A stretch of 64,000 bases of DNA from Halorubrum trapanicum. Lineage in GTDB: Archaea; Halobacteriota; Halobacteria; Halobacteriales; Haloferacaceae. A program made the position numbers and the translations under genes. The stretch covers positions 806,001 to 870,000 of the forward strand of contig NZ_AP017569.1 in the NCBI RefSeq assembly GCF_002355655.1, written 5' to 3'. The notes under the pieces were generated by a model that was not told where the DNA came from, made no database searches, and saw only the letters and a list, made by a program, of their open reading frames with translations. This document shows positions 1 to 64,000 of the stretch, one piece after another; positions within the stretch are counted from its first letter, which is position 1, and every line of letters starts with the position of its first letter.

Positions 1-377
1 CCCTGCTGAGTGACTTGGTTGAGGAGCTGGCGGATGAGGTCCGCACCCTCCACTCGGACGAGGGGATTGACCGACTGGCCGGCGACCGAGGCGTTCGGCG
101 TGCTCGCCACGAACAGCGCCGACTGGGTCGTCGGGTTGACGTACCGGGCGATCCACGTCGTCGCCGTTACCCTCGCGTTCACGCCCGTGACGTTGAACTC
201 GCGGTCGATGCTGAACGACTCCGGCTCCTGTCCGTTGTACTCGGAGTCGGCGTACGCGCTCTCAGGGACGCGCGCCGGTTCCGCGTCGAACTCGTAGCTC
301 CCGTCCTGGCCGGCGCAGCCGGCGACCGCGACGGACGCCGAGGCGGCCACGGCTGCGAGCAGTCCACGTCGTTTCAT
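1..377 (-). CDS. Haloarchaeal lipoprotein, DUF6517-like (3' end cut off)
   Basis: Starts at ATG 377 and runs off the left edge, so about 125 N-terminal residues are visible. The N-terminus is basic (MKRR), then hydrophobic, ending in a lipobox-like VAGC (Cys22), which suggests a lipid-anchored exported protein with a twin-arginine-like start. The body has ATTWIARYVNP followed by FVASTPNASVAGQSVNPL, which resembles the DUF6517 lipoproteins common in haloarchaea (from memory, not searched). Function unknown. It is divergent from the membrane protein at 491, with a TATA-like box about 28 nt upstream of the start. Confidence 0.7.
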   Translation of the reverse strand, partial: MKRRGLLAAVAASASVAVAGCAGQDGSYEFDAEPARVPESAYADSEYNGQEPESFSIDREFNVTGVNARVTATTWIARYVNPTTQSALFVASTPNASVAGQSVNPLVRVEGADLIRQLLNQVTQQ

Positions 378-400
378 GTGTTCTGGTAGGTCTGCACAGT

Positions 401-409
401 TCTTTAAGC
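401..409 (-). promoter_or_regulatory. TATA-like box for the lipoprotein gene
   Basis: On the minus strand the sequence GGCTTAAAGA is centred about 28 nt before ATG 377. This is the spacing expected for a haloarchaeal leaderless or nearly leaderless transcript. Inferred from spacing and AT content only. Confidence 0.4.
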
Positions 410-490
410 CTATCGACGCGTCTATTAGTCGCGAGAACCCCGCAGCCGAAGGCACAAAGTTCACGTCGGGCCGCGCGCGACGTGAGGCAA

Positions 491-1258
491 ATGGAACGTC
501 GAGGACAAACCGGGCTGGTGGAAGCGCTCTTCTTAGACGTGGTTCGCCTCCACGAGACGTGGATGGAGGTGGTCTTCCCGCGGCAGCTCGACCCGAGCGC
601 CGTCCTCGGGAAGTGGAAGCCCGAGACGACCGTCCAGTCGGTCGGCTACTACCTCTGGGCGGTGCTGGGCGCGCCGCTCGTCGCGGTCGCGTACCCGCTC
701 CTGCTCGTCGGGTTCGCCACGCGCTACTACGCGGCGAAGCTCGACTCCGCGGTCACCCGCATCGGCGTCGCCGGCGCCGTGCTCGTCGCCGCCGTCGTCT
801 GGGGGACGCTGACGGTGATCACGCACCTCCAACTCCCGTTCGACGCGGTGATCGCGGTCGGCGCCGCCAGCACGGTGGCGGTCGTCTCGGCCGCGCTCGC
901 GGCCGGCTTCTCGAAGGTCGGCGGGCGGTTCGTCAGCGTCCTGCTCGCGTACCCGTTCGCGATGACGGCGCTGTTCTTACCGCCGGTCGTCGCCGCGCTC
1001 GTCACGCCGACGCTGGAGGAACTAATCTTACCGCCGAGCTACGAGCTGGCGCGGTGGATCCTCGACACGTTCCTCTCGGTGGGCGGGATCAACGAGGCGC
1101 TCCGCGGCGCGTTCGACCTGGAGACGTTCGGCGAGCAGTGGGGGCTCCCCGGGCTCGGCTACGTGCTGATGTGGATCGGCATCTCGGTGCCGCTCGGGTG
1201 GTTCCTCGGCCTGCTCGTCGCGCTGGCGAACCTGATCCGGCCGACCGACGACGCCTGA
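491..1258 (+). CDS. Multi-pass membrane protein of unknown function
   Basis: 255 aa from ATG 491; an in-frame GTG at 482 would add three residues, and ATG is preferred. The soluble N-terminus (about 50 residues) contains HETWMEVVFPRQLDPSAVLGKWKP. Five probable membrane segments follow at roughly 52-76, 90-111, 118-140, 147-171 and 222-249, separated by a polar stretch (ELARWILDTFLSVGG) that may be amphipathic. I recognise no catalytic motif. Its 3' neighbour on the opposite strand is the HNH protein gene, and the short gap between them holds an 18-bp tandem repeat. Confidence 0.75.
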   Translation: MERRGQTGLVEALFLDVVRLHETWMEVVFPRQLDPSAVLGKWKPETTVQSVGYYLWAVLGAPLVAVAYPLLLVGFATRYYAAKLDSAVTRIGVAGAVLVAAVVWGTLTVITHLQLPFDAVIAVGAASTVAVVSAALAAGFSKVGGRFVSVLLAYPFAMTALFLPPVVAALVTPTLEELILPPSYELARWILDTFLSVGGINEALRGAFDLETFGEQWGLPGLGYVLMWIGISVPLGWFLGLLVALANLIRPTDDA

Positions 1259-1275
1259 TTCGGTCGGTTCACTCC

Positions 1276-1327
1276 TCGGAATCGTACTACTCTTCGGAAT
1301 CGTACTACTCTTCGGAATCGTACTTCT
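1276..1327. repeat. 18-bp tandem repeat across the HNH gene's stop codon
   Basis: Copies begin at 1276, 1294 and 1312 (unit TCGGAATCGTACTACTCT); the third is slightly degenerate at its end. Read on the minus strand in the HNH gene frame, each copy encodes YDSEE followed by a stop: TAG at 1305-1307, TAG at 1287-1289 and finally TGA at 1269-1271. The repeat therefore duplicates the gene's own C-terminal codons and terminator. Confidence 0.9.
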
Positions 1328-1814
1328 CGCTGGCCGATTCGAACGCCGACGCCGAGCGCTCCGTCTCCCGCCGGCGCTCGCGTTCCGCGATCGCCTCGGG
1401 GGCCGGACTCGCGTCGTCGTCGATCCGAGCGATCGACTTGTGGACCTTCGCGTGACACCAGCGACAGAGGCCGACCGTGATCTCGTGAGCGTCGTCGCCG
1501 CCGTACGAGAGGTGATGCTCCTCCACGAGCGGCCGCGAGTCGTCGTGGGCCAGTCGCACGTCGTCCAGTCCGCACCGGGAGCAGGCCTTCGCGTCCGTCG
1601 TGGACCGATAGTGCGGGCACGCGTGCCACTCGCGGTCGGGGCCGACGTGACAGTCGTATCCGTCAACGCGTCGGGCGGCCGCGAACTCGGGGTCGTGTCC
1701 CGCGCGCGTGAGCGCGGAGCGGCACCGGCCGTCGTCGGTGAGGTGGTCGCAGACGCCGGCGACCGCGTACGGGTCGTCGACGCCGACGGGAGTCCCGTCG
1801 GGAGTGCGCTCCAT
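1305..1814 (-). CDS. HNH endonuclease-like zinc protein
   Basis: 169 aa from ATG 1814; an upstream in-frame start at 1838 adds only a Pro-rich stretch. The second half carries an HNH-like core: CSRC (Cys78, Cys81), LVEEHHLSY (His100/101) and CRWCHAKVH (Cys117, Cys120, His121, His125). The two CxxC pairs would bind structural zinc and EHH with the last His would form the nuclease site. The N-terminal half has four more cysteines (22, 31, 55, 66), possibly a second zinc site. The acidic tail ends inside the 18-bp repeat. It is a stand-alone gene with no methylase partner. Nuclease activity is inferred from the motif alone. Confidence 0.75.
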   Translation of the reverse strand: MERTPDGTPVGVDDPYAVAGVCDHLTDDGRCRSALTRAGHDPEFAAARRVDGYDCHVGPDREWHACPHYRSTTDAKACSRCGLDDVRLAHDDSRPLVEEHHLSYGGDDAHEITVGLCRWCHAKVHKSIARIDDDASPAPEAIAERERRRETERSASAFESASEKYDSEE

Positions 1815-1909
1815 ACCGGCCGGTGGGGGCGGACTCACTTCAATTCGGTCGGCCGGAGCGGGGAGACGCGAGAGGTGCGGGTGGGGGGAGATGCGGGAGG
1901 CGCGGCCAG

Positions 1910-3253
1910 TTAGACGAGGCTGGCGCCGTCGAAGTCAGTGCGGCCGTAGTCGACGTCGAGCAGGCGGAGGAGGGTGGGCGCGACGTCGAGGAGGTCGGCG
2001 TCCTCGACCGTCGCGTCCGGGTGGTCGACGAACAGCGCGGCGTCGTCGAAGGCGTGCATCCCGGTCCGCGGGCCGTCGGGGTCGAACACCTCGTCGTGCG
2101 GGCGGAACCCGGACTTGAGGTCGAACCCGTCGTTCGGGAGGACGACGAGGTCGGGCGCGATGGCGGCGTGGTCGCCCCGGAACACCGTCTCGCGGTCGAC
2201 GACGCGGTCGGCGACGGGGTTCCCGTCGGGGCCGGTCCACGACTCCAGCGCCTCGCGCAGCTCCGCGCGCCTCTCCTCGTACTCGGATTCGGGGACGACC
2301 CCGTCCGGCTCGCGCCCCTCGACGTTGAGGTAGAAGCGGCCCGGGACGAGCGAGTACGCGCGGGCGTCGTCGATGTCGGCGAGCGCGTCGTGGCCGTCGT
2401 CCTCGTAGGAGAGCCACCCCTCACGTTCGAGCCACTCGTTGCAGTAGACGTCGTAGCGCAGCCGCCTGAACCCGTGCGTCGATCCGACGACGAGCGTGAC
2501 GTCGTCGGAGAGCGCCTCGCGGACCGTCCCGATGTGGTCGTCTAAGGCGGTGTGGAAGGAGAGCAGCTCCTCGCGGTACGTCCCGCCGTCCTCGTAGTCG
2601 CCCCATAGGAAGTGGTTGACGCGGTCGGGAGCGGTGAAGACGCCGACGAAGAGGTCCCAGTCGTCGCGCTCGACGTACCGCTCGAAGGCCGCGGCGCGGG
2701 CGTCGAGGGTCTCGCGGGCGTGTTCTAAGAACGCGGTCTTGTCTTCCTTGTGGCCGAGCTTCGCGTTGACCGAGAGGCGGTAGTCGCTGCCGGTGAGGTA
2801 CTCGCGGAGCTCTTCGGGATGTGCGGCCGCGTCGAGGTCGGGCGAGAGGTAGCCCGAGACCATTCGCTGAACGGTCCGCTGGGGCGGGAACGTGACGGGG
2901 ACGTTCATCACGGTCGCGTCGAACCCCGCGTCGGTCGCGCGGTCCCAGACCCGCGGGGCCTGGACGTCGCGGCCCATCGGCACGTACGTGTCGTAAGAGC
3001 CGACCTCGCGGTCCTGAAAGCCGTACACGCCCGTTTCTCCGGGATTTTTCCCGGTCGTGAGGCTCGGCCAGCACGCGCTCGACTCCGCCGGGACGATGCT
3101 GTCGATCCCGCCGCCCTCGCCGTCGTCCGCGATCGCCGACAGCGTCGGGAACGTCTCGGGGTTGTCGGCGACGAGCCGGTACGAGAGGCCGTCGATCCCG
3201 ATGAACGCCACCCGCGGCGTCTCGCTCCCACGCAGCCGGTCGAAGAGGCCCAT
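1910..3253 (-). CDS. Alkaline phosphatase superfamily phosphodiesterase
   Basis: 447 aa from ATG 3253 (an ATG two codons upstream is also possible). Metal-site landmarks of the nucleotide pyrophosphatase/phosphodiesterase branch are visible: VAFIGIDGLSY near residue 20 (first Asp), the nucleophile region around ACWPSLTTGKNPGETGVYGF (about 60-80), FTAPDRVNHFLW, GSTHGF, and TGMHAFDDAALF near the C-terminus. No signal peptide or membrane segment is seen, so it is probably cytoplasmic. Likely hydrolyses a phosphodiester or phosphomonoester; the substrate cannot be told. It is divergent from the phzF-like gene. Confidence 0.8.
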   Translation of the reverse strand: MGLFDRLRGSETPRVAFIGIDGLSYRLVADNPETFPTLSAIADDGEGGGIDSIVPAESSACWPSLTTGKNPGETGVYGFQDREVGSYDTYVPMGRDVQAPRVWDRATDAGFDATVMNVPVTFPPQRTVQRMVSGYLSPDLDAAAHPEELREYLTGSDYRLSVNAKLGHKEDKTAFLEHARETLDARAAAFERYVERDDWDLFVGVFTAPDRVNHFLWGDYEDGGTYREELLSFHTALDDHIGTVREALSDDVTLVVGSTHGFRRLRYDVYCNEWLEREGWLSYEDDGHDALADIDDARAYSLVPGRFYLNVEGREPDGVVPESEYEERRAELREALESWTGPDGNPVADRVVDRETVFRGDHAAIAPDLVVLPNDGFDLKSGFRPHDEVFDPDGPRTGMHAFDDAALFVDHPDATVEDADLLDVAPTLLRLLDVDYGRTDFDGASLV

Positions 3254-3376
3254 ACACACCCATCCGCGGTCGAAGGCAAAAGGATTGACATCGGCGCGGC
3301 AGAGAGCGCGGGGACCGACCCGCGCTCGAAGACTCCCTCGGGGGGCTTTTTGTCCGTGACCCGCGGAGGGCCCGAC

Positions 3377-4321
3377 ATGGAGACCCGACGCGCGCTGCTC
3401 GTCGACGCGTTCGCCGCGGAGCCGCTGGCCGGGAACGCCGCCGGCGTCGTCCCGGACGCCGAGGGGCTGAGCGACGACCAGATGGCCGCGGTCGCCGCCG
3501 AACTGGGCGCCTCGGAGACGGCGTTCCTAACCGACGGCGACGGCGCGACCGGTGACGGCGATAACTCGGCCGGCGACGGCGCGGCCGACGACCGGCTCCG
3601 CTACTTCTCGCCGACCACGGAGGTCGACCTCTGCGGGCACGCCACGATCGCGACCTACGGCGCCCTGTTCGCCGAGGGTGCGATCGACGGCGGCGAGCGC
3701 GCTGTCCGCACGAACGTCGGCGACGTCACGGTCGCGGTCGACGACGACGGCACCGTCTGGATGCGACAGCAGGCGCCGAGCGTGGAGGTCGTCGACGTCG
3801 ACCTCGACCGGGTCGCGGACGCCCTCGGGGTCGACCCCGCCGCGCTGCGCGACGTCGGCGCGGACCTCCCCGTCGCGGTCGCGTCGACCGGCCTTCCGTT
3901 CCTCGTCGTCCCCGTGAACTTCTTGGAGCGGCTCGGCGAGGCCGACCCGGACGACGACGCGGTCGAAGCGCTCTCCGACGAGTTCGACGTCGCGGGCGTC
4001 TACGCGTTCACCTTCGACGCGCTCGACGCGGACTCGACGCTCCACGGCCGGGCGTTCGTGCCGTCGCTCGGCATCCCCGAGGACCCGGTCACGGGCACCG
4101 CGAGCGGGGCGGTCGGCGGGTACCTCCGCCACGTCGACGCCTTCGACGGCGACGAGCCCGAGGAGCTCCGGTTCGAGCAGGGCCACTTCGTCGACCGGCC
4201 GGGTCACGTCCGCGTCCGCGTCGAGGCGGAGGGCGTCCGCGTCGGCGGGCGGGCGACGGTCGCGCTCGACGGGGAGATCCGGATCCCCGACGACGAGGAC
4301 GACGAGATCATCGAGGCGTAA
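3377..4321 (+). CDS. PhzF family isomerase/epimerase
   Basis: 314 aa from ATG 3377. It begins METRRALLVDAFAAEPLAGN, followed by GNAAGVV at about 19-25 and GASETAFL, whose Glu47 matches the general base of PhzF enzymes. FSPTTEVDLCGHATIA marks the end of the first half, and EDPVTGTASGAVGGYL the matching motif of the second half of this two-domain pseudo-symmetric fold. An acidic low-complexity insert (about 52-72) is a haloarchaeal embellishment. No phenazine genes are nearby, so a general isomerase role on a small metabolite is more likely than phenazine synthesis. Confidence 0.85.
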   Translation: METRRALLVDAFAAEPLAGNAAGVVPDAEGLSDDQMAAVAAELGASETAFLTDGDGATGDGDNSAGDGAADDRLRYFSPTTEVDLCGHATIATYGALFAEGAIDGGERAVRTNVGDVTVAVDDDGTVWMRQQAPSVEVVDVDLDRVADALGVDPAALRDVGADLPVAVASTGLPFLVVPVNFLERLGEADPDDDAVEALSDEFDVAGVYAFTFDALDADSTLHGRAFVPSLGIPEDPVTGTASGAVGGYLRHVDAFDGDEPEELRFEQGHFVDRPGHVRVRVEAEGVRVGGRATVALDGEIRIPDDEDDEIIEA

Positions 4322-4423
4322 ACCGCCTGTCCCGAACCGCCGACCGGGACGGTCCCGTCGCTCACGGCCGGACTCGCGGGCCGCGGACCGAACGTTTAGC
4401 ATCGTTCGCGACGTACCGTGACT

Positions 4424-4618
4424 ATGGAGTTCGACCTTCCACGCGCGGCAGCGATCCTCGTACTGATCGTCGCGGTCGGCGCCGGCGGCCTCATCGGCGC
4501 GGGGATGATGCCCCTCCAGACGACGCTGATGATGGTCGTCCCGTCGATGCTCGTCTTCGGCGCGCTCGCGTTCGCGCTCGGCGTGAAACACGGCGAGTTC
4601 CGGGCCGGACACGCCTGA
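4424..4618 (+). CDS. Small two-helix membrane protein
   Basis: 64 aa from ATG 4424 (a GTG at 4418 is in frame and less likely). Two hydrophobic segments, about 8-28 and 33-53, are joined by GAGMMPLQTTLMM; the C-terminus GVKHGEFRAGHA is polar. The sequence looks like a conserved haloarchaeal small protein family of unknown function. It lies between phzF and the cation exchanger, all on the same strand, with gaps of about 100 bp, so shared transcription is possible but not shown. Confidence 0.65.
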   Translation: MEFDLPRAAAILVLIVAVGAGGLIGAGMMPLQTTLMMVVPSMLVFGALAFALGVKHGEFRAGHA

Positions 4619-4728
4619 GCCGACGCCGAAGGCGGGAGACGAGCGCCCGATCGCGAAGCGATAGCGGTTGTCGCCGCGACCGACCGGGAATCACGAGCCT
4701 TTTGAGACGGCGTGGCGAACCCGGAATC

Positions 4729-5679
4729 GTGCTGCCCGGGTCGCCACTCGTCGAACTGCTGTTGATCGCCGGCGGCGTCGCCCTCCTGTACGCCGGCGCC
4801 GAACTGCTCGTCGCGGGCGCGAGGGACCTCGCGCTCGCCGTCGGGCTGAAGGCGTCGACCGTCGGCGTCACCGTCGTGGCGTTCGCGACGACCGCCCCGG
4901 AGCTTTTCGTCTCCCTCCTCGGCGCCGTCACGGTGTCGACCGACATCGGGCTCGGCGCGATCGTCGGCTCGAACATCGCGAACATCGGGCTCGTGCTGGG
5001 CGTCTCCGCGCTGATCCGCCCGCTCGACGTCTCCGACACCGTCTTCCGCCGAGACGTGCCGTTCATGGTGCTGGCCGCGCTGCTGCTCGTCGGCCTCGGC
5101 TGGGACGGTCGGATCGGGCTCGTCGACGGCGCCGTGCTGCTCGCGGCGCTCGTCGCGTTCACCGCCGCGGTCCTGTGGCGCGTCCAGGAGAACCAGTCGG
5201 CGATCACCGACAGCGAGCGTGACGAGATGCCCGACGCGAAGCTCCGCGACGCCGCGATCGTCGTCGCCGGGATCGCCGCGCTCGTCCTCGGGTCGCGGTG
5301 GCTGATCGACGGCAGCGAGTCGCTTCTGGCGGCCGCCGGCTTCTCGGACATCTTCATCGGGCTCACCGTGCTGGCGCTCGGCACGTCGCTGCCCGAACTG
5401 GCCGCGAGCGTCGTGGCCGCGGTGCGCGGCGAGGCGGAGTTCAGCGTCGGCAACGTCGTCGGCTCGAACATCTACAACGTCCTCGCGGTCATCGGCATCG
5501 TCGCCGTGGTGACCCCCATCCGCGTCGCCCCGGGCGTCCGGGGCTTCGAGTTTCCCGCGCTGCTCGCGTTCACCGCCGCCATCGTCGGGGTGATGGCGTA
5601 CCGCGAGCGGATCACCCGCGTCGACGGCGCGGCCCTCACCGTCGGGTACGGGATCTTCGTCTACCTGTTGCTCCCGTAG
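4729..5679 (+). CDS. Sodium/calcium exchanger family membrane protein
   Basis: 316 aa from GTG 4729 (MLPGSPLVELLLIAGGVALL); an in-frame TTG at 4702 adds a basic stretch and is less likely. Both alpha repeats of the CaCA superfamily are clear: ATTAPELFVSLLGA with GSNIANIGLVLG in the N-terminal half, and GTSLPELAASVVAA with GSNIYNVLAVIG in the C-terminal half. Around ten membrane helices are expected. Length and motifs fit the YrbG/K+-independent exchanger subgroup, which swaps Na+ for Ca2+ across the cytoplasmic membrane. Ion specificity is inferred from the family. Confidence 0.85.
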   Translation: MLPGSPLVELLLIAGGVALLYAGAELLVAGARDLALAVGLKASTVGVTVVAFATTAPELFVSLLGAVTVSTDIGLGAIVGSNIANIGLVLGVSALIRPLDVSDTVFRRDVPFMVLAALLLVGLGWDGRIGLVDGAVLLAALVAFTAAVLWRVQENQSAITDSERDEMPDAKLRDAAIVVAGIAALVLGSRWLIDGSESLLAAAGFSDIFIGLTVLALGTSLPELAASVVAAVRGEAEFSVGNVVGSNIYNVLAVIGIVAVVTPIRVAPGVRGFEFPALLAFTAAIVGVMAYRERITRVDGAALTVGYGIFVYLLLP

Positions 5680-5765
5680 CGCGGGAGCCGTCCAGCGGAC
5701 CGGAGCGGAGGCGTGACGGAACGCGAACCGACGGGTATTCGGTCGCGGACGGCGGAGCCGGTGTC

Positions 5766-7181
5766 GTGATAGCGATCGTCGTCAGCCGGGCCGACAGCGC
5801 CTCCGAACACATCGGCGAGCGGCTGCTGGAGGTCGGCGACTGGGAGACCCGGGAGGACGGCTCGCGGTCCGACGCCGACGGGGGCGGAACGTACTACCGG
5901 ACCGACGGGGTCGAGCTCCGCGAGTTCGACGACCTCCACATCCACATGTCGGACCCGACCGCCGCGTTCGACTGCGACCCGGCCTTTATCGCGTTCGTCT
6001 CCCGGCATTCGGGCGAGACCGGCGAACTGCTCACCGCGCACGTCACCGGGAACTTCGGCGGCGCCGAGTACGGCGGCGAGCCGGAGTCGCTGGCGCGGGC
6101 CGCGCCCGGGGCCGAGAAGCGCGTCGTCGAGGCGCTCGCGCGGCACGCGCCGGAGGGGTACGAGGTCGGTATCGAATGCACGCACCACGGGCCGACCGAC
6201 GTGTCGGTCCCCTCCCTGTTCGTCGAACTCGGCTCGGACGAGCCCCAGTGGGCGGACCCGGCGGCGGCCCGGGCGGTCGCGCGGGCGGTCCTCGACCTGC
6301 GGGGGACGGGCGCCGATCTGACCGATGATTCCGGCGGCCGTCCCCGCCACGTCGTCGGCTTCGGCGGCGGCCACTACGCGCCGCGGTTCACCCGGATCGT
6401 CCGCGAGACGGAGTGGGCGGTGGGGCACGTCGGCGCCGACTGGGCGCTCGCCGACCTCGGCGCACCCGACGCGAACCGCGACGTGATCGAGGCCGCCTTC
6501 GAACGGAGCCGGGCCGACCGCGCCGTGATCGACGGTGACCGTCCCGAACTCGCCGCGGTCGTCGAGGACCTCGGCCACCGGGTCGTGAGCGAGACATGGG
6601 TCCGCGAGGTCGGCGGCGCGCCGCTCCCGCTCGTCGAGCACCTGGAGGTCGAGATCGGTCCCGTCGACGAGGGGCTGCGGTTCGGCGCGGTCGAGCCGGA
6701 ACTGGCCGGCGAGCAGCGCGGCGACGCCGACGCGATCGGCGACGCGGTCCGCGTCCGCGACCTCCCGGCGGACCTGCTCGCCCGGGCGCAGGGCCTCGAC
6801 GCCGACGCGGCGCGGGAGGCGGTCGAGCGCGTCGCGATCGCGTTCGACACGGAGCAGGGCGGAACCCGCGCGACCGGGCGCGTCGCGTTCGCGACGGCCT
6901 CGGAGACGCCGGGGTACGCGGACCTCGTCGAGGGACTGGCGGAAGTGTTGGAAACGGGCTACGACGCGGTCGAGGTGGCGCCCGACCGGAACGCGGTCGT
7001 CGCCAGCGAGACGGCGTTCGACCCGGCGCTGGCGGCCGAGCGGGGCGTCCCGGAGGGACCGGCGTTCGGGCGGCTGGCCGACGGGGAGACCGTCGAGGTC
7101 GACGGGGAGACGGTCGGGCCGGAGGACGTGTCGCGGACGCGCACGGACCGGTTCCCGATCGACGCCGGCTCGCGCGACTGA
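5766..7181 (+). CDS. dtdA: D-aminoacyl-tRNA deacylase DtdA
   Basis: 471 aa from GTG 5766 (MIAIVVSRADSASEHIGERL). The family hydrolyses D-amino acids mischarged onto tRNA and so guards translation; archaea and plants use this GEK1-type enzyme. Visible family features are DDLHIHMSDP, FIAFVSRHSGETGELLTAHVTGN, VGIECTHHGPTDVSVPSLFVELGSD and HVVGFGGGHYAPRFT. The C-terminal about 180 residues form an extra haloarchaeal domain. The TGA stop is followed directly by a TTTATAAAT box at 7183 of the kind found in the intergenic elements further along. Confidence 0.88.
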   Translation: MIAIVVSRADSASEHIGERLLEVGDWETREDGSRSDADGGGTYYRTDGVELREFDDLHIHMSDPTAAFDCDPAFIAFVSRHSGETGELLTAHVTGNFGGAEYGGEPESLARAAPGAEKRVVEALARHAPEGYEVGIECTHHGPTDVSVPSLFVELGSDEPQWADPAAARAVARAVLDLRGTGADLTDDSGGRPRHVVGFGGGHYAPRFTRIVRETEWAVGHVGADWALADLGAPDANRDVIEAAFERSRADRAVIDGDRPELAAVVEDLGHRVVSETWVREVGGAPLPLVEHLEVEIGPVDEGLRFGAVEPELAGEQRGDADAIGDAVRVRDLPADLLARAQGLDADAAREAVERVAIAFDTEQGGTRATGRVAFATASETPGYADLVEGLAEVLETGYDAVEVAPDRNAVVASETAFDPALAAERGVPEGPAFGRLADGETVEVDGETVGPEDVSRTRTDRFPIDAGSRD

Positions 7182-7182
7182 T

Positions 7183-7191
7183 TTATAAATA
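7183..7191 (+). repeat. Solitary TTTATAAAT box
   Basis: TTTATAAATAA starts two bases after the dtdA stop, and the downstream CGCCGCGATCGGCGG loosely resembles the middle of the 57-bp units at 23.1, 40.7 and 45.4 kb. It may be a solo remnant of that repeat family, or only an AT-rich intergenic box. Confidence 0.35.
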
Positions 7192-7327
7192 ACGCCGCGA
7201 TCGGCGGGCACGGTCGCGGCGCCCGTACTCACGGCGGTCGGCGGCGGACGCCGGTGATTTCGGCGTCCGACTCGCGTCAGACGAACGGGCAAAAATAAAT
7301 ACGTCCGGGTCGCAACCACACCATATA

Positions 7328-8485
7328 ATGGACTCCATCGTTGAGGACGCCATCGACGAAGCCGAAGAGGCCCCCGCAGAGGACGCCGGGGGAGCCGGCG
7401 AGAGCGCCGCCGGAGGGAGCGCCGGCGCGCCGCCGCAGAGCGGGACGATGACCGACGACGAGCTACAGGACGTCCTCCAGGACCTCCAGACGAACATCAC
7501 GGTCGTCGGCTGCGGGGGCGCCGGCGGCAACACGGTCAACCGGATGACCGAGGAGGGGATCCACGGCGCGAAGCTGGTCGCCGCCAACACCGACGTCCAG
7601 CACCTCGTCAACATCGAGGCCGACACGAAGATCCTCATGGGCCAGCAGAAGACGCAGGGGCGCGGCGCCGGCTCCCTCCCGCAGGTCGGCGAGGAGGCCG
7701 CCATCGAGTCCCAAGAGGAGATCCAAGACGCCATCGACGGCTCCGACATGGTGTTCGTCACCGCCGGGCTCGGCGGGGGCACGGGGACGGGCTCGGCGCC
7801 GGTCGTCGCGAAGGCCGCCCGCGAGTCGGGCGCGCTCACCATCGCCATCGTCACGACGCCGTTCACGGCCGAGGGCGAGGTCCGGCGGACGAACGCCGAG
7901 GCCGGCCTCGAACGGCTCCGCGACGTGAGCGACACGGTCATCGTCGTCCCCAACGACCGCCTGCTCGACGCGGTCGGGAAGCTCCCGGTCCGGCAGGCGT
8001 TCAAGGTGTCCGACGAGGTCCTGATGCGCTCGGTGAAGGGGATCACCGAGCTGATCACGATGCCGGGGCTCGTCAACCTCGACTTCGCCGACGTCCGCAC
8101 GGTCATGGAGAAGGGCGGCGTCGCGATGATCGGCCTCGGCGAGTCCGACTCCGACTCGAAGGCGCAGGACTCGGTGAAGTCGGCGCTGCGCTCGCCGCTG
8201 CTCGACGTGGACATCTCGGGCGCGAACTCCGCGCTCGTGAACGTCACCGGCGGCACCGACATGTCCATCGAGGAGGCCGAGGGCGTCGTCGAGGAGATCT
8301 ACGACCGGATCGACCCCGACGCGCGGATCATCTGGGGGACCTCCGTCGACGACGAGCTGGAGGGCGAGATGCGGACGATGATCGTCGTCACCGGCGTCGA
8401 GTCGCCGCAGATCTACGGCAGCAACGGCGAACCGCCGGAGGGCGGCGCGCCGAGCGACGTCGAAGACATCGACTACGTAGAGTAA
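7328..8485 (+). CDS. ftsZ1: Cell division GTPase FtsZ (FtsZ1-type)
   Basis: 385 aa from ATG 7328. After an acidic, Gly/Ala-rich N-terminal tail (about 45 residues) the tubulin-like GTPase begins with [18 protein letters not shown]; the signature [14 protein letters not shown] lies near residues 141-154, and the T7-loop region reads [15 protein letters not shown]. The C-terminal tail ends DVEDIDYVE. The tail sequences and the downstream secE-spt5 neighbours match FtsZ1 of haloarchaea (from memory). FtsZ polymerises at mid-cell to scaffold division. An AT-rich stretch (AAAAATAAATAC, 7291-7302) lies 27-37 nt upstream of the start and may be its promoter. Confidence 0.93.
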
Positions 8486-8606
8486 CGGGCGTCAGGCGAC
8501 GGAGTCGATCGCCTCGGGCCACCGGGCGACCGCGACCGCCTGACCGTTCGGCTTAGGGGCGCGCATCAAAAGGTAAAAACCGTCTCGTCTCAAATCCTCG
8601 GCTAAC

Positions 8607-8783
8607 ATGGACGTTCCGTACGACCTCAACAGCTACATTCGGGTGCTGAAGCTGGCGAGCACGCCGAGCACCGACGAGTTCCTCCAGGTGTCGAAGATCG
8701 CCGGCGCCGGGATTCTGCTCATCGGGTTCATCGGGTTCCTGATCTTCGCGATCATGAGCTTGATCCCGGGGGTCGGCGCGTAA
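8607..8783 (+). CDS. secE: Preprotein translocase subunit SecE (Sec61 gamma)
   Basis: A 58-residue protein from ATG 8607 to TAA 8781-8783. It starts MDVPYDLNSYIRVLKLASTP and has a short amphipathic helix followed by one membrane span (IAGAGILLIGFIGFLIFAIMS). This is the architecture of archaeal SecE, the clamp subunit of the SecYE translocon in the cytoplasmic membrane. Its stop overlaps the start of spt5 (TAATG), so the two are translationally coupled. The ftsZ1-secE-spt5 order is a conserved archaeal arrangement and supports the call. Confidence 0.9.
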   Translation: MDVPYDLNSYIRVLKLASTPSTDEFLQVSKIAGAGILLIGFIGFLIFAIMSLIPGVGA

Positions 8784-9235
8784 TGCCGATCTACTCGGTC
8801 AAGACGACTGCGAGCCAGGAGCGCACCGTCGCCGACATGATCGCCGAGAAGGAGGCGCCGGAGATCCAGGCCGTCATCGCCCCCGACCAGCTCACGAGCT
8901 ACGTGATGGTCGAGGCGACCGACGGGACCGCCTTCGGCCGGATCCTCGACGAGATCCCGCACGCCCGCGGCGTCATCCAGGGCGGCGACGGGCCCGCCGA
9001 GAGCCCCTTCTCCGAGGTCGAGCACTTCCTCTCGCCGACCCCGGACGTGGAGGGGATCGGCGAGGGCGACATCGTCGAGCTGATCGCCGGCCCGTTCAAG
9101 GGCGAGAAGGCGCGCGTCCAGCGGATCGACGAGGGGAAAGACCAGGTAACCGTCGAGCTGTACGAGGCGACCGTGCCGATTCCGGTGACGGTCCGCGGCG
9201 ACCAGATCCGCGTGCTCGACAGCGAGGAGCGGTAG
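8783..9235 (+). CDS. spt5: Transcription elongation factor Spt5 (NusG)
   Basis: 150 aa from ATG 8783, overlapping the secE stop. The NGN domain (about 1-85) begins MPIYSVKTTASQERTVADMI and contains VIAPDQLTSYVMVEA; the KOW domain (about 95-148) contains GDIVELIAGPFKGEKARVQRID. Archaeal Spt5 pairs with Spt4 to close the RNA polymerase clamp and keep elongation processive. It probably forms an operon with secE and perhaps ftsZ1. Confidence 0.93.
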   Translation: MPIYSVKTTASQERTVADMIAEKEAPEIQAVIAPDQLTSYVMVEATDGTAFGRILDEIPHARGVIQGGDGPAESPFSEVEHFLSPTPDVEGIGEGDIVELIAGPFKGEKARVQRIDEGKDQVTVELYEATVPIPVTVRGDQIRVLDSEER

Positions 9236-9326
9236 CGCCTCGTACTGAGCGAGCGGCGCGACGGGCAGCGGAGCCGCGGCGGACCGGTCCGGTGTCTGAC
9301 GCGGGGCCCGCACGCAACGACAAGGG

Positions 9327-9333
9327 CTTTATT
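9327..9333 (+). promoter_or_regulatory. TATA-like box for artA
   Basis: GGCTTTATTCG is centred about 27 nt before ATG 9357, consistent with a leaderless transcript. The call rests on position and AT content against a GC-rich background. Confidence 0.45.
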
Positions 9334-9356
9334 CGACGACGACCGACCAGACGGAT

Positions 9357-10319
9357 ATGTTCGGCCACGGCGCGCCGGCGGTGTTGAGCGTGATCCCCGA
9401 CACGTTCACGTTCGCGTGGATCGTCGCGATCCTCTTCGCGACGGCGTGGCTGCTCGACAGCCGCGGGCTGTCCGCGGGGCGGACGCTCGCGGCCGCGACG
9501 TGGGCGCTGTTCGGGCTGTTCTGGCTGTCGACGGTGCCGTACTTCGCGTTCGAACACCAGAGCTACGTCGAGTCGATCCTCGCGCTCGCCGGCTTCCCCG
9601 CCAGCGTGTACGCGGGGTACCTCCTGTACGACGGGCGGGCGTCGCTTTTCACCCTGACTCGGGCCATCGCGATTATGCTGTTCATCTACCTCCCGTTCGA
9701 GACGATCCCGGCGTTCACGTTCGCCGGGATCGCGGTGCCGGAGCCCCGTCGGGTCCTCATCGAGATCGTCGCGGCGCAGACCGGGGCCCTCATCGATCTC
9801 CTCGGGTACGCGCCGGAGGCGGTGACGAGCAGCGAGGGGTACGACGCGGCGTACTCGTGGACGCTCGACGACGGCCACACCGTCGTCATCCACATCGTGC
9901 TGGCGTGTACGGGGCTCGGAAGCATGGCCATCTTCGGCGGCCTCGTGGCCGCCGTCGAGGCGCCGCTCTCGCGGAAGCTCCGCGCGCTCGCGGTGTCGCT
10001 CCCGCTCATCTACGTCCTGAACCTCCTCCGGACGACGTTCATTTCGGTAGTGGCGGGCAACCAGTACATGCACTGGTACCCGGACCTGGTGTTGACGATG
10101 TTCGGCGCGACCGACCCGTACCGCGTCTCCTTCCTCATCTCGGACCGGATCATGAGCCAGCTGTTGGCGGTCGTGGCGCTCATCGCGATCACGTTCCTCG
10201 CGGTGCGCCAGCTGCCCGAGCTCGCGGTGATCTTGGAGGACGTCCTCTACCTCATCACCGGCGAGGAACACGACCTGACGGAGTCGCTCGACCTCCCGCG
10301 CGAGCCGACGAACCGGTAG
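9357..10319 (+). CDS. artA: Archaeosortase A
   Basis: 320 aa multi-pass membrane protein from ATG 9357. The exosortase/archaeosortase catalytic triad is present with the expected spacing: Cys184 in LACTGLGSM, Arg225 in LNLLRTTFI and Arg264 in SDRIMSQ. ArtA cleaves the C-terminal tripartite (PGF) sorting signal of surface proteins such as the S-layer glycoprotein and couples this to lipid attachment at the outer face of the membrane. No PGF-tailed substrate is encoded in this window. The C-terminus after the last helix is acidic. Downstream gene transcription probably starts separately (see the palindromic promoter at 10376). Confidence 0.93.
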   Translation: MFGHGAPAVLSVIPDTFTFAWIVAILFATAWLLDSRGLSAGRTLAAATWALFGLFWLSTVPYFAFEHQSYVESILALAGFPASVYAGYLLYDGRASLFTLTRAIAIMLFIYLPFETIPAFTFAGIAVPEPRRVLIEIVAAQTGALIDLLGYAPEAVTSSEGYDAAYSWTLDDGHTVVIHIVLACTGLGSMAIFGGLVAAVEAPLSRKLRALAVSLPLIYVLNLLRTTFISVVAGNQYMHWYPDLVLTMFGATDPYRVSFLISDRIMSQLLAVVALIAITFLAVRQLPELAVILEDVLYLITGEEHDLTESLDLPREPTNR

Positions 10320-10375
10320 CCCGGAATCCGGTCGCCGACACCGGCGGGCGACCGAGGCGGTCGTGTTCCCGAAAA

Positions 10376-10401
10376 TATATAGCGCTATATAGCAAGCTAT
10401 A
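10376..10401. promoter_or_regulatory. Overlapping palindromes at a promoter (candidate operator)
   Basis: A perfect 16-bp palindrome TATATAGCGCTATATA lies at 10376-10391. Overlapping it is a second inverted repeat, TATAGC-AA-GCTATA, at 10388-10401. The region is strikingly AT-rich in this genome and would contain the TATA box for the MgtC/DUF4010-type gene. A dimeric repressor or metal-responsive regulator could bind here, blocking TBP. Confidence 0.5.
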
Positions 10402-10498
10402 GACGTTGGCGACGGGTACGAGCGACCATGACTGCGAGGACGCGAGACGGACCGCCGGGCTCCGGCCGCGGAGCCCGGCCGCGACGGGGTGGTCGCCG

Positions 10499-11746
10499 GT
10501 GCTGAGCGCGGTCGACCCGTTCGTCTACCTGGAGACGAACGTCGCCAAGCTGGTCCTCGCGACCGCGCTCGGCATGTTCCTCGGGCTGGAGCGCGAGTGG
10601 TCCCAGAAGTCGGCGGGGATCCGGACGTTCGCGCTCGTCAGCCTCGCGGCGGCCGTGTTCTCGCTGCTCGACGAGCCCGGGCTGCTCGTCGTCGGCGGGG
10701 TGTTGGTGGTCGCCAGCGCGGTCTTGCTCGCGGTCCGGAGCTTCGTCGAGCCCGACGTGGACGGGCTCTCGTTGACGACGTCGGCGTCGATGCTCGTCGC
10801 GTACGGGGTCGGCGTCCTCGTCGCGGAAGGACTCTTCATCGAGTCGGTGACGGTGGCGGTGCTGTCGTCGCTGCTGCTCGTGTTGAAGCGGGAGCTCCAC
10901 GAGTTCGCGTGGGGACTCTCCCGCGAGGAGGTGCGCAGCGCCGTGGAGTTCACCATCCTCGCGTTCGTCGTCTTCCCGCTCCTCCCCGCCGAGACGATCG
11001 ACCCGTGGGGCGCGGTCCAGCCGCGGCTCGTCTGGTCGCTGGTGGTCGCGGTCAGCGCCATCGGCTTCGTCAACTACGTCCTCGTCAAGCGGTACCAGGG
11101 GCGCGGCTACGCGGTGACGGGCTTCTTCGGCGGGCTCGTCAACTCGACCGCGGTCGTCGCGGAGATGGCGAAGCGCGCGAAGGGGCGGGCGGACCTCCGC
11201 GAGATCGCGGTGGGGTCGATCCTCCTCGCGAACGCGGCGATGGCGTTCCGGAACGCCGCGGTGGTGGCCGTCTTCGTCCCGGAGGCGGCGCTCGTCGTCG
11301 GAGTGCCCCTCGGCGCGATCACGCTCGCGGGGATCGGCGTCGCGGTGTGGCGAAGCGACTGGCGGACGGCGATGGAGGCCGAGCTCACCTCTCCGTTCAG
11401 CCTCGGGAACGCGCTCACCTTCGGCGCGCTCTTCCTGCTCGTGCTGCTCGTCTCGGCGGTCGCCGAGGAGACGTTCGGCGCGGGCGGGTTCGTCGCCACC
11501 TCCTTCCTCGCCGGGCTGGTGTCGTCGGGGACCTCGACGACTACGGCCGTCTCGCTGCTCGGGACCGGTCAGATCGGCGTCGAGGCCGCGGTCGCGGGCG
11601 TGGTGGCCGGCACCGCCGCCAGCATCCTGATCAAGACCGCCTTCGCCGCGAGCATCGCGCGCGAACTGGTACGGCCGGTGTTCCTCTGGAACCTCCTGTT
11701 GATCGCCGTGGGCGTGATCGCCGGGCTACCGCTGTTAGTACTCTGA
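10499..11746 (+). CDS. MgtC/DUF4010-type membrane protein
   Basis: 415 aa if started at GTG 10499 (MLSAVDPFVYLETNVAKLVL). An in-frame TTG at 10406 would add 31 polar residues and sits close to the predicted transcript start, so it cannot be excluded. The N-terminal third has the MgtC/SapB-like pattern KLVLATALGMFLGLEREW and GIRTFALVSLAAAVFSLL; the rest resembles the DUF4010 part (FFGGLVNSTAVVAEMAKRAKG and GLVSSGTSTTTAVSLLGTG). About 12 membrane helices are expected. Family members are linked to Mg2+ homeostasis but the transported substrate is unproven. The overlapping palindromes upstream suggest specific regulation. Confidence 0.8.
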   Translation: MLSAVDPFVYLETNVAKLVLATALGMFLGLEREWSQKSAGIRTFALVSLAAAVFSLLDEPGLLVVGGVLVVASAVLLAVRSFVEPDVDGLSLTTSASMLVAYGVGVLVAEGLFIESVTVAVLSSLLLVLKRELHEFAWGLSREEVRSAVEFTILAFVVFPLLPAETIDPWGAVQPRLVWSLVVAVSAIGFVNYVLVKRYQGRGYAVTGFFGGLVNSTAVVAEMAKRAKGRADLREIAVGSILLANAAMAFRNAAVVAVFVPEAALVVGVPLGAITLAGIGVAVWRSDWRTAMEAELTSPFSLGNALTFGALFLLVLLVSAVAEETFGAGGFVATSFLAGLVSSGTSTTTAVSLLGTGQIGVEAAVAGVVAGTAASILIKTAFAASIARELVRPVFLWNLLLIAVGVIAGLPLLVL

Positions 11747-11791
11747 TCGCTTTCGCCGCGGAGTCGGGCGGAGTCGACGGTCAAGCCGCTT

Positions 11792-12166
11792 TCAGGAGAG
11801 GTGTTCGGCGATGTCCGTCGACGACACCATCCCCACGTAGTCGTCGTCGACGACTGGGAGGTGTTTCACGCCGTACATCGTCATCATGGCGGCGACCTCC
11901 TGCATCATCAGGTCGGGCGTCACCGTCTCGACGTCCTCGGTCATCACGTCGCGGACCGCCGTCGCCTCTGGGTCGCGCCCGTCGGCGACCGCCCCGACGA
12001 CGTCGCTCTGCGTGACGATACAGCCGCCGCCGGTCGTCACGACCAGCGCGCTGATCCCCTCGTCGCGCATCCGACGGGCGGCGTCCCGAACCGGCGCGTT
12101 CGCGCCGATCGTCTCCAGCGGGGTCGACATCACGTCCGCGACGCGTGTTCTGTCGTCGAGATCCAT
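11792..12166 (-). CDS. CBS-pair protein
   Basis: 124 aa from ATG 12166. It is made of just two CBS motifs: VADVMSTPLETIGANAPVRDAARRM...VTQSDVVGAV (about 9-62) and VRDVMTEDVETVTPDLMMQEVAAMM...HLPVVDDDYVGMVSSTDIAEHL (about 71-123). CBS pairs bind adenine nucleotides or other ligands and act as regulatory modules. It converges with the MgtC/DUF4010 gene (45 bp apart) and is followed upstream by a paralogue at 12243. The role is unknown. Confidence 0.85.
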   Translation of the reverse strand: MDLDDRTRVADVMSTPLETIGANAPVRDAARRMRDEGISALVVTTGGGCIVTQSDVVGAVADGRDPEATAVRDVMTEDVETVTPDLMMQEVAAMMTMYGVKHLPVVDDDYVGMVSSTDIAEHLS

Positions 12167-12242
12167 ACCTCGCTGTGTGGTACCGTATCACATTACTCTT
12201 CCGGAACGCACAACGCGGGGCGGGCGCCGCGGTTCCGGTCGG

Positions 12243-12629
12243 TCACCGCGCCCTCGAAAGGTACGCTGTGAGGTCCGTCGTCGACACCATCCCGATCGGC
12301 CTGCCGTCGGCGTCGGTCACCGGGAGGTGGGTGTAGCCGTGCGCGGTCGGCTCCGCCAGTTCGGCGACGGTGTCGTCGCGGCCCACGGTGACGATGTCGG
12401 TCGTCATGAACGCCTCGACCGGTGTCCGGTCCTTCGGGTCGTTGTCGCGGACGAGCGCGACGAAGTCCGTCGCGGTGATCAGGCCCGCCAGCGTCCCGTC
12501 GGGCTCGACGACGAGGATCGAGCCGACGCCTGTCTCCCGCATTCGCTTCGCCGCGTCGGCCGCGGCGGCCCCGCGTTCGATCGTCGTGAGGTCGGTCGAC
12601 ATCAGCCGGTCGACGGGCACGTCGTTCAT
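12243..12629 (-). CDS. CBS-pair protein (paralogue of neighbour)
   Basis: 128 aa from ATG 12629; a TTG four codons upstream is the only alternative start. Two CBS motifs are visible: VDRLMSTDLTTIERGAAAADAAKRM...ITATDFVALV and VEAFMTTDIVTVGRDDTVAELAE...HLPVTDADGRPIGMVSTTDLTAYL. The match to the next gene (MSTxLxTI, DAARRM/DAAKRM, HLPV, GMVSSTD/GMVSTTD) points to tandem duplication. The 76-bp gap suggests separate or loosely coupled transcription. Function unknown beyond ligand sensing. Confidence 0.85.
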   Translation of the reverse strand: MNDVPVDRLMSTDLTTIERGAAAADAAKRMRETGVGSILVVEPDGTLAGLITATDFVALVRDNDPKDRTPVEAFMTTDIVTVGRDDTVAELAEPTAHGYTHLPVTDADGRPIGMVSTTDLTAYLSRAR

Positions 12630-12706
12630 GCCGCCTGCCAACGCGCGGCACGATAATCAAACGTCCGGTCGGTCCGTGACCGCCGCGCGGGTCCGACCGC
12701 GAGGAC

Positions 12707-13504
12707 TCACTCCTCGACGAGCGACTGGGGGGCGCCGGCGAGGCCGACGAGGGCGTCCGCCTCGACGTGGTGGAGGTCGCCGGGGATCACGAGCAGGTGG
12801 AGCGGGTCGCCGAACTCGCGGTCGGCGAGCGCGCTCAGTCGGTCGACCGCCACGACGGCGTCGGGGGAGCCGGCACGCGCGACGACGACCGCGAGCTCGT
12901 CGGCCCAGTTGTCGGCGAGCAGGCCCGCGGCGACGGCCGCGGTCATGTACTCCTCGTGGTCGGGATCGGGGCCGGTCGGTCCCGTTCCCACCTTGATGTC
13001 GAGGTAGACGACGGTGTGGAGCCCGCGCTCGCGGTTCGCCTCGATCGTCTCGACCACGCTCGCGGGCACGTCGTCGCCGCCGTGCGCGTACGGGAACGGC
13101 AGCGTCGTCGCCTTGCCGAACCGGTAGTTCTGGAGGCCGGTGAGGCTCGACGCCGCCGACTGGGCGGTGACCCCGTGGACCACCCGCGTGTCGATGCCGC
13201 GCTCCTCGGCGCGGAGGCGGAGGTCGGTGTGAGTGGTCGAGATCATCGTGTCGCCGGCGGTGAGGAACGCCGCGTCGCCGGACGCGGCCGCGTCGAGGAT
13301 CGGCTCCGGGTCCCGCTCGACGCCGTCGCGGTCGCGGACCTCGACGTCGACGCCGTGGTGCGCCTCCAGGTCGGCGACGTCGGCGCCGACGAGCCGACTG
13401 GTGTAGAACTCCGCGAAGACGCGGTCGGCCTCGCGCAGCGCCTCCCGCCCCTCGACGGTAACGGAGCGCTCGTCGTAGAGGCCGAGCCCGATGAACGTGA
13501 GCAT
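12707..13504 (-). CDS. dphB: Diphthine synthase
   Basis: 265 aa from ATG 13504 (MLTFIGLGLYDERSVTVEG). It is a tetrapyrrole-methylase-fold SAM enzyme. Landmarks are FIGLGLYDERS, FLTAGDTMISTTHTDLRLRAEERGI, VVHGVTAQSAASSLTGLQNYRFGKATTLPFP and a C-terminal LHLLVIPGDLHHVEADAL. DphB methylates the modified histidine of elongation factor 2 during diphthamide synthesis. Length is typical of archaeal DphB. It is divergent from korA. Confidence 0.92.
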   Translation of the reverse strand: MLTFIGLGLYDERSVTVEGREALREADRVFAEFYTSRLVGADVADLEAHHGVDVEVRDRDGVERDPEPILDAAASGDAAFLTAGDTMISTTHTDLRLRAEERGIDTRVVHGVTAQSAASSLTGLQNYRFGKATTLPFPYAHGGDDVPASVVETIEANRERGLHTVVYLDIKVGTGPTGPDPDHEEYMTAAVAAGLLADNWADELAVVVARAGSPDAVVAVDRLSALADREFGDPLHLLVIPGDLHHVEADALVGLAGAPQSLVEE

Positions 13505-13677
13505 GTCCGCGCTCGGCGCGCGGCGCAGTAAAAGGACGCGGAACCCCGGTCGGCGGTGTGGGATAGAGTGGCATCCTAATAGACCTTCATGATTGTCCCT
13601 TGGGATTCCATAGCAAGCCCTAAGAGGGAACCAACACAACTTCGGACCACGAGGCCCACTCGGGCTCACACACCACT

Positions 13678-15573
13678 ATGACTGACGACGAACTCATCTG
13701 GCGGATATCGGGGGGATCCGGTGACGGGATCGCTTCGACCAGCCAGAACTTCGCGAAGGCCTTGATGCGATCGGGGCTCAACGTCTTCACGCATCGGCAC
13801 TACCCGTCGCGGATCCGCGGCGGTCACACCTACACCGAGGTCCGCGCGTCGGCGGACCCCGTCGAATCCCGGGGCGACGGCTACAACTTCCTGCTCGCGC
13901 TGGGCGACTCGTTCGCCCGCAACCCGCAGGAGGAGGCCGTCTACGGCAACGAAGAGATCAAGCCGCTCTCGGAGAACTTAGACGAGCTCCGCGAGGGCGG
14001 GGTCATCGTCTACGACGAGGGACTCCTCGACGCCTCCGAGATCCCGAACTTCGACGAGCGCGTCGAGGAGAACGACTGGCACGTGTTCCCCCTCGACCTC
14101 CGCGGGCTCGCCCGCGACCAGGGGCGCGAGGTCATGCGGAACACCGCCGGCGTCGGCGCGACCTGCGCGCTGACCGGGATGGATCTCGACCACGTACAGG
14201 ACCTCATGCGCGACGCGATGCCGGAGAAGATCCTCGAACCGAACCTCGAGATCCTCCAGATCGCGTACGACCAGGTCCGCGAGGAGTACGACGTGGACGC
14301 CCCGGACGTCTCGGTGCCGACGGGCGAACACGACGAGACCCAGCTGCTCATGTCCGGCTCGGACGCCATCTCCTACGGCGCCATCGACGAGGGCTGCCGG
14401 TTCATCGCCGGCTACCCGATGACGCCGTGGACCGAGGTGTTCACCATCATGACGCAGAACCTGCCGAAGCTCGGCGGGATCTCCGAGCAGGTGGAAGACG
14501 AGATCGCCGCGGCCGCGCTCGCGGTCGGCGCCTCGCACGCCGGCGTCAAGGCGATGTCCGGCTCCTCGGGCGGCGGGTTCGCGCTGATGTCCGAGCCGCT
14601 CGGGCTCGCGGAGATGACGGAGACGCCCGTCGTCCTCGTCGAAGCCATGCGCGCCGGCCCCTCGACCGGGATGCCGACGAAGCCGGAGCAGTCCGACCTC
14701 GAACACGTCCTCTACACCTCGCAGGGCGACTCCCAGCGCGTCGTGTTGGCGCCCGGGACCGTCGAGGAGGCGTACGAGCAGTCGCGGCTCGCCTTCCGGC
14801 TGGCCTACGAGTACCAGATCCCGTCGATCCTCCTGTACGACCAGAAGCTCGGCGGCGAGATGAAGAACGTCCCGAAGAGCCACTTCGACCGCGAGCCGAA
14901 CCCGACGCTCGGGAAGACGCTCTCGGAGGACGCGCTGGCCGACGAGCCGCACTCGGCCGACGGGAAGTTCCACCGCTTCCAGCACGACGTGGAAGACGGC
15001 GTCTCCCCGCGGTCGATCCCCGGCCAGAAGGGCGGTCGCTTCCTCGCGACCGGCAACGAACACGACCCGACCGGGCACATCGCGGAGTCGCCCGACAACC
15101 GCGTCGCGCAGATCGACCGGCGGACCCAGAAGCTGGAGGCCATCCGCGACGACCTCGACGAGGAGGACACCGGTTCGTACGCCGGTCCCGAGGACGCCGA
15201 GTACGGCATCCTCACGTTCGGTAGCCAGCAGGGGACCGTCGAGGAGGCGGTCGGTCGCCTCAACGACGCCGGGATCTCGGTGAAGTCGTACGGCGTCTCC
15301 GACATGCTCCCGTTCCCGACCGAGCAGGTCGAGGCGTTCGTCGCGAGCGTCGACGAGGTCCTCGTCGTCGAGATGACGGCGTCCGGACAGTTCCGCGGGC
15401 TCGTCCAGAAGAACCTCGGCCGCTACGGCGAGAAGCTGTCGAGCCTGCTGAAGTACAACGGGAACCCGTTCGAGCCGGCGGAGATCGTCGACGGGTTCGA
15501 GGCCGCGGTCGTCGAGGGCGACGGCGACGCGTCCGGCCATCAGACCACCTTCGTCCCAGCCGCAGGTGACTAA
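13678..15573 (+). CDS. korA: 2-oxoacid:ferredoxin oxidoreductase subunit alpha
   Basis: 631 aa from ATG 13678. The N-terminal gamma-like domain (about 1-190) starts LIWRISGGSGDGIASTSQNF and contains HRHYPSRIRGGHTYTEV; the alpha domain (about 215 on) has GYPMTPWTEVFTIM and SSGGGFALMSEPLGLAEMTETPVV. This gamma-alpha fusion is the archaeal two-subunit form. With KorB it oxidatively decarboxylates a 2-oxoacid to acyl-CoA, reducing ferredoxin. The sequence resembles the 2-oxoglutarate enzyme of haloarchaea more than the pyruvate one (from memory). The 3-bp gap to korB indicates an operon. Confidence 0.88.
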   Translation: MTDDELIWRISGGSGDGIASTSQNFAKALMRSGLNVFTHRHYPSRIRGGHTYTEVRASADPVESRGDGYNFLLALGDSFARNPQEEAVYGNEEIKPLSENLDELREGGVIVYDEGLLDASEIPNFDERVEENDWHVFPLDLRGLARDQGREVMRNTAGVGATCALTGMDLDHVQDLMRDAMPEKILEPNLEILQIAYDQVREEYDVDAPDVSVPTGEHDETQLLMSGSDAISYGAIDEGCRFIAGYPMTPWTEVFTIMTQNLPKLGGISEQVEDEIAAAALAVGASHAGVKAMSGSSGGGFALMSEPLGLAEMTETPVVLVEAMRAGPSTGMPTKPEQSDLEHVLYTSQGDSQRVVLAPGTVEEAYEQSRLAFRLAYEYQIPSILLYDQKLGGEMKNVPKSHFDREPNPTLGKTLSEDALADEPHSADGKFHRFQHDVEDGVSPRSIPGQKGGRFLATGNEHDPTGHIAESPDNRVAQIDRRTQKLEAIRDDLDEEDTGSYAGPEDAEYGILTFGSQQGTVEEAVGRLNDAGISVKSYGVSDMLPFPTEQVEAFVASVDEVLVVEMTASGQFRGLVQKNLGRYGEKLSSLLKYNGNPFEPAEIVDGFEAAVVEGDGDASGHQTTFVPAAGD

Positions 15574-15576
15574 CCA

Positions 15577-16515
15577 ATGAGCACGTTTTCAGCGATCGGA
15601 GAGGAGCGAGAGATCGACCGCGACGAGTACACCCCCGGCGTGGAGCCGCAGCCGACCTGGTGTCCGGGCTGCGGTGACTTCAGCGTCCTGAAGGCGCTCA
15701 AGCAGGCGTTGCCGGAGGTCGGGCGCACGCCCGAGGAGACGCTGCTCTGTACGGGGATCGGCTGTTCGGGCAAGCTGAACAGCTACCTCGACACGTACGG
15801 GTTCCACACGATCCACGGGCGCTCGCTGCCCGTGGCCCGCGCCGCGAAGCTCGCGAACCCCGACCTCGAAGTGATCGCCGCCGGCGGCGACGGCGACGGC
15901 TACGGGATCGGCGGGAACCACTTCGTCCACACGGCCCGGGAGAACCACGACATGACGTACATCGTGTTCAACAACGAGATCTTCGGGCTCACGAAGGGAC
16001 AGACCTCCCCGACCAGCCCGAAGGGCCACAAGTCGAAGACGCAGCCCTCGGGCAGCGCCAAGGAGCCGATCAAGCCGCTCTCGATGTCGCTGAACGCCGG
16101 CGCGTCCTACGTCGCCCGGACGGCCGCGGTGAACCCGAACCAGGCGAAGGAGATCATCACCGAGGCGATCGAACACGACGGGTTCGCGCACGTCGACTTC
16201 CTCACCCAGTGTCCGACGTGGAACAAGGACGCGCGCCAGTACGTCCCGTACATCGACGTCAACGAGTCCGACGACTACGAGTTCGACAAGACGGACCGCG
16301 TCGAGGCCGCCGAGATGATGCGCGAGACCGAGGAGTCGCTGTACGAGGGCGAGGTCCTCACCGGCCGCTTCTACGTCGACGAGGAGCGCCCCTCCTACGG
16401 CGCCGAGAAGCAGGCCATCGGCGAGATGCCCGACGAGCCGCTCGCCGAGCGCTACTGGGACGACGACTACGAGTGGGAGCGCTCCCACGACATGTTCCTC
16501 GACAAACACGCCTGA
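15577..16515 (+). CDS. korB: 2-oxoacid:ferredoxin oxidoreductase subunit beta
   Basis: 312 aa from ATG 15577, three bases after korA. It holds the thiamine pyrophosphate site (GGDGDGYGIGGNHFVHTAREN...FNNEIFGLTKGQTSPTS) and cysteines for the Fe-S cluster (WCPGCGD near residue 29, and GIGCSGKL). The subunit carries TPP and one [4Fe-4S] cluster and passes electrons to ferredoxin. The C-terminal region (DDDYEWERSHDMF) is family-typical. T-rich DNA follows the gene and probably ends transcription. Confidence 0.9.
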   Translation: MSTFSAIGEEREIDRDEYTPGVEPQPTWCPGCGDFSVLKALKQALPEVGRTPEETLLCTGIGCSGKLNSYLDTYGFHTIHGRSLPVARAAKLANPDLEVIAAGGDGDGYGIGGNHFVHTARENHDMTYIVFNNEIFGLTKGQTSPTSPKGHKSKTQPSGSAKEPIKPLSMSLNAGASYVARTAAVNPNQAKEIITEAIEHDGFAHVDFLTQCPTWNKDARQYVPYIDVNESDDYEFDKTDRVEAAEMMRETEESLYEGEVLTGRFYVDEERPSYGAEKQAIGEMPDEPLAERYWDDDYEWERSHDMFLDKHA

Positions 16516-16550
16516 GCGGGGCCGGCGGCCGTTCACGGCGCGGTGAGTTC

Positions 16551-16576
16551 GTTTTTTGATTCGCAAGGTATTTTTT
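16551..16576 (+). terminator. T-rich terminator region after korB
   Basis: Two runs of six T (16552-16557 and 16571-16576) lie 36-61 bp after the korB stop, in otherwise GC-rich DNA. Archaeal RNA polymerase terminates at such oligo-T tracts. The second tract also overlaps the place expected for the Lrp gene promoter, so the same AT-rich stretch may do both jobs. Confidence 0.5.
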
Positions 16577-16598
16577 CATTGGTGACAAACGTAGTGGT

Positions 16599-17027
16599 AT
16601 GAGTACGGTATCGACGGAAGAACGGATCCTCTCCGTGTTAGAGGAGGACGCGCAGGCGTCCTGCGGGGAGATCGCCGAGCGGGCCGACGTCTCGAAGCCG
16701 ACGGTGCGGAAGTACATCGACCGCCTCGAAGAGCGGGGCGTTATCGTCGGCTACTCCGCGGAGGTCGACCCGAAGAAGCTCTCGTCGCAGTCGATCGCGA
16801 TGGTCGGCATGGACGTCGACTCGGGCCAGTACGTTGCGGCCACCCGCGAACTGAAGTCGCTCGACGAGGTACAGGCGCTGTACACCTCCTCCGGCGACCA
16901 CATGCTGATGGCCGAGGTCCGCGCCGGCGACGGCGACGAGCTCGGCGACGTCATCTCCGAGAAGCTGCTCGGCGTCGACGGCGTCACCGCGGCGCACCCC
17001 TCCTTCCTCCAAGAGCGGCTGAAGTGA
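16599..17027 (+). CDS. Lrp/AsnC family transcriptional regulator
   Basis: 142 aa from ATG 16599. The N-terminal winged helix (about 5-52) reads EERILSVLEEDAQASCGEIAERADVSKPTVRKYIDRLEERGVI, and the C-terminal ligand-binding RAM/AsnC domain includes AMVGMDVDSGQYVAATRELKSL and DHMLMAEVRAGDGDELG. Such proteins form dimers and octamers and respond to amino acids or redox state. Its position directly after korAB suggests that it controls that operon or central metabolism; this is inference from context. Confidence 0.88.
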   Translation: MSTVSTEERILSVLEEDAQASCGEIAERADVSKPTVRKYIDRLEERGVIVGYSAEVDPKKLSSQSIAMVGMDVDSGQYVAATRELKSLDEVQALYTSSGDHMLMAEVRAGDGDELGDVISEKLLGVDGVTAAHPSFLQERLK

Positions 17028-17067
17028 CGCGGGGGGCGGTCCGGCCCCGTTCGTCGCCGCGTCCGCG

Positions 17068-17541
17068 TCAGGCGAGCGCCCGCGGGTCCGCGACGACGAC
17101 CGACTCGTCGCCCGCCGGGCTCCGGCGGGTCCCGCGCCGCGCGAACCCGTGCGCGCTGAAGAACTCCTCAGCGCTGGGGCGGTCCGGCGGGACCGTCGCG
17201 CGGAGCGTCTCGATATCCCGGTCGGCGAGCGCGTTCCCCACGCGGGCGAGCAGCTCGTCCGCGACCCCCTCTCCCGCGCGGTTCGGGTGGACCCAAAGCG
17301 CCAGCAGCTCCGCCTCGGTGTCGTCCGGGTCCGGGTGCGCGATCGCGAGGCCCACGGGACCCTCCTCGTCGTGTTCCATCAGGAACGACCACTCCGCCTC
17401 GGCGGCGGCCTCGCGGACGCCGGCGGCGGACACGTCGAGCAGGGGCGCGCCGATGTCGTCGAACACCGTCTCCTCGCGGGCTCGCGACACCGCGGTCCGC
17501 AACGCCTCCGCGTCGTCGGGGCGAGCCGCCCGGACATACAT
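17068..17541 (-). CDS. GNAT family N-acetyltransferase
   Basis: 157 aa from ATG 17541 (MYVRAARPDDAEALRTAVSR). The GNAT core is seen in LLALWVHPNRAGEGVADELLARVGNALADRDIETLRATV, where NRAGEGVADEL corresponds to the acetyl-CoA pyrophosphate loop (a variant of R/Q-x-x-G-x-G/A). The C-terminus has FFSAHGFARRG. It acetylates an unknown amine. It lies downstream of ileS on the same strand with about 120 bp between them. Confidence 0.8.
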   Translation of the reverse strand: MYVRAARPDDAEALRTAVSRAREETVFDDIGAPLLDVSAAGVREAAAEAEWSFLMEHDEEGPVGLAIAHPDPDDTEAELLALWVHPNRAGEGVADELLARVGNALADRDIETLRATVPPDRPSAEEFFSAHGFARRGTRRSPAGDESVVVADPRALA

Positions 17542-17664
17542 GGTCGACCGTGAGTAAAGAACGCACCTATAGGTTTCGGCGTCGGCGCGACCCGCGGCCG
17601 GCGGCGGGGCGCGCGATCCGCTTCGTCGGCCGACCGAAGACCGGCGCGTCCCCCGACCGAGCCC

Positions 17665-20600
17665 CTACGCGACCGGCTCGACGCCGATCGTGACGGTCGT
17701 CTCCTCGACGTCCCACTCCTCGACGAGGCCGCCCTCGGCGTCGGCGGCGTCGCTCGGGTCGTCGAGCCACGCGTCGGCGCGCACCTCGCCGGCGATGAGG
17801 TCGGCGTGGTCGTCGACGAAGCCGGCGACGCGCTCGTCGTCGACGGCGACGCCGACGCGGATCCGCGCCTCGACGTCCAAGTCGAGCTCCTTGCGCATCT
17901 CCTGGATCCGGCGGATCACGTCGCGGGCGTACCCCTCGGACTCGATGTCGGGGGTCAGCGAGGTGTCGACGTAGACGGTGCCGCCCTCGAAGTCGGCGCC
18001 GGAGACGTTCGCCGGCGGCTCCGCGACGTACTCGACCATCTCGTCGTCGAGGTCGACGGGCTCGCCGTCGACGGCCACCTCGCCGCCCTCGACCGCGGCG
18101 CGGCTCGCGCCCTGGACCGCCTCCATCACCTTCTGCGCGTCGCCGCCGAAGGCGGGGCCGATGGCGGCCATCTGCGGCTCCGCGGTCTCGACGAGCTCGT
18201 CGAAGGCCTCGGTGACGACCACCTCGCGGGCGTTGACGCGGTCGGCGATCAGCTCCTCCAGCCGGTCGACCGCGGCCGCGACCGTCTCGTCGTCCGTCTC
18301 GACGACGACCCGCGGCACGGGCCAGCGGAGCTTCCGGCCGGCCTGCTGGCGCGCGTTCGCGGCCGCCTCCTCGACGTCGCGGAAGACCGCCACGTCGCGT
18401 TCGAGGTCGGGGTCGCGCAGGTCGGCGTCCGGCTCGGGGTACGACAGCGCGTGGACCGTCGTCGCCGCGCCGTCGAGCCGCTGGTACATCCGCTCGGAGA
18501 GGTACGGGGCGATCGGCGCGAGCAGCCGGATCACCTCGTCGAGGACGGTCGCGAGCGTCGCGTACGCGCCGCGCTTGGAGGCGGAGTCGGCCTCCTCCCA
18601 CATGCGGTCGCGGACGGCCTTCACGTAGAACCGCGAGACGTCCTGCGTGACGAACTCGATGACGGCGTTGACCGCGTCGCTCACGCGGTAGTCGTCCCAG
18701 GCGTCGACGACCTCGGCCTCGACCGACTGGAGCCGGGAGAGCACCCACTCGTCGACGAGTTCCAGCTCGCCGTCGGAGAGGTCGGCGTCGGCGGGATCGT
18801 AGCCGTCGAGCTCCATGTACTCCAAGGGGAAGCGGAACACGTTCCAGAGGATGTTGAGCTTACCCTGTAGCTCGCCGAGCCCGTCCCACTCGAACGCGAG
18901 GTCGACCCCCTGCTGGTCGTGCGAGAGGAGGTAGGTGCGGAGCGGGTCGCGGCCGGCGCGCTCGATCGCCTCCTCCGGCGTGACGATGTTGCCGACCGAC
19001 TTCGACATCTTCCGACCGTCCTCGTCGTTGGCGAAGCCGTGCATCAACACCTCCTCGTAGGGGATCTGATCGACCGCGGCGGTGCCCATCCCGAGCTGCG
19101 ACCAGAACCAGCCGCGCGTCTGGTCGTGCGCCTCGATGATCAGGTCGGCGGGCCACAGCTCGTCGTGCGCGGCCTCGTCGCTCGGGTAGCCGAGCGTGCC
19201 CCACGTCGCGACGGAGGAGTCGAGCCACACGTCGAACACGTCCTCGACGCGCCGGTAGGTGGTGCCGTCCTCGACGATCGTGAGATCGTCGACGGAGGGG
19301 CGGTGGAGGTCGATCGACTCGGGGTCGACGTCCTCCTCGACGCGCTCGGCGAGCTCCTCGCGGGTGCCGATCACGATCATGTCCTCGTCGAGGTTCCCGG
19401 CCGCCGCGTCCTCGGGCACCCAGATCGGGATCGGGACGCCCCAGTAGCGCTGGCGGGAGACGTTCCAGTCCGGCGCGTCTTCGATGAAGTCGCGGAACCG
19501 GTTGTCCCGCGCCCACTCGGGGTGCCACTCGGAGTCCTCCATGTTCTCGAGGAGGTCCTCCTTCACGTCCGTGATCGAGATGAACCACTGGTCGGTGACC
19601 AGCTGGATGATCCCGGTGTCGCAGCGCCAGCAGTGGCCGTAGCTGTGCTCGACGGTGCCGTGCGCGAGCATGTGGCCGTCGGCGACGAGGTCCTCGACGA
19701 TGTCGTCGTTGGCGTCGCGCACGAACTGGCCGGCGTACTCGCCGGCCGCCTCGGTGAACTCGCCGTTCGGCCCGACCGGACAGAAGATGTCTAAGCCGAG
19801 CTCGGTGCCGCGCTCGAAGTCCTCCTCCCCGTGGCCCGGCGCGGAGTGGACGAGCCCGGTGCGGTCGGCCTCCACGTAGTCGGCGGCGTACACCTCGCCG
19901 GCGCCCTCGAAGTCCGGGTACTCGGCGACGCGGTCGGCGAGCGGGTGGTCGTACGCCCAGCCGACCAGCTCCTCGCCGGTCAGCTCGGCCTCGACCTCGT
20001 ACTCCTCGTACCGGCCCTCCCCGAGCACGTCCTCGACGCACTCCGCGGCGACGTAGATGAGCTCCGCCTCGCCGTCCTTCTCGGCACGGACGGCGTTGTA
20101 CGTGAGCTCCTCGTCGACGGCGACGAAGGTGTTCGCGGGGATGGTCCACGGCGTCGTCGTCCAGACGACGAGGCTTCCCTCGCGGTTCGCGAGCGGGAAC
20201 TTCACGTAGATGGAGGGGTCCTCCACGTCCTCGTACTCGACCTCGTTGTTGGCGAGCCCCGTCTCGCAGCGCGGGCACTGCGAGATGGAGCGTTTCCCCT
20301 GCTCGACGAGCCCGTTGTCGGCGACCTCGGAGAACGCCCACCAGGCGGCCTCCATGTACTCCGGCGAGATGGTCTCGTAGGGGTCCTCCCAGTCCATCCA
20401 CACGCCGATGGACTTGAAGTCCTCGTCCATCGCCGCCCGGTTTTCGAGGGCGAACTCCTTGCACGTCTCGATGAACGACTCCATCCCGTACTCCTCGATG
20501 TCCCGCTTGTTCTCGAAGCCGAGCTCCTCCTCGACTTTCACCTCGATCGGGAGCCCGTGCATGTCGTAGCCGGGGCGGTCGGTGACGCGGTGGCCGGTCA

Positions 20601-20817
20601 TCCGCTTGTGCCGGATGACGGCGTCCTTCAGCGTCTTGTTCCAGGCCGTCCCGAGGTGCATCTGCCCGGAGGTGTACGGCGGGCCGTCCACGAAGAAGAA
20701 CGGCGGGTCGTCGGCGTGCGCCTCCTTCGCCGCCTCGTAGGCGTCGTGCTCGTCCCAGTACTCGTCGACCGCGGACTCGACGTCCGCGGGCGCGTACTGG
20801 TCGTCGATCTGCTCCAT
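17665..20817 (-). CDS. ileS: Isoleucyl-tRNA synthetase
   Basis: 1050 aa from ATG 20817. Class I signatures are PPYTSGQMHLGTAWNKTLKD (the HIGH-like HLGT near residue 56) and EDGRKMSKSVGN (KMSKS loop near residue 604). Between them is the large CP1 editing domain, and the C-terminal part is the anticodon-binding region. It ligates isoleucine to tRNA-Ile in the cytoplasm and edits valine. CPRCETGLANNEV and CWRCDTG are zinc-binding-like pairs within the insertions. Length is in the range of archaeal/eukaryotic-type IleRS. The 28-bp repeats lie just upstream. Confidence 0.95.
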   Translation of the reverse strand: MEQIDDQYAPADVESAVDEYWDEHDAYEAAKEAHADDPPFFFVDGPPYTSGQMHLGTAWNKTLKDAVIRHKRMTGHRVTDRPGYDMHGLPIEVKVEEELGFENKRDIEEYGMESFIETCKEFALENRAAMDEDFKSIGVWMDWEDPYETISPEYMEAAWWAFSEVADNGLVEQGKRSISQCPRCETGLANNEVEYEDVEDPSIYVKFPLANREGSLVVWTTTPWTIPANTFVAVDEELTYNAVRAEKDGEAELIYVAAECVEDVLGEGRYEEYEVEAELTGEELVGWAYDHPLADRVAEYPDFEGAGEVYAADYVEADRTGLVHSAPGHGEEDFERGTELGLDIFCPVGPNGEFTEAAGEYAGQFVRDANDDIVEDLVADGHMLAHGTVEHSYGHCWRCDTGIIQLVTDQWFISITDVKEDLLENMEDSEWHPEWARDNRFRDFIEDAPDWNVSRQRYWGVPIPIWVPEDAAAGNLDEDMIVIGTREELAERVEEDVDPESIDLHRPSVDDLTIVEDGTTYRRVEDVFDVWLDSSVATWGTLGYPSDEAAHDELWPADLIIEAHDQTRGWFWSQLGMGTAAVDQIPYEEVLMHGFANDEDGRKMSKSVGNIVTPEEAIERAGRDPLRTYLLSHDQQGVDLAFEWDGLGELQGKLNILWNVFRFPLEYMELDGYDPADADLSDGELELVDEWVLSRLQSVEAEVVDAWDDYRVSDAVNAVIEFVTQDVSRFYVKAVRDRMWEEADSASKRGAYATLATVLDEVIRLLAPIAPYLSERMYQRLDGAATTVHALSYPEPDADLRDPDLERDVAVFRDVEEAAANARQQAGRKLRWPVPRVVVETDDETVAAAVDRLEELIADRVNAREVVVTEAFDELVETAEPQMAAIGPAFGGDAQKVMEAVQGASRAAVEGGEVAVDGEPVDLDDEMVEYVAEPPANVSGADFEGGTVYVDTSLTPDIESEGYARDVIRRIQEMRKELDLDVEARIRVGVAVDDERVAGFVDDHADLIAGEVRADAWLDDPSDAADAEGGLVEEWDVEETTVTIGVEPVA

Positions 20818-20861
20818 ACGCGTTGGTCTGCGCGCGCGTATTTGAATACGGCGGAGTCGTG

Positions 20862-20933
20862 GGAACGGTTCAGCGGCTGCGGAGTCCCCGGAACGATTCA
20901 GCGGCTGCGGAGTCCCCGGAACGGTTCAGCGGC
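20862..20933. repeat. 28-bp tandem repeat upstream of ileS
   Basis: Copies start at 20862 and 20890 (28 bp each) with a partial third at 20918; the unit starts GGAACGGTTCAGCGGCTGCG and ends GAGTCCCC. Copies 1 and 2 differ by one base (GGTTC versus GATTC). It sits between the divergently transcribed ileS and the 97-aa membrane protein gene, about 45 bp from the ileS start. Confidence 0.85.
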
Positions 20934-20980
20934 GGCGAAACGGGACAAGACACTTCCACCGGGAACCGAACGATCGGGGC

Positions 20981-21274
20981 ATGGAAACGCCGCGAGTCGT
21001 GCGCGAGAATCTGGGGTACGCGCTCCTCGGCGGGCCGGTGCTGGCCGCCGTCTCGTTCGCAGTCGGCGCACAGTTCCTCGGCACCGCCGCGGGGGTCGCC
21101 GCCGCGGTCGCGACGTACGCGCTCGGGTGGGCGCTCTCGGCGCGGCGGTCCGCGTCGGCGCCGGAGCGGTCGCCGTCGGAGCGACCGGCGGCGGACGCGG
21201 ACGACGAGCGCGAGCGCCGCGAGCGAGAGGCCGAGGCGGGGAAGGGGGGCTTCGGCGGGGGCGGCGGCGGGTAG
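20981..21274 (+). CDS. Small two-helix membrane protein with Gly-rich tail
   Basis: 97 aa from ATG 20981. Two membrane segments (about 12-30 and 33-53) are followed by a highly charged tail (ERPAADADDERERREREAEAGKGGF) ending in a glycine run. The tail would face the cytoplasm. No family was recognised. It converges with the aminotransferase gene, whose stop is 14 bp away. Codon use matches its surroundings. Confidence 0.65.
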   Translation: METPRVVRENLGYALLGGPVLAAVSFAVGAQFLGTAAGVAAAVATYALGWALSARRSASAPERSPSERPAADADDERERREREAEAGKGGFGGGGGG

Positions 21275-21287
21275 CGGTCGCCGCCGC

Positions 21288-22421
21288 TTACCGCGGGTCC
21301 GCCGGCGTTTCCGGCGCCCCGTCCGCGAAGTAGTCCGCGAGCCGCTCTGCGGCCTCGGTCGCGCGCGGCGTCACCAGCGCGAAGCGGATCCACTCGTCGC
21401 GGGCGGTGCCGAACGCCTCGCCGGGCATGCCGGCGACGCCCGCCTCGTCGACCAGCCGCTTGACGTTCGCCATCGTGCCGGGGAACCCCTCGAAGCGCGC
21501 GAGGACGTAGAAGGCGCCCTCCGGGCGGCTGTACTCCGCGCCGGCCGCGTCGAGCGCGTCGGTGAACGCGTCGACGCGGTCGGCGAGCAGCTCCCGTGAC
21601 TCGGCGTAGTACTCCGGCGGCGTCTCGGCGAGCGCGTGGTGTACCGCGTACTGCGAGGGGCGCGCGCCGGTGACGTTCACGAGCATGTGCCGGGTCTTGG
21701 CGTCGCCGACGTGCGCCTCGGGGAACACGCCGTAGCCGACGCGGAGCCCGGTGATCGCCATCGACTTCGAGAAGCCGCTGGTGACGACGACGCGGTCCGA
21801 ATCGAGGGTGAGGGCGGACTCGAAGGAGCCGGCGAGGTCGAACCGGTCGTACACCTCGTCGACGACGACCAAGGCGTCGACCGCTTCGGCGACCGCGACG
21901 ACCTCCCGGACCGTGTCGAGGTCGTAGACGGCGCCGGTCGGGTTGTTCGGCGTGTTTAAGACTATCAGGGCGGTGTCCTCGCTCGCCGCCTCGCGGACCG
22001 CGTCGACGTCGAGGCTCCCGTCGCGGTCGGTCGGGACGAGCGTCGGCTCGCCGCCGAGCAGGTGGGTCTTCCCGGGGTAGTACGGGTACACCGGGTCCAT
22101 CAACAGCGCCTCGTCGCCCGCCCCGCGGTCGAGCGCGCGCGCCATGGCGAGGTAGTTCGCCTCGCCGGTGCCGTTGGTGACGACCACGCGCTCGGGGTCG
22201 ACGCCGCGGCGCTCGGCGATCGCCTCCCGGAGCTCGCGGAGCCCGTCGCTCGGGGGGTACTGGAAGTCGGCGGGCGGGAGGTCGGCGTACTCGCGGAGCG
22301 CCTCCCGGAGCGCGGCGGGCGGCTCCCAGTCGGGGTTGCCGCTCACCATGTCGATGACGTCGCCGTCGGCGGCCGCGGCGTACTGCATCACGTGGAAGAA
22401 CTTCGGCTCCTCGTACTCCAT
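21288..22421 (-). CDS. Class I/II PLP-dependent aminotransferase
   Basis: 377 aa from ATG 22421 (MEYEEPKFFHVMQYAAAADG). Fold-type I features are VVTNGTGEANYLAMAR, NTPNNPTGAVYDLD, VVVDEVYDRF and TSGFSKSMAITGLRVGYGV, whose Lys would hold pyridoxal phosphate; the Arg for substrate carboxylate is likely in EWIRFALVTPR. It resembles aspartate/aromatic aminotransferase subgroup I. Substrate is uncertain. It is a single gene, divergent from the DUF457-like membrane gene at 22621. Confidence 0.88.
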   Translation of the reverse strand: MEYEEPKFFHVMQYAAAADGDVIDMVSGNPDWEPPAALREALREYADLPPADFQYPPSDGLRELREAIAERRGVDPERVVVTNGTGEANYLAMARALDRGAGDEALLMDPVYPYYPGKTHLLGGEPTLVPTDRDGSLDVDAVREAASEDTALIVLNTPNNPTGAVYDLDTVREVVAVAEAVDALVVVDEVYDRFDLAGSFESALTLDSDRVVVTSGFSKSMAITGLRVGYGVFPEAHVGDAKTRHMLVNVTGARPSQYAVHHALAETPPEYYAESRELLADRVDAFTDALDAAGAEYSRPEGAFYVLARFEGFPGTMANVKRLVDEAGVAGMPGEAFGTARDEWIRFALVTPRATEAAERLADYFADGAPETPADPR

Positions 22422-22470
22422 ACGGTCGGGTCGGGCGCGCCCGCCGTGGCTCTTTCGACCCGGGAGCGGC

Positions 22471-22527
22471 GGAGCGGCGGTGCGGACCGCGGCGGAGCGG
22501 CGGTGCGGACCGCGGCGGAGCGGGTCG
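22471..22527. repeat. 23-bp tandem repeat in a divergent intergenic region
   Basis: Copies begin at 22471 and 22494, with a partial third at 22517; the unit is GGAGCGGCGGTGCGGACC plus GCGGC. It sits about 50 bp upstream of the aminotransferase start and about 95 bp before the membrane protein gene, where a promoter should be. Confidence 0.75.
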
Positions 22528-22620
22528 TTGCGCCGTGGCCGAGGTGGACCGGGGGACGCCCGTCCCGCGATCGTCGCCGCGATCCGGTGGTTTGACCTAT
22601 CGACGCGCGAAGCGAGCGGT

Positions 22621-23121
22621 ATGAACAAACGCGGCCACGTCCTCAACGGCCTGCTGCTCGCCCTCGGGCTCGGGTTCATCGTGGAGCCCGGCCTCGACAT
22701 GGCGACGGCGACCACCGTCGCCGAGATCACCGTCCCGGTCGTGCTTGGAGCGCTGTTCCCCGACGTCGACACCGCCTTCGGGCGCCACCGGAAGACGCTC
22801 CACAGCCTCCCCGTGCTGGCGGTCTTCCTCGCGTACCCGATCGTCTTCGGGAACCTCCAGTACGTGTGGATCGGCGTGTTGACCCACTACCTCCTCGACG
22901 TGGTCGGGAGCCGGCGCGGCATCGCGCTGTTCCACCCGCTCTCGGACAGGGAGTTCGGGCTGCCGAGCGGCGTGACGACGAGCAGCAAGTACGCCGACCT
23001 CGTCACCGTGATCATCACCGCGATCGAGCTGGCGGGCTTCTGGGCGATCCACACCTACGTCGTCAACCTCGATCTCGACCTCTCGGCTGCCTCGCAGGCC
23101 GCAGCGGGGTTGGGTTTATAA
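22621..23121 (+). CDS. YdjM/DUF457-like membrane metal-dependent hydrolase
   Basis: 166 aa from ATG 22621. Motifs of the LexA-regulated YdjM family are GHVLNGLLLA, LGALFPDVDTAFGRHRKTLHSLPV and LTHYLLDVVGSR, whose His and Asp residues would bind a metal; four or so membrane helices surround them. The catalytic role in this family is inferred and not proven. Its stop codon TAA is part of the TTTATAAAT box that opens the 57-bp repeat array, so the element begins inside the last codons of this gene. Confidence 0.75.
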   Translation: MNKRGHVLNGLLLALGLGFIVEPGLDMATATTVAEITVPVVLGALFPDVDTAFGRHRKTLHSLPVLAVFLAYPIVFGNLQYVWIGVLTHYLLDVVGSRRGIALFHPLSDREFGLPSGVTTSSKYADLVTVIITAIELAGFWAIHTYVVNLDLDLSAASQAAAGLGL

Positions 23122-23420
23122 ATAAATCGCGGCTGAGGCGGTCGTCCGGCGATCGGCGGCGTCGACGATAGCGTGGAAGGTTCAGTCGGTTGTTTATAAG
23201 TAAGCGACACCGGATCGGCGGCGCACAGTTTCGGATTTTCAGCCGTTCGTTTATAAATGAATGTCCGGGGGTCGACCGCAAGCACTCGCAAATTCCCAGC
23301 CGCTCGTTTATAAGTGATAGATAGTAGATCAGCCGCGGACACTGCCAAGGCCCCAGCCGCTTACTTATAAATAGCTGCTAACGGCTCGGCGGCGATCTCC
23401 TCCAAAGCCCCAGTCGCGAG
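23115..23420 (+). repeat. Element A: 57-bp tandem unit array
   Basis: Box starts lie at 23115, 23193, 23250, 23307 and 23364; the last four are spaced exactly 57 bp and the first 78 bp. Each unit opens with YTTATAAR(T), often has GATCGG in the middle, and ends near CCAAAGCCCCAGCCGC(T). Units are diverged but in register. The same unit, also exactly 57 bp, recurs at 40.7-40.9 kb and 45.4-45.6 kb. No open frame persists through it. The first box contains the stop codon of the upstream gene. Confidence 0.85.
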
Positions 23421-23690
23421 GGCGGCGCACGCTCGCTGCGCTCCTCAGTCGGTCGCTCGTTTCACTCGCTCCCTCTCTGCGGTGCTTGCGTCGCCTGCGC
23501 CGCCCTCGCGACTGCCCCTTTGAGTCCCACCCCGCACCGCACGGCACGGCACCTCACGCCTCCCCAGCCTCGTCGCTCGCTTGGGGCTCCCTCCGGTCGC
23601 CCGCATCGCTCGCGACTCCCTCGCGCGGTGCTGACTCGCGGCCGCCTCCGGCGGCCGCTCGCAGGCACGCGCCACCGCAGTGTTTCCGTC
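23413..23690 (+). other. Element A: structured terminal block (inverted repeats)
   Basis: Directly continuing the last 57-bp unit is a perfect 17-bp stem, GTCGCGAGGGCGGCGCA at 23413-23429 pairing with 23496-23512, enclosing smaller GC-rich repeats. Conserved linkers follow: TGCCCCTTTGAGTCCC and CACGCCTCCCCAGCCTCGTCG. A hairpin at 23638-23658 has 9-bp arms (GCGGCCGCC). It shares order and sequence with blocks at 45567-45831 and (inverted) 40324-40728. The right-hand TTTATAAA seen in the other copies is missing here. The 612-bp stretch 23122-23733 contains no credible gene. Confidence 0.8.
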
Positions 23691-23733
23691 GCCGTCCCGG
23701 TGGCTTTTCGTCGTCGCTCGCGTGTCCCGACCC

Positions 23734-25005
23734 ATGACCGAGGAAGACGAGGCCGCGCCGTCGGTCGCGGTCGTCGGCGGCGGCGCGGTCGGCGTCACGG
23801 CGGCCGGCGACCTCGCGGCCCGGGGCGCCGACGTGACGCTGTTCGAGCGCGGGGAGCTGGCGGCCGAGAGCTCCGGGCGCGCGGCGGGGGTCCTCTACGA
23901 CGCCTACGCCGAGGACGTCGACGCCGCGGTCGGCGCCCGCGCGCTGGAGCGGTTCCGCGCGTTCGACCGGTCGCTCCCCGGCTTCTCGTTTTCCGCGTGC
24001 CCGTACGTCATCGCGGTCCGGGAGGGCGACCCCGACGCCGACGCCGTCCCGGCGATGGTCGAGCGCATGCGCGGACACGGGTGCGAGGTGTCGGTCGTCG
24101 ACCCCGACGCGCTCGGCGAGCGCTTCCCCGCGCTCCGGACCGACGACCTCGCCGTCGCGGCGGTCGCCGAGGGCGCGGGGTGGACCGACCCGCCGAGCTA
24201 CGTCCGCGCGCTCGGCGAGCGGGCCGCTCGGGAGGGCGTCGCGGTCGAGACGGAGACGGCTGTCGCGCTCGGCCCGCGGACCGACGCGGGGCGCGAGATA
24301 TCTGTCCGCGAGGCCGAAGCCGACGAGAACCGGGGGGCCGAAACGCGCGCGTTCGACGCGGTCGTCGTCGCCGCCGGGGCGCACACCCGGTCGCTGCTGG
24401 CGGACGCCGGCCTCTCGGTCCCGGTCGTCCCCTACCGCGTTCAGGCGCTCGTCGCCGGAGGGGCCTACGACGGCCCGATGGTCTACGACGCCACCGCGGA
24501 CGCGTACTTCCGCCCGCACCCGGACGGACTGCTCGCGGGCGACGGCACGGAGCCCGTCCCGGCCGACCCAGACGACTACCGACGGGAGGCGGACGACTGG
24601 TTCCGCGAGGACGTCGTCGCCGTCCTCGGCGAGCGGCTCGTCGGCACCGAGCACGGCGACGGTCGCGCCGAGCGAATCGATCCCGACACGGACGTCTCGC
24701 GGGCGTGGGCCGGACTCTGTACCGCGACGCCCGACGGCGACCCGCTCGTGGGGCCGGTGGATGCGAGCGGGGAGGCCGGTCCCACCCTCTTCGTCGCGGC
24801 CGGCTGGCAGGGGCACGGGTTCATGCGCGCGCCGGCGATCGGCGAGACGGTCGCCGAGGGCGTGCTCGCGTCGCTCGCGGGCGTCGCGGTCGGGGATTCG
24901 GACTCCCCGTGGATCGGCGCGTTCGACCCGGAGCGGTTCGACGGCGACGAGGAGTTCGAGATCGCGGAGGGGATGTCGCTGTCGACCCGGACGGACGATA
25001 TTTGA
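23734..25005 (+). CDS. FAD-dependent oxidoreductase (DAO family)
   Basis: 423 aa from ATG 23734; in-frame codons further upstream belong to the repeat block and are rejected. The dinucleotide-binding motif VAVVGGGAVGVTAAGDLAARGADVTLFERG is at the N-terminus, and a D-amino-acid-oxidase/glycine-oxidase-like fold is suggested by VVVAAGAHTRSLLADAGLSVPVVPYRVQ and WAGLCTATPDGDPLVGPV...VAAGWQGHGFMRAPAIGETVAEG. It probably oxidises an amine or amino acid; substrate unknown. It converges with the Hsp20 gene. Confidence 0.85.
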   Translation: MTEEDEAAPSVAVVGGGAVGVTAAGDLAARGADVTLFERGELAAESSGRAAGVLYDAYAEDVDAAVGARALERFRAFDRSLPGFSFSACPYVIAVREGDPDADAVPAMVERMRGHGCEVSVVDPDALGERFPALRTDDLAVAAVAEGAGWTDPPSYVRALGERAAREGVAVETETAVALGPRTDAGREISVREAEADENRGAETRAFDAVVVAAGAHTRSLLADAGLSVPVVPYRVQALVAGGAYDGPMVYDATADAYFRPHPDGLLAGDGTEPVPADPDDYRREADDWFREDVVAVLGERLVGTEHGDGRAERIDPDTDVSRAWAGLCTATPDGDPLVGPVDASGEAGPTLFVAAGWQGHGFMRAPAIGETVAEGVLASLAGVAVGDSDSPWIGAFDPERFDGDEEFEIAEGMSLSTRTDDI

Positions 25006-25021
25006 AAGGTAGTCGGCGCTG

Positions 25022-25438
25022 TCAGTCGTCCTCTTCGACCACGTCGACGTCGCTCGGCCCGCCGCGCTTGGGGATCTCGACGTGGAGCGTGCCGTTGCGC
25101 GTGAGCGTCGCGTTCGCGCCCTCGGGCGTCACGTCGGCGTCGCGCGGGAGGTCGACGCTCCCAGACAGGGAGACGCCGCGGCCCGGGAACACGAGGTCGT
25201 AGCCGTCGTAGAAGTCGCGGAAGCGTTCTAAGTTTACCTCGACGGTGCGGTCGAGGAAGGTCACGTCGACGTCCTCGCCGCGGACGCCGGGGGCGTCGAA
25301 GACGACGAGGTAGGCGTCGTCGCTCTCGAGGAGGTCGGACGAGAGCGGGCGGCGCTCCTGGACGCGGCCCCACCCGCGGCCGACGCGTTCGAGGGCGCTC
25401 CGGAGCGCGGACCGACCGGTCTCGACGAGTCGGCTCAC
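25022..25438 (-). CDS. Hsp20/alpha-crystallin family small heat shock protein
   Basis: 138 aa from GTG 25438. The alpha-crystallin domain covers about 35-130: LESDDAYLVVFDAPGVRGEDVDVTFLDRTVEV opens it, and ANATLTRNGTLHVEIPKR corresponds to the conserved L-x-N-G-x-L-x-V/I-x-x-P strand near its end. The C-terminus is acidic (DVDVVEEDD) and lacks an obvious I-x-I oligomerisation motif. It is an ATP-independent holdase by family. It starts 4 bp after the stop of the 51-aa zinc-ribbon gene, so they form an operon. Confidence 0.85.
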   Translation of the reverse strand: MSRLVETGRSALRSALERVGRGWGRVQERRPLSSDLLESDDAYLVVFDAPGVRGEDVDVTFLDRTVEVNLERFRDFYDGYDLVFPGRGVSLSGSVDLPRDADVTPEGANATLTRNGTLHVEIPKRGGPSDVDVVEEDD

Positions 25439-25442
25439 CGGC

Positions 25443-25598
25443 TCACACCTCGATTTCGACGAGGTCGCTCCCCCCGCAGTACGGACACGAGAGGTCCTCT
25501 ACCGCGTGGTCGTCGGGCACGTCGTACGTGTAGTGGTTCTCGAACATGTCCAGCTCGCAGTCGTCGCTGACGCACTTGACCTCCATCGTCGATGGCAT
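25443..25598 (-). CDS. Small zinc-ribbon protein
   Basis: 51 aa from ATG 25598 to TGA 25443-25445 (a second ATG at 25586 is possible). The sequence has MEVKCVSDDCELDMF and EDLSCPYCGGSDLVE, i.e. paired cysteines Cx4-5C and CPYCG that would bind one zinc. It matches a widespread haloarchaeal small-protein family (recalled as DUF7559, unchecked). Function unknown. Being immediately upstream of hsp20 in one operon suggests co-expression under stress. Confidence 0.75.
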   Translation of the reverse strand: MPSTMEVKCVSDDCELDMFENHYTYDVPDDHAVEDLSCPYCGGSDLVEIEV

Positions 25599-25696
25599 AT
25601 ACCGATCCGTTGTGCCGGCGAGGGCTTAAACGGCGTGGCGGCGGCGACGAGGTGGCGCGAAGCGCGCGGCGATCGGCGCCCCGCGCGACGGGCCGG

Positions 25697-26119
25697 TCAG
25701 AGCCCCGCGCCGCGCATGCGCTCCGGAACGACGGTCCGCTCCGCGAGCAACACGAGGAGGGTCCCGGACGCGACGCCGGCGGCGAACCCCGGACCGTACG
25801 GGAACAGCGCGGGTGCGAACGCGAGGGAAACGCCGAGCCAGACGACCGCGACGAGGATCGCGGCTCCCGCGGCGACGTACGCGAGCGTCTCGTACCGGTC
25901 CGACGGGAGCCGGTCCCGCGCGAGCCACGCGAGCGGTCCGACGAGCAGGGCGGTGCCGACCGCCCACGCGGCCGCGGCGCCCCACGGGCGCGGGTCGGCG
26001 GCGTAGAACTGGCCCGCGCCGACGGCGCAGACGAGGGCGACCGCGAGGTACTGTCCGAGCCGCTGTCGTCGAGCGGGCGTATTGGAGGACACGAGTCGCG
26101 GTTTCGAGCGATCCGGCAT
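25697..26119 (-). CDS. Small membrane protein
   Basis: 140 aa from ATG 26119 (MPDRSKPRLVSSNTPARRQRL). A basic N-terminus is followed by four hydrophobic segments at roughly 22-40, 47-65, 78-98 and 104-125. No catalytic motif or known family recognised. It is divergent from the radical SAM gene at 26210. A longer open frame on this strand continuing upstream is a GC-bias artefact across the radical SAM gene. Confidence 0.65.
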   Translation of the reverse strand: MPDRSKPRLVSSNTPARRQRLGQYLAVALVCAVGAGQFYAADPRPWGAAAAWAVGTALLVGPLAWLARDRLPSDRYETLAYVAAGAAILVAVVWLGVSLAFAPALFPYGPGFAAGVASGTLLVLLAERTVVPERMRGAGL

Positions 26120-26209
26120 AAGCGATCGGGCCGGCGGGTTCCGTCGGTCCGTTCCGCCCCCGGCGGACTCCGCACGCTTTTCCCCTCTCGGCCGACTACG
26201 GAGGGTAAC

Positions 26210-28072
26210 ATGACCGATTCGCCCGCGTCGGCCCGGGGGTCGCTCCCGGCCGACCCGAACGACCTCGCCGTCACCGTCGTCGACGGGTACGTCGACGAGC
26301 CGGCCCACTTCGGCGTCCCGCCGTACCTCTCGACGTACCCCCGGTACACGGCCGGCGCGCTCGTCGACGCGGGCGTCCCGGAGTCGCAGATCACCTACCA
26401 CACCATCGACGAGCTCCGCGAGGACCGGTCGAAACACGCCGACGTGGCGGACGCCGACCTCATGGTGTACGTCGGCGGGATGACGGTGCCCGGGAAGTAC
26501 GTCGGCGGCACCCCCGCGGAGCCGGACGAGGTGCGCGAGCTCGGCTGGACCGCCGACGGCGTGACGCTGCTCGGCGGCCCGGTGCGCTTCGGGGTCGGCG
26601 AGGAGAACGCGGGCGCACAGGAGACGAAGCGCGACGACCTCGACTACGACTTCGTCGCGATGGGCGACGTCGAGGCCGCGGCCCACGACCTCGTCCGCGA
26701 GGGGTTGGAGGGGTACGGCAACCGGATGCGGACCAACGAGGAGGTCGACCGCTGGGCCCGGCAGGGGGCGTTCGTCGTCGAGCAGCACCCCAACCACCCG
26801 GACTACCTCATCTGCGAGATGGAGACCTCGCGCGGCTGCGCGTACCGCTGTTCGTTCTGTACGGAGCCGCTGTACGGCGACCCGGCGTTCCGCGCGGCGC
26901 GGTCGGTCGTCGACGAGGTCGACGCGCTCTCGGACCGCGGGGTCAGACACTTCCGGCTCGGGCGGCAGGCCGACATCCTCGCGTTCGGCGGCGACGGCGA
27001 GGCGCCGAACCCCGACGCGCTCCGGGAGCTGTACGGCGGGATCCGCGAGGTCGCGCCCGACCTCCGGACGCTCCACCTCGACAACATGAACCCGGTGACG
27101 ATCACGGACTACCCCGAGGCCTCCCGCGAGGCGATCCGCGTCATCGCCGAGCACAACACGCCCGGCGACACGGCCGCGTTCGGTCTCGAATCGGCCGATC
27201 CGGTCGTTCAGGAGGAGAACAACCTGCTCGTCACCGCCGAGGAGTGTCTGGAGGCCGTCCGCGTCGTCAACGAGGAGGGCGGCTGGCGCCCGGGCGACGG
27301 CCCCGAGACGACGCCCGGCGACACCACCCGCGTCACCGGCCCCTCGACCGGCCCGGACGCCTCGCCGCGGCTCCCGAAGCTCCTCCCCGGGATCAACCTC
27401 GTCCACGGGCTCGCCGGCGAGCGCCCCGAGACGTACGAACACAACAAGGAGTTCCTCCAGACGGTGTACGACGAGGGGCTGATGCTCCGCCGGATCAACA
27501 TCCGCCAGGTGATGGCGTTCGCGGGCACGGAGATGGCGGAGACGGGCGCCGACATCGCACAGGAGCACAAAGACCAGTTCCAGGCGTACAAGCGCGAGGT
27601 GCGCGAGACCATCGACAACCCCATGCTCGACCGCGTCGTCCCGCCGGGGACCGTCCTGCCCGACCTCCACCTCGAATACCATCAGGACGGGAAGACGTTC
27701 GGTCGCCAGCTGGGCACGTACGCGCTCCTCGTCGCGGTCCCCGGCGAGCGCGAGCTGGGGACCACGATCGACGTGGCGATCACCGACCACGGCTACCGCT
27801 CCGTGACCGGCGTCCCGTACCCGCTCGACGTCAACGCGGCCTCGATGGACGAGCTGACGGCGATCCCCGGGATCAACCGGAGCACGGCCGGCGACGTCGT
27901 GGTCGGCCGGCCGTACGACTCCGTCGACGCGGTCGACGCTGTCGCTCCGGGGACCGTCGACCTCTCGGCGTACGCCGTCGCCGGCGACACCGACGTGCCG
28001 ATCCCGGGCCGCGAGCGCCCCGGCTCCGGTCCCGGTCCGGCCGCGCGGTCCTCGCTCGGACGCGGGGACTGA
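26210..28072 (+). CDS. Radical SAM protein with C-terminal helix-hairpin-helix
   Basis: 620 aa from ATG 26210. The region 20-160 looks like a B12-binding-like/Rossmann N-domain (VVDGYVDEPAHFGVPPYLSTYPRY). The radical SAM [4Fe-4S] motif is SRGCAYRCSFC, with Cys210, Cys214 and Cys217 in Cx3Cx2C spacing. HLDNMNPVTITDYP and FGLESADPVVQEENNL follow. A helix-hairpin-helix motif (VNAASMDELTAIPGINRSTA) lies near residues 540-560, usually a nucleic-acid-binding module. It resembles archaeal radical SAM proteins of unknown reaction. An MBL hydrolase gene follows after 3 bp. Confidence 0.85.
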   Translation: MTDSPASARGSLPADPNDLAVTVVDGYVDEPAHFGVPPYLSTYPRYTAGALVDAGVPESQITYHTIDELREDRSKHADVADADLMVYVGGMTVPGKYVGGTPAEPDEVRELGWTADGVTLLGGPVRFGVGEENAGAQETKRDDLDYDFVAMGDVEAAAHDLVREGLEGYGNRMRTNEEVDRWARQGAFVVEQHPNHPDYLICEMETSRGCAYRCSFCTEPLYGDPAFRAARSVVDEVDALSDRGVRHFRLGRQADILAFGGDGEAPNPDALRELYGGIREVAPDLRTLHLDNMNPVTITDYPEASREAIRVIAEHNTPGDTAAFGLESADPVVQEENNLLVTAEECLEAVRVVNEEGGWRPGDGPETTPGDTTRVTGPSTGPDASPRLPKLLPGINLVHGLAGERPETYEHNKEFLQTVYDEGLMLRRINIRQVMAFAGTEMAETGADIAQEHKDQFQAYKREVRETIDNPMLDRVVPPGTVLPDLHLEYHQDGKTFGRQLGTYALLVAVPGERELGTTIDVAITDHGYRSVTGVPYPLDVNAASMDELTAIPGINRSTAGDVVVGRPYDSVDAVDAVAPGTVDLSAYAVAGDTDVPIPGRERPGSGPGPAARSSLGRGD

Positions 28073-28075
28073 TAG

Positions 28076-28966
28076 ATGGTGGGCGACGACCCGACTTCGG
28101 CCGACGACGGCGACCCCGCGGTTGCCCGCGTCGAGGTCCCCGTCGACACGCGCGCCCCCGGCGGGACCACGAACGCGTACCTGCTCGACGGGCTCCTCGT
28201 CGACCCGGCGGCCCGGACGGACGCGCTCGACGCCGCGCTCGCGGCGCGCGGGTCGCTCCCGTCGGACGACGCTGGCCTCGGCCCCGCCAGCCCCGCCGAC
28301 GCCCCTCCGATCGAGGCGATCGCGGTCACCCACGCCCACCAGGACCACGTCGGCGCGGTGGCCGACTACGCGGCGCTGACGGGCGCGACCGTCGTCGCCC
28401 GCGAGGGCCACGCGGACCGGTTCACCGAGGCGACCGGTGTCGCCCCCGACGAGACGGTCGCACCGGGGGAGACAGTCGCCAACACCGCGGTCCGCGTCGT
28501 CGACGCGCCGGGACACGCGCCGGACCACGTCGCGTTCGCGGCCGGCGGGCCGTCGACTGCGGTCCGCACCGTGCTATGCTGCGGCGACCTCGCCGTCGCG
28601 GATGGGAGCGTCGCGGTCGCGGCGCCCGAGGGCGACCTGTCCGCGTACCTCGCGAGCCTCGAACGCGTGCGCGACGCCGGCTACGACCGGCTCCTCCCCG
28701 GGCACGGGCCCGCGATCGACGACCCGGCGGCGACGTGCGACCGGCTGATCGAACACCGACTGGCCCGCGAGCGCGACGTGATCGCCGCGATAGACGGCGG
28801 CGCGGCCGACCTCGACGCGGTCGTCGACGGCGCCTACGAGAGGGACCTCTCCGGCGTGCGGGACCTCGCGCTGGCGACGGTCGCGGCCCACGTCGAGAAG
28901 CTGGTCGCGGAGGGTCGGATCGGCGAGGCGTGGCGCGCGCGGCTGGCCGACCGGGGGTTCGACTGA
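28076..28966 (+). CDS. MBL fold metallo-hydrolase
   Basis: 296 aa from ATG 28076, 3 bp after the radical SAM gene, so co-transcribed. The metal-binding motif is THAHQDHVG (His86, His88, Asp90, His91); further ligands are probably in APGHAPDHVAF (His), CGDLAV (Asp) and LLPGHGPAI (His). The C-terminal region (about 220-296) is a winged-helix-like segment found in LACTB2-type members, which have been linked to ribonuclease or thioesterase activity. Substrate unknown; the operon hints at a joint pathway with the radical SAM enzyme. Confidence 0.85.
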   Translation: MVGDDPTSADDGDPAVARVEVPVDTRAPGGTTNAYLLDGLLVDPAARTDALDAALAARGSLPSDDAGLGPASPADAPPIEAIAVTHAHQDHVGAVADYAALTGATVVAREGHADRFTEATGVAPDETVAPGETVANTAVRVVDAPGHAPDHVAFAAGGPSTAVRTVLCCGDLAVADGSVAVAAPEGDLSAYLASLERVRDAGYDRLLPGHGPAIDDPAATCDRLIEHRLARERDVIAAIDGGAADLDAVVDGAYERDLSGVRDLALATVAAHVEKLVAEGRIGEAWRARLADRGFD

Positions 28967-29000
28967 CGACGCCGCGGTTCTCGCCGCCAGTCGAACCGCG

Positions 29001-29621
29001 CTACTGCTCCGCTCCGAGTTCGGCGACGACCTCGGACAGCGGCGTCTCGGTCACGTCGACGAAGCGGCCGCCGGCGGCGACGATCCCGCCGTCGGTCTCC
29101 GGGTCGTCGCCGACGTGGACGAGCCCGGTCGTCGACGTCCCGAGCGCCTCCGCCGCGGCCTCGAACGCGGAGGGGTGGGGCTTCCGCCAGCCGCAGCCGA
29201 CGCTCGTCGTGACCGCGTCGAACTCGCCGCGGAGCCCGGCGCGGATCAGCGTCCGCGGGACGAGTTCGGGCACCGCGCAGTTCGAGAGCAGCCCGACCGG
29301 GCCGCGCTCGCCGGCGCCGCGGACCGCGTCGAGCGCGCCGTCGCGTCGGGTCACGTCCGGGTCGAACGCCGCGACCACGGCGTGCCTAGCGACGTTCTGG
29401 TCCGCGTCGACGCCGCGGGAGTCGAGCGCGCGAGCGACGTGCGCTGGGAGGGGGACCTCCGCGCCCGCCGGCGCCTCGACGTGTTGTTCCCCGTACGCGA
29501 CGTGCCAGTCGTCGGGGACCGTCACGCCGCGGGACTCCAGTTCGCGCGCGACCGCTTCCGCCGGGTCGGACGGGTACTCGACGTCGACGAGGGTCCCGAA
29601 GAGGTCGAAGGTGACTGCCAC
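29001..29621 (-). CDS. HAD superfamily hydrolase
   Basis: 206 aa from ATG 29621. Motif I is FDLFGTLVD (nucleophile Asp6, DxFGT form as in haloacid-dehalogenase-like members), motif II LLSNCA, motif III the Lys in GWRKPHPSAFE, and motif IV HVGDDPETDG. A helical cap lies between motifs I and II. It is probably a small-molecule phosphatase; the DxFGT form does not exclude a dehalogenase. It converges with the MBL gene, 34 bp apart. Confidence 0.85.
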   Translation of the reverse strand: MAVTFDLFGTLVDVEYPSDPAEAVARELESRGVTVPDDWHVAYGEQHVEAPAGAEVPLPAHVARALDSRGVDADQNVARHAVVAAFDPDVTRRDGALDAVRGAGERGPVGLLSNCAVPELVPRTLIRAGLRGEFDAVTTSVGCGWRKPHPSAFEAAAEALGTSTTGLVHVGDDPETDGGIVAAGGRFVDVTETPLSEVVAELGAEQ

Positions 29622-29718
29622 GATACCCCTGTTACGGGCAAACCCGGATTGAAGCTGTCGGTCGGTGCGACCGGCGTCGACGCCCGCGCGACGCCCCGGT
29701 CGCGGCCGCGCGCCGAGG

Positions 29719-30201
29719 TCAGAGGAACGAGCCGAAGTGGAGGGTGACGAGGCGGTAGAGGCCGGTCACCCACGCGCACAGCCACAGGAGCATGAACCCG
29801 GCGACGCCGGCGCGGAGCCGCTTGCGCCAGTGGCCCATGTCCTCGTGGATCTCGTCGATGTCGACGTCGGGGTCCTCGTAGGCGTCGGCGTTCCGCTTCG
29901 CCTGGAAGATCCGAACGATCCCGGTGAGCGCGAACGCGAGGAGCGCGTACGCCTGAACGCCGAAGAACGCGTGGAGGATCGCCATCCCGCTCACCTGGTC
30001 GAGGACGCGGGGGATCATCCAGGTGACGATGGGGACCGTCGTGAGCACCAGGCCGGCGAGGATGTACCGCAGGTGCCGCATCAGCACGTTCCACGTCACG
30101 GTCTCCGTGTCGATCATGATCCAGGCGCCGTACAGGAGGAAGGGGAGACTCGCCGTCACGGACATCCCGGCGAGCGCCGCGATGACCGACTCGTCGACCA
30201 T
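29719..30201 (-). CDS. Four-helix membrane protein next to the cytochrome b module
   Basis: 160 aa from ATG 30201. Hydrophobic segments at about 7-27, 44-66, 73-97 and 131-152 are separated by an acidic cytoplasmic loop (DAYEDPDVDIDEIHEDMGHW). His43 (in LMRHLRYI) and His78 (ILHAFFGVQAY) lie at helix ends and could ligate a b-type haem, but this is speculative. It resembles a haloarchaeal family found beside cytochrome bc genes (recalled as DUF7321, unverified). It is divergent from the DUF7319-like gene at 30402; the 200-bp gap between shows no other gene. Confidence 0.7.
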   Translation of the reverse strand: MVDESVIAALAGMSVTASLPFLLYGAWIMIDTETVTWNVLMRHLRYILAGLVLTTVPIVTWMIPRVLDQVSGMAILHAFFGVQAYALLAFALTGIVRIFQAKRNADAYEDPDVDIDEIHEDMGHWRKRLRAGVAGFMLLWLCAWVTGLYRLVTLHFGSFL

Positions 30202-30401
30202 ACCGACGGTACGGGCTCCGGCGCGTAAAGCCCCGCGATCCGCGCCCGGCGAGGGGGTCCTCCCGGTGCGTCGTCCGGCGTTCCGCCGTGTCGCCGCGCT
30301 CTTCCGGCCCGCAGTCCCGCACTCCCGACCTGCCGTCCCGCGCCCCCGGCTCCCGGGCGCGGACGAAAACAGTTAGCGTCAGGAGCACGTAGCGTCGGTC
30401 G

Positions 30402-31286
30402 ATGGAGGACACCTCGACGCGGTCGGAGTCGGAGTCGCCGCCGGAGGAGTCGGCCGATCCGGCGCCCGAGGGTCGGGACGAGCGCGGTTCGGCGGCCGGG
30501 GACGCCGATCCCGCAGCGGCCGACGCCGACGGGGCCCCGGAAGACGAGACCGACATCGAGGCCCTCCGCGAGCGGGTCGAGTCGGAGTACGACTTCGACG
30601 ACTTCGGCCCGTCGGACATGGCGCAGATGAACGCGGAGGAGTGGGACGCCGCGTTCGACCCGGACACGTGGATCACCGGCGACCGACTCTTAGACCGCGT
30701 CGACGCCGAGCTGAAGTCCCGCATCGCGACCCGCGACGTGTTCGGCGTCTTGGAGCGCGTCCGCGAGGACGGCGAGGAGCGCATCCTCGTCTACTCCGAC
30801 GAGGGGTACGCGATCATCCGCCCGACGGGCGAGGTGCGCGGCGAGGGAACGGTGCTTCGTGACATCGAGCCGGTCGTCGCGCTCGCGGCGATGGAGTCGT
30901 ACGAGGTCCCCGAGCCGCCGGAGAACTGGTCGCTCCCGCACCCGGACAGCGTCCCGGAGGGCTCCGGCGAGTTCGGCAACCTCGTGGTGCAGGCCGTCGC
31001 CGCGGTCCAGGTGCTCGCCGGCGCGGCGCTCCTCGTCGCGAGCGCCGTGGCCGACCTCGGGACGATCGTCGCGCCGGCGATGGGCATCGTCTTCCTCCTG
31101 ATCGGCGTCTTCCTGCTCGCGATGGTGGCGAACGCACGGCTCTCCGACCGGTTCCGCTCGGAGGAGTACCGGGACCGACTGCGCGCGCTCCGCGAGGCGA
31201 AACAGCGCCCCGAGTTCGTCCCCGTCGAGGACGGCGTCGCGGCCGACGAGGACGCCGACGCAACCGAGCGTGACCGAGAGGAGTAA
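30402..31286 (+). CDS. Acidic two-helix membrane protein of the bc module (DUF7319-like)
   Basis: 294 aa from ATG 30402. A long acidic, Asp/Ala/Glu-rich N-terminus (about 1-60) precedes a soluble domain (DFDDFGPSDMAQMNAEEWDAAFDPDTWITG and VLERVREDGEERILVYSDEGYAII). Two membrane helices follow at about 196-218 and 222-245, and then a charged tail. It begins the plus-strand series leading into halocyanin and cytochrome b, so an accessory or assembly role in that complex is likely. The DUF number is from memory. Confidence 0.7.
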   Translation: MEDTSTRSESESPPEESADPAPEGRDERGSAAGDADPAAADADGAPEDETDIEALRERVESEYDFDDFGPSDMAQMNAEEWDAAFDPDTWITGDRLLDRVDAELKSRIATRDVFGVLERVREDGEERILVYSDEGYAIIRPTGEVRGEGTVLRDIEPVVALAAMESYEVPEPPENWSLPHPDSVPEGSGEFGNLVVQAVAAVQVLAGAALLVASAVADLGTIVAPAMGIVFLLIGVFLLAMVANARLSDRFRSEEYRDRLRALREAKQRPEFVPVEDGVAADEDADATERDREE

Positions 31287-31349
31287 TCCGACGATTTCGA
31301 CGGTTTCAGACCCCGAGACCTCCTCCACGTCGGCGGTTTCAGTCGGTGG

Positions 31350-31357
31350 GTTTAAGC
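31350..31357 (+). promoter_or_regulatory. TATA-like box for the halocyanin/cytochrome b operon
   Basis: GGTTTAAGCG is centred about 28 nt before ATG 31382, consistent with a leaderless start for the halocyanin-cytochrome b genes. Assigned by spacing alone. Confidence 0.4.
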
Positions 31358-31381
31358 GAACCCCGTCCCGAGTGAGCCTGT

Positions 31382-32032
31382 ATGAAAAGGCGGGACTTCG
31401 TGCGGACGGCCGGCGGCGCGACCGCCGCCGTCGCGGCCTCCGCCGGGGCGACCGGAACGGTGGCTGCACAGGAGGTACAGCCCGACTGGCCCAGCGGGGC
31501 GGCCGACGGAAACGTCGGGTCGTACACCGACGCCCGCGGCCAGGACGAGGTGACCATCTCGGTCGGCGCCGGCAGCAACGGCCTCGCGTTCGACCCGACG
31601 CTGGTCTGGGTCGACGAGGGGACGACCATCGTCTGGGAGTGGACCGGTAACGGCGGTTCGCACAACGTCCAGACCGTCGAGGGCGGCGGCCCGGCCAGCC
31701 TCGACAGCGGTAACCCCGTCGGCGAGGAGGGGTACACCTACGAGTACGAGACGTCGAGCGAGGACGCCGGCATCACTCACTACCACTGCGTCCCCCACAC
31801 CGCGGTCGGCATGCACGGCGGCATCGCCGTCGGCGAGGACGTCGCCACCGTCGAGGTCGGCGGGGGCGGCAACACCGGGTGGCCGGAGAACATCGCCAAG
31901 GTCGGCGTCCCCCTCCACGCTCACTGGGTCGGGATCTCCGCGATGCTCGGCATCGGGATGACGTTCGTGTTCACGTTCTACATGCTCAAGTACGGCGAGT
32001 CGGCCCACACGGGCCACGGAGGTGCCAGATGA
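31382..32032 (+). CDS. Membrane-anchored halocyanin-like blue copper protein
   Basis: 216 aa from ATG 31382. A Tat-type signal (MKRRDFVRTAGGATAAVAA) exports the protein. The plastocyanin-like domain (about 52-158) has the type 1 copper ligands His94 (GGSHNV), Cys136 and His139 (HYHCVPH) and Met144 (GMHGG). A single C-terminal membrane helix (about 183-203) anchors it to the outer face. It is translationally coupled to the next gene (ATGA overlap) and lies in a cytochrome b operon, so it probably takes electrons from the quinol-oxidising complex. No Rieske protein is encoded nearby. Confidence 0.88.
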   Translation: MKRRDFVRTAGGATAAVAASAGATGTVAAQEVQPDWPSGAADGNVGSYTDARGQDEVTISVGAGSNGLAFDPTLVWVDEGTTIVWEWTGNGGSHNVQTVEGGGPASLDSGNPVGEEGYTYEYETSSEDAGITHYHCVPHTAVGMHGGIAVGEDVATVEVGGGGNTGWPENIAKVGVPLHAHWVGISAMLGIGMTFVFTFYMLKYGESAHTGHGGAR

Positions 32033-32418
32033 GCTCCGGCGGCTCCTCGTACGGCGACATCCACCGGTACGAGCCGGCCCGCGAGAGCACCGCCGCCGCG
32101 ATCGCGATCGTCCTCCTCACCGTCATCGAGGTCGTGTTCGTCGCCCTGTTCACCTACGGACTGATGTCCGCGTGGGCGTCGACGGAGGCGGGGAACATGT
32201 ACGTCGGCGCGCTGTTGGCCTTCATCTTTATTGATCTTGCGTTCATTCTGCTCCTGTACCGGAAAGAGTTCCTTCCAGACGTGATGATTGTGAAGAAACG
32301 TCGGCGGAAGTGGGAAGACCTGTACGTCCGCGAAGAGGACAAGGAGGGCAAGGGAATCGACACGGGCGGCCTCGCGGAGACGGTGAAGCGCGCGGTGTAC
32401 CCGTACTACAAGAAGTGA
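32029..32418 (+). CDS. Two-helix membrane subunit of the bc module (DUF7318-like)
   Basis: 129 aa from ATG 32029, overlapping the halocyanin stop by 4 bp. Two helices (about 22-46 and 56-76) are followed by a basic, then acidic cytoplasmic tail (MIVKKRRRKWEDLYVREEDKEGKG) ending VKRAVYPYYKK. The strict coupling to halocyanin and cytochrome b suggests a structural subunit of the same complex. No cofactor-binding motif is visible. The DUF number is recalled and not checked. Confidence 0.75.
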   Translation: MSSGGSSYGDIHRYEPARESTAAAIAIVLLTVIEVVFVALFTYGLMSAWASTEAGNMYVGALLAFIFIDLAFILLLYRKEFLPDVMIVKKRRRKWEDLYVREEDKEGKGIDTGGLAETVKRAVYPYYKK

Positions 32419-32425
32419 TTCGACA

Positions 32426-33235
32426 ATGAGTCTGAAAAAACAAGACGACATGGACCACAACGCGTGGCTCAAGAGTCAGGACCTCACGGCCATCGAGACG
32501 GCGTTCCTGACCACGCTCATCTGGCTGGACAAGCGGCTCCGCATCGTCGACTACCTCGAGCTGCTGGAGACGATGTACTACCGCGCGAACCTCCAGATGC
32601 CGAAGAGCCACACCGAGCAGTACGACCTCGACAACAAGTTCTGGTACTGGTACCCGCTGTACTCGCTCGGGTCCCTCTCCATCATCGCGTACCTGCTCGC
32701 GGCGGTGTCGGGCGCGCTGCTCGGGTTCTACTACGCCCCGTCGACCGCGGGCGCGGCGGCACAGGGCGACCCCACCGCCGCGTACGACTCGATGGTGATG
32801 ATCATGAAAGACGTCCAGTTCGGCTTCATGCTCCGGTCGATCCACCGCTGGGCGGCGCAGTTCATGGTGGCGGCGGTGTTCCTCCACATGCTGCGGGTCT
32901 ACTTCACCGGCGCGTACAAGGAGCCGCGCGAGGTCAACTGGATCCTCGGCGTCGTGCTCATCGCCCTGACGCTTTTGTTCGGCTTCTCCGGGTACGTCCT
33001 CCCGTGGAAGCAGCTGTCCTTCTGGGCGGCGCAGATCGGCGTCGAGCTGGCCCTCGCGACCCCCATCGTAGGCGAGTGGGCGGCCCAGCTGCTGTTCGGC
33101 GGCTTCACCCTCGGACAGGCGACGCTCGTGAGAATGTACATCCTGCACGTGTTCGTGTTGCCGTTCGTGGTCACCGCGCTCATCGCGATCCACGTCGGCA
33201 TCGTCTGGGTGCAGGGCATCGCGGAGCCGCACTAA
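32426..33235 (+). CDS. Cytochrome b (cytochrome b6-like N-terminal part)
   Basis: 269 aa from ATG 32426. Four core helices carry the two haem-ligand pairs: His140 and His154 in one spacing and His241 and His256 in the other. GYVLPWKQLSFW (about 189-200) is the conserved Qo-side motif after helix C. It matches the split cytochrome b6 organisation, with the remainder encoded by the next gene. The subunit carries both b haems and the quinone sites in the cytoplasmic membrane. An N-terminal extension of about 70 residues is longer than in plant b6. Confidence 0.92.
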   Translation: MSLKKQDDMDHNAWLKSQDLTAIETAFLTTLIWLDKRLRIVDYLELLETMYYRANLQMPKSHTEQYDLDNKFWYWYPLYSLGSLSIIAYLLAAVSGALLGFYYAPSTAGAAAQGDPTAAYDSMVMIMKDVQFGFMLRSIHRWAAQFMVAAVFLHMLRVYFTGAYKEPREVNWILGVVLIALTLLFGFSGYVLPWKQLSFWAAQIGVELALATPIVGEWAAQLLFGGFTLGQATLVRMYILHVFVLPFVVTALIAIHVGIVWVQGIAEPH

Positions 33236-33239
33236 TCCA

Positions 33240-34028
33240 ATGACCGACGACACCACACCCACGACGGACGGAGGCACCGACGACGAGGCGCGCACCGACG
33301 GCGGTCCGCCGGCGACGGTCCCGCCGGACGACGAGACGCCGACCTGGTCCGAGCGGAAGGAGCGCAGCCAGGGGCTCGCACAGCTCACTTACCAGTACTT
33401 CGAGCGCTCCCGGCGCGAGGACGAGGACCTGCGCGCCGAGTCGACGTACGTCGAGCGCGACGTGCTGGGTTTCCCGACGTGGCCCCACGAGACGATCCGC
33501 AACCTCGCGATCACCTCCTTTTTCCTCGGGACCATCCTGCTCGTGGCCTCGATCCTGCCGTCGCACTTCGGCGACCCGGCGAACCCCGGCTCCACGCCGG
33601 CGATCATCCTGCCCGACTGGTACCTCTACTGGTCGTTCGGCCTCCTGAAGCTCAGCCCGATCAACCCCGGGCTCGAGGTGTTGGGCGGGAACATCATCAT
33701 GTCCAACGAGCTGTACGGGCTCGTGGCCCACGGGGCCATCTTCGGCGTCATCACGCTCGTCCCCTTCCTCAACAAGGGGAACGCGCGGCGCCCCGTCGAG
33801 GAGCCGGGCTGGGCCGCGCTCGGCGTGACCGGGGTCATCCTGGCGATCACGCTTGCGGTGCTGGCCATCCAGAACTTCTTCCCGGTGCCGACCGAGCTGC
33901 TGATGTCGCTCGTGTTCATGGTCCCGATCGCGGGCGGCGTCATCACCTACGCGGTGTTGAAGACGATGCGCGAAGGGTACATGTACGACCTCAACCGCCG
34001 GTACTACATGCTGCGGCCGCCGAAGTAG
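33240..34028 (+). CDS. Cytochrome b subunit IV-like (C-terminal cytochrome b domain)
   Basis: 262 aa from ATG 33240, 4 bp after cytochrome b. A long acidic Thr/Asp-rich N-terminus (about 1-60) precedes three to four helices. The quinol-oxidation motif, PEWY in most complexes, reads PDWY here (ILPDWYLYWSFGLLK). The final helices and C-terminus (MREGYMYDLNRRYYML) follow. With the preceding gene it makes a complete cytochrome b. The E-to-D change keeps the acid group; it may tune quinol binding. Confidence 0.88.
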   Translation: MTDDTTPTTDGGTDDEARTDGGPPATVPPDDETPTWSERKERSQGLAQLTYQYFERSRREDEDLRAESTYVERDVLGFPTWPHETIRNLAITSFFLGTILLVASILPSHFGDPANPGSTPAIILPDWYLYWSFGLLKLSPINPGLEVLGGNIIMSNELYGLVAHGAIFGVITLVPFLNKGNARRPVEEPGWAALGVTGVILAITLAVLAIQNFFPVPTELLMSLVFMVPIAGGVITYAVLKTMREGYMYDLNRRYYMLRPPK

Positions 34029-34109
34029 CGACCGACACAGTCCGCTGCGGTCCCGCTGCCGAAGCGCGGCCGGGCTCCCGCCCCCGCCGTTCCGACGCTC
34101 CGTATTCCC

Positions 34110-34541
34110 ATGTCATCCTCAACAGACGGCGACGCCTCGCAGGCGTTCGACGAGACCGGCGATCCGATCGCGGCCGACGACGACGCCGACCCGCGTAACG
34201 AGCCGACGGGCCCGCGAGAGGGAGCGAGCGGCCGGGAGGTCGTCGTCCCCTTCCGGCTGTACAAGGCCGTGACCGTCTTCTCGACGCTCGCCGCGGTCGT
34301 CACCTACCTCGTCGGGTTCACGCTCATCGACGCCGCGACGCTTCAGATAAGCTTCGTCCGGGCGACAATCGTCTACCTGCTCGACAGCGCCGGGATCGTA
34401 CCGCCGGAAGACGTCCTCGTGGCGGTGCTGGCGATCACCGGCGTCGGCTTCATCGTCCTCGGGACCGCCGTGTACGTGCTCGGGACCCGGTTCCGCGGAC
34501 GAGGGATGGGAAAGTCTCAAGACGACTCCAGCGAAACGTGA
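34110..34541 (+). CDS. Two-helix membrane protein of the bc module (DUF7315-like)
   Basis: 143 aa from ATG 34110. An acidic disordered N-terminus (about 1-48) contains DETGDPIAADDDADPRNEPTG; two membrane helices lie at about 52-74 and 103-128, with an amphipathic stretch between (ATLQISFVRATIVYLLDSAGI). A short basic end (RFRGRGMGKS) follows. No known motif. It is in the same operon series as cytochrome b and the next gene starts 4 bp downstream. The family number is from memory. Confidence 0.7.
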   Translation: MSSSTDGDASQAFDETGDPIAADDDADPRNEPTGPREGASGREVVVPFRLYKAVTVFSTLAAVVTYLVGFTLIDAATLQISFVRATIVYLLDSAGIVPPEDVLVAVLAITGVGFIVLGTAVYVLGTRFRGRGMGKSQDDSSET

Positions 34542-34545
34542 GATA

Positions 34546-34830
34546 ATGGCAGACGAGTTCATGAAGGGCTTCGCCCTGTTCACGATCGGCGGTCTCGGGT
34601 GGATCACCTTCGGCGGCTGGTACCGGACACCGTCGTACTACCAGGTGTCACAGCTCGTGAACCCGGCGGAGGGCGTGAACACGGCGTACGGCGAGGTCGG
34701 TCTGCTCGCGGGCGACGTGTTGTTCTGGCTGATGATCCTCGGCGCGCTGACGTTCTGGGTACTCATCCCCGCCAGCCGGCAGCTCCGTGACGCCCTCAAC
34801 GACGGCGACGACGACGCGGCCGCGAACTGA
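34546..34830 (+). CDS. Two-helix membrane protein of the bc module (DUF7314-like)
   Basis: 94 aa from ATG 34546, 4 bp after the preceding gene. Hydrophobic segments at about 7-25 and 54-78; the loop between has YRTPSYYQVSQLVNPAEGVN. The C-terminus is acidic. Small hydrophobic subunits are typical of bc complexes, and the tight spacing suggests it belongs to this one. No cofactor ligand can be identified. Confidence 0.7.
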   Translation: MADEFMKGFALFTIGGLGWITFGGWYRTPSYYQVSQLVNPAEGVNTAYGEVGLLAGDVLFWLMILGALTFWVLIPASRQLRDALNDGDDDAAAN

Positions 34831-34944
34831 ACGTACCCCCCCCTCGTCTCCCTTTCTCCGTCCGTTCCGCCGTCCGAGAGCGGCGGCGACGGTCCTCGCC
34901 GACGAACCGAGAGCTTTTCACCGCCGCTCGCCCCAGCCTCGCGC

Positions 34945-35691
34945 ATGAGTGAGCCGACGCGCCGCCTCGCGGTTCTGGGCGACGGCGACCCGGCGGCGGC
35001 GATCCGATCGGCGGTCGACGGCGCGGGCGCCCGTCTCGTCGACCACACCGAGGCGGACGCGGTCGTCGCCGTCGGGGACGCCGCGCTTCGGAAGGCGATG
35101 CGCGCGGCCGCGACCGATGACGGGCGTTCGAGTCCGATCCTCCCGATCGGGGACGGTCGTCACGCGGTCAACCCGGACCTCGCGGCCGACCGCATCGCGG
35201 ACGCCGACGACTGGCTCGGCGGATCGGCGAACGCGGTCGACGGGTTCTCTCGCGTCGCGCACCCCGTCTTGGCGGTCGACGGCGCCGGCGACGCCCCCCG
35301 TCGGTTCGCGGCCGCGGACGTCGCCTTCGTGACGGCGGAGCCGGCCCGGATCTCCGAGTACGGGATCGCCTTTTCCGACGGGGAGTCGGTCTCGGTGCGC
35401 GCTGACGGCGCCGTGGTCGCGACGCCGCTCGGGAGCGACGGCTACGCGGCGGCGGCCGGCGGACCGGTCGTCTCACCCGGCGGCGGCCTCTCGGTCGTCC
35501 CCGTTTCGCCGTTCACGACTCGCCCCGAGACGTGGGTCGCGAGCGGCGGCGTCCGCGTCACGATCGAGCGCGAGGCGGAACCGGTCGCGCTGGTCGTCGA
35601 CGGCGATCGCCGCGGGACCGTCGAGCCGCACCGCGCGGTCGGCGTCGAGATCGCGGCGACGGTCGATCTCCTCTCGGCGACGGCGGAGTGA
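34945..35691 (+). CDS. NAD kinase-like protein lacking the GGDGT motif
   Basis: 248 aa from ATG 34945. The C-terminal half resembles the NAD kinase beta domain: VVATPLGSDGYAAAAGGPVVSPGGGLSVVPVSPFTTRPETWVA and LVVDGDRRGTV. The N-terminal half should hold the ATP-binding GGDGT; the equivalent position reads VVAVGDAALRKAM, and the usual NE pair is replaced by VTAEPARISEYGIAF. It is therefore probably not an ordinary NAD kinase and may bind a nucleotide without phosphorylating NAD. It follows the cytochrome b cluster with a gap of 114 bp. Confidence 0.7.
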   Translation: MSEPTRRLAVLGDGDPAAAIRSAVDGAGARLVDHTEADAVVAVGDAALRKAMRAAATDDGRSSPILPIGDGRHAVNPDLAADRIADADDWLGGSANAVDGFSRVAHPVLAVDGAGDAPRRFAAADVAFVTAEPARISEYGIAFSDGESVSVRADGAVVATPLGSDGYAAAAGGPVVSPGGGLSVVPVSPFTTRPETWVASGGVRVTIEREAEPVALVVDGDRRGTVEPHRAVGVEIAATVDLLSATAE

Positions 35692-35777
35692 GGGGGCTGC
35701 TCCCTCGCGCCCAACGGCGTCCGCGGCCCCGTCGCGGGAGCGCCGATCGGAAACACTCTAATACGTCGTGAACGGAA

Positions 35778-36230
35778 ATGGTGGATATGGACCCACTGCA
35801 GTTCCTCGTTCCCCTCGGCTGGCTGGCGGCCGCCGGGCCGGCGCTGCCGTACGCGATCTTCGTGATGACCGTCGCGAACCTCGCGACCCGGCACCTCGCG
35901 CACAGGCGACACGTCGATCAGGGACAGGAGGCGGACAGCGTGGAGGCGTACACGCCGCACGTGTTCACCAACGTCGGGCTCGTCCTCCTGTCGTTCGTAT
36001 ACATCCTCGTTGCGCCCGTGCGAGGGACGATCCTGTCGGTCCTCGTCCTGGCGATGTTCATCGCCGACTTCTTCGAGCTGGAGGCGCGCAACGTCGAGGC
36101 CCGCAACGACATGGAGATCGAGGCGCCGAAGAGCTCGATCGCCGCCTCGCTGGTCGTGTTAGTGTGGACGTCGTACTTCGCGCTGTTCTTCGTCGTCGAA
36201 GGGATCTGGAACCAGTTCGTCGTCGCCTGA
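35778..36230 (+). CDS. Four-helix membrane protein (DUF7313-like)
   Basis: 150 aa from ATG 35778 (ATG 35787 is an alternative). Hydrophobic segments at about 8-36, 64-80, 82-98 and 119-143; a loop contains HLAHRRHVDQGQEADSVEAYTPH. FIADFFELEARNVEARNDMEIEAPKSS is a charged cytoplasmic stretch. It is the last gene of the respiratory-looking plus-strand series. Function unknown; the association with cytochrome b is by position. Confidence 0.65.
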   Translation: MVDMDPLQFLVPLGWLAAAGPALPYAIFVMTVANLATRHLAHRRHVDQGQEADSVEAYTPHVFTNVGLVLLSFVYILVAPVRGTILSVLVLAMFIADFFELEARNVEARNDMEIEAPKSSIAASLVVLVWTSYFALFFVVEGIWNQFVVA

Positions 36231-36368
36231 CGGGCGCGCTCCGAATTGAGCGAATTTGCGCTCGGCGCGTGACGTTCCCGTTCCCCTTCTCCACCGCTCC
36301 GACGCTCCCTCTATCTCCCCCCTCGCCCGGTCCTTTCGTCACGCTCCACCTACCCCTCTCCACAGTGA

Positions 36369-36375
36369 TTTATAT
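36369..36375 (+). promoter_or_regulatory. TATA box for a leaderless GTG-started lipoprotein gene
   Basis: GATTTATATG is centred 25 nt upstream of GTG 36397, which supports GTG as a leaderless start for the gene rather than any codon further upstream. Confidence 0.5.
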
Positions 36376-36396
36376 GCGTTCGTCCAGATATTTGGG

Positions 36397-36810
36397 GTGG
36401 TGGAAAAAAATACCAGTACGCGTCGCGGCGCACTGAGATCAACCGCCACGCTGGTAACCAGCGGAACGATCCTCGCGACCGCCGGGTGTCTTGACGGCGG
36501 GTTCGGTCCCAGTCTTGACGGTGAGATGGTTGTCGAGGGGCCGATGGTGAGCGTTTCCGCGTCAACCGATCTTTCTGCCACTGATACTGGATACGAACTG
36601 GCGATCACCGTCAGCAACAACTCAGAGAGAACCGCTGACACGGATGCCGAGGTCATCTGGGAGGTCAGCAATGACGAGAACGCGGTCGTGACACAAACCG
36701 AAACAAAAACCGTTGATCCTGGCGGTGAGACCACGCTTGTCGTAACTGCTGAAGACCCGAACGATTCGGTCACCGCCTATTCGGCGACTGTTCTTGCTGT
36801 ACCGGCCTAA
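36397..36810 (+). CDS. Small lipoprotein of unusual base composition
   Basis: 137 aa from GTG 36397 (GTG 36400 also fits). Basic N-terminus (VVEKNTSTRRGALR), a hydrophobic stretch and lipobox ATAGC indicate a lipoprotein. The mature part (about 45-137) is beta-rich with many Thr/Ser/Asn (LAITVSNNSERTADTDAEVIWEVSNDENAVV), like an Ig-like or CARDB-type surface domain. A/T-ending codons are frequent, unlike the neighbours, and the flanking DNA to 36980 is AT-rich (TTCTTAATTAACACTTCTAG), suggesting recent acquisition. Function unknown. Confidence 0.65.
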   Translation: MVEKNTSTRRGALRSTATLVTSGTILATAGCLDGGFGPSLDGEMVVEGPMVSVSASTDLSATDTGYELAITVSNNSERTADTDAEVIWEVSNDENAVVTQTETKTVDPGGETTLVVTAEDPNDSVTAYSATVLAVPA

Positions 36811-36981
36811 CAGCCACGTAGTCTCTCTCGGTAGTTGTTCCCGGTCTCCGAGCGCATCGTCTACATTTCCGTCAGTTCTTAATTAACACTTCTAGACAAA
36901 CCAAGTTGCTGTTTGTTAGGGCCGAGAAGGCGGCGGGTTTCCGGCGTCCTGCTCGATCGCCCTGTCCCGACGCTTCCTTCG

Positions 36982-38304
36982 TCAAAACGTCCAGTCGCCG
37001 GTGAGCTTCATCCCCGTCGCCTTCCCCTCCGCTTCGAGCGCCGCCGCGATCTCATCGGTGTCCCGGCGCGGGATCGACGCGTCCGTCTCGGCGAGGTCGA
37101 CGACGAGTTCGGTGAGGAGGATCGCCTGCTCCCGGAGGTTCCGCGACTCAAGCTTGTCGAGCGTGTCCGCGTGGGTGTGCCCCCAGCCGCGGCCGCGCCC
37201 CTCGGTCTCGCCCGAGATCATGTACCCCGGGATCCCCCGCTTCACGAACGGCCAGTGGTCGCTGTGGGGGACCAGCTCGCTCCCCGTCGCGACCGGGTGA
37301 TCGAAGCGGTCGCTCACGCGCTCCGCGGCCGCCGCCAGCGCGTCGAAGTCGTGGTGGTCGAGCCGGAGCGTCCGGCCGTACACGTTGCTGTCGACGTTGA
37401 CGACCGCGCGGACCGCGTCCCGGTCGGCCGCCTCGGCGGCCACCGACGACCCGACGAGACCGACCTCCTCGGCGCCGAACGCGGCGAACCGCACCTTCAC
37501 GTCGAGTTCGTCCTCGCGCGCGGCGAGCGCCCGCGCGACCTCGACGATCGTCGCCGTGCCGGCCCCGTTGTCCATCGCGCCCTCCGCGAGGTCGTGGGCG
37601 TCGACGTGCGAGGAGACGATCAGGCGCTCGTCGGTGTCGGGGCCGAGCTCCGCGACCGCGTTCCCGCTCGTCGCGGTCGGCGTCTCGCAGTCGACCGCGA
37701 CGGTCAGGTCGTCGCCCTCGTTGCGTCGCGCGAGCCGGGCGCCGGTCTCCTTCGAGACGCCGACCGCCGGAATCGCCCCGATCGGGTCGTCGGCGGTCCC
37801 GACGCTGCCGGTCGGCGGGAGCGTCCCCTCCACGTGGTTGGCGAAGACGAAGGCGGCCGCGCCCGCGTCGACCGCGCGGTAGTACTTCTCGCGGCGGTGG
37901 ATGAACCGGTCGACCGAGTCGGGGGTGTCCGACGAGGCCATCACGACTTTTCCGTCGAGGTCGGCCTCGAAGTCCTCGGGGACGCCGTGTGCGAGGTCGA
38001 CGAACTCGCCGGTCGCCTCGCCGCTGGGGCTGCGCGGCAGCGCGATACACTCGTTCGGGCCGACCGCGACGGGCTCGCCGGTCGCGGCGTCCCGGACCGC
38101 GCTGTCGCCGCGCTCCCAGCCCTGGATCTCGAACTCCTCGATCGCCGCGCTGCGCGCGCCCGCGTCGGCGAACGCGTCGCGCGTGAGCTCCAAGGCCTCG
38201 CGCTCGCCCGGCGAGCCGGCCATCCGGTCGCCGACGTCGACGAGGTCGAGGAGGTGGTTCCAGCCCGCGTCGCTCGTGAACGTCTCGCCGATCCACTCTG
38301 TCAT
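36982..38304 (-). CDS. M28 family zinc peptidase (aminopeptidase-like)
   Basis: 440 aa from ATG 38304. The co-catalytic zinc site is visible: SSHVDAHDLAEGAMDNGAGTA (His and Asp), FAAFGAEEVGLVGS (Glu-Glu), VVNVDSNVYG (Asp) and VPHSDHWPF (His). A PA-like insert occupies the middle (VMASSDTPDSVDRFIHRREKYYRAVDAGAAAFVFANH). No signal peptide is seen, so it is probably intracellular and trims peptides imported by systems such as the ABC importer further along (context only). Confidence 0.88.
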   Translation of the reverse strand: MTEWIGETFTSDAGWNHLLDLVDVGDRMAGSPGEREALELTRDAFADAGARSAAIEEFEIQGWERGDSAVRDAATGEPVAVGPNECIALPRSPSGEATGEFVDLAHGVPEDFEADLDGKVVMASSDTPDSVDRFIHRREKYYRAVDAGAAAFVFANHVEGTLPPTGSVGTADDPIGAIPAVGVSKETGARLARRNEGDDLTVAVDCETPTATSGNAVAELGPDTDERLIVSSHVDAHDLAEGAMDNGAGTATIVEVARALAAREDELDVKVRFAAFGAEEVGLVGSSVAAEAADRDAVRAVVNVDSNVYGRTLRLDHHDFDALAAAAERVSDRFDHPVATGSELVPHSDHWPFVKRGIPGYMISGETEGRGRGWGHTHADTLDKLESRNLREQAILLTELVVDLAETDASIPRRDTDEIAAALEAEGKATGMKLTGDWTF

Positions 38305-38396
38305 GGGTGTGGGTGTCGCGGCCGCCGCTCAAGCGTTTCGGTGGCGGCGGGGGCGGCCGGAAGCGGGGGGCGGAGCCGACGGATTCGTCGAAGCGC

Positions 38397-39056
38397 TCAG
38401 ACCGGGACGGCCGGAAGGAGGACCGTCGCGGCCTCGGCGGCCGCGAACGTCGAGTCGTACAGGTGGTTCAAGAGGAGGTAGGTGACGACCCCGAGGACGA
38501 GCGAGAGGATCCACGCGCTCGCGGCGATCCGCCCGACGCGTCGGTGCGGCGTCTCCGTCCGCAGCTCCCGCTCCGTGTGCGTGAGCCCGAGGACGATCGC
38601 GTAGAGGACGACGGGGACGGAGACCACGGAGAGAATGATGTGGATCGCGAGCATGATCAGGTACGCGGGATACACCGGGTCCCACAGCGGGACCCAGGCG
38701 TACGCCGAGTCCAACACGAACTCCTTGGTGCCGCCGCCGGCCACCTTCGGGAGGTACATCCCGAGGAACAGGAGGATGAGGCCGAACGAGGTCGTCATCG
38801 CGGCGGCGTGTTTCTTCACCTCGTCGTTGCGGATCCAGTACCAGCCGAGCGAGAGGGTGATCACGGTGACCGTGTTGACGGCGGCGATGGCGTGCGCGAG
38901 GAGGTTCACGGTCTCCTGCGTGAGCGTGGGGAACAGCGCCTGGAACTCCGGCACGAGGAACACGCCGCCGACGGCGCCGTAACCCACGAGCGTGAGGAGG
39001 ACGGTTATCTCTGTGGCCCGCGCTTTGGCCCGCTCGCGAACGCTGGCGGTGGACAT
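38397..39056 (-). CDS. DUF420 family membrane protein
   Basis: 219 aa from ATG 39056. It has about six hydrophobic segments. DUF420-like features are LAHAIAAVNTVTVITLSLGWYWIRNDEVKKHAAAMTTSF with His residues near helix ends, and LIMLAIHIILSVVSVPVVLYA. The family is often found with haem-copper oxidase or haem synthesis genes (CtaM-like), so a role in oxidase maturation is plausible. A much longer open frame extending upstream through egsA is rejected as a GC artefact. Confidence 0.8.
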   Translation of the reverse strand: MSTASVRERAKARATEITVLLTLVGYGAVGGVFLVPEFQALFPTLTQETVNLLAHAIAAVNTVTVITLSLGWYWIRNDEVKKHAAAMTTSFGLILLFLGMYLPKVAGGGTKEFVLDSAYAWVPLWDPVYPAYLIMLAIHIILSVVSVPVVLYAIVLGLTHTERELRTETPHRRVGRIAASAWILSLVLGVVTYLLLNHLYDSTFAAAEAATVLLPAVPV

Positions 39057-39163
39057 ATCGGACGGAGGGAACGGAGCGATAAGTCGGCTTCGGGTGCTCC
39101 CGTCGGGCGGGACGTTTCGCCCCCGCCCGTCCCGAAAGCGTCGTCGCGACAGCGGCGTCGCGA

Positions 39164-40216
39164 CTACCGCTCGATGACGCCCGTCGCGGTCGCGACCTCG
39201 ACCGCGGCCTCCTCGTTGATCCCGCCCTGGAGGATGGTGTAGCGGTCGCGGATCTCGTGGGCGCTCGTCAGGGCCGCGATCAGCTCCGCGTCGTCGATCC
39301 CCAGCTCGCCCGCGGTCGTGGGGGCGTCGAGCTCGTCGAGGGCGTCGCGGATGGCGCTCCACCGCCCGTTCTCGCCGCTGTGGAGGTACTCCGTCATGAT
39401 CGAGGCGACGCCGACCTGATGGCCGTGGAGCGCCTTGCCGGGCGCGATCCGGTCGAGCTGGTGGGAGATGAGATGCTCGGCGCCGGAGGCGGGCCGCGAG
39501 GAGCCGGCGATCGACATCGCGACCCCGGAGGAGACGAGCGCCTTCACGACGACCCACGCGGACTCCTCTAAGCCCGGGCGGATCATGTCGGCGTTCTCGA
39601 CGAGCAGCTCCGCTGTCATCTCCGAGAGCGCGCCCGCGTACTCGCTGTACTCGACGTTGCGCAGGCGGCGGGCGAGCCGCCAGTCCTTCACCGCGGTGTA
39701 GTTGGAGATGATGTCCGCACAGCCCGCGGTGGTGAGCCGCCACGGCGCCTCCGCGAGCAGCGTCGTGTCCGCGACGACGGCGAGCGGCGGGTCCGCGGCG
39801 ACCGAGTGACGGGTGTCGCCCTCGGGGATCGAGGAGCGCCCCGAGACGATGCCGTCGTGGGAGGCGACGGTCGGGACGGAGACGAAGCCGACGTCGAGGT
39901 GGTCGGCGGCCATCTTCGCGATGTCGATCGGCTTCCCGCCGCCGAGGGCGATCAGGTAGCCGGGGTCGACGGCCTCGGCCGTCGCCTTCAGCTCCTCGAC
40001 GGCGTCGAAGGAGGCCTCGTCGACGACGGCGGTCGCGGGGTCGTCGAACTGCGCCCGGACGCGGTCGCCGGCGATCTCGTTGGGGGTCGGGCTCGTCACG
40101 ATCAGCGGCCGCCCGGTGAGGTAGAGCTCGCCGACCGCCTCCCCGAGGTCGTCGATGACGTCGTGTCCCACGAGGACGTTCCGCGGGAGCTTGATCCACG
40201 TCGTCTTCTCGAACAT
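39164..40216 (-). CDS. egsA: sn-Glycerol-1-phosphate dehydrogenase
   Basis: 350 aa from ATG 40216 (MFEKTTWIKLPRNVLVGHDV). Dehydroquinate synthase-like/iron-containing ADH fold with IALGGGKPIDIAKMAADHL and VPTVASHDGIVSGRSSI for NAD(P) and substrate binding; the metal ligands are probably Asp in AGCADIISNYTAV and His in EHLISHQL and LHGHQVGVASI. It reduces dihydroxyacetone phosphate to sn-glycerol-1-phosphate, the backbone of archaeal ether lipids. Length is typical. Repeat element C lies about 108 bp upstream of the start. Confidence 0.95.
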   Translation of the reverse strand: MFEKTTWIKLPRNVLVGHDVIDDLGEAVGELYLTGRPLIVTSPTPNEIAGDRVRAQFDDPATAVVDEASFDAVEELKATAEAVDPGYLIALGGGKPIDIAKMAADHLDVGFVSVPTVASHDGIVSGRSSIPEGDTRHSVAADPPLAVVADTTLLAEAPWRLTTAGCADIISNYTAVKDWRLARRLRNVEYSEYAGALSEMTAELLVENADMIRPGLEESAWVVVKALVSSGVAMSIAGSSRPASGAEHLISHQLDRIAPGKALHGHQVGVASIMTEYLHSGENGRWSAIRDALDELDAPTTAGELGIDDAELIAALTSAHEIRDRYTILQGGINEEAAVEVATATGVIER

Positions 40217-40323
40217 GGCTCAGATACGCGACCGGAGGGTCTAGAAGATGCGGATTCTCGGACGGACAGCGGCGCCGCGGAGTCGGAGGTACCGCCGTAA
40301 ACGGGGTCGGAGTACGACGATTA

Positions 40324-40728
40324 TTTATAAATGAACGGCGGTGGCGTGCGCCGGTGAGCGGCCCGCAGGGCCGCGAACCGACCGCACGAGGGAGTCGGCC
40401 GGCCGGAGCGAAGCGGAGGCCGGCCGACGAGGCTGGGGAGGTGTGAGGTGCGGTCGCTGTAGGGGCGGGAGTCAAAGGGGCAGTCACCGGCGGCTCCGCC
40501 GCCGGCTGTCACCGGGCGACGCCCGGTTGCCCGAGGGACTGCGTCCCTCGCTGCCCGTGGCGCTACGCGCCACGCTGCCGCGAGGCGGCCGCAGGCGACG
40601 TGAGCACCGCGGGGAGTGAGCGAAGCGAACGACCGAGGAGCACAGCGAGCGACCGAGGAGCACAGCGAGCGACCGAGGAGCACAGCGAACGACCGAGGAG
40701 CACAGCGAGCGTGCGCCCGCCTCGCGGC
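40324..40728 (-). other. Element C: structured terminal block (inverted copy)
   Basis: The same block as at 23413-23690 and 45567-45831, on the opposite strand and longer. Stem 1 is 40712-40728 with 40577-40593 (17 bp, one mismatch), stem 2 is 40394-40404 with 40418-40428 (11 bp, GTCGGCCGGCC), and hairpin 3 is 40358-40374 (7-bp arms). Extra perfect hairpins (for example GTGGCGC/GCGCCAC and ACCGGGCG/CGCCCGGT) fill 40484-40576. It ends in TTTATAAAT at 40324-40332. No credible gene lies in 40217-40954. Confidence 0.8.
40631..40710. repeat. 20-bp tandem repeat inside element C
   Basis: Four copies of GACCGAGGAGCACAGCGAGC start at 40631, 40651, 40671 and 40691, two of them with GCGAAC instead of GCGAGC at the junction. 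They expand the loop of stem 1, where elements A and B have only one diverged equivalent. Confidence 0.9.
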
Positions 40729-40891
40729 TGGGGCTTTGGCGGTGTTCGCTGCCGATCTGTGATTGGATATTTATAAGCAAGCGGCTGGGGATTCGGCGGT
40801 GTTCACAGTCGATCCGCGGTCGATCGTTTATAAGTGAGCGGCTGGGGCTTCGGAGGTGTTCGCCGCCGCTCCGGTATCAACCACTTATAAA
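40721..40891 (-). repeat. Element C: 57-bp tandem unit array
   Basis: Read on the minus strand, three exact-length units start at 40891, 40834 and 40777. Each opens with YTTATAAR, contains GCGAACACC near position 30-38 or a close variant, and ends CCCCAGCCGC. The last unit runs directly into stem 1 of the block. The array begins about 60 bp beyond the lysE-like gene's stop. Confidence 0.88.
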
Positions 40892-40954
40892 TGAGCGCCC
40901 GCGACGCCGGGAGCCTCCGATCGCTTCGTCGCCGCCTCGGTCGCCCCGCGTCCC

Positions 40955-41668
40955 TCACACGACACCGGCGAGGAACGTTAGGGCGTCGACCGTCGTCGCC
41001 GCGTCGTAGAGGAAGTAGACGCCGAAGCCGGCGAGGACGACCGCGGAGCCGACCGCGACGATCGGCGCGAACGTCTCGATCCGGCGCTCGGCGGCGACGA
41101 GCCCGGTCGGGAAACCCACGATCCACGCCAACACCCCGAGGAAGAACCCGCCGATGAGCGCGGGCGAGCCGGTGGCGACGACGAACGTCCCCGCCAGCTC
41201 CGGCCCGACCACCGGTAGCCGGGAGAGCACGTCGAGCTCCCCCGGTCGCAACAGCCCGACTCCGACGGTCAGCCAGAACAGCACCTGATACGGGTTCGTT
41301 AAGGCGAGCACCAGCGCCTTGCGGAACCCCTTCCCCTCCGCGGCGATCGGCTCCTCGCCCGAGGTCGGGCGGAACGACGCGCGGGCGCCGTGGGCGGCGT
41401 CGACCGCGAAGTACAACATCAAGACGCCGCCGACCGCGACCATCGCGGCCCGGAGCAGCGGGAGCGACTCCACGACCGCGACGACGCCGACGTACGCGAG
41501 GACGAAGAATATCGCGTCGGCGGTCGCCGCGCCGAGCCCGGCTCGGAAGCCGGCGAGGCGCCCGCGGAGGACGGACTCCTCGGCAATCACCGCGTTCATC
41601 GGGCCGGGCGGCGCCGCGAGCGCCAGGCCGAAGACGACGCCCGCACCGAGCGTAACGAGGGTACTCAC
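40955..41668 (-). CDS. LysE family amino-acid exporter
   Basis: 237 aa from GTG 41668 (MSTLVTLGAGVVFGLALAAPPGPMN); upstream in-frame ATG codons would add basic, non-hydrophobic sequence. LysE/RhtB features are GLALAAPPGPMNAVIAEESVLRGRLAGFRAGLGAATAD and the six-helix layout, with ALTNPYQVLFWLTVG in the middle. It exports amino acids or related solutes across the cytoplasmic membrane; substrate unknown. Repeat element C begins just beyond its stop. Confidence 0.85.
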   Translation of the reverse strand: MSTLVTLGAGVVFGLALAAPPGPMNAVIAEESVLRGRLAGFRAGLGAATADAIFFVLAYVGVVAVVESLPLLRAAMVAVGGVLMLYFAVDAAHGARASFRPTSGEEPIAAEGKGFRKALVLALTNPYQVLFWLTVGVGLLRPGELDVLSRLPVVGPELAGTFVVATGSPALIGGFFLGVLAWIVGFPTGLVAAERRIETFAPIVAVGSAVVLAGFGVYFLYDAATTVDALTFLAGVV

Positions 41669-41816
41669 ACCGCTCGCAACGCCCGGTTTCGTGAAAAACC
41701 TCGCGACGGAGAGGCGGTCGGTAACGGCCGGTTCCGGACGGCACGCCCGAGATCGACGCATCGACGGACGGATCCGAACACTGGGGTCGGAGCCCGACCG
41801 GGACCGTGGCTCGCGG

Positions 41817-42629
41817 CTACGCGTCCTGGAGCTCCGCGTCGCGGAGCGCCTCGTTGAGGTCCTCGCGGACGCGCTCGCCGGTCTCGCGGTCCATCGCGGT
41901 GGTGACGATCCGGTTCTCCTGAACGCTGGAACCGTCCCGGAGGAGGAGCCGGACGTTGCCGTTCGTCCCCGCGCGCGTCGCCTTCGCGCGGAGGCCCGTC
42001 CGCGACCCCGTCCCGCCGGCGTCGATGGGGCCGGGGACGATCTTCTTGACGTGCGGGTGTTCCGCGACGGTCTGGACGGCCTTACGTCCCTTGCGGTCGC
42101 CGATGAGCGTGGAGTGCGATCCCCCGATCTTCTCGCGCGGCGGCGTCTCGACGACCGCCAGCGAACGGTCGCCACGCCGGTCGAGGACCCACCGAACGAC
42201 CGGGCTCACGTCCGGCTCGCGGCCGTCGTCCGCGGGGGCGTCCCCGGTCGCCGCGCCGCGTTCGCCGCCGCGACCGCTCCCGCCCGCGCCGCCGTCGGGG
42301 ACGCGGTAGAACTCGTGGTGGAGCTGCGCGCGCGTCTCGCGGAGCGGTTCGCGCTCGCCGGCGGCGTAGACGGTCTCGGGGCGCTTCCGCCGGATCTCGT
42401 CCGCGACGCGCCCCGCGAAGTTCCGCAGCTGGACTTCGCTCAGCCGCTCGCCCTCCTCCGGGCGCGTGGTGACCGTCGTCTCGCCGACGACGTCGTCCTC
42501 GCGGAGCAATGTCAGGTGCGCGCGGTCGGTCTCGAACTCGGCGACGACCGCGTCGGCGTTGGCGGTGTTGCAGGTCAGACAGTAGTCCCCGGGCTTCTCG
42601 ATCGGGGTCCCACACCGCCGGCAGTTCAT
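41817..42629 (-). CDS. DUF2103 domain protein with zinc ribbon
   Basis: 270 aa from ATG 42629. The N-terminal zinc ribbon is MNCRRCGTPIEKPGDYCLTCNT (Cys3, Cys6, Cys17, Cys20). The second half has the DUF2103 pattern: KIGGSHSTLIGDRKGRKAVQTVAEHPHVKKIVPGPI and RLLLRDGSSVQENRIVTTAMDRETGERV. A Gly-rich linker (about 113-133) separates the parts. The family is thought to bind metal or nucleic acid but is uncharacterised. Divergent from the membrane gene pair at 42761. Confidence 0.8.
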   Translation of the reverse strand: MNCRRCGTPIEKPGDYCLTCNTANADAVVAEFETDRAHLTLLREDDVVGETTVTTRPEEGERLSEVQLRNFAGRVADEIRRKRPETVYAAGEREPLRETRAQLHHEFYRVPDGGAGGSGRGGERGAATGDAPADDGREPDVSPVVRWVLDRRGDRSLAVVETPPREKIGGSHSTLIGDRKGRKAVQTVAEHPHVKKIVPGPIDAGGTGSRTGLRAKATRAGTNGNVRLLLRDGSSVQENRIVTTAMDRETGERVREDLNEALRDAELQDA

Positions 42630-42760
42630 ACCGATCGGACGGCCGTGGAAGATAAAAGGGCGTCCGTTCGGCGTGCGACCGGCCCGTCGAGGCGCGGTCG
42701 GCGTTCGCCGCACCGAGCCGGAGCGACCCCTTATTACCCTCCCCGACCTCCGTACCGGAC

Positions 42761-43450
42761 ATGGACGGAGACCGACGCCGCGACGCCGACGCCGGCTCCG
42801 AGGCGGACGTCGGTGACGCGGAACACGACGAGGATCTGGCCGACAGGTTGGAGGCGGTCGAGGACCGACTGACGGAGCTGGTCCGCGACGGCCGGTTCAA
42901 CGCGATCGTCGCGTGGGCGACGATCGCGGTCCTGGCGGGGATCCTCGTCGAGAGCGCGCTGGAGTACGACCTCCTCTCGGCGGCGATCGTCGTCGGGCTC
43001 GGCGCGGTCGTGCTCGCGCCGACCGCGGCGGCGCGCGACTGGCGGGCGATGCTCCCGGCCGAACTGGTCGGCCTCGCGCTGCTGCCGGTCCTCGTGCGCG
43101 CGGTCTTCGGCGGCGAACTGGGGACGTTCGCGACGTACGTCGCCATCGCGGCGCTGGCGCTCGTGATCGCCGTCGACCTCCACATGTTCACGTCGCTGCG
43201 GCTCACGCACTGGTTCGCGGTCGCGTTCGTCGTGATGGCGACGCTGGCGACGGCGGCGGTGTGGACGGTGCTGCGGTGGAACCTCGACCGGCGCGTCGGC
43301 ACCGAGTTCCTGACGACGAACGACGCGCTGATGATCGAGTGGATCTACGTCACGCTGGCTGGGCTCGCGGCCGGGCTCCTCTTCGACGGGTACTTCCGGG
43401 GGCGCGGACGCCGCCTCCGTCGCGTCATCCGGCGGGTGATCCGCCGATGA
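42761..43450 (+). CDS. Multi-pass membrane protein
   Basis: 229 aa from ATG 42761. An acidic N-terminus (DADAGSEADVGDAEHDEDLADRLEAVEDRL) that may be a short coiled coil precedes about six helices (about 48-63, 69-90, 97-113, 120-140, 145-167, 190-209). The C-terminus is strongly basic (RGRGRRLRRVIRRVIRR). No family recognised beyond general resemblance to haloarchaeal membrane proteins. The next gene overlaps its stop (ATGA), so they are coupled. Confidence 0.7.
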   Translation: MDGDRRRDADAGSEADVGDAEHDEDLADRLEAVEDRLTELVRDGRFNAIVAWATIAVLAGILVESALEYDLLSAAIVVGLGAVVLAPTAAARDWRAMLPAELVGLALLPVLVRAVFGGELGTFATYVAIAALALVIAVDLHMFTSLRLTHWFAVAFVVMATLATAAVWTVLRWNLDRRVGTEFLTTNDALMIEWIYVTLAGLAAGLLFDGYFRGRGRRLRRVIRRVIRR

Positions 43451-44082
43451 CGCTGCTCCCGCGCCCCTCCATCCGGTCGCAGCGGCGCCTCACGGGCGCG
43501 ATGCAGGTCCTCCTCGTCGGCATCGTCGCCTACGGCTTCCTCGCGGGCGAGGGGAAGGCGATAAGCAACGGGATCATCGCCTTCCTCGTCACGCTGGTCC
43601 CGGCGGCGCTCGAACGGCGGTACGACCTGCCCCTCGACCCGTGGCTCGCCCTGTGGATCACGATGGCGGTGTTCCTCCACACCGTCGGGTCCGCCGGGTT
43701 CTACGCCCGCGTCGAGTGGTGGGACCACATGACGCACGCGCTGTCGGCCTCGCTGGTCGCCGCGGTCGGGTACACGACGATCCGGGCCGTCGACCTCCAC
43801 AGCGACGGGATCCGCATCCCCGCGCGGTTCGCGTTCGTCTTCATCGTCGTCGTCGTGCTCGCGTTCGGCGTGCTCTGGGAGCTGTTCGAGTTCGGGCTCG
43901 ACATCGTCGCGACCGAGACGGGCATCGACATGCCGCTCGCGCAGCACGGCCTCGACGACACCGTGCTCGACCTGACGTACAACACCGCGGGCGCGGTCCT
44001 CGTCGGCCTCTTCGGACAGGCGCACCTCACCGGCGTCGCGGAACTGGTCCGGGACCGGCTGCTCGGGAGCGCGCCCGAGTAG
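43447..44082 (+). CDS. DUF2238/YjdF-like membrane protein
   Basis: 211 aa from ATG 43447, overlapping the previous stop by 4 bp. Features recalling the YjdF/DUF2238 family are RVEWWDHMTHALSASLVAAVGY, FAFVFIVVVVLAFGVLWELFEFGLD and LDDTVLDLTYNTAGAVLVGLFG: conserved His, Trp-Glu and Asp residues within helices that suggest a metal or ligand site. About six helices. Function unknown; paired with the previous membrane protein. Confidence 0.75.
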   Translation: MTLLPRPSIRSQRRLTGAMQVLLVGIVAYGFLAGEGKAISNGIIAFLVTLVPAALERRYDLPLDPWLALWITMAVFLHTVGSAGFYARVEWWDHMTHALSASLVAAVGYTTIRAVDLHSDGIRIPARFAFVFIVVVVLAFGVLWELFEFGLDIVATETGIDMPLAQHGLDDTVLDLTYNTAGAVLVGLFGQAHLTGVAELVRDRLLGSAPE

Positions 44083-44121
44083 CGACGACGGGAGTGGGCC
44101 GGGCCAAGCCGCCCCGGCCCC

Positions 44122-45306
44122 TCAGTTCAGACAGGCCGCCACGACCCGCAGCGCGGCCTCGCCGCGCACCTCGTTCGCGAGGAGGGGAACTCGTTTCACG
44201 TCGCGCCCGCGGAACAGGTCGGTGGCCTCGCGGAGCGCGTTCTGTTGGACCTCCCAGCGTCGCGCGCAGAACTCGCAGGTGTCGGGGTTCGGCTCGACGA
44301 CCCAGTCGGGGTCGATCCCGCTGTCCCCGCCGGTCACGTCGCCGACGCCCTCCATCACGCGGTTGACGATCAGCGTGTTCACCGGAATCCCGAACTCGTC
44401 GAGTCGGGCGACGAGCCGCTCGGACTCGACGACGCTCATCTCCTCGGGGATCATCACGACGCGGAAGTCGGTCTTCGCGGGGTCGCGCAGGACGGCCCGC
44501 AGGCGTTCGATGCGCTCGCGGAGCTCCTCCAGGTCGGCCGAGGGGTCGGGGTCGTCGTCGCCCCCGCCGAACATCCCCTTGATCCCGTCCATCATGCCGG
44601 AGAAGCGCTGGCGGAGCTTCATCACGCGGCCGAGCATCGAGTCCATGATCTCCGGCAGCTGGAGCAGCCGGAGGGTGTGGCCCGTCGGGGCGGTGTCGAC
44701 GACGACGCGGTCGAACCGGGGGTCGTCGAGGTACTCCAGCAGCTGGCGCATCGCCGCCGCCTCGTCGGCGCCGGGCATCGTCCCGCCGAGGAGGCCGCCG
44801 AGCCCCTCGCCGCCCTCGCCCGCCGCCCCGGCGTCGGCGCCGCCCGCGCCGCCCATCGGCCCGTCGCCGCCCATCCCGCCCATCGCGTCGCCCATCTCTC
44901 CGAGCCCGCCGAGGGGGTCGCCGTCGGCGCCGAACATCCCCTCGTCCATCGCGGCGTCGGGGTCTATCTCGGCGGCGTAGAGGGGCACGTCCTCGCGGAT
45001 GCGCGCCGGCTCGGCGGGGATGTCGGTTTCATAGGTGTCGGACAGCGAGTGCGCCGGGTCCGTGGAGACGACGAGCGTGCGGACGCCGCCCGCGGCCGAG
45101 GCGAGCCCCGTCGCGGCCGCCATCGTCGTCTTCCCGACGCCGCCCTTCCCGCCGTACAGCACGTAGTCGGGCGCGTCGACGCCCGCCGGGAGGTCGGCGA
45201 GGTCCTCGTCGACAGCGAGGGATTCGTCGTCTTCCGCCGGCTCGACGGCGGTCTCGTCTTCGGGCTCGTCGACCCGGTCGACGGGTTCGACGTCGATGTC
45301 GTCCAT
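44122..45306 (-). CDS. ArsA/Get3 family ATPase
   Basis: 394 aa from ATG 45306. After an acidic N-terminus (about 48 residues) comes the deviant Walker A YGGKGGVGKTTMAAA, then STDPAHSLSDTY (switch I) and VVVDTAPTGHTLRLLQLP (switch II). The CxxC motif of Get3 dimers appears as DTCEFCARRW. A Gly/Met/Ala-rich insert (about 133-178) occupies part of the helical client-binding region. Get3 homologues deliver tail-anchored membrane proteins; an arsenite pump role is less likely because no ArsB is nearby and the Get3 CxxC is present. Confidence 0.87.
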   Translation of the reverse strand: MDDIDVEPVDRVDEPEDETAVEPAEDDESLAVDEDLADLPAGVDAPDYVLYGGKGGVGKTTMAAATGLASAAGGVRTLVVSTDPAHSLSDTYETDIPAEPARIREDVPLYAAEIDPDAAMDEGMFGADGDPLGGLGEMGDAMGGMGGDGPMGGAGGADAGAAGEGGEGLGGLLGGTMPGADEAAAMRQLLEYLDDPRFDRVVVDTAPTGHTLRLLQLPEIMDSMLGRVMKLRQRFSGMMDGIKGMFGGGDDDPDPSADLEELRERIERLRAVLRDPAKTDFRVVMIPEEMSVVESERLVARLDEFGIPVNTLIVNRVMEGVGDVTGGDSGIDPDWVVEPNPDTCEFCARRWEVQQNALREATDLFRGRDVKRVPLLANEVRGEAALRVVAACLN

Positions 45307-45403
45307 GGTAGCGTGTCGTTCCGGCGGGCTTGTGTACCCGTCGGTCCCGATAAGCTATCGACGTCGTTTCCGCGGCGAACTCACTCGAATAACCATTCAA
45401 TTA

Positions 45404-45574
45404 TTTATAAATAGTTGAGTACGGAGCGACGGCGAGCGCTCCCAGAGGCTCAGTCTCTCACTTATAAATAGTCGATCGCGGATCGGCAGAGAACACTGCC
45501 AAATCCCTAGCAACCAATTTATAAATGGTCGAGTACGGATCGACAGCGAACACCTCCAAAGCCCCAGTCGCGAG
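45404..45574 (+). repeat. Element B: 57-bp tandem unit array
   Basis: Three units start at 45404, 45461 and 45518, each exactly 57 bp and opening with YTTATAAAT followed by a GTCGA- or GTTGA-like tetramer. The third ends CCAAAGCCCCAGTCGC and continues into the block. The array starts 98 bp beyond the Get3-like gene's start codon, in the divergent or leader region of that gene. Confidence 0.88.
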
Positions 45575-45831
45575 GGCGGCGCACGCTCGCTGCGCTCCTC
45601 GTCACTCGCTTCGCTCGTTCCTGCGGTGCTTACGTCGCCTGCGCCGCCCTCGCGACTGCCCCTTTGAGTCCCGCCCCGCACCGCACAGCAACCGCGCCTC
45701 ACGCCTCCCCAGCCTCGTCGGTCGCCCTCCGCGTTGCTCCGGGCGACCGACTCCCTCGCGCGTGCTCCTCGCGGCCGCCGGGGGCGGCCGCTCGCAGGCA
45801 CGCGCCGCCGCACCGCCGTTTATTTATAAAG
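45567..45831 (+). other. Element B: structured terminal block (inverted repeats)
   Basis: Stem 1 (17 bp) is 45567-45583 with 45640-45656, identical in sequence to element A. Stem 2 is 45717-45727 with 45741-45751 (11 bp, GTCGGTCGCCC), and hairpin 3 is 45771-45791 (9-bp arms). The block ends TTTATAAAG at 45823-45831, only three bases from the aroA stop codon. Together with the array this fills 45307-45833, which holds no credible gene. Confidence 0.82.
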
Positions 45832-45833
45832 GA

Positions 45834-47219
45834 TTATTCGATCGCACCGTCGCGCTCGACGTCCATCCCGAGGTCGGCCATCGCGTCGAAGAAGCCGGGG
45901 AACGAGACGTCGACGTGTTCGGCGCCGCGGACGGTCGTCGTGCCCTCGACGGCGAGCGCGGCGACGGACAGCGCCATCGCGATCCGGTGGTCGGCGCGGC
46001 CGTCGACGGTGGCTCCCTTGAGATCGCTCTCCGAGCCGTGGACCGTGAGGGCGTCGGGTTCTTCGGTCGTCTCCGCGCCCATCTTTCCGAGCTCCTCGGC
46101 CATCGCCGAGACGCGGTCGGTCTCCTTGTAGCGGACGTGCTCGCAGTTCTCGATCCGCGTGTCGCCGTCCGCGACCGCGCCGAGCGCGGCGATCGTCGGG
46201 AGCAGGTCCGGCGTGTCGCCCACGTCGACGGTCACGCCGGAGAGGTCGGCACGCTCGACCGCTATCTCGCCGGCCTCGCGGTCCCAGTCGACGGGCGCGC
46301 CCATCTCTTCGACGATATCGACGATGGCGGCGTCGCCCTGTGCGCTCGGCCGCGCGCCCGCGATCCGGAGCGGCTCGTCGGGCGCGGCCGCGACCGCGCC
46401 AGCGGCGAGCAGGTACGAGATGGACGAGAAGTCGCCCGGCACGGCGTAGCTGCCGCCCGCGGGCTCGTAGGTCTGCCCGCCCGGGACCGAGAAACCCGCG
46501 GCGCCCGCGGCGCCGTCGAGGGAATCGCCGGCCTCGTCTATCGGCGTCACCTCGACGCCGAAGTCGGCGAGCAGTTCGAGCGTGATGTCGACGTACGGCG
46601 CCGACTTGAGCTCGGTCGTGAGCTCGACCTCGACCCCCTCGTCGGTGACCGCGCCGGCCATCAGCAGCGCGGTGACGTACTGCGAGGAGACGTCGCCAGG
46701 GATGGCGACCGCGCCGCCTTCGAGCGGGCCGGTAACGACGAGCGGCGCCTGTCCGTTGCCGCGGGTCGACTCCGCGCGCACGCCGAGGTCGGCGAGCGCG
46801 TCGAGGAGCGGGCCCTGCGGCCGCGATCGGAGAGAGCCGTCGCCGGTGAGGACGGTCGTGCCGTCCGCGAGCGCGGCCGCGGCGGTGACGAGCCGCATCG
46901 TCGTCCCCGAGTTCGCGCAGTCGATCACGTCGTCGGGCACTTCGGGGCGGCCGTCGAACCCCTCGACCGCGAGCGCGTCGGCGTCGCTCGGGATCTCGGC
47001 CGCGCCGTCGCCGCCGCGCTCGCTCCCGGCCGGCGCGACCGACCCGCCGAACGCGGTCACCGCGCGGGCGGTCGCCCGCGTGTCGGCGGAGACCAGCGGC
47101 GACTCGACGGTCGCGCCGTCGCTGTAGCCGGCCGCGAGCAGCGCGCGGTGAGTGTAGCTCTTCGACGGCGGCGCGCGGGCGGTCCCTCGGAGCTCCGAGC
47201 GCGTGACGTGAACGTCCAT
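45834..47219 (-). CDS. aroA: 3-Phosphoshikimate 1-carboxyvinyltransferase (EPSP synthase)
   Basis: 461 aa from ATG 47219 ([20 protein letters not shown]). EPSP synthase landmarks are [105 protein letters not shown] and [17 protein letters not shown]. It joins PEP to shikimate-3-phosphate on the way to chorismate. Length is slightly above average because of a small acidic insert near residues 66-90. Element B abuts its 3' end. Confidence 0.95.
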
Positions 47220-47363
47220 ACCCCACTCTGCCGGCCGGGGCGACAAGTCGGTACCGACCGCGGCACGATTGCGGCCGGGACGGCTCAGCGGGCGACACGT
47301 CCCGGACCCCCACCGCGGCGCCGCGGCACACCCTTTATACCATCGGGAGCGCTAGCGTCGCGT

Positions 47364-47900
47364 ATGCCCCAGTGTGAGATGTGCGGCGCCGAGGAGGCCT
47401 CGCTGACGACGACGAAGGTCGAAGGCGCCGAGCTGGAGCTCTGTAGCTCGTGTACGGACTTCGGCACCGAGGTCCGCGACGAGTCGACGAGCTCCGGCGG
47501 CGGCAAGTACTCCACCAGCTCCAGCACCGGGAAGTCGTCCTCGTCGTCCGGCTCGTCCGGCTCGTCGAGCGGGTCCGGGAGCTCCGGCGGGTCGACCCGC
47601 CCCCGCGACATGTTCGACGACATGGACGAGATCGCCACCGACTACGACGAGCGGATCCGCGAGGCGCGGGAGTCGCGTGGCGTGAGCCAGGAGGAGCTGG
47701 CCGACCAGCTCAACGAGAAGGCGAGTCTCATCCGGAAGCTCGAACGCAGCGACACGCTCCCGACCGACGAGGTCCAGCGCAAGCTCGAACGCGCGCTCGA
47801 CATCTCCTTAGTCGAGGGGCAGTCGTCCGACGACGCCGACTGGGAGACGAACGACGCGGGCACGATGACGCTCGGCGACGTCGTCAAGCGGAAGGATTAG
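47364..47900 (+). CDS. Multiprotein bridging factor aMBF1
   Basis: 178 aa from ATG 47364. The N-terminal zinc ribbon has Cys4, Cys7, Cys27 and Cys30 (CEMC...CSSC). The C-terminal Cro/C1-type HTH (about 96-150) reads ERIREARESRGVSQEELADQLNEKASLIRKLERSDTLPTDEVQRKLERALDISL. Archaeal MBF1 contacts the basal transcription and translation machinery. The linker between (about 45-75) is an unusually long Ser/Gly tract with no predicted fold. Divergent from aroA. Confidence 0.9.
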   Translation: MPQCEMCGAEEASLTTTKVEGAELELCSSCTDFGTEVRDESTSSGGGKYSTSSSTGKSSSSSGSSGSSSGSGSSGGSTRPRDMFDDMDEIATDYDERIREARESRGVSQEELADQLNEKASLIRKLERSDTLPTDEVQRKLERALDISLVEGQSSDDADWETNDAGTMTLGDVVKRKD

Positions 47901-47978
47901 CCACCGGGCCGTCGCCCGCGCTCTCTTTCCGACGTACCGCCGAGTTCCGACGAGCGGATCGGCGGACGTTCGCGGCGG

Positions 47979-48758
47979 TCACGCCGTCGCGCCGCCCTCG
48001 TCCGTCTGCTCCGACCCCCCGTACCGCTCGGTGAGGTAGTCGATGATGTAGTCGACCGTCTCGGGGTCGTAGCTCCAGAACCCGTAGAACTCGCCGGGCG
48101 CGCGCTCCTCGGCGAGCAGCGCGCACTTCGCGTCCTCGTAGCCGCCGCCGTCGTACGCGACGAACCACGTCTCGCGGATCTCTGCGGTCTCGCCGACGTG
48201 GACCGTGTAGTGTTCGACGTCGGGCGCCTCCCCCTCGTCGGCGGCGTACGCGTGGACGTCGAGCCGCTCCTTCTCGCCGAGCAGGTCGTAGGTGTCCGCC
48301 TCGCCGGTGAGCACGTCGAGCGTCTGGAACCCCGCGTGGAGCGCCCCGTCGCCGACCCGCCAGGCGCGGTCCTCGATCTCCCGCGACGCGGCGACCATGT
48401 CCTCGCGCGAGTAGGAGGTGAACATCGTCTCGTCGAGGTGGTCCAACACCGGCCGCCCGACGCGGTCCCCGCCTCCGCCCGCGACTCCCGGAGCGTCGCC
48501 CCCGCCCCTCGTGTCCTCCGATCCGTCCCCGCCGGGCCGCGACAACAGGTCGTCGACGGTCGCGGCCGTGACGAACTCTCCGTCCCGCGCCAGCACGGCG
48601 AACTCCTCTGGCCCGGAGGCGGTCTGGTCGTCGACGATCCGGACGTTGCGGTCGGCGAAGTGCTCCCGGAGTTCGTCCGTCACCGCCGGGTCGGCGTTGA
48701 ACACGGTTAGCGTGGCCTCGTGCGCCTCCACGCCAGCGATGAGCTCGATGAGGGACAT
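47979..48758 (-). CDS. DICT sensory-domain protein
   Basis: 259 aa from ATG 48758. The first part (about 1-75) is an alpha/beta domain (SLIELIAGVEAHEATLTVFNADPAV). The segment MFTSYSREDMVAASREIEDRAWRVGDGALHAGFQ looks like a DICT domain, a sensor module found in cyanobacterial and archaeal signalling proteins and often linked to light responses. There is no output kinase or cyclase domain, so it may work as a stand-alone sensor or partner. Gly-rich insert at about 75-100. Confidence 0.75.
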   Translation of the reverse strand: MSLIELIAGVEAHEATLTVFNADPAVTDELREHFADRNVRIVDDQTASGPEEFAVLARDGEFVTAATVDDLLSRPGGDGSEDTRGGGDAPGVAGGGGDRVGRPVLDHLDETMFTSYSREDMVAASREIEDRAWRVGDGALHAGFQTLDVLTGEADTYDLLGEKERLDVHAYAADEGEAPDVEHYTVHVGETAEIRETWFVAYDGGGYEDAKCALLAEERAPGEFYGFWSYDPETVDYIIDYLTERYGGSEQTDEGGATA

Positions 48759-48901
48759 CCCTTGCCCGGACCCACAGCATCGGGGTATAAGGTCGTTTCT
48801 GCTCTCGGGACCGAGAAGGACCCTCCGGAACCGGTACCGGGGGACGTGCCGAGCGAGCGCGAAGCACGAACCTATTTGCGCCGCGCCACCCGAGTGGGCG
48901 T

Positions 48902-49546
48902 ATGTTCATCCTGGTGAACCTCAAGGCGTACCCGTGCGACCCGATCGAGGTAGCGACCGCGGCCCGCGACGTCGCCGAGGCGTCCGGCGCGCGGATCGCC
49001 GTCTCGCCGCAGGCGGCCGACGTCGCCCGCGTCGCAGACACCGGCGTCGAGACGTGGGCCCAGCACGTCTCGCCGAACGCGCACGGCTCGCACACCGGCT
49101 CAACCTTGGCCGAGGCCGTCGCCGACAACGGCGCCGAGGGCACGCTGATCAACCACTCGGAGAACCGGCTGAAGCTCGCCGACGTCGACGGCTCCGTGCG
49201 CGCCGCCGAGCGCGCGAACCTGGAGACGATCGTCTGCGCGAACAACCCCGCGCAGGTCGGCGCCGCCGCCGCGCTCGGCCCCGACGCGGTCGCCGTCGAG
49301 CCTCCCGAACTCATCGGCGGTGACATCTCCGTCGCGACCGCGGACCCGGGGATCGTCGAGGACGCGGTCGCGGCCGCCGAGGCCGTCGACCCCGCGGTCG
49401 ACGTGTTCTGCGGCGCCGGCGTCTCGACCGGCGAGGACGTGTCGACCGCCGGCGAACTCGGCGCCGCCGGCGTCCTGCTGGCCTCCGGCGTCGCGAAGGC
49501 GGACGACCCCGAGGCCGTGCTCGAGGACCTCGTGAGCGGGATCTGA
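48902..49546 (+). CDS. tpiA: Triosephosphate isomerase
   Basis: 214 aa from ATG 48902, the short tetrameric archaeal form. Active-site residues visible are Asn6/Lys8 (VNLKAY), the electrophilic His85 in INHSENR and the general base Glu133 in VEPPELIG; the phosphate loop is in [11 protein letters not shown] and [14 protein letters not shown]. It interconverts dihydroxyacetone phosphate and glyceraldehyde-3-phosphate. Divergent from the DICT gene; no glycolytic neighbours here. Confidence 0.95.
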
Positions 49547-49745
49547 ATCTGCTGTCCGGGGCCTCAGCGACACGACTTCGGCGAAGTACGTCCGCGCCCG
49601 CACTCCAGAACCCTCCGCGACCGATTCCGAGGGGCGCTGCGTTTGCGGATCTGTATAAAGACACCGATGTGAGCGACTCACACGATCGAGAAATCGCACG
49701 ACAGCGGCGGGTTCTCTCGTTCCGGCGAATGGCAGCATCTAGTAA

Positions 49746-49752
49746 CCTTTAA
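49746..49752 (+). promoter_or_regulatory. TATA-like box for dnaK
   Basis: AACCTTTAACCG is centred about 23-25 nt before ATG 49772, which fits a leaderless dnaK transcript and supports ATG 49772 as the start rather than the in-frame ATG at 49781. Confidence 0.45.
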
Positions 49753-49771
49753 CCGAAACAAGCCGCTACCT

Positions 49772-51712
49772 ATGAGCAAGATGGCGAGCAACAAGATTCT
49801 CGGTATCGACCTCGGTACCACCAACTCCGCGTTCGCGGTGATGGAGGGCGACGAGCCCGAGATCATCGCCAACGCCGAGGGCGACCGAACCACTCCGTCG
49901 GTCGTCGCCTTCGCCGACGACGGCGAGCGCCTCGTCGGCAAGCCGGCGAAGAACCAGGCCGTCCAGAACCCCGACCGCACGATCCAGTCGATCAAGCGGC
50001 ACATGGGCGAGGACGGCTACACCGTCGAGATCGGCGACGAGGAGTACACGCCGGAGCAGGTCTCGGCGATGATCCTCCAGAAGATCAAACGCGACGCCGA
50101 GGAGTACCTCGGCGACGACGTCGAGAAGGCGGTGATCACCGTCCCCGCGTACTTCAACGACAAGCAGCGGCAGGCGACCAAAGACGCCGGCGAGATCGCC
50201 GGCTTCGAGGTCGAACGCATCGTCAACGAGCCGACCGCGGCCTCCATGGCGTACGGCCTGGACGACGAGTCCGACCAGACGGTCCTTGTGTACGACCTCG
50301 GGGGCGGGACGTTCGACGTGTCGGTCCTCGACCTGGGCGGCGGCGTCTACGAGGTCGTCGCCACGAACGGGGACAACGACCTCGGCGGCGACGACTGGGA
50401 CGAGGCGCTCATCGACCACCTCGCCGACGAGTTCCAGAACGACCATGGGATCGACCTCCGCGACGACCGGCAGGCGCTCCAGCGGCTGAAGGACGCCGCC
50501 GAGGAGGCGAAGATCGAGCTGTCGAACAAGAAGGAGACCACGGTCAACCTCCCCTTCGTCACCGCGACCGACAGCGGGCCGGTCCACCTCGAACAGTCAG
50601 TCACCCGCGCGACGTTCGAGAACCTCACGTCGGACCTCATCGAGCGCACCGTCGAGCCGACGGAGCAGGCGCTCTCCGACGCCGACTACTCGAAGTCCGA
50701 CATCGACGAGGTCATCCTCGTCGGCGGCTCCACCCGGATGCCGCAGGTCCAAGAGCAGGTCGAGGAGCTCGTCGGGCAGGAGCCGAAGAAGAACGTCAAC
50801 CCCGACGAGGCGGTCGCGCTCGGCGCGGCGGTCCAGGGCGGCGTGCTCTCCGGCGACGTCGACGACATCGTGCTGCTGGACGTCACCCCGCTCTCGCTGG
50901 GGATCGAGGTGAAGGGCGGCCTCTTCGAGCGGCTCATCGAGAAGAACACCACGATCCCCACAGAGGAGTCGAAGGTGTTCACCACGGCCGCGGACAACCA
51001 GACCTCCGTCAACGTCCGCGTCTTCCAGGGCGAACGCGAGATCGCCGAGGAGAACGAGCTGCTCGGCGCGTTCCAGCTCTCCGGCATCCCGCCGGCGCCC
51101 GCCGGAACCCCGCAGATCGAGGTCTCGTTCAACATCGACGAGAACGGCATCGTCAACGTCGAGGCCGAAGACCAGGGCTCGGGCAACGCCGAGTCGATCA
51201 CCATCGAGGGGGGCGTCGGCCTCTCCGACGAGGAGATCGACCAGATGCAGGAGGAAGCCGAGAAACACAAGGAGGAGGACGAGGCCCGCCGCGAGCGGAT
51301 CGAGGCCCGCAACGAGGCCGAGACGACGATCCAGCGCGCCGAGACCCTGCTCGAGGAGAACGAGGAAGAGCTCGACGACGACGAGCTCGTCGCCGACATC
51401 GAGGCGGCCATCGAGGACGTCGAGGACGTGCTCGAAGACGAGGACGCCGACACCGACGAGATCGAGTCCGCCACCGAGGCGCTCACCGAGGAGCTCCAAG
51501 AGATCGGCAAGCAGATGTACGAGGGCCAGGCCGCGCAGGCCGGTCCGGGCGGCGCCGGCGGCGCCGGTCCCGGCGGTATGGGCGGCATGGGCGGTGCCGG
51601 CGGTCCGGGCGGCGCGGCGGGCCCCGGCGGTGCCGGTCCCGGCGCCGACGCGGACGACGAGGAGTACGTCGACGCCGACTTCGAGGACGTGGACGACGAC
51701 GACGAGGAGTAA
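49772..51712 (+). CDS. dnaK: Molecular chaperone DnaK (Hsp70)
   Basis: 646 aa from ATG 49772. ATPase domain motifs are [35 protein letters not shown] and [19 protein letters not shown]; the substrate-binding domain begins around [14 protein letters not shown] and is followed by a helical lid rich in Glu/Asp. The C-terminal tail is a Gly/Met/Pro repeat ([20 protein letters not shown]) ending [15 protein letters not shown]. It folds and refolds proteins with DnaJ, encoded 82 bp downstream. No grpE is seen between tpiA and dnaK. Confidence 0.96.
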
Positions 51713-51794
51713 CCCTCGCCGACCCGGCCTTCGACGCCTCGACCCCGCCGCTTAAATCGACCCGTCGATCAACACCACTCAACGAACGCAACGC

Positions 51795-52976
51795 ATGAGC
51801 GAAGATTTCTACGACGTCCTCGGCGTGTCGCGGGACGCCAGCGAGGAGGAGATACAGAAGGCGTACCGCAAGCAGGCCGCGAAACACCACCCCGACGTCA
51901 GCGACGACGAGAACGCCGAGGAGCGGTTCAAGAAGATCCAGAAGGCCAAGGAGGTTCTCACCGACGAGCAGAAGCGCCAGCAGTACGACCAGATGGGCCA
52001 CGACCGGTTCACCGAGGCCGACAAGCGCGGTGCGACCGGCGGTGGCGGCGGCCCCGGCGGCCCCGGCGGCCCCGGCGGCCCCTTCGGGGGCGCGGGCGGC
52101 GCGGGCGGCGCGGGAGGGTTCGAGGACATCTTCAACCAGTTCTTCGGCGGCGGTGGCGGTCGCGGCCGCGGCGGCGGTGGCGGCGGCAACCGCCCGCGAC
52201 AGGGGCGCGACCTCAAGACGGGGCTGACGATCGATCTCGAAGCGGCGTTCGAGGGCGCGACCAAGGAGGTCACGCTCACGCGGCCGACCACCTGCGCCAC
52301 CTGCGACGGCGCGGGGCATCCCCCGGACGCGGACGTGGAGACGTGCCCGCAGTGTAACGGTCGCGGACAGGTCCAGCAGGTCCAGCAGACGCCGCTCGGG
52401 CGCGTCCAGCAGACGTCGACGTGCCCTCGCTGCGAGGGCGAGGGAGAGCTGTACAGCGAGGACTGCGCCGACTGCGGCGGCGACGGCGTCGTCCGCGAGG
52501 AGGCGACGCTCTCCGTCGAGATCCCGGCCGGCATCCGTTCGGGGCAGAGCCTCCGGATGGAGCGCGAGGGCGCGCCCGGCGAGAACGGCGGCCCGAAGGG
52601 CGACCTGCTCATCGAGGTCGACGTCGACACCGGCGACCGGTTCGAGCGCGACGGCGACGACCTCCGCGTCAACGAGGCGGTCTCCTTCCCGCAGGCGGTC
52701 TTCGGCGACACCGTCGAGGTGGAGACGGTCGACGGCAGCGTCGAGATGGACGTCCCCGCCGGCACCCAGAGCGGCGAGACGTTCCGGCTTCAGGGGAAGG
52801 GGATGCCGCGGCTCCGTCGCCGCGGCCGCGGCGACCTCTACGTCCAGGTCGGGGTCGTCGTTCCCGAGTCGCTCAACGAGGAACAGCGCGAGGCGCTGGA
52901 GGCGTTCGCCGAGGCCGGCGGCGAGGACATCGACGTCGGCGGCGGCTTCTTCGAGAAGCTGAAGAGCTCCTTCTGA
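51795..52976 (+). CDS. dnaJ: Co-chaperone DnaJ (Hsp40)
   Basis: 393 aa from ATG 51795. J domain (about 3-70) with the HPD tripeptide in KHHPDVS; Gly-rich region with GGPGG and GRGRGG repeats (about 78-135); four CxxCxGxG zinc motifs [24 protein letters not shown] and CADCGGDG; then the substrate-binding beta domains, with [23 protein letters not shown]. It stimulates DnaK ATPase and hands over substrates. Same strand as dnaK with an 82-bp gap, probably co-regulated. Confidence 0.96.
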
Positions 52977-53062
52977 GCGGGTGCGTTTCCGGTCCGGAAC
53001 TCGGAGCAGCCTCGACTTCCGCTGCCCGTAGCTTTTCCGTCTTCCGGGTCCATCACCGACGC

Positions 53063-53383
53063 ATGGGCTACGACACGACGGCCTACGACGACGTCGAACC
53101 GCGCGCGCCCGGCATGTACTTCCTCCGTGACGCGCTCGACTGCGAGCACCTCGGCGTGACCGTCGTCGAGGCCGACGACGGCTGGGAGGGGATGGAACAC
53201 GATCACGCCGACGGCGACCACGAGGAGGTGTACGTGCTGCTCGGCGGCGAGGCGACGCTCACCGTCGACGGGGATGCCCTCGACCTCGATCCCGGTGACG
53301 CGGTCCGCGTCGACCCCGGATCCACCCGCGACCTCACCTTCTCGGCCGACGGCTCGAAGATGGTCATCGCCGGCGCACCCTGA
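53063..53383 (+). CDS. Small cupin-domain protein
   Basis: 106 aa from ATG 53063. A single cupin barrel: motif 1 is MEHDHADGDHEEVYVLLGGEATLTVDG, with His and Glu residues for metal binding; motif 2 is LDPGDAVRVDPGSTRDLT. No extra domain, so it may be a small-molecule-binding protein or simple isomerase. Its last 11 codons (SKMVIAGAP and stop) are the first copy of a 37-bp tandem array that runs 190 bp downstream. Confidence 0.8.
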   Translation: MGYDTTAYDDVEPRAPGMYFLRDALDCEHLGVTVVEADDGWEGMEHDHADGDHEEVYVLLGGEATLTVDGDALDLDPGDAVRVDPGSTRDLTFSADGSKMVIAGAP

Positions 53384-53574
53384 CGCCGGCTCGATGATGG
53401 TCATCGCCGGCGCACCCTGACGCCGGCTCGATGATAGTCATCGCCGGCGCACCCTGACGCCGGCTCGATGATAGTCATCGCCGGCGCACCCTGACGCCGG
53501 CTCGATGATAGTCATCGCCGGCGCACCCTGACGCCGGCTCGATGATAGTCATCGCCGGCGCACCCTGACGCCGG
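53354..53574. repeat. 37-bp tandem array seeded by the cupin gene's 3' end
   Basis: Six copies start at 53354, 53391, 53428, 53465, 53502 and 53539, exactly 37 bp apart. Each spans the sequence encoding the last cupin residues, the TGA stop and about 7 bp beyond, and contains the inverted repeat GATGATAGTCATC and the palindrome CGCCGGCG. Copies 3-6 are almost identical; copy 1 (inside the gene) has GAAGATGG instead of GATGATAG. There are no unique spacers, so it is not a CRISPR array. Confidence 0.95.
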
Positions 53575-53654
53575 TCGCGACTCGGCCCGGTGCGGTCGGG
53601 GACGCTTCTCGTCGACGCCGCAGCGTTAAGGCTCGCGCGCCCCGAGAACAGCGT

Positions 53655-54407
53655 ATGGAACTCGTCGGGGACCTGCTCGCGCGCGACCGGCGCACCCGCG
53701 ATACGGCGCTCGTCACGGCGGACGGTCGAGAGCGGACCCACCACGACCTGATCACGAACGGCTACAAGGCGGCGAACGTGCTCCGGTACCTCGGCGTCCG
53801 CAGGGGCGCGACGGTCGCCGTCGACCCGACGCCGGGCTTTCACACGACGCTCGCGTTCCTCGGCGCGGCCGCCGTCGGCGCGCCGGTCCGGTTCGACCCG
53901 GCGGCGGGAATCGAGGCCGGCGACCGGGTCGTGCTCGCGCCGGTCGCGACCGCCGCTGCCCTCGATCCGGCGCCGGGCACGAACCTCGCCGCGTTCGGCG
54001 GGCCGCCGGAGCGGCCCGAGACCACGCACTGGGAGCAGGAGCTGTGGAGCGAGAACCCCGGGATGCCGCCGAGCGACGTGGAACCGGACGACGCCGCGAT
54101 CGTCGGGCCCGGTCGGACGGTCAGCCACCGCGACCTGTGTTCGATCGCCGCGGCCGCCTTCGAGGCCGGCGCGATGGACGAGGAGACGCGGGTCGTCCTC
54201 CGCCGCCCCTTCTCCGACTCGCCGGCGCTCGCGGCCGGGCTCGTCGCACCGCTCTCGGTCGGTGCGACGGCAGTGCTCGCGCCGCCGAGCGGCGACGGCG
54301 AGTCGGCCGACGACCCACGCGGGGACGTGGCGGCGGCTCCGGCGGGCGTCGACGTCCCCGAACCGCGCCGGGTCGATCCGGCGTCGATCGGGTCGGCGGC
54401 CGAGTAA
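53655..54407 (+). CDS. Incomplete AMP-binding (acyl-CoA synthetase-like) protein
   Basis: 250 aa from ATG 53655. The first about 85 residues resemble the N-terminal part of AMP-dependent acyl-CoA synthetases (ALVTADGRERTHHDLITNGYKAANVLRYLGVRRGATVAVDPTPGFHTTLAFLGAAAVGAPVRFDP). The adenylation P-loop motif (T/S-S/G-G-T-T-G), the core YxxGD/E region and the C-terminal hinge are absent, and the protein is less than half normal length. It may be a decayed enzyme or a regulatory/binding derivative. Codon use is normal and there is no frameshift that would restore the rest in this window. Confidence 0.6.
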   Translation: MELVGDLLARDRRTRDTALVTADGRERTHHDLITNGYKAANVLRYLGVRRGATVAVDPTPGFHTTLAFLGAAAVGAPVRFDPAAGIEAGDRVVLAPVATAAALDPAPGTNLAAFGGPPERPETTHWEQELWSENPGMPPSDVEPDDAAIVGPGRTVSHRDLCSIAAAAFEAGAMDEETRVVLRRPFSDSPALAAGLVAPLSVGATAVLAPPSGDGESADDPRGDVAAAPAGVDVPEPRRVDPASIGSAAE

Positions 54408-54431
54408 ACTCCGGTCCGGATCGCGCCCGGA

Positions 54432-55766
54432 TCAGTCGTCCGCTGGGTTCGGCTCCGCGGGCGTCCGCTCCTCGTGGAGGAGGCAGGCGGACTCGTGGTC
54501 GGCCGTGTGGGCCGTGCGTTCGGGCACGGTCTCGGCGCACGGTGTCGTGATCGCGTCCGACAGAATGCTTCCCGCCCGCTCCTCGTCGCCATCGATGAGC
54601 AGGTCGAGCGCCTCCGAGAGCGTCCGTTCGAGTTCGGGGTCGTCGACCGTCTCGCCGATGTCGAACTCCCGCCGGATCTCCGTCTGTATCTCGGCGTCCG
54701 TCGGCTCGGTCCCGCTGGCGGCGACGTTCTCGCGAACCCCTTCGACGTCGATCTCGCCGGTGTTGACCTTATCGCGGAAGTTCAACAGGCCGCGCCAGTC
54801 TTCCTGGTCGATGTCGACGCCGTCCGGCTGGATCACCTTGTGACACCGCGTGTGGAACCGGCAGCCGCTCGGCGGGTTCGTCGGGCTGGGGACGGTCCCC
54901 TTCAGTTCGATGCCGCCGACGCTCGCGCGCGGGTCCGGCGTCGGAATCGACGACAGCAGCGCCTCCGTGTACGGGTGTTGCGGGTTGGTGAATATCTCCT
55001 CGACCGGCCCGACCTCGACGATCTCGCCGAGGTACATCACGGCCACGCGGTCGCAGATCTGGCGGATGACGGACATGTCGTGACTGATGAACAGCAGCGA
55101 CAGCCCGAACTCGTCTTGGAGGTCGTTGATCAGCGAGAGGATCTCCGCCTGGATGGAGACGTCGAGGGCGCTCACCGGCTCGTCGGCGATGATGAGGTCC
55201 GGGTTCAGCACGAGCGCCCGCGCGAGCGCGATCCGCTGTTTCTGCCCGCCGGAGAACTCGTGCGGATACCGGTCGAAGTCGCTCGCCGAGAGCCCGACGC
55301 GTTCGAGCAGGTCCTCGACGATCGCTCGGCGTCGGTGGCGGTCGCTCATGCCGTGAACCTTGAGGAGTTCGCCGACCGCGTTCCCCACCGACACCCGCGG
55401 GTCGAAGCTCGAAGACGGGTCCTGGAAGATCATCTGGGCGCCCCGTCGGAACTCCATCATCTCGTCGTCGTCGAACTTCGTCACGTCGTTGGGGTGGGTC
55501 CCGTCGGGATTGCGCGTCGCGCCCTCGCGACCGTTCCCGTTGAAAATGACCTCGCCCGAGGTCGGCTCCTCGAGGTGGATGACGGAGCTCGCCGCGGTGG
55601 ACTTCCCGCAGCCGGACTCGCCGACGAGTCCCAGCGTCTCGCCCTCCGCGATGTCGAAGCTGATCCCGTCGACGGCGCGCGCGGCGCCGACCTTCCGGTT
55701 GAAGATCCCCTTCCGGATCGGGTAGTGCTTCTTCAGGTCGCGGACCGAAAGCAACGGCTCAGTCAT
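54432..55766 (-). CDS. Peptide ABC importer ATP-binding protein (second ATPase, OppF/DppF-like)
   Basis: 444 aa from ATG 55766. Walker A GESGCGKSTAASS, ABC signature SGGQKQRIALARAL and Walker B LIIADEPVSALDVS are all intact; the oligopeptide-type C-terminal motif includes SGCRFHTRCHKV. An extra C-terminal region of about 110 residues (helical, acidic) is longer than in bacterial OppF. It powers peptide uptake together with the neighbouring ATPase. Its start overlaps the previous gene's stop by 8 bp. Last gene of the operon. Confidence 0.92.
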   Translation of the reverse strand: MTEPLLSVRDLKKHYPIRKGIFNRKVGAARAVDGISFDIAEGETLGLVGESGCGKSTAASSVIHLEEPTSGEVIFNGNGREGATRNPDGTHPNDVTKFDDDEMMEFRRGAQMIFQDPSSSFDPRVSVGNAVGELLKVHGMSDRHRRRAIVEDLLERVGLSASDFDRYPHEFSGGQKQRIALARALVLNPDLIIADEPVSALDVSIQAEILSLINDLQDEFGLSLLFISHDMSVIRQICDRVAVMYLGEIVEVGPVEEIFTNPQHPYTEALLSSIPTPDPRASVGGIELKGTVPSPTNPPSGCRFHTRCHKVIQPDGVDIDQEDWRGLLNFRDKVNTGEIDVEGVRENVAASGTEPTDAEIQTEIRREFDIGETVDDPELERTLSEALDLLIDGDEERAGSILSDAITTPCAETVPERTAHTADHESACLLHEERTPAEPNPADD

Positions 55767-56823
55767 CGGCGGGACCCACCTCGCTGTCGCCGTCGGCCGC
55801 GCCGGGCTCGTCGCCGGGCCCGAGCCCCTCGCTTCTGACGATCGAGGGGTTGCCGCCCGGCCCGTAGTGGACGCAGGAGACGTGTTGGTCGGGTGCGACC
55901 TCGATCTCCTCCGGCTGATCGCCGGTGCGACACGCCTCTTCTGCGTACTCGCAACGAGGCGCGAACCGGCAGCCGTCCGGCGGGTTGTGCGGGTCCGGAA
56001 GCGTTCCCGGTATCCCGCCCCCGCTCCCGCCGAACTCCGGGAGACACTCCAACAGCTGTTGGGTGTACGGGTGCGCGGGGTGGTCGAAGATGTCGAGGAC
56101 GCCGCCTCGCTCCATCACCTTGCCGGCGTACATCACGACGATCCGGTCGGCGATCTCCGCGACGACGCCGAGGTCGTGCGTGACGAACAGGATTCCCATC
56201 TCGAACTCCTCTTGGAGGTCGTTGAGGAGCTTCAGGATCTGCGCTTGAACCGTCACGTCGAGCGCCGTCGTGGGCTCGTCGGCGATGAGCAGGTCGGGGT
56301 CGCCGACGAGCGCCATCGCGATCATCACGCGCTGCTTCTGGCCGCCGGAGAACTCGTGCGGGTAGTCGTCGAACCGCGAACTCGCGTTCGCGATCCCGAC
56401 GCGGTCCATGAGGTCGACCGCCTTCGCGCGGGCCTCCTCGTCGGAGACGTCCTGGTGAATCTGGAGCGCCTCGGTGATCTGCCACCCGACGGTGTAGCAG
56501 TGGTTCATCGCCTCCTGCGGGTTCTGGAAGATGTGCGCGATCTCGTTGCCGCGGATCTCCCGGAGCTCCGACTCGGGGAGCGACAGCAGGTCGCGCCCCT
56601 TGTACCGGACCGTCCCCTCGATCTCACCCGGCGGCGTGTTGATGATCCCGGTGATCGACTCCGTCGCGACCGTCTTCCCGGAGCCCGACTCGCCGACGAT
56701 ACAGACGGTCTCGCCGGTGTCGACATTGAAGTCGATCCCGTCGACCGCGGTGAGCGTTCCGTTGTCGGTACTGAACGTCGTCGTGAGGTCTTCGACCTCG
56801 AGTAGTCGTTGGTTTCCGGACAT
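55759..56823 (-). CDS. Peptide ABC importer ATP-binding protein (first ATPase, OppD/DppD-like)
   Basis: 354 aa from ATG 56823, overlapping the permease stop by one base. Walker [14 protein letters not shown], signature [14 protein letters not shown], Walker [15 protein letters not shown], and the oligopeptide C-terminal cysteine motif [15 protein letters not shown]. It pairs with the second ATPase to form the heterodimeric motor on the cytoplasmic side. The C-terminal tail is acidic ([18 protein letters not shown]). Confidence 0.93.
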
Positions 56824-58007
56824 TATGCGTTCTCCGCCTCAGCTTCGGGGTTCAACGCGTCCAACAGCGCGTCACCGAGGAAGTTGAACGCGAGGATAGT
56901 TAGGAACAGCACGATACCGGGCGCTAACACGATCCACGGTGCGAACGAGAGGTCGCTCCGGCCGGCGGCGATGAGCTGTCCCCAGGAGGGAACCGTCGAG
57001 TCACCGACCCCGAGGAACGCGAGCTGCGCCTCCGCGAGCAGGAAACCGGGGATGAGCAGCGTGAGATTGGTGATGATGCTGCTCGCCGCGTTGGGCACGA
57101 CGTGTCCCCGGATCACCTGATACGTGCTCGCGCCGCTGATGCGGCTCGCCTTGATGAACTCCTCTTCGGAGATGGACAGCGACTTGCTCCGGATGTACCG
57201 GGCGGTGCCGCCCCAGGCGAACAGCGAGAACACCACGATGAACATGCCCAGTCCCGCGCCGTAGATGTACAGGATGAGCAGGAACATCAGGAACGTCGGG
57301 AACGAGAGGATGATGTCGACGAACCGCATCATGATCTCGTCCACCCACCCGCCGGCGTACGCGCTCAGCGTGCCGAACGAGATGCCGATGGTGGCGACGA
57401 TGGTCGTCGTGATGAACCCGATCTGCATGCTGATCGTCATCCCGTAGACGATCATCGTGAACACGTCTTTTCCGCCCCCCGTGGTTCCGAGCGGGTGTTG
57501 CCAGGTGCCGAAACACCGGCCGTTCATCGTCTCTCCGACGCAGGTCGCCGGCGTCGTGTCCACGACGGACGTGAACACCGGCGGCTGGTAGGCGATGAGC
57601 AGGTCCTGTTGTGGCGCGTTCAGGATCAGCGGCCCGACGAGCCCGCCGACGAACACGATCCCGAGCCAGCCGAGGCTCACGATCGCCGGCCGGTTGCGCT
57701 TGAACTCCTTCCAGTAGTACCGCGTCATCCGCGGGTTCTGGTACAGCGGTAAGACGAGGTACCAGAACGCCAGGAACAGCGTGAAGATGAAGAAGAAGTC
57801 GATCGTCTCAAGGGTCCTGTCGAGACCGATAAACTCGAACGTCGGGGTCCGCTGACCGAGGAACCGCCAGTCGTACACGCCGAGCAGCGCGAGCGGGATC
57901 GTCGTCAGCAGCATCCCGAGCGAGTTGACGGACAGGTCGAACCGCCCCGACCGCGAGAGCTCGTTCCAGTCGACTTGATCGAATCGTTCGGATTTCTCAG
58001 TTGCCAT
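56823..58007 (-). CDS. Peptide ABC importer permease (OppC/DppC-like)
   Basis: 394 aa from ATG 58007. The N-terminus is extended, with two extra helices (about 28-45 and 66-86) before the usual core; the EAA loop region reads SISEEEFIKASRISGASTYQVIRGHVVPNA. Five core helices follow, ending LNFLGDALLDALNPEAEAE. It forms the translocation channel with the other permease. The large periplasm-facing loop (about 145-190) has three cysteines (TCVGETMNGRCFG), which could form a disulfide. Confidence 0.9.
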   Translation of the reverse strand: MATEKSERFDQVDWNELSRSGRFDLSVNSLGMLLTTIPLALLGVYDWRFLGQRTPTFEFIGLDRTLETIDFFFIFTLFLAFWYLVLPLYQNPRMTRYYWKEFKRNRPAIVSLGWLGIVFVGGLVGPLILNAPQQDLLIAYQPPVFTSVVDTTPATCVGETMNGRCFGTWQHPLGTTGGGKDVFTMIVYGMTISMQIGFITTTIVATIGISFGTLSAYAGGWVDEIMMRFVDIILSFPTFLMFLLILYIYGAGLGMFIVVFSLFAWGGTARYIRSKSLSISEEEFIKASRISGASTYQVIRGHVVPNAASSIITNLTLLIPGFLLAEAQLAFLGVGDSTVPSWGQLIAAGRSDLSFAPWIVLAPGIVLFLTILAFNFLGDALLDALNPEAEAENA

Positions 58008-58021
58008 TGTTCTCCGTTGTG

Positions 58022-58996
58022 TTACCTGTCATCGTAGCTGATCCGCGGGTCGAGCACGGTGAACACGAGGTCTTCGATGAGGTTCCCGATGACGGCGACG
58101 AACGTGAAGAACAGCGTCGTCCCCAACACGAGGTTCGTGTCCTGCTGGATCAGCGCGTTGTACGTCAACCGTCCGAGCCCGGGGATACCGAACACGACCT
58201 CGACGAGCAGCGACGCGCCGAGGAACAGCGCGAGGAGCTGTCCGACGAGCGTCGTCGAGAGCGGGACCAGCGTCGGCCGCATGACGTGGTAGGCGTACGC
58301 ACGGAACGGTGAGACTCCCTTCGCCTTCGCCGTCTTCATGAAGTCGGCGTTCTGGAACTCCGCGGACTCGTTCCGGGAGACGCGCATGACGGCGCCGATC
58401 GATCCGGTGACCAACACGAACACCGGCAACGCCAACTGTATCGCGTTCTGGACGCTGAACACCGGAACCTCAGTCTTGTAGATGATCGGTATCCACTCCA
58501 GCCACACCCCGAAGATCAGTAGCAGGATGATCCCGAAGAAGAAGTTCGGGATGGCGTAGCCGAAGAAGGCGAACCCGGTCGCCGCGTGGTCCTTCCAGCT
58601 GTACATGTTCGCGGCGGAGTAGACGCCGACGAGCGGCCCCAAGATGACCGTGAGGATCGTCCAGGGGATCGAGTACTGCGCGGTGTAGTACAGCGCGTTC
58701 GTGACCGCCTCGGTCACGGGCATACTGGTGCTCACCGACCAGCCCCAGTCGAGCGTGTAGACGCTCCGGATGTAATCGAAGTACCGGACGTGAAGCGGCT
58801 CGTTGAGTCCGCGCAGCTCGCGGACCCGCTCGGCGGCCTCGGCCGGGTCGCCGCCTTGGAGCGCCGCCTGCGTCGCTGCCCGCCGGACGGCCGGGTTCGG
58901 GGCGGCCGAGAGCAGCAGGAACGTGACCGTGACGATAATGAGCGATACCACTGCCGCCCAGAGGACCCGAGCGCTAACGTATCTTCCAAATCCCAT
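58022..58996 (-). CDS. Peptide ABC importer permease (OppB/DppB-like)
   Basis: 324 aa from ATG 58996. An N-terminal helix (about 10-31) is followed by a soluble loop (LQGGDPAEAAERVRELRGLNEPLHVRYFDYIRSVYTLDWGWSV) and five core helices; the EAA motif is in DFMKTAKAKGVSPFRAYAYHVMRPTLVPL. It ends VFTVLDPRISYDDR, the conserved DPRI(R/S)Y end of this family. Located 43 bp after the substrate-binding protein gene and 14 bp before the second permease. Confidence 0.92.
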   Translation of the reverse strand: MGFGRYVSARVLWAAVVSLIIVTVTFLLLSAAPNPAVRRAATQAALQGGDPAEAAERVRELRGLNEPLHVRYFDYIRSVYTLDWGWSVSTSMPVTEAVTNALYYTAQYSIPWTILTVILGPLVGVYSAANMYSWKDHAATGFAFFGYAIPNFFFGIILLLIFGVWLEWIPIIYKTEVPVFSVQNAIQLALPVFVLVTGSIGAVMRVSRNESAEFQNADFMKTAKAKGVSPFRAYAYHVMRPTLVPLSTTLVGQLLALFLGASLLVEVVFGIPGLGRLTYNALIQQDTNLVLGTTLFFTFVAVIGNLIEDLVFTVLDPRISYDDR

Positions 58997-59038
58997 GTGA
59001 TTTCTAAACTGGTGAGGTGAAAACGGGGCGGTTCGGGC

Positions 59039-60958
59039 TTACTCGTCCGTCGACGGGTAGAACTGGGACCAGCGCGGCTGCCACGTGAAGTGCGTCGAGG
59101 CGAGCCCGCGGTAGACGCCCTGGATGAGGTCCTGCTTGCTGATCGCCGCCGCCAACGCCTGACGGAACGGGACCAGCTGGAAGAGGTTGCCCGGACCGGC
59201 GTTCCAGCCGTTCGCGCGCTGGTTCACGGAGAGGATCGTGTTGTACGGCGTCGGGACCTGGAGGACGTCGACGCTCTCGTTCTCTTGGTACGACTCGTAC
59301 TGCTCCGGCGGGATCGCCGCCGAGTCGGCCTCGCCGGTCTCGAGCGCACCGAGACGGGACGCCTGCTCTCGAACGACGCTGATCGAGGCGGACTCGAAGT
59401 ACGGTCCCTCCGAGAACAGGTCGGGGCCCTCGTCGATGTCGCGGAGGTAGTACTCGTCGTTACGGGTGTACTCCGTTCCGGAGCCGCGGTTCCACGACGT
59501 GAGCTCGAAGGCGCCGAGGTTCCCGGCGAACTGGAGTTCGAGCAGCTCCTCGTCCTGCTCGAGACCCTGGACGTCCTCCTCCTCGACGTACGGCTGGAGG
59601 AGGTCCTTCGGGATCGGGTACAGGAGCGGGTCGTACGTCTTGGGCCACAGGATGTTCGGGGACTCGAGCGTCGCCTCGAACTGGAACTCGCCCGTCTGCT
59701 CGACGGTGACGCCGTCCCAGCTGCTCGACGCCGCGGTGGGCGCCCAGTCGGCCTGGTGGAGCTCTTGGACGAGGTAGACGAAGTCCTCGGCGGTGACCTG
59801 TCCGTACGGCTCGCTGAACTGGAGATTCTCCCGCACGTCGAACGTCCACACCTCGCCGTCCTCGGTGGACATGTCGTACAGCAGCGGGAAGACCTCTTGG
59901 TTCTCGTCGAAGGTGTACCCCTGATCGAGCGCGCGGCCGATCGCGATGCCGGCGCCGTTCTCGGTGTTGAACAGCGGGTTCAGGGTGGTGAACCGCGACG
60001 CGCTGACCGTGTCGTAGGAACCGCTGACCTCCGGCTCGCCCTCGTACCACGCGGGCAGGTTCCAGCCGTTCGAGAAGTTCTCGATCGGCCCTTCGAGGTC
60101 GGGGTTGTAGCCGACGAGGTCGTCGCCGAACAGCAGGGTGATGTACGGCTGCTCGTAGGCGATGTTCTCGAAGATCTCGACGAACGCCTGCTGGAGCTCT
60201 TCCACGCTCGACGCCTGCTGCGCCTGGTCGAACAGCTCCTGCGCGTCGAACTGCGGGTAGTAGCCGACCGGGTTGTAGAACGCGGTGGCACCGTCGAAGA
60301 ACGCCGAGTTCGTGAGCGGGTTGAGCGGGTAGGTGTTCAGCCCGAAGACGACGGACATGTCCCACGGCTCGTTGCTCGTGACGGACTGCGGGCCGGGGTT
60401 CGTCGGCGTCGGGTTCTCCCACGTGACCTCCTCGCCGTTGACCGTGTCGGTCCCGCCCTGGGGCTCGGCGGTCCAGTACTCGTTGTTGAACCGCGTGCCG
60501 TCGATGGCCTCGACGACGACGTTAATTCCGAGGTTCTCGCCGAGTTCCTGGGCGATGAAGTTCGCCGTCAGCTGCGAGGTCTCCGCCCCCGCGCTGTGGT
60601 ATATGTTGATTTCGACCTGGTCTCCGTCGGGGTTGACCATCGTGTCCCCGTCGAAGCTGTAGTCGTACTCGGACTGCTCGAAGGCGCGCTCCGCAAGCGT
60701 TCGGGCGACTTCCGACCCGTAGAGGTCGTCGACACCGAACCGGGGGAAGTCGGGGACCTCGAGGCTCTCGCCGTCGCCGCCGTCCATGCCGTCGCCGCCG
60801 TCGGAGCCGTCGGAGCCGTCGCCGCCGTCCGAACCGTCGCCGCCGTTTCCGGAACAGCCAGCGAGCGTTACTGCGCCGGCGAGACCGAGCGCGGAGAGCC
60901 ATTGCCGCCGGTCGATATGCCGGGAACCATCACGATTTTCAATGTTTCGATGTGGCAT
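59039..60958 (-). CDS. Peptide ABC importer substrate-binding lipoprotein
   Basis: 639 aa from ATG 60958. A twin-arginine signal (IDRRQWLSALGLAGAVTLAGC) ends in a lipobox Cys, after which a Gly/Asp/Ser-rich linker (about 36-65) tethers the domain outside the membrane. Family 5 solute-binding features follow, including FTTLNPLFNTENG, WTFDVRENLQFSEPYGQVTAEDFVYLVQEL and QNESVDVLQVPTPYNTILSVNQRAN. It captures peptides or related oligomers. First gene of the five-gene operon; a strong TATA-like box lies upstream. Confidence 0.92.
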   Translation of the reverse strand: MPHRNIENRDGSRHIDRRQWLSALGLAGAVTLAGCSGNGGDGSDGGDGSDGSDGGDGMDGGDGESLEVPDFPRFGVDDLYGSEVARTLAERAFEQSEYDYSFDGDTMVNPDGDQVEINIYHSAGAETSQLTANFIAQELGENLGINVVVEAIDGTRFNNEYWTAEPQGGTDTVNGEEVTWENPTPTNPGPQSVTSNEPWDMSVVFGLNTYPLNPLTNSAFFDGATAFYNPVGYYPQFDAQELFDQAQQASSVEELQQAFVEIFENIAYEQPYITLLFGDDLVGYNPDLEGPIENFSNGWNLPAWYEGEPEVSGSYDTVSASRFTTLNPLFNTENGAGIAIGRALDQGYTFDENQEVFPLLYDMSTEDGEVWTFDVRENLQFSEPYGQVTAEDFVYLVQELHQADWAPTAASSSWDGVTVEQTGEFQFEATLESPNILWPKTYDPLLYPIPKDLLQPYVEEEDVQGLEQDEELLELQFAGNLGAFELTSWNRGSGTEYTRNDEYYLRDIDEGPDLFSEGPYFESASISVVREQASRLGALETGEADSAAIPPEQYESYQENESVDVLQVPTPYNTILSVNQRANGWNAGPGNLFQLVPFRQALAAAISKQDLIQGVYRGLASTHFTWQPRWSQFYPSTDE

Positions 60959-60979
60959 ACCATTTAGTACGAGTGCGTG

Positions 60980-60989
60980 TATAAAAAAC
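60980..60989 (-). promoter_or_regulatory. Promoter of the peptide ABC importer operon
   Basis: On the minus strand AAGTTTTTTATACACGC is centred about 26 nt before ATG 60958, the best TATA box in this region, and would give a leaderless mRNA. The intergenic stretch 60990-61240 has a small hairpin (CTCGCGT-CGT-ACGCGAG at 61147-61163) and no gene. Confidence 0.55.
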
Positions 60990-61240
60990 TTCAGACTTCG
61001 GGACAGTTGTCGGGGACGATCATCTTACATCCGTTTTGATAATTGGCGCATCCAACGGGGAAAATCGGACCACAGTCGCATATTTCATCGCGTATCGGAG
61101 AGTTCGACGCCGTCGGAGTCGCAAAATTTGACTCGATTAGGCAATCTCGCGTCGTACGCGAGTAGCCGACGCTTACCGGGATGATTTCCGAAGTTGGCGG
61201 TGCGGTGCCGTCCGTCCCTCGCCCGTCGCGGGAGTGTCCC

Positions 61241-62299
61241 TCAGTCGCCGCGGCCGTCTCGGCCGGTGCCGTCGTCGGGCTCGGAGCCGGGAGTCCGCGT
61301 CGTGCGACTCGCCTCGGCGTTCCCGTCGGTCGCGACCGCCGGACCGTCGCCGTCAGCGACCGACGACCCCTCGACCGTGTCGCCGTCGATCGCGCGCTCG
61401 TACCGCGCGATCTGTTCGCGATGGAGCGAGTGGATCATGTCGGCGAGCACGCCGAACACGAGCAGCTGGATCCCGAGGATCGTCGCGCCGACCGCGCCGA
61501 CGGCGATGATCTGGTGGCTGATGCCGAACGCCAAGTACCGGTAGAGCACGAATCCTCCCATCCCGAGCCCCGCCGCGGTCGCGGCCGCGCCGGCGCTCCC
61601 GAAGTAGAACAGCGGGTTGTTCGTCTTCGCCTTCCGGTACAGCTCCAGGAAGATCACGCCGCCGTCCCGGATCGGGTGGAGGTTCGTCGCGGAGCCGCCG
61701 GGTCGCTCCCGGTACGTGATCGGGACCACGGCGACCGAGACGCGGTTCTTCACGCACTCGACGGCCATCTCCGTCTCGATCCCGAACCCGTCCGCAGTGA
61801 GGTGGAGCCGCAGGAACGACTCGCGGGTGAACGCGCGGTACCCCGAGAGGATGTCGCGGTAGCCCTCGCGGTGGATCGCCCGGAACGCGAGGTTGATCAG
61901 GCGGTTCCCGATCCGGTTCAGCCGCGTCATCGCGCCCGGGCGCATGTCCGCGAACCGGTTCCCGATGACGTGGTCGGCCTCGCCGTCCAAGAGCGGGTCG
62001 AGCATCGCCGCGGCGTCGTCGGCGTCGTACGTGGCGTCGGCGTCCGCCATCAGCACGTACGGGGCCTCGACGTGGTCCCGGACGGCCTCCCTGACCGCCT
62101 GCCCCTTCCCGCGGCCCGACTGCTCGACGACGCGCGCGCCGGCCTCGCGGGCGATCGACCGCGTCTCGTCGGTCGAGCCGCCGTCGATCACCAAGACCTC
62201 CTCGAACCCGGCGTCGCGGAAGTCCGTGACGACGCGTGCGACCGTCTCGGCCTCGTTCATCGTCGGCAACAGGACGCAGACGTCGTCGTGGTCGCTCAT
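61241..62299 (-). CDS. aglJ: Dolichyl-phosphate hexose glycosyltransferase (AglJ-like)
   Basis: 352 aa from ATG 62299. GT-A family 2 fold: VCVLLPTMNEAETVARVV, VIDGGSTDETRSIAREAGARVVEQSGRGKGQAVREA and the metal-binding DAD-type motif LMADADATYDADDA. DILSGYRAFTRESFLR and the two C-terminal helices (about 243-262 and 274-297) match AglJ, which adds the first hexose to dolichyl phosphate in S-layer N-glycosylation. An acidic tail of about 50 residues follows. It is not beside aglB or other agl genes in this window, and another dolichyl-phosphate transferase is possible. Confidence 0.78.
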   Translation of the reverse strand: MSDHDDVCVLLPTMNEAETVARVVTDFRDAGFEEVLVIDGGSTDETRSIAREAGARVVEQSGRGKGQAVREAVRDHVEAPYVLMADADATYDADDAAAMLDPLLDGEADHVIGNRFADMRPGAMTRLNRIGNRLINLAFRAIHREGYRDILSGYRAFTRESFLRLHLTADGFGIETEMAVECVKNRVSVAVVPITYRERPGGSATNLHPIRDGGVIFLELYRKAKTNNPLFYFGSAGAAATAAGLGMGGFVLYRYLAFGISHQIIAVGAVGATILGIQLLVFGVLADMIHSLHREQIARYERAIDGDTVEGSSVADGDGPAVATDGNAEASRTTRTPGSEPDDGTGRDGRGD

Positions 62300-62404
62300 C
62301 AGGCGAGCGATCACGGGGGAGTCGGTAAACTCTGTCCCTCCCGGTCGCCGGCCGACGCTGCGGCCACCCACACGCTCATGTATGTGAGCATTGATCGTGG
62401 TCGT

Positions 62405-62785
62405 ATGTCCCAACCACCGGACGAGCGCGCCGACGAACTACTGAGCGCGGCCCGCACGGCGACGGGCGACGAGCTGCGGAGCCTCACGTACTTCACGGAG
62501 GAAGACGTCGAGCAGCTGTACCTCCGCAGCGATCTGAGCCGGACCGCCGACCTGGTCGGTTTCGCCGAGAACGAGCGACAGGGGTTCCACGCGCAGTCGA
62601 TGTACGCCAACACGCAGCTCGGCGACTACCAGTTCACGGTCCGCGTGTTCGAGAACGGCTACCTCACGCGGGTGATCGCTAACGACCACGGCGTCTGGGT
62701 GACGACCGACTCGATGGAGATGGACCGCTTCGAGGAGCTGGCGAGCGCGCTCGCGTCCATCCTCCGGTTGTTCGATCCCGCCTGA
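62405..62785 (+). CDS. Small soluble haloarchaeal protein (DUF7522-like)
   Basis: 126 aa from ATG 62405. LRSLTYFTEEDVEQLYLRSDLSRTADLVGFAENERQGFHAQSMYANTQLGDYQFTVRVFENGYLTRV is typical of a conserved haloarchaeal family whose name I recall only tentatively. No cofactor motif, signal or membrane segment. It is divergent from aglJ; GCTCATGTATGTGAGC, a near-palindrome just upstream, might be an operator. Ends 28 bp from the convergent cheY. Confidence 0.65.
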   Translation: MSQPPDERADELLSAARTATGDELRSLTYFTEEDVEQLYLRSDLSRTADLVGFAENERQGFHAQSMYANTQLGDYQFTVRVFENGYLTRVIANDHGVWVTTDSMEMDRFEELASALASILRLFDPA

Positions 62786-62812
62786 CCACTGGGAGTTATT
62801 TAAAAGGGCTCT

Positions 62813-63172
62813 TCACCCGAGATGGCTCTCGAACTCGCCGACCAGCTCGTCGGCGTCGACGGGCTTGGTCACGTACCCGTCGGCGCCCGCCTTCACCGCC
62901 TCCATCATCTTCTCCTGCTGGTCGACGCTCGTACACATCACGATCACCGCGTCGGGCCAGCGCTCCTTGATCGCCGCGGTCGCCTCGATCCCGGTCATCT
63001 CCGGCATCACGACGTCCATCGACACCGCGTCCGGCTCGTACGCTTCGAAGAGCTCGACCGCCTCTGCGCCGTGTTCCGCCTCGTCGACGACCTCGAACCG
63101 GCCTTCCAGCGCGTCCCGGACGACGGTCCGCTGGAACGAGGAGTCGTCGACGACGAGCACCCGCTCGGTCAT
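62813..63172 (-). CDS. cheY: Chemotaxis response regulator CheY
   Basis: 119 aa from ATG 63172: a stand-alone receiver domain. Acid pocket Asp9/Asp10 (VVDDSSFQR), phosphorylation site Asp53 (VSMDVVMPEMTG), Thr81 (MCTSVDQQEKM) and Lys103 (YVTKPVDADEL) are all present. Similarity to haloarchaeal CheY suggests that it signals to the archaellum motor, although no other che or arl genes are in view, so another two-component role is possible. Confidence 0.85.
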   Translation of the reverse strand: MTERVLVVDDSSFQRTVVRDALEGRFEVVDEAEHGAEAVELFEAYEPDAVSMDVVMPEMTGIEATAAIKERWPDAVIVMCTSVDQQEKMMEAVKAGADGYVTKPVDADELVGEFESHLG

Positions 63173-63339
63173 ACGCGTTCTCCCCGCCAGACCGACATAA
63201 GCGCGCGGATCGCTCGGCACGATACGGGCTGGGACACGCGGGCCGGCGCGGGGGACGAGCTCGGCGTCGGTATGTGACGCCCTCGCAACCGCCATCCCTT
63301 GTATATTCGATGAAGCATATAATGAACATGGGAACAACG

Positions 63340-63345
63340 TTAAGG
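63340..63345 (+). promoter_or_regulatory. TATA-like box for the AbrB/PhoU gene
   Basis: ACGTTAAGGTG is centred about 26 nt upstream of ATG 63369. The short inverted repeat GTATC-CCGC-GATAC (63347-63360) lies between it and the start, where it could bind an autoregulator. An AT-rich stretch (63300-63322) is further upstream. Confidence 0.4.
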
Positions 63346-63368
63346 TGTATCCCGCGATACGGTCGCGT

Positions 63369-64000
63369 ATGGAAACGCGGAAGGTCCAGCGGTTGGGGCC
63401 GTCGACGCTGGCGATGACCCTCCCGGCCGAGTGGGCACAGGAACACGGCGTGAACAAAGGCGACGAGGTGTCGCTGCGGATGGGCGGCAAGGGGACGCTC
63501 ACGGTGCTCCCCGAGTCGGTGAGCACCGAGGAGTCGGAGGCGGTGATCAACGCGGACGGGCTCGACGCGCGCTCGCTCGAACGCGCGATCGTCGCGCAGT
63601 ACGTGCTGGGGCGGCGCGTGATCCACGTCCGCAGCGAGGGGACGCTCGACAGCGAGCACATCAACGCGGTGTACAAAGCCGAGACCCAGCTGATGGGGCT
63701 CGGCGTCATCGAAGAGACCCCGGAGGACATCTCGATTCGCTGTTCGGTCGACCCGGAGGACTTCACCCTCGACAACCTGCTCGAACGGCTGGAGAACACG
63801 GGCTCGACGATGCGCGGCGAGGGCGTGAAGGCGCTCGCGCACGGCAACCCCGACCTCGCGCAGCGCGCGCTCAACCGCGAGCGGCAGGCGAACAAGATCT
63901 TCGTCCTCCTGCTCCGGCTCATCTTCACGGCGTATCAGAACCCGAACCTCGCTCGCGCAGTGGGTCTCGAGGAGGGGTTCCCCCTGATCGGCTACCGCTC
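63369..64000 (+). CDS. AbrB-PhoU family phosphate uptake regulator (3' end cut off)
   Basis: About 210 residues are visible from ATG 63369; the gene leaves the window at the right edge. The N-terminus is an AbrB/SpoVT-like DNA-binding swapped-hairpin (METRKVQRLGPSTLAMTLPAEWAQEHGVNKGDEVSLRMGGKGTLTVLPE), followed by a PhoU helical domain (LDNLLERLENTGSTMRGEGVKALAHGNPDLAQRALNRERQANKIFVLLLRLI). This fusion is common in haloarchaea and is linked to phosphate-transport control. pst genes are not in view. Confidence 0.88.
   Translation, partial: METRKVQRLGPSTLAMTLPAEWAQEHGVNKGDEVSLRMGGKGTLTVLPESVSTEESEAVINADGLDARSLERAIVAQYVLGRRVIHVRSEGTLDSEHINAVYKAETQLMGLGVIEETPEDISIRCSVDPEDFTLDNLLERLENTGSTMRGEGVKALAHGNPDLAQRALNRERQANKIFVLLLRLIFTAYQNPNLARAVGLEEGFPLIGYR

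Follow-up and report, generated by a model that had tools for sequence, protein, structure and literature searches.

The window analysed here, a 64-kb stretch of Halorubrum trapanicum DNA, contains copy C of an interspersed repeat family, which carries a run of hairpins at a site where copies A and B of the same family have none. An earlier note on this DNA had described copy C as an inverted copy about 140 bp longer than its relatives and had read the extra length as a modular, growing structure. The description itself was borne out. Copy C is on the minus strand, copies A and B are on the plus strand, and copy C is ~140 bp longer than copy B; four adjacent perfect triloop hairpins, located by coordinates, directly follow the distal arm of stem 1, a 20-bp tandem repeat lies in the loop of stem 1, and copy C is flanked by a gene of the iron-containing alcohol dehydrogenase family, which fits egsA, and by a gene for a LysE translocator (Pfam).

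Features in the window (coordinates; strand; description)
~23190-23700; plus; copy A (alignment and self-BLAST), without the hairpin insert at copy C's site
39164-40216; minus; egsA-like gene, Fe-ADH_2 (Pfam), downstream of copy C
~40322-40897; minus; copy C (self-BLAST, alignment with copies A and B, own-genome matches; TTTATAA motifs bound the block)
40354-40378; minus; stem 3 hairpin (coordinates and alignment with copies A and B)
40394-40428; minus; stem 2 hairpin (coordinates and alignment with copies A and B)
40467-40480; minus; conserved linker CCCCTTTGAGTCCC, in copy C CCCCTTTGACTCCC
40483-40576; minus; outer double-hairpin unit (hairpins 40556-40574 and 40486-40506), with the inner unit interrupting it; an outer unit of this kind occurs alone in 12 sibling copies
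40487-40505, 40511-40527, 40532-40550, 40556-40574; the four hairpins of the run, with 3-nt loops and perfect 7-8 bp arms
40508-40552; minus; inner 45-bp double-hairpin unit, nested in the outer unit's linker (exact coordinates; 45-nt length step relative to 12 siblings)
40511-40527; minus; hairpin Hy, arms ACCGGGC/GCCCGGT
40532-40550; minus; hairpin Hx, arms GAGGGAC/GTCCCTC
40580-40600; minus; stem 1 distal (3') arm region, I1 inverted repeat
40624-40708; minus; 20-bp tandem repeat, 4.2 copies, 96% matches (Tandem Repeats Finder), in the stem 1 loop
40713-40733; minus; stem 1 proximal (5') arm region, I1 inverted repeat
40724-40897; minus; 5' array of three 57-bp units with TTATAA in each (inverted-repeat and tandem-repeat search)
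40955-41641; minus; LysE-type translocator gene (Pfam), upstream of copy C
~45403-45833; plus; copy B (alignment and self-BLAST), without the hairpin insert at copy C's site

The extra length of copy C consists mainly of 94 nt of hairpins and the tandem repeat, and the 20-bp repeat is a local duplication separate from the hairpin unit. When a run was defined by perfect arms of 7 or more and a 3-nt loop, the four hairpins were the sole run of at least two in the window, and the longest run in ten first-order Markov random windows, used as a control, was a single hairpin. Elsewhere in the window, a 37-bp unit repeated 6.1 times (53350-53574; 98% matches) starts at the 3' end of an apparent gene, and each unit holds CACCCTGACGC with a TGA.

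The host element is a 168-copy family

A search of the 3.08-Mb genome that allowed one mismatch at most found the linker (CCCCTTTGAGTCC) at 168 places, 87 of them forward and 81 reverse, and a reversed-pattern control gave one match in the same genome. All 168 copies lie on the 2.84-Mb main contig, where 13.3 would have been expected on the other two contigs; the family has covarying stems and conserved unpaired motifs, and is absent from both smaller contigs. Gene contexts assigned with a simple ORF caller were convergent for 59 copies, tandem for 80 and divergent for 23, with 6 copies lacking two neighbours, and 24 copies overlap a called ORF, so that the family is mostly intergenic. Each host copy is built from a 5' array of 57-bp TTATAA units, a long stem 1, the linker and stems 2 and 3, and is often closed by a TATA-like motif; 57 is the commonest array spacing among the 168 copies, and the array next to the core has 1 to 7 TTATAA boxes, with none in 8 copies. 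When the near-identical copies at 2623048 and 2788519 were aligned for the ends of the element, identity continued past the core and similarity then decayed, so no clean ends or target duplication can be read from them.

Within the genus, the linker pattern was present in 51 of 52 genomes, with counts of 2 to 189 where present; genome G054 had zero matches though it is 99% complete, and its relatives have up to 189. Several other genera had high linker counts in a class-wide sample of 391 genomes, and a variant linker, CCCCTTTCAGTCC, was frequent in other haloarchaeal genera among the matches listed, sometimes as inverted pairs ~45 bp apart.

The hairpins form a separable unit that nests in its own kind

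Comparison of the 168 copies revealed that the site between the distal arm of stem 1 and the linker holds no hairpins in 155 copies, in which the arm abuts the linker, two hairpins in 12 and four in one, copy C; the earlier reading of the element as modular and variable in hairpin number therefore stands. The segment measures 59 nt in the 12 two-hairpin copies and 104 nt in copy C, a step of 45, and the inner unit of copy C is a 45-bp sequence, AGC-GAGGGAC(gca)GTCCCTC-GGGCA-ACCGGGC(gtc)GCCCGGT-GAC, that sits in the GGGCA linker separating the outer unit's two hairpins. The outer unit of copy C is 49 bp rather than 45 because its second hairpin is longer. Both the module and its nesting are thus directly observed, and a second nested case is present in the same genome at C1:2353973, where it follows stem 2 of a copy that lacks the linker. 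The note's proposed check, comparing hairpin number across related genomes, gave four-hairpin copies with the order of copy C in G063, G065, G015 and G022, to which G059 adds one copy in which two of the hairpins are perfect and the other two degenerate; the hairpins are therefore not an unrelated insertion confined to this strain. We caution that most detections of the nested inner unit came from a query that contained it, so the count of nested cases is biased towards that inner type. Odd-numbered runs also occur (two runs of three hairpins among the genome's own copies, several elsewhere), and each of those inspected had a mutated neighbour.

Hairpin modules are not restricted to this site. 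The same hairpin pair lies inverted in the stem 1 loop in 9 of 168 copies, and at least one double-hairpin module is present in 41 of 168, where sites B, C and D were counted by regular expressions that miss variants (site A: 12 in this way, 13 by inspection). Two further double-hairpin modules with their own linkers were noticed in the stem 1 loop, at sites B and C, in 19 and 10 of the 168 copies. Alignment of filled with empty sites, in family copies and in genes, gave no consistent target duplication. The notion of an element growing by its own hairpins did not hold, since these belong to a separable 45-bp unit that is found within protein genes too and that occupies further sites of the element, at one of which it is inverted.

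We consider it likely, with a probability of about 0.72, that the four hairpins of copy C represent a small palindromic unit that is mobile and is present here twice, in stacked copies; the unit would be composed of AGC, a triloop hairpin with GAGGGAC-type arms, a GGGCA linker, a second triloop hairpin with ACCGGGC-type arms, and GAC. The outer unit would have inserted first, between the distal arm of stem 1 and the conserved linker of the 168-copy repeat, and a second unit would then have entered the linker that separates the two hairpins of this outer unit. Such insertion would leave no target duplication, could take either orientation, and would affect palindromic repeats and protein genes alike; the likeliest route is movement as DNA via a folded single strand, by an enzyme or by repair template switching. 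We infer both this order of insertions and the movement as folded single-stranded DNA. An alternative interpretation is that the run was never mobile and expanded locally within copy C by replication slippage or template switching, as the adjoining 20-bp repeat (4.2 copies) clearly did by local duplication, but we consider this very improbable because the four hairpins differ in their arms, each arm class is found elsewhere in the genus, and the outer unit is common to 12 other copies.

Age of the hairpins at egsA

Orthologs of egsA were found in 52 of 52 genomes of the genus, and among the 30 egsA loci that were fetched the linker was present only in H. trapanicum and G004. The G004 copy has the linker, no hairpins and a short stem 1, the G067 locus is a deletion remnant of the element, and the G007 locus is an empty site with conserved flank, a pattern which argues that the element is older here in part of the genus. 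Judged from these sequences, the hairpins at the egsA locus itself are lineage-specific, and they are probably newer than the host element there. The host repeat would itself be mobile, to judge from its presence and absence at this one locus.

The unit inside protein genes

Hairpins in runs of two, four or six were found inside genes for PurD, 5-FTHF cyclo-ligase, histidine kinases, a DUF7095 protein and a CHY zinc-finger protein, and inside genes that, from their sequence, presumably encode a helicase-like protein. Since the unit is 15 codons long, the reading frame is kept, and an in-frame unit is predicted to add 15 amino acids, in peptides such as SEGRSPSGNRASPGD. In each of the 15 coding cases the AGC of the unit fell at codon phase 0, although orthologs recur among them and these are not 15 independent sites; instead of selection, the shared phase could reflect a preference for insertion after GAC or GGC, two codons that acidic proteins such as these use often.

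Length steps at orthologous positions mostly match whole units. PurD motif spacing at 30 loci was 99 nt in 27, 144 in one and 189 in one, with one unparsed, and the PurD protein has 470 aa in one genome and 455 in another, the insert being absent by alignment in 49; G059 gave no PurD match. The predicted peptide of the PurD insert includes SEAQRASSSEGQSPSGNRASPGDSRTQSGD. Cyclo-ligase motif spacing at 30 loci was 63 nt in 14, 66 in one, 108 in five, 120 in one, 153 in seven and 195 in one, with one unparsed, and the spacings of 120 and 195 nt, in two orthologs, do not fit whole units. The H. trapanicum gene has 63 nt, compared with 153 nt in the close relative G051; the outer unit stands alone in G042, and in G051 a matching outer unit holds an inner unit in its linker. 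The 45-nt steps and the in-frame insertions facing empty orthologous sites are direct observations, but the steps could also have arisen by recombination between existing units instead of movement.

The core of the inner unit was found in 32 stretches of an 84,980-species collection, of which 27 are from Halorubrum, three from one Halobacteriales metagenome assembly, one from Halorientalis and one from Halolamina. A single in-frame unit is present in Halorientalis marina, in what we take to be a hydantoinase B gene, and Halolamina salifodinae has one in inverted orientation, in which the reading frame is also open. Viral contigs gave no matches for the inner unit, the array motif or the core pattern, and phage records gave none. 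Neither the unit nor the 168-copy family was found described in the open-licence PubMed Central literature, which is not proof that either is unpublished.

Histidine kinases of Halorubrum, Haloferax and Salinigranum have repeated 15-residue VEHGST... units directly after the N box. In these genes the kinase's own codons make the first hairpin. The Halorubrum example comes from the genome studied here (C1:164992-168016), and the similar repeats of 15 residues that follow the N box in Haloferax lucentense and Salinigranum marinum belong to plasmid-borne kinases.

Base pairing and the choice between DNA and RNA

When the search pattern left the arms free, perfect complementarity was seen in 112 of the 128 first hairpins that were typed among the matches listed (typed hairpins being 128 of 150 listed strings, with 22 of G063 left out). 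Mismatches in unit hairpins comprised 24 G-U and 31 A-C pairs, without a wobble excess, in a count that covers all fetched loci and hairpins with at most two mismatches and includes some chance matches. Loops of the last hairpin at the insertion site were GAA (4), TTC (3), TCC (2), GGA (2) and AAA (2), in which GAA/TTC and TCC/GGA are two reverse-complement pairs. The lack of a G-U excess in the arms, together with loops in both orientations, favours a palindrome that is mobile at the DNA level over an RNA. For the host element, 155 copies of stem 1 gave 2490 Watson-Crick, 55 G-U and 50 A-C pairs at positions 1-18; 41 of the 55 G-U pairs are at one position, which belongs to a variant stem, and 24 of the 50 A-C pairs are at one position. 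A-C mismatches would be wobble pairs on the opposite strand, and the host element may have an RNA role, through an RNA from that strand.

These stem data bear on the interpretation of the entire element as a multicopy gene for a structured RNA, whose hairpins would be extra helices at a permissive apex, like rRNA expansion segments. Conservation is strong in the unpaired segments, the stems vary by compensating changes, positions 12-18 of stem 1 pair at 0.77 compared with 0.475 for shuffled partners, TATA-like TTTATAA motifs lie on both sides of the core, and A-C exceeds G-U in stem 1 on the listed strand outside one misaligned column. We nevertheless consider an RNA gene improbable as an account of the hairpins because Rfam gave no match at gathering score in the window and none at E 0.1 in six loci, the unit hairpins have no G-U excess, some loops occur in both orientations, and hairpin pairs lie in frame inside protein genes, where an RNA-gene role is inapplicable.

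Mobilisation and relation to known elements

A special case of the mobile-unit reading is that the hairpin pairs are degenerate IS200/IS605 ends, that is, minimal PATEs, moved by a Y1 transposase acting in trans. The two hairpins, the lack of target duplication and insertion into other mobile repeats are consistent with this, and Haloquadratum has 52-bp PATEs described as terminal-only (PMC3119063). However, the unit was found within 1.5 kb of none of 18 Y1_Tnp loci in 8 genomes, in a scan that covered Y1_Tnp loci, and in G016 the unit pattern matched 22 times although the genome gave no Y1_Tnp hit; we therefore regard this special case as rather unlikely.

The mobile palindromic unit shares properties with several described systems. 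Rickettsia palindromic elements are palindromic repeats of ~150 bp that lie in frame in unrelated protein genes (PMC10969869), and the unit resembles them in its in-frame position in protein genes (15/15 at phase 0, 45-nt steps in PurD and cyclo-ligase) but differs in being 45 bp long, with two triloop hairpins, self-nesting and haloarchaeal. The GC clusters of yeast mitochondria (GC42) and fungal double-hairpin elements are described as short, GC-rich and sporadic, stand-alone or merged at a homologous site, and present also in genes (PMC4478555, PMC2800124); the mitochondrial GC clusters differ from the unit in belonging to organelle DNA and in having a short direct repeat (target duplication) at their ends, whereas the unit has no consistent duplication. 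In Haloquadratum walsbyi, the SMR/PATE elements are reported to be transposase-free, to lack target duplication and to use other mobile elements as insertion sites; SMR-A elements, which measure ~110 bp and bear terminal inverted repeats, insert into palindromes, and PATEs have ends that resemble those of IS605 (PMC3119063). Like SMR-A, the unit lies inside another repeat without target duplication when filled and empty sites are compared, but it has 45 bp and two internal hairpins, and, unlike SMR/PATE as described in that source, it forms in-frame 15-codon units. REP sequences, GTAG- or CGTC-tagged, are described as short palindromes, many per genome and sometimes in genes (PMC3733652). In contrast to REP/RAYT systems, the unit ends in AGC and GAC without a GTAG tetranucleotide, has no linked RAYT by the same Y1_Tnp scan, and consists of paired hairpins with fixed linkers.

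Meaning for haloarchaeal proteins

In-frame palindromic elements are thus already known from Rickettsia and organelles, and the version described here is nested, 15 codons long, archaeal and genus-wide. We propose tentatively, at somewhat less than even odds, that a DNA element of nothing but two triloop hairpins, 45 bp or 15 codons in length, nests in the linker of its own kind and spreads in repeats and housekeeping proteins, in either orientation and with the frame preserved, as a routine source of protein change in Halorubrum. How such hairpins move would become a testable question in this tractable genus, in which the differences between related species at one and the same position of a gene are exactly 45 or 90 bp. 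Where SEGRSPSGNRASPGD-like stretches recur in the proteins of haloarchaea, they are likely to be insertions rather than signs of conserved function.
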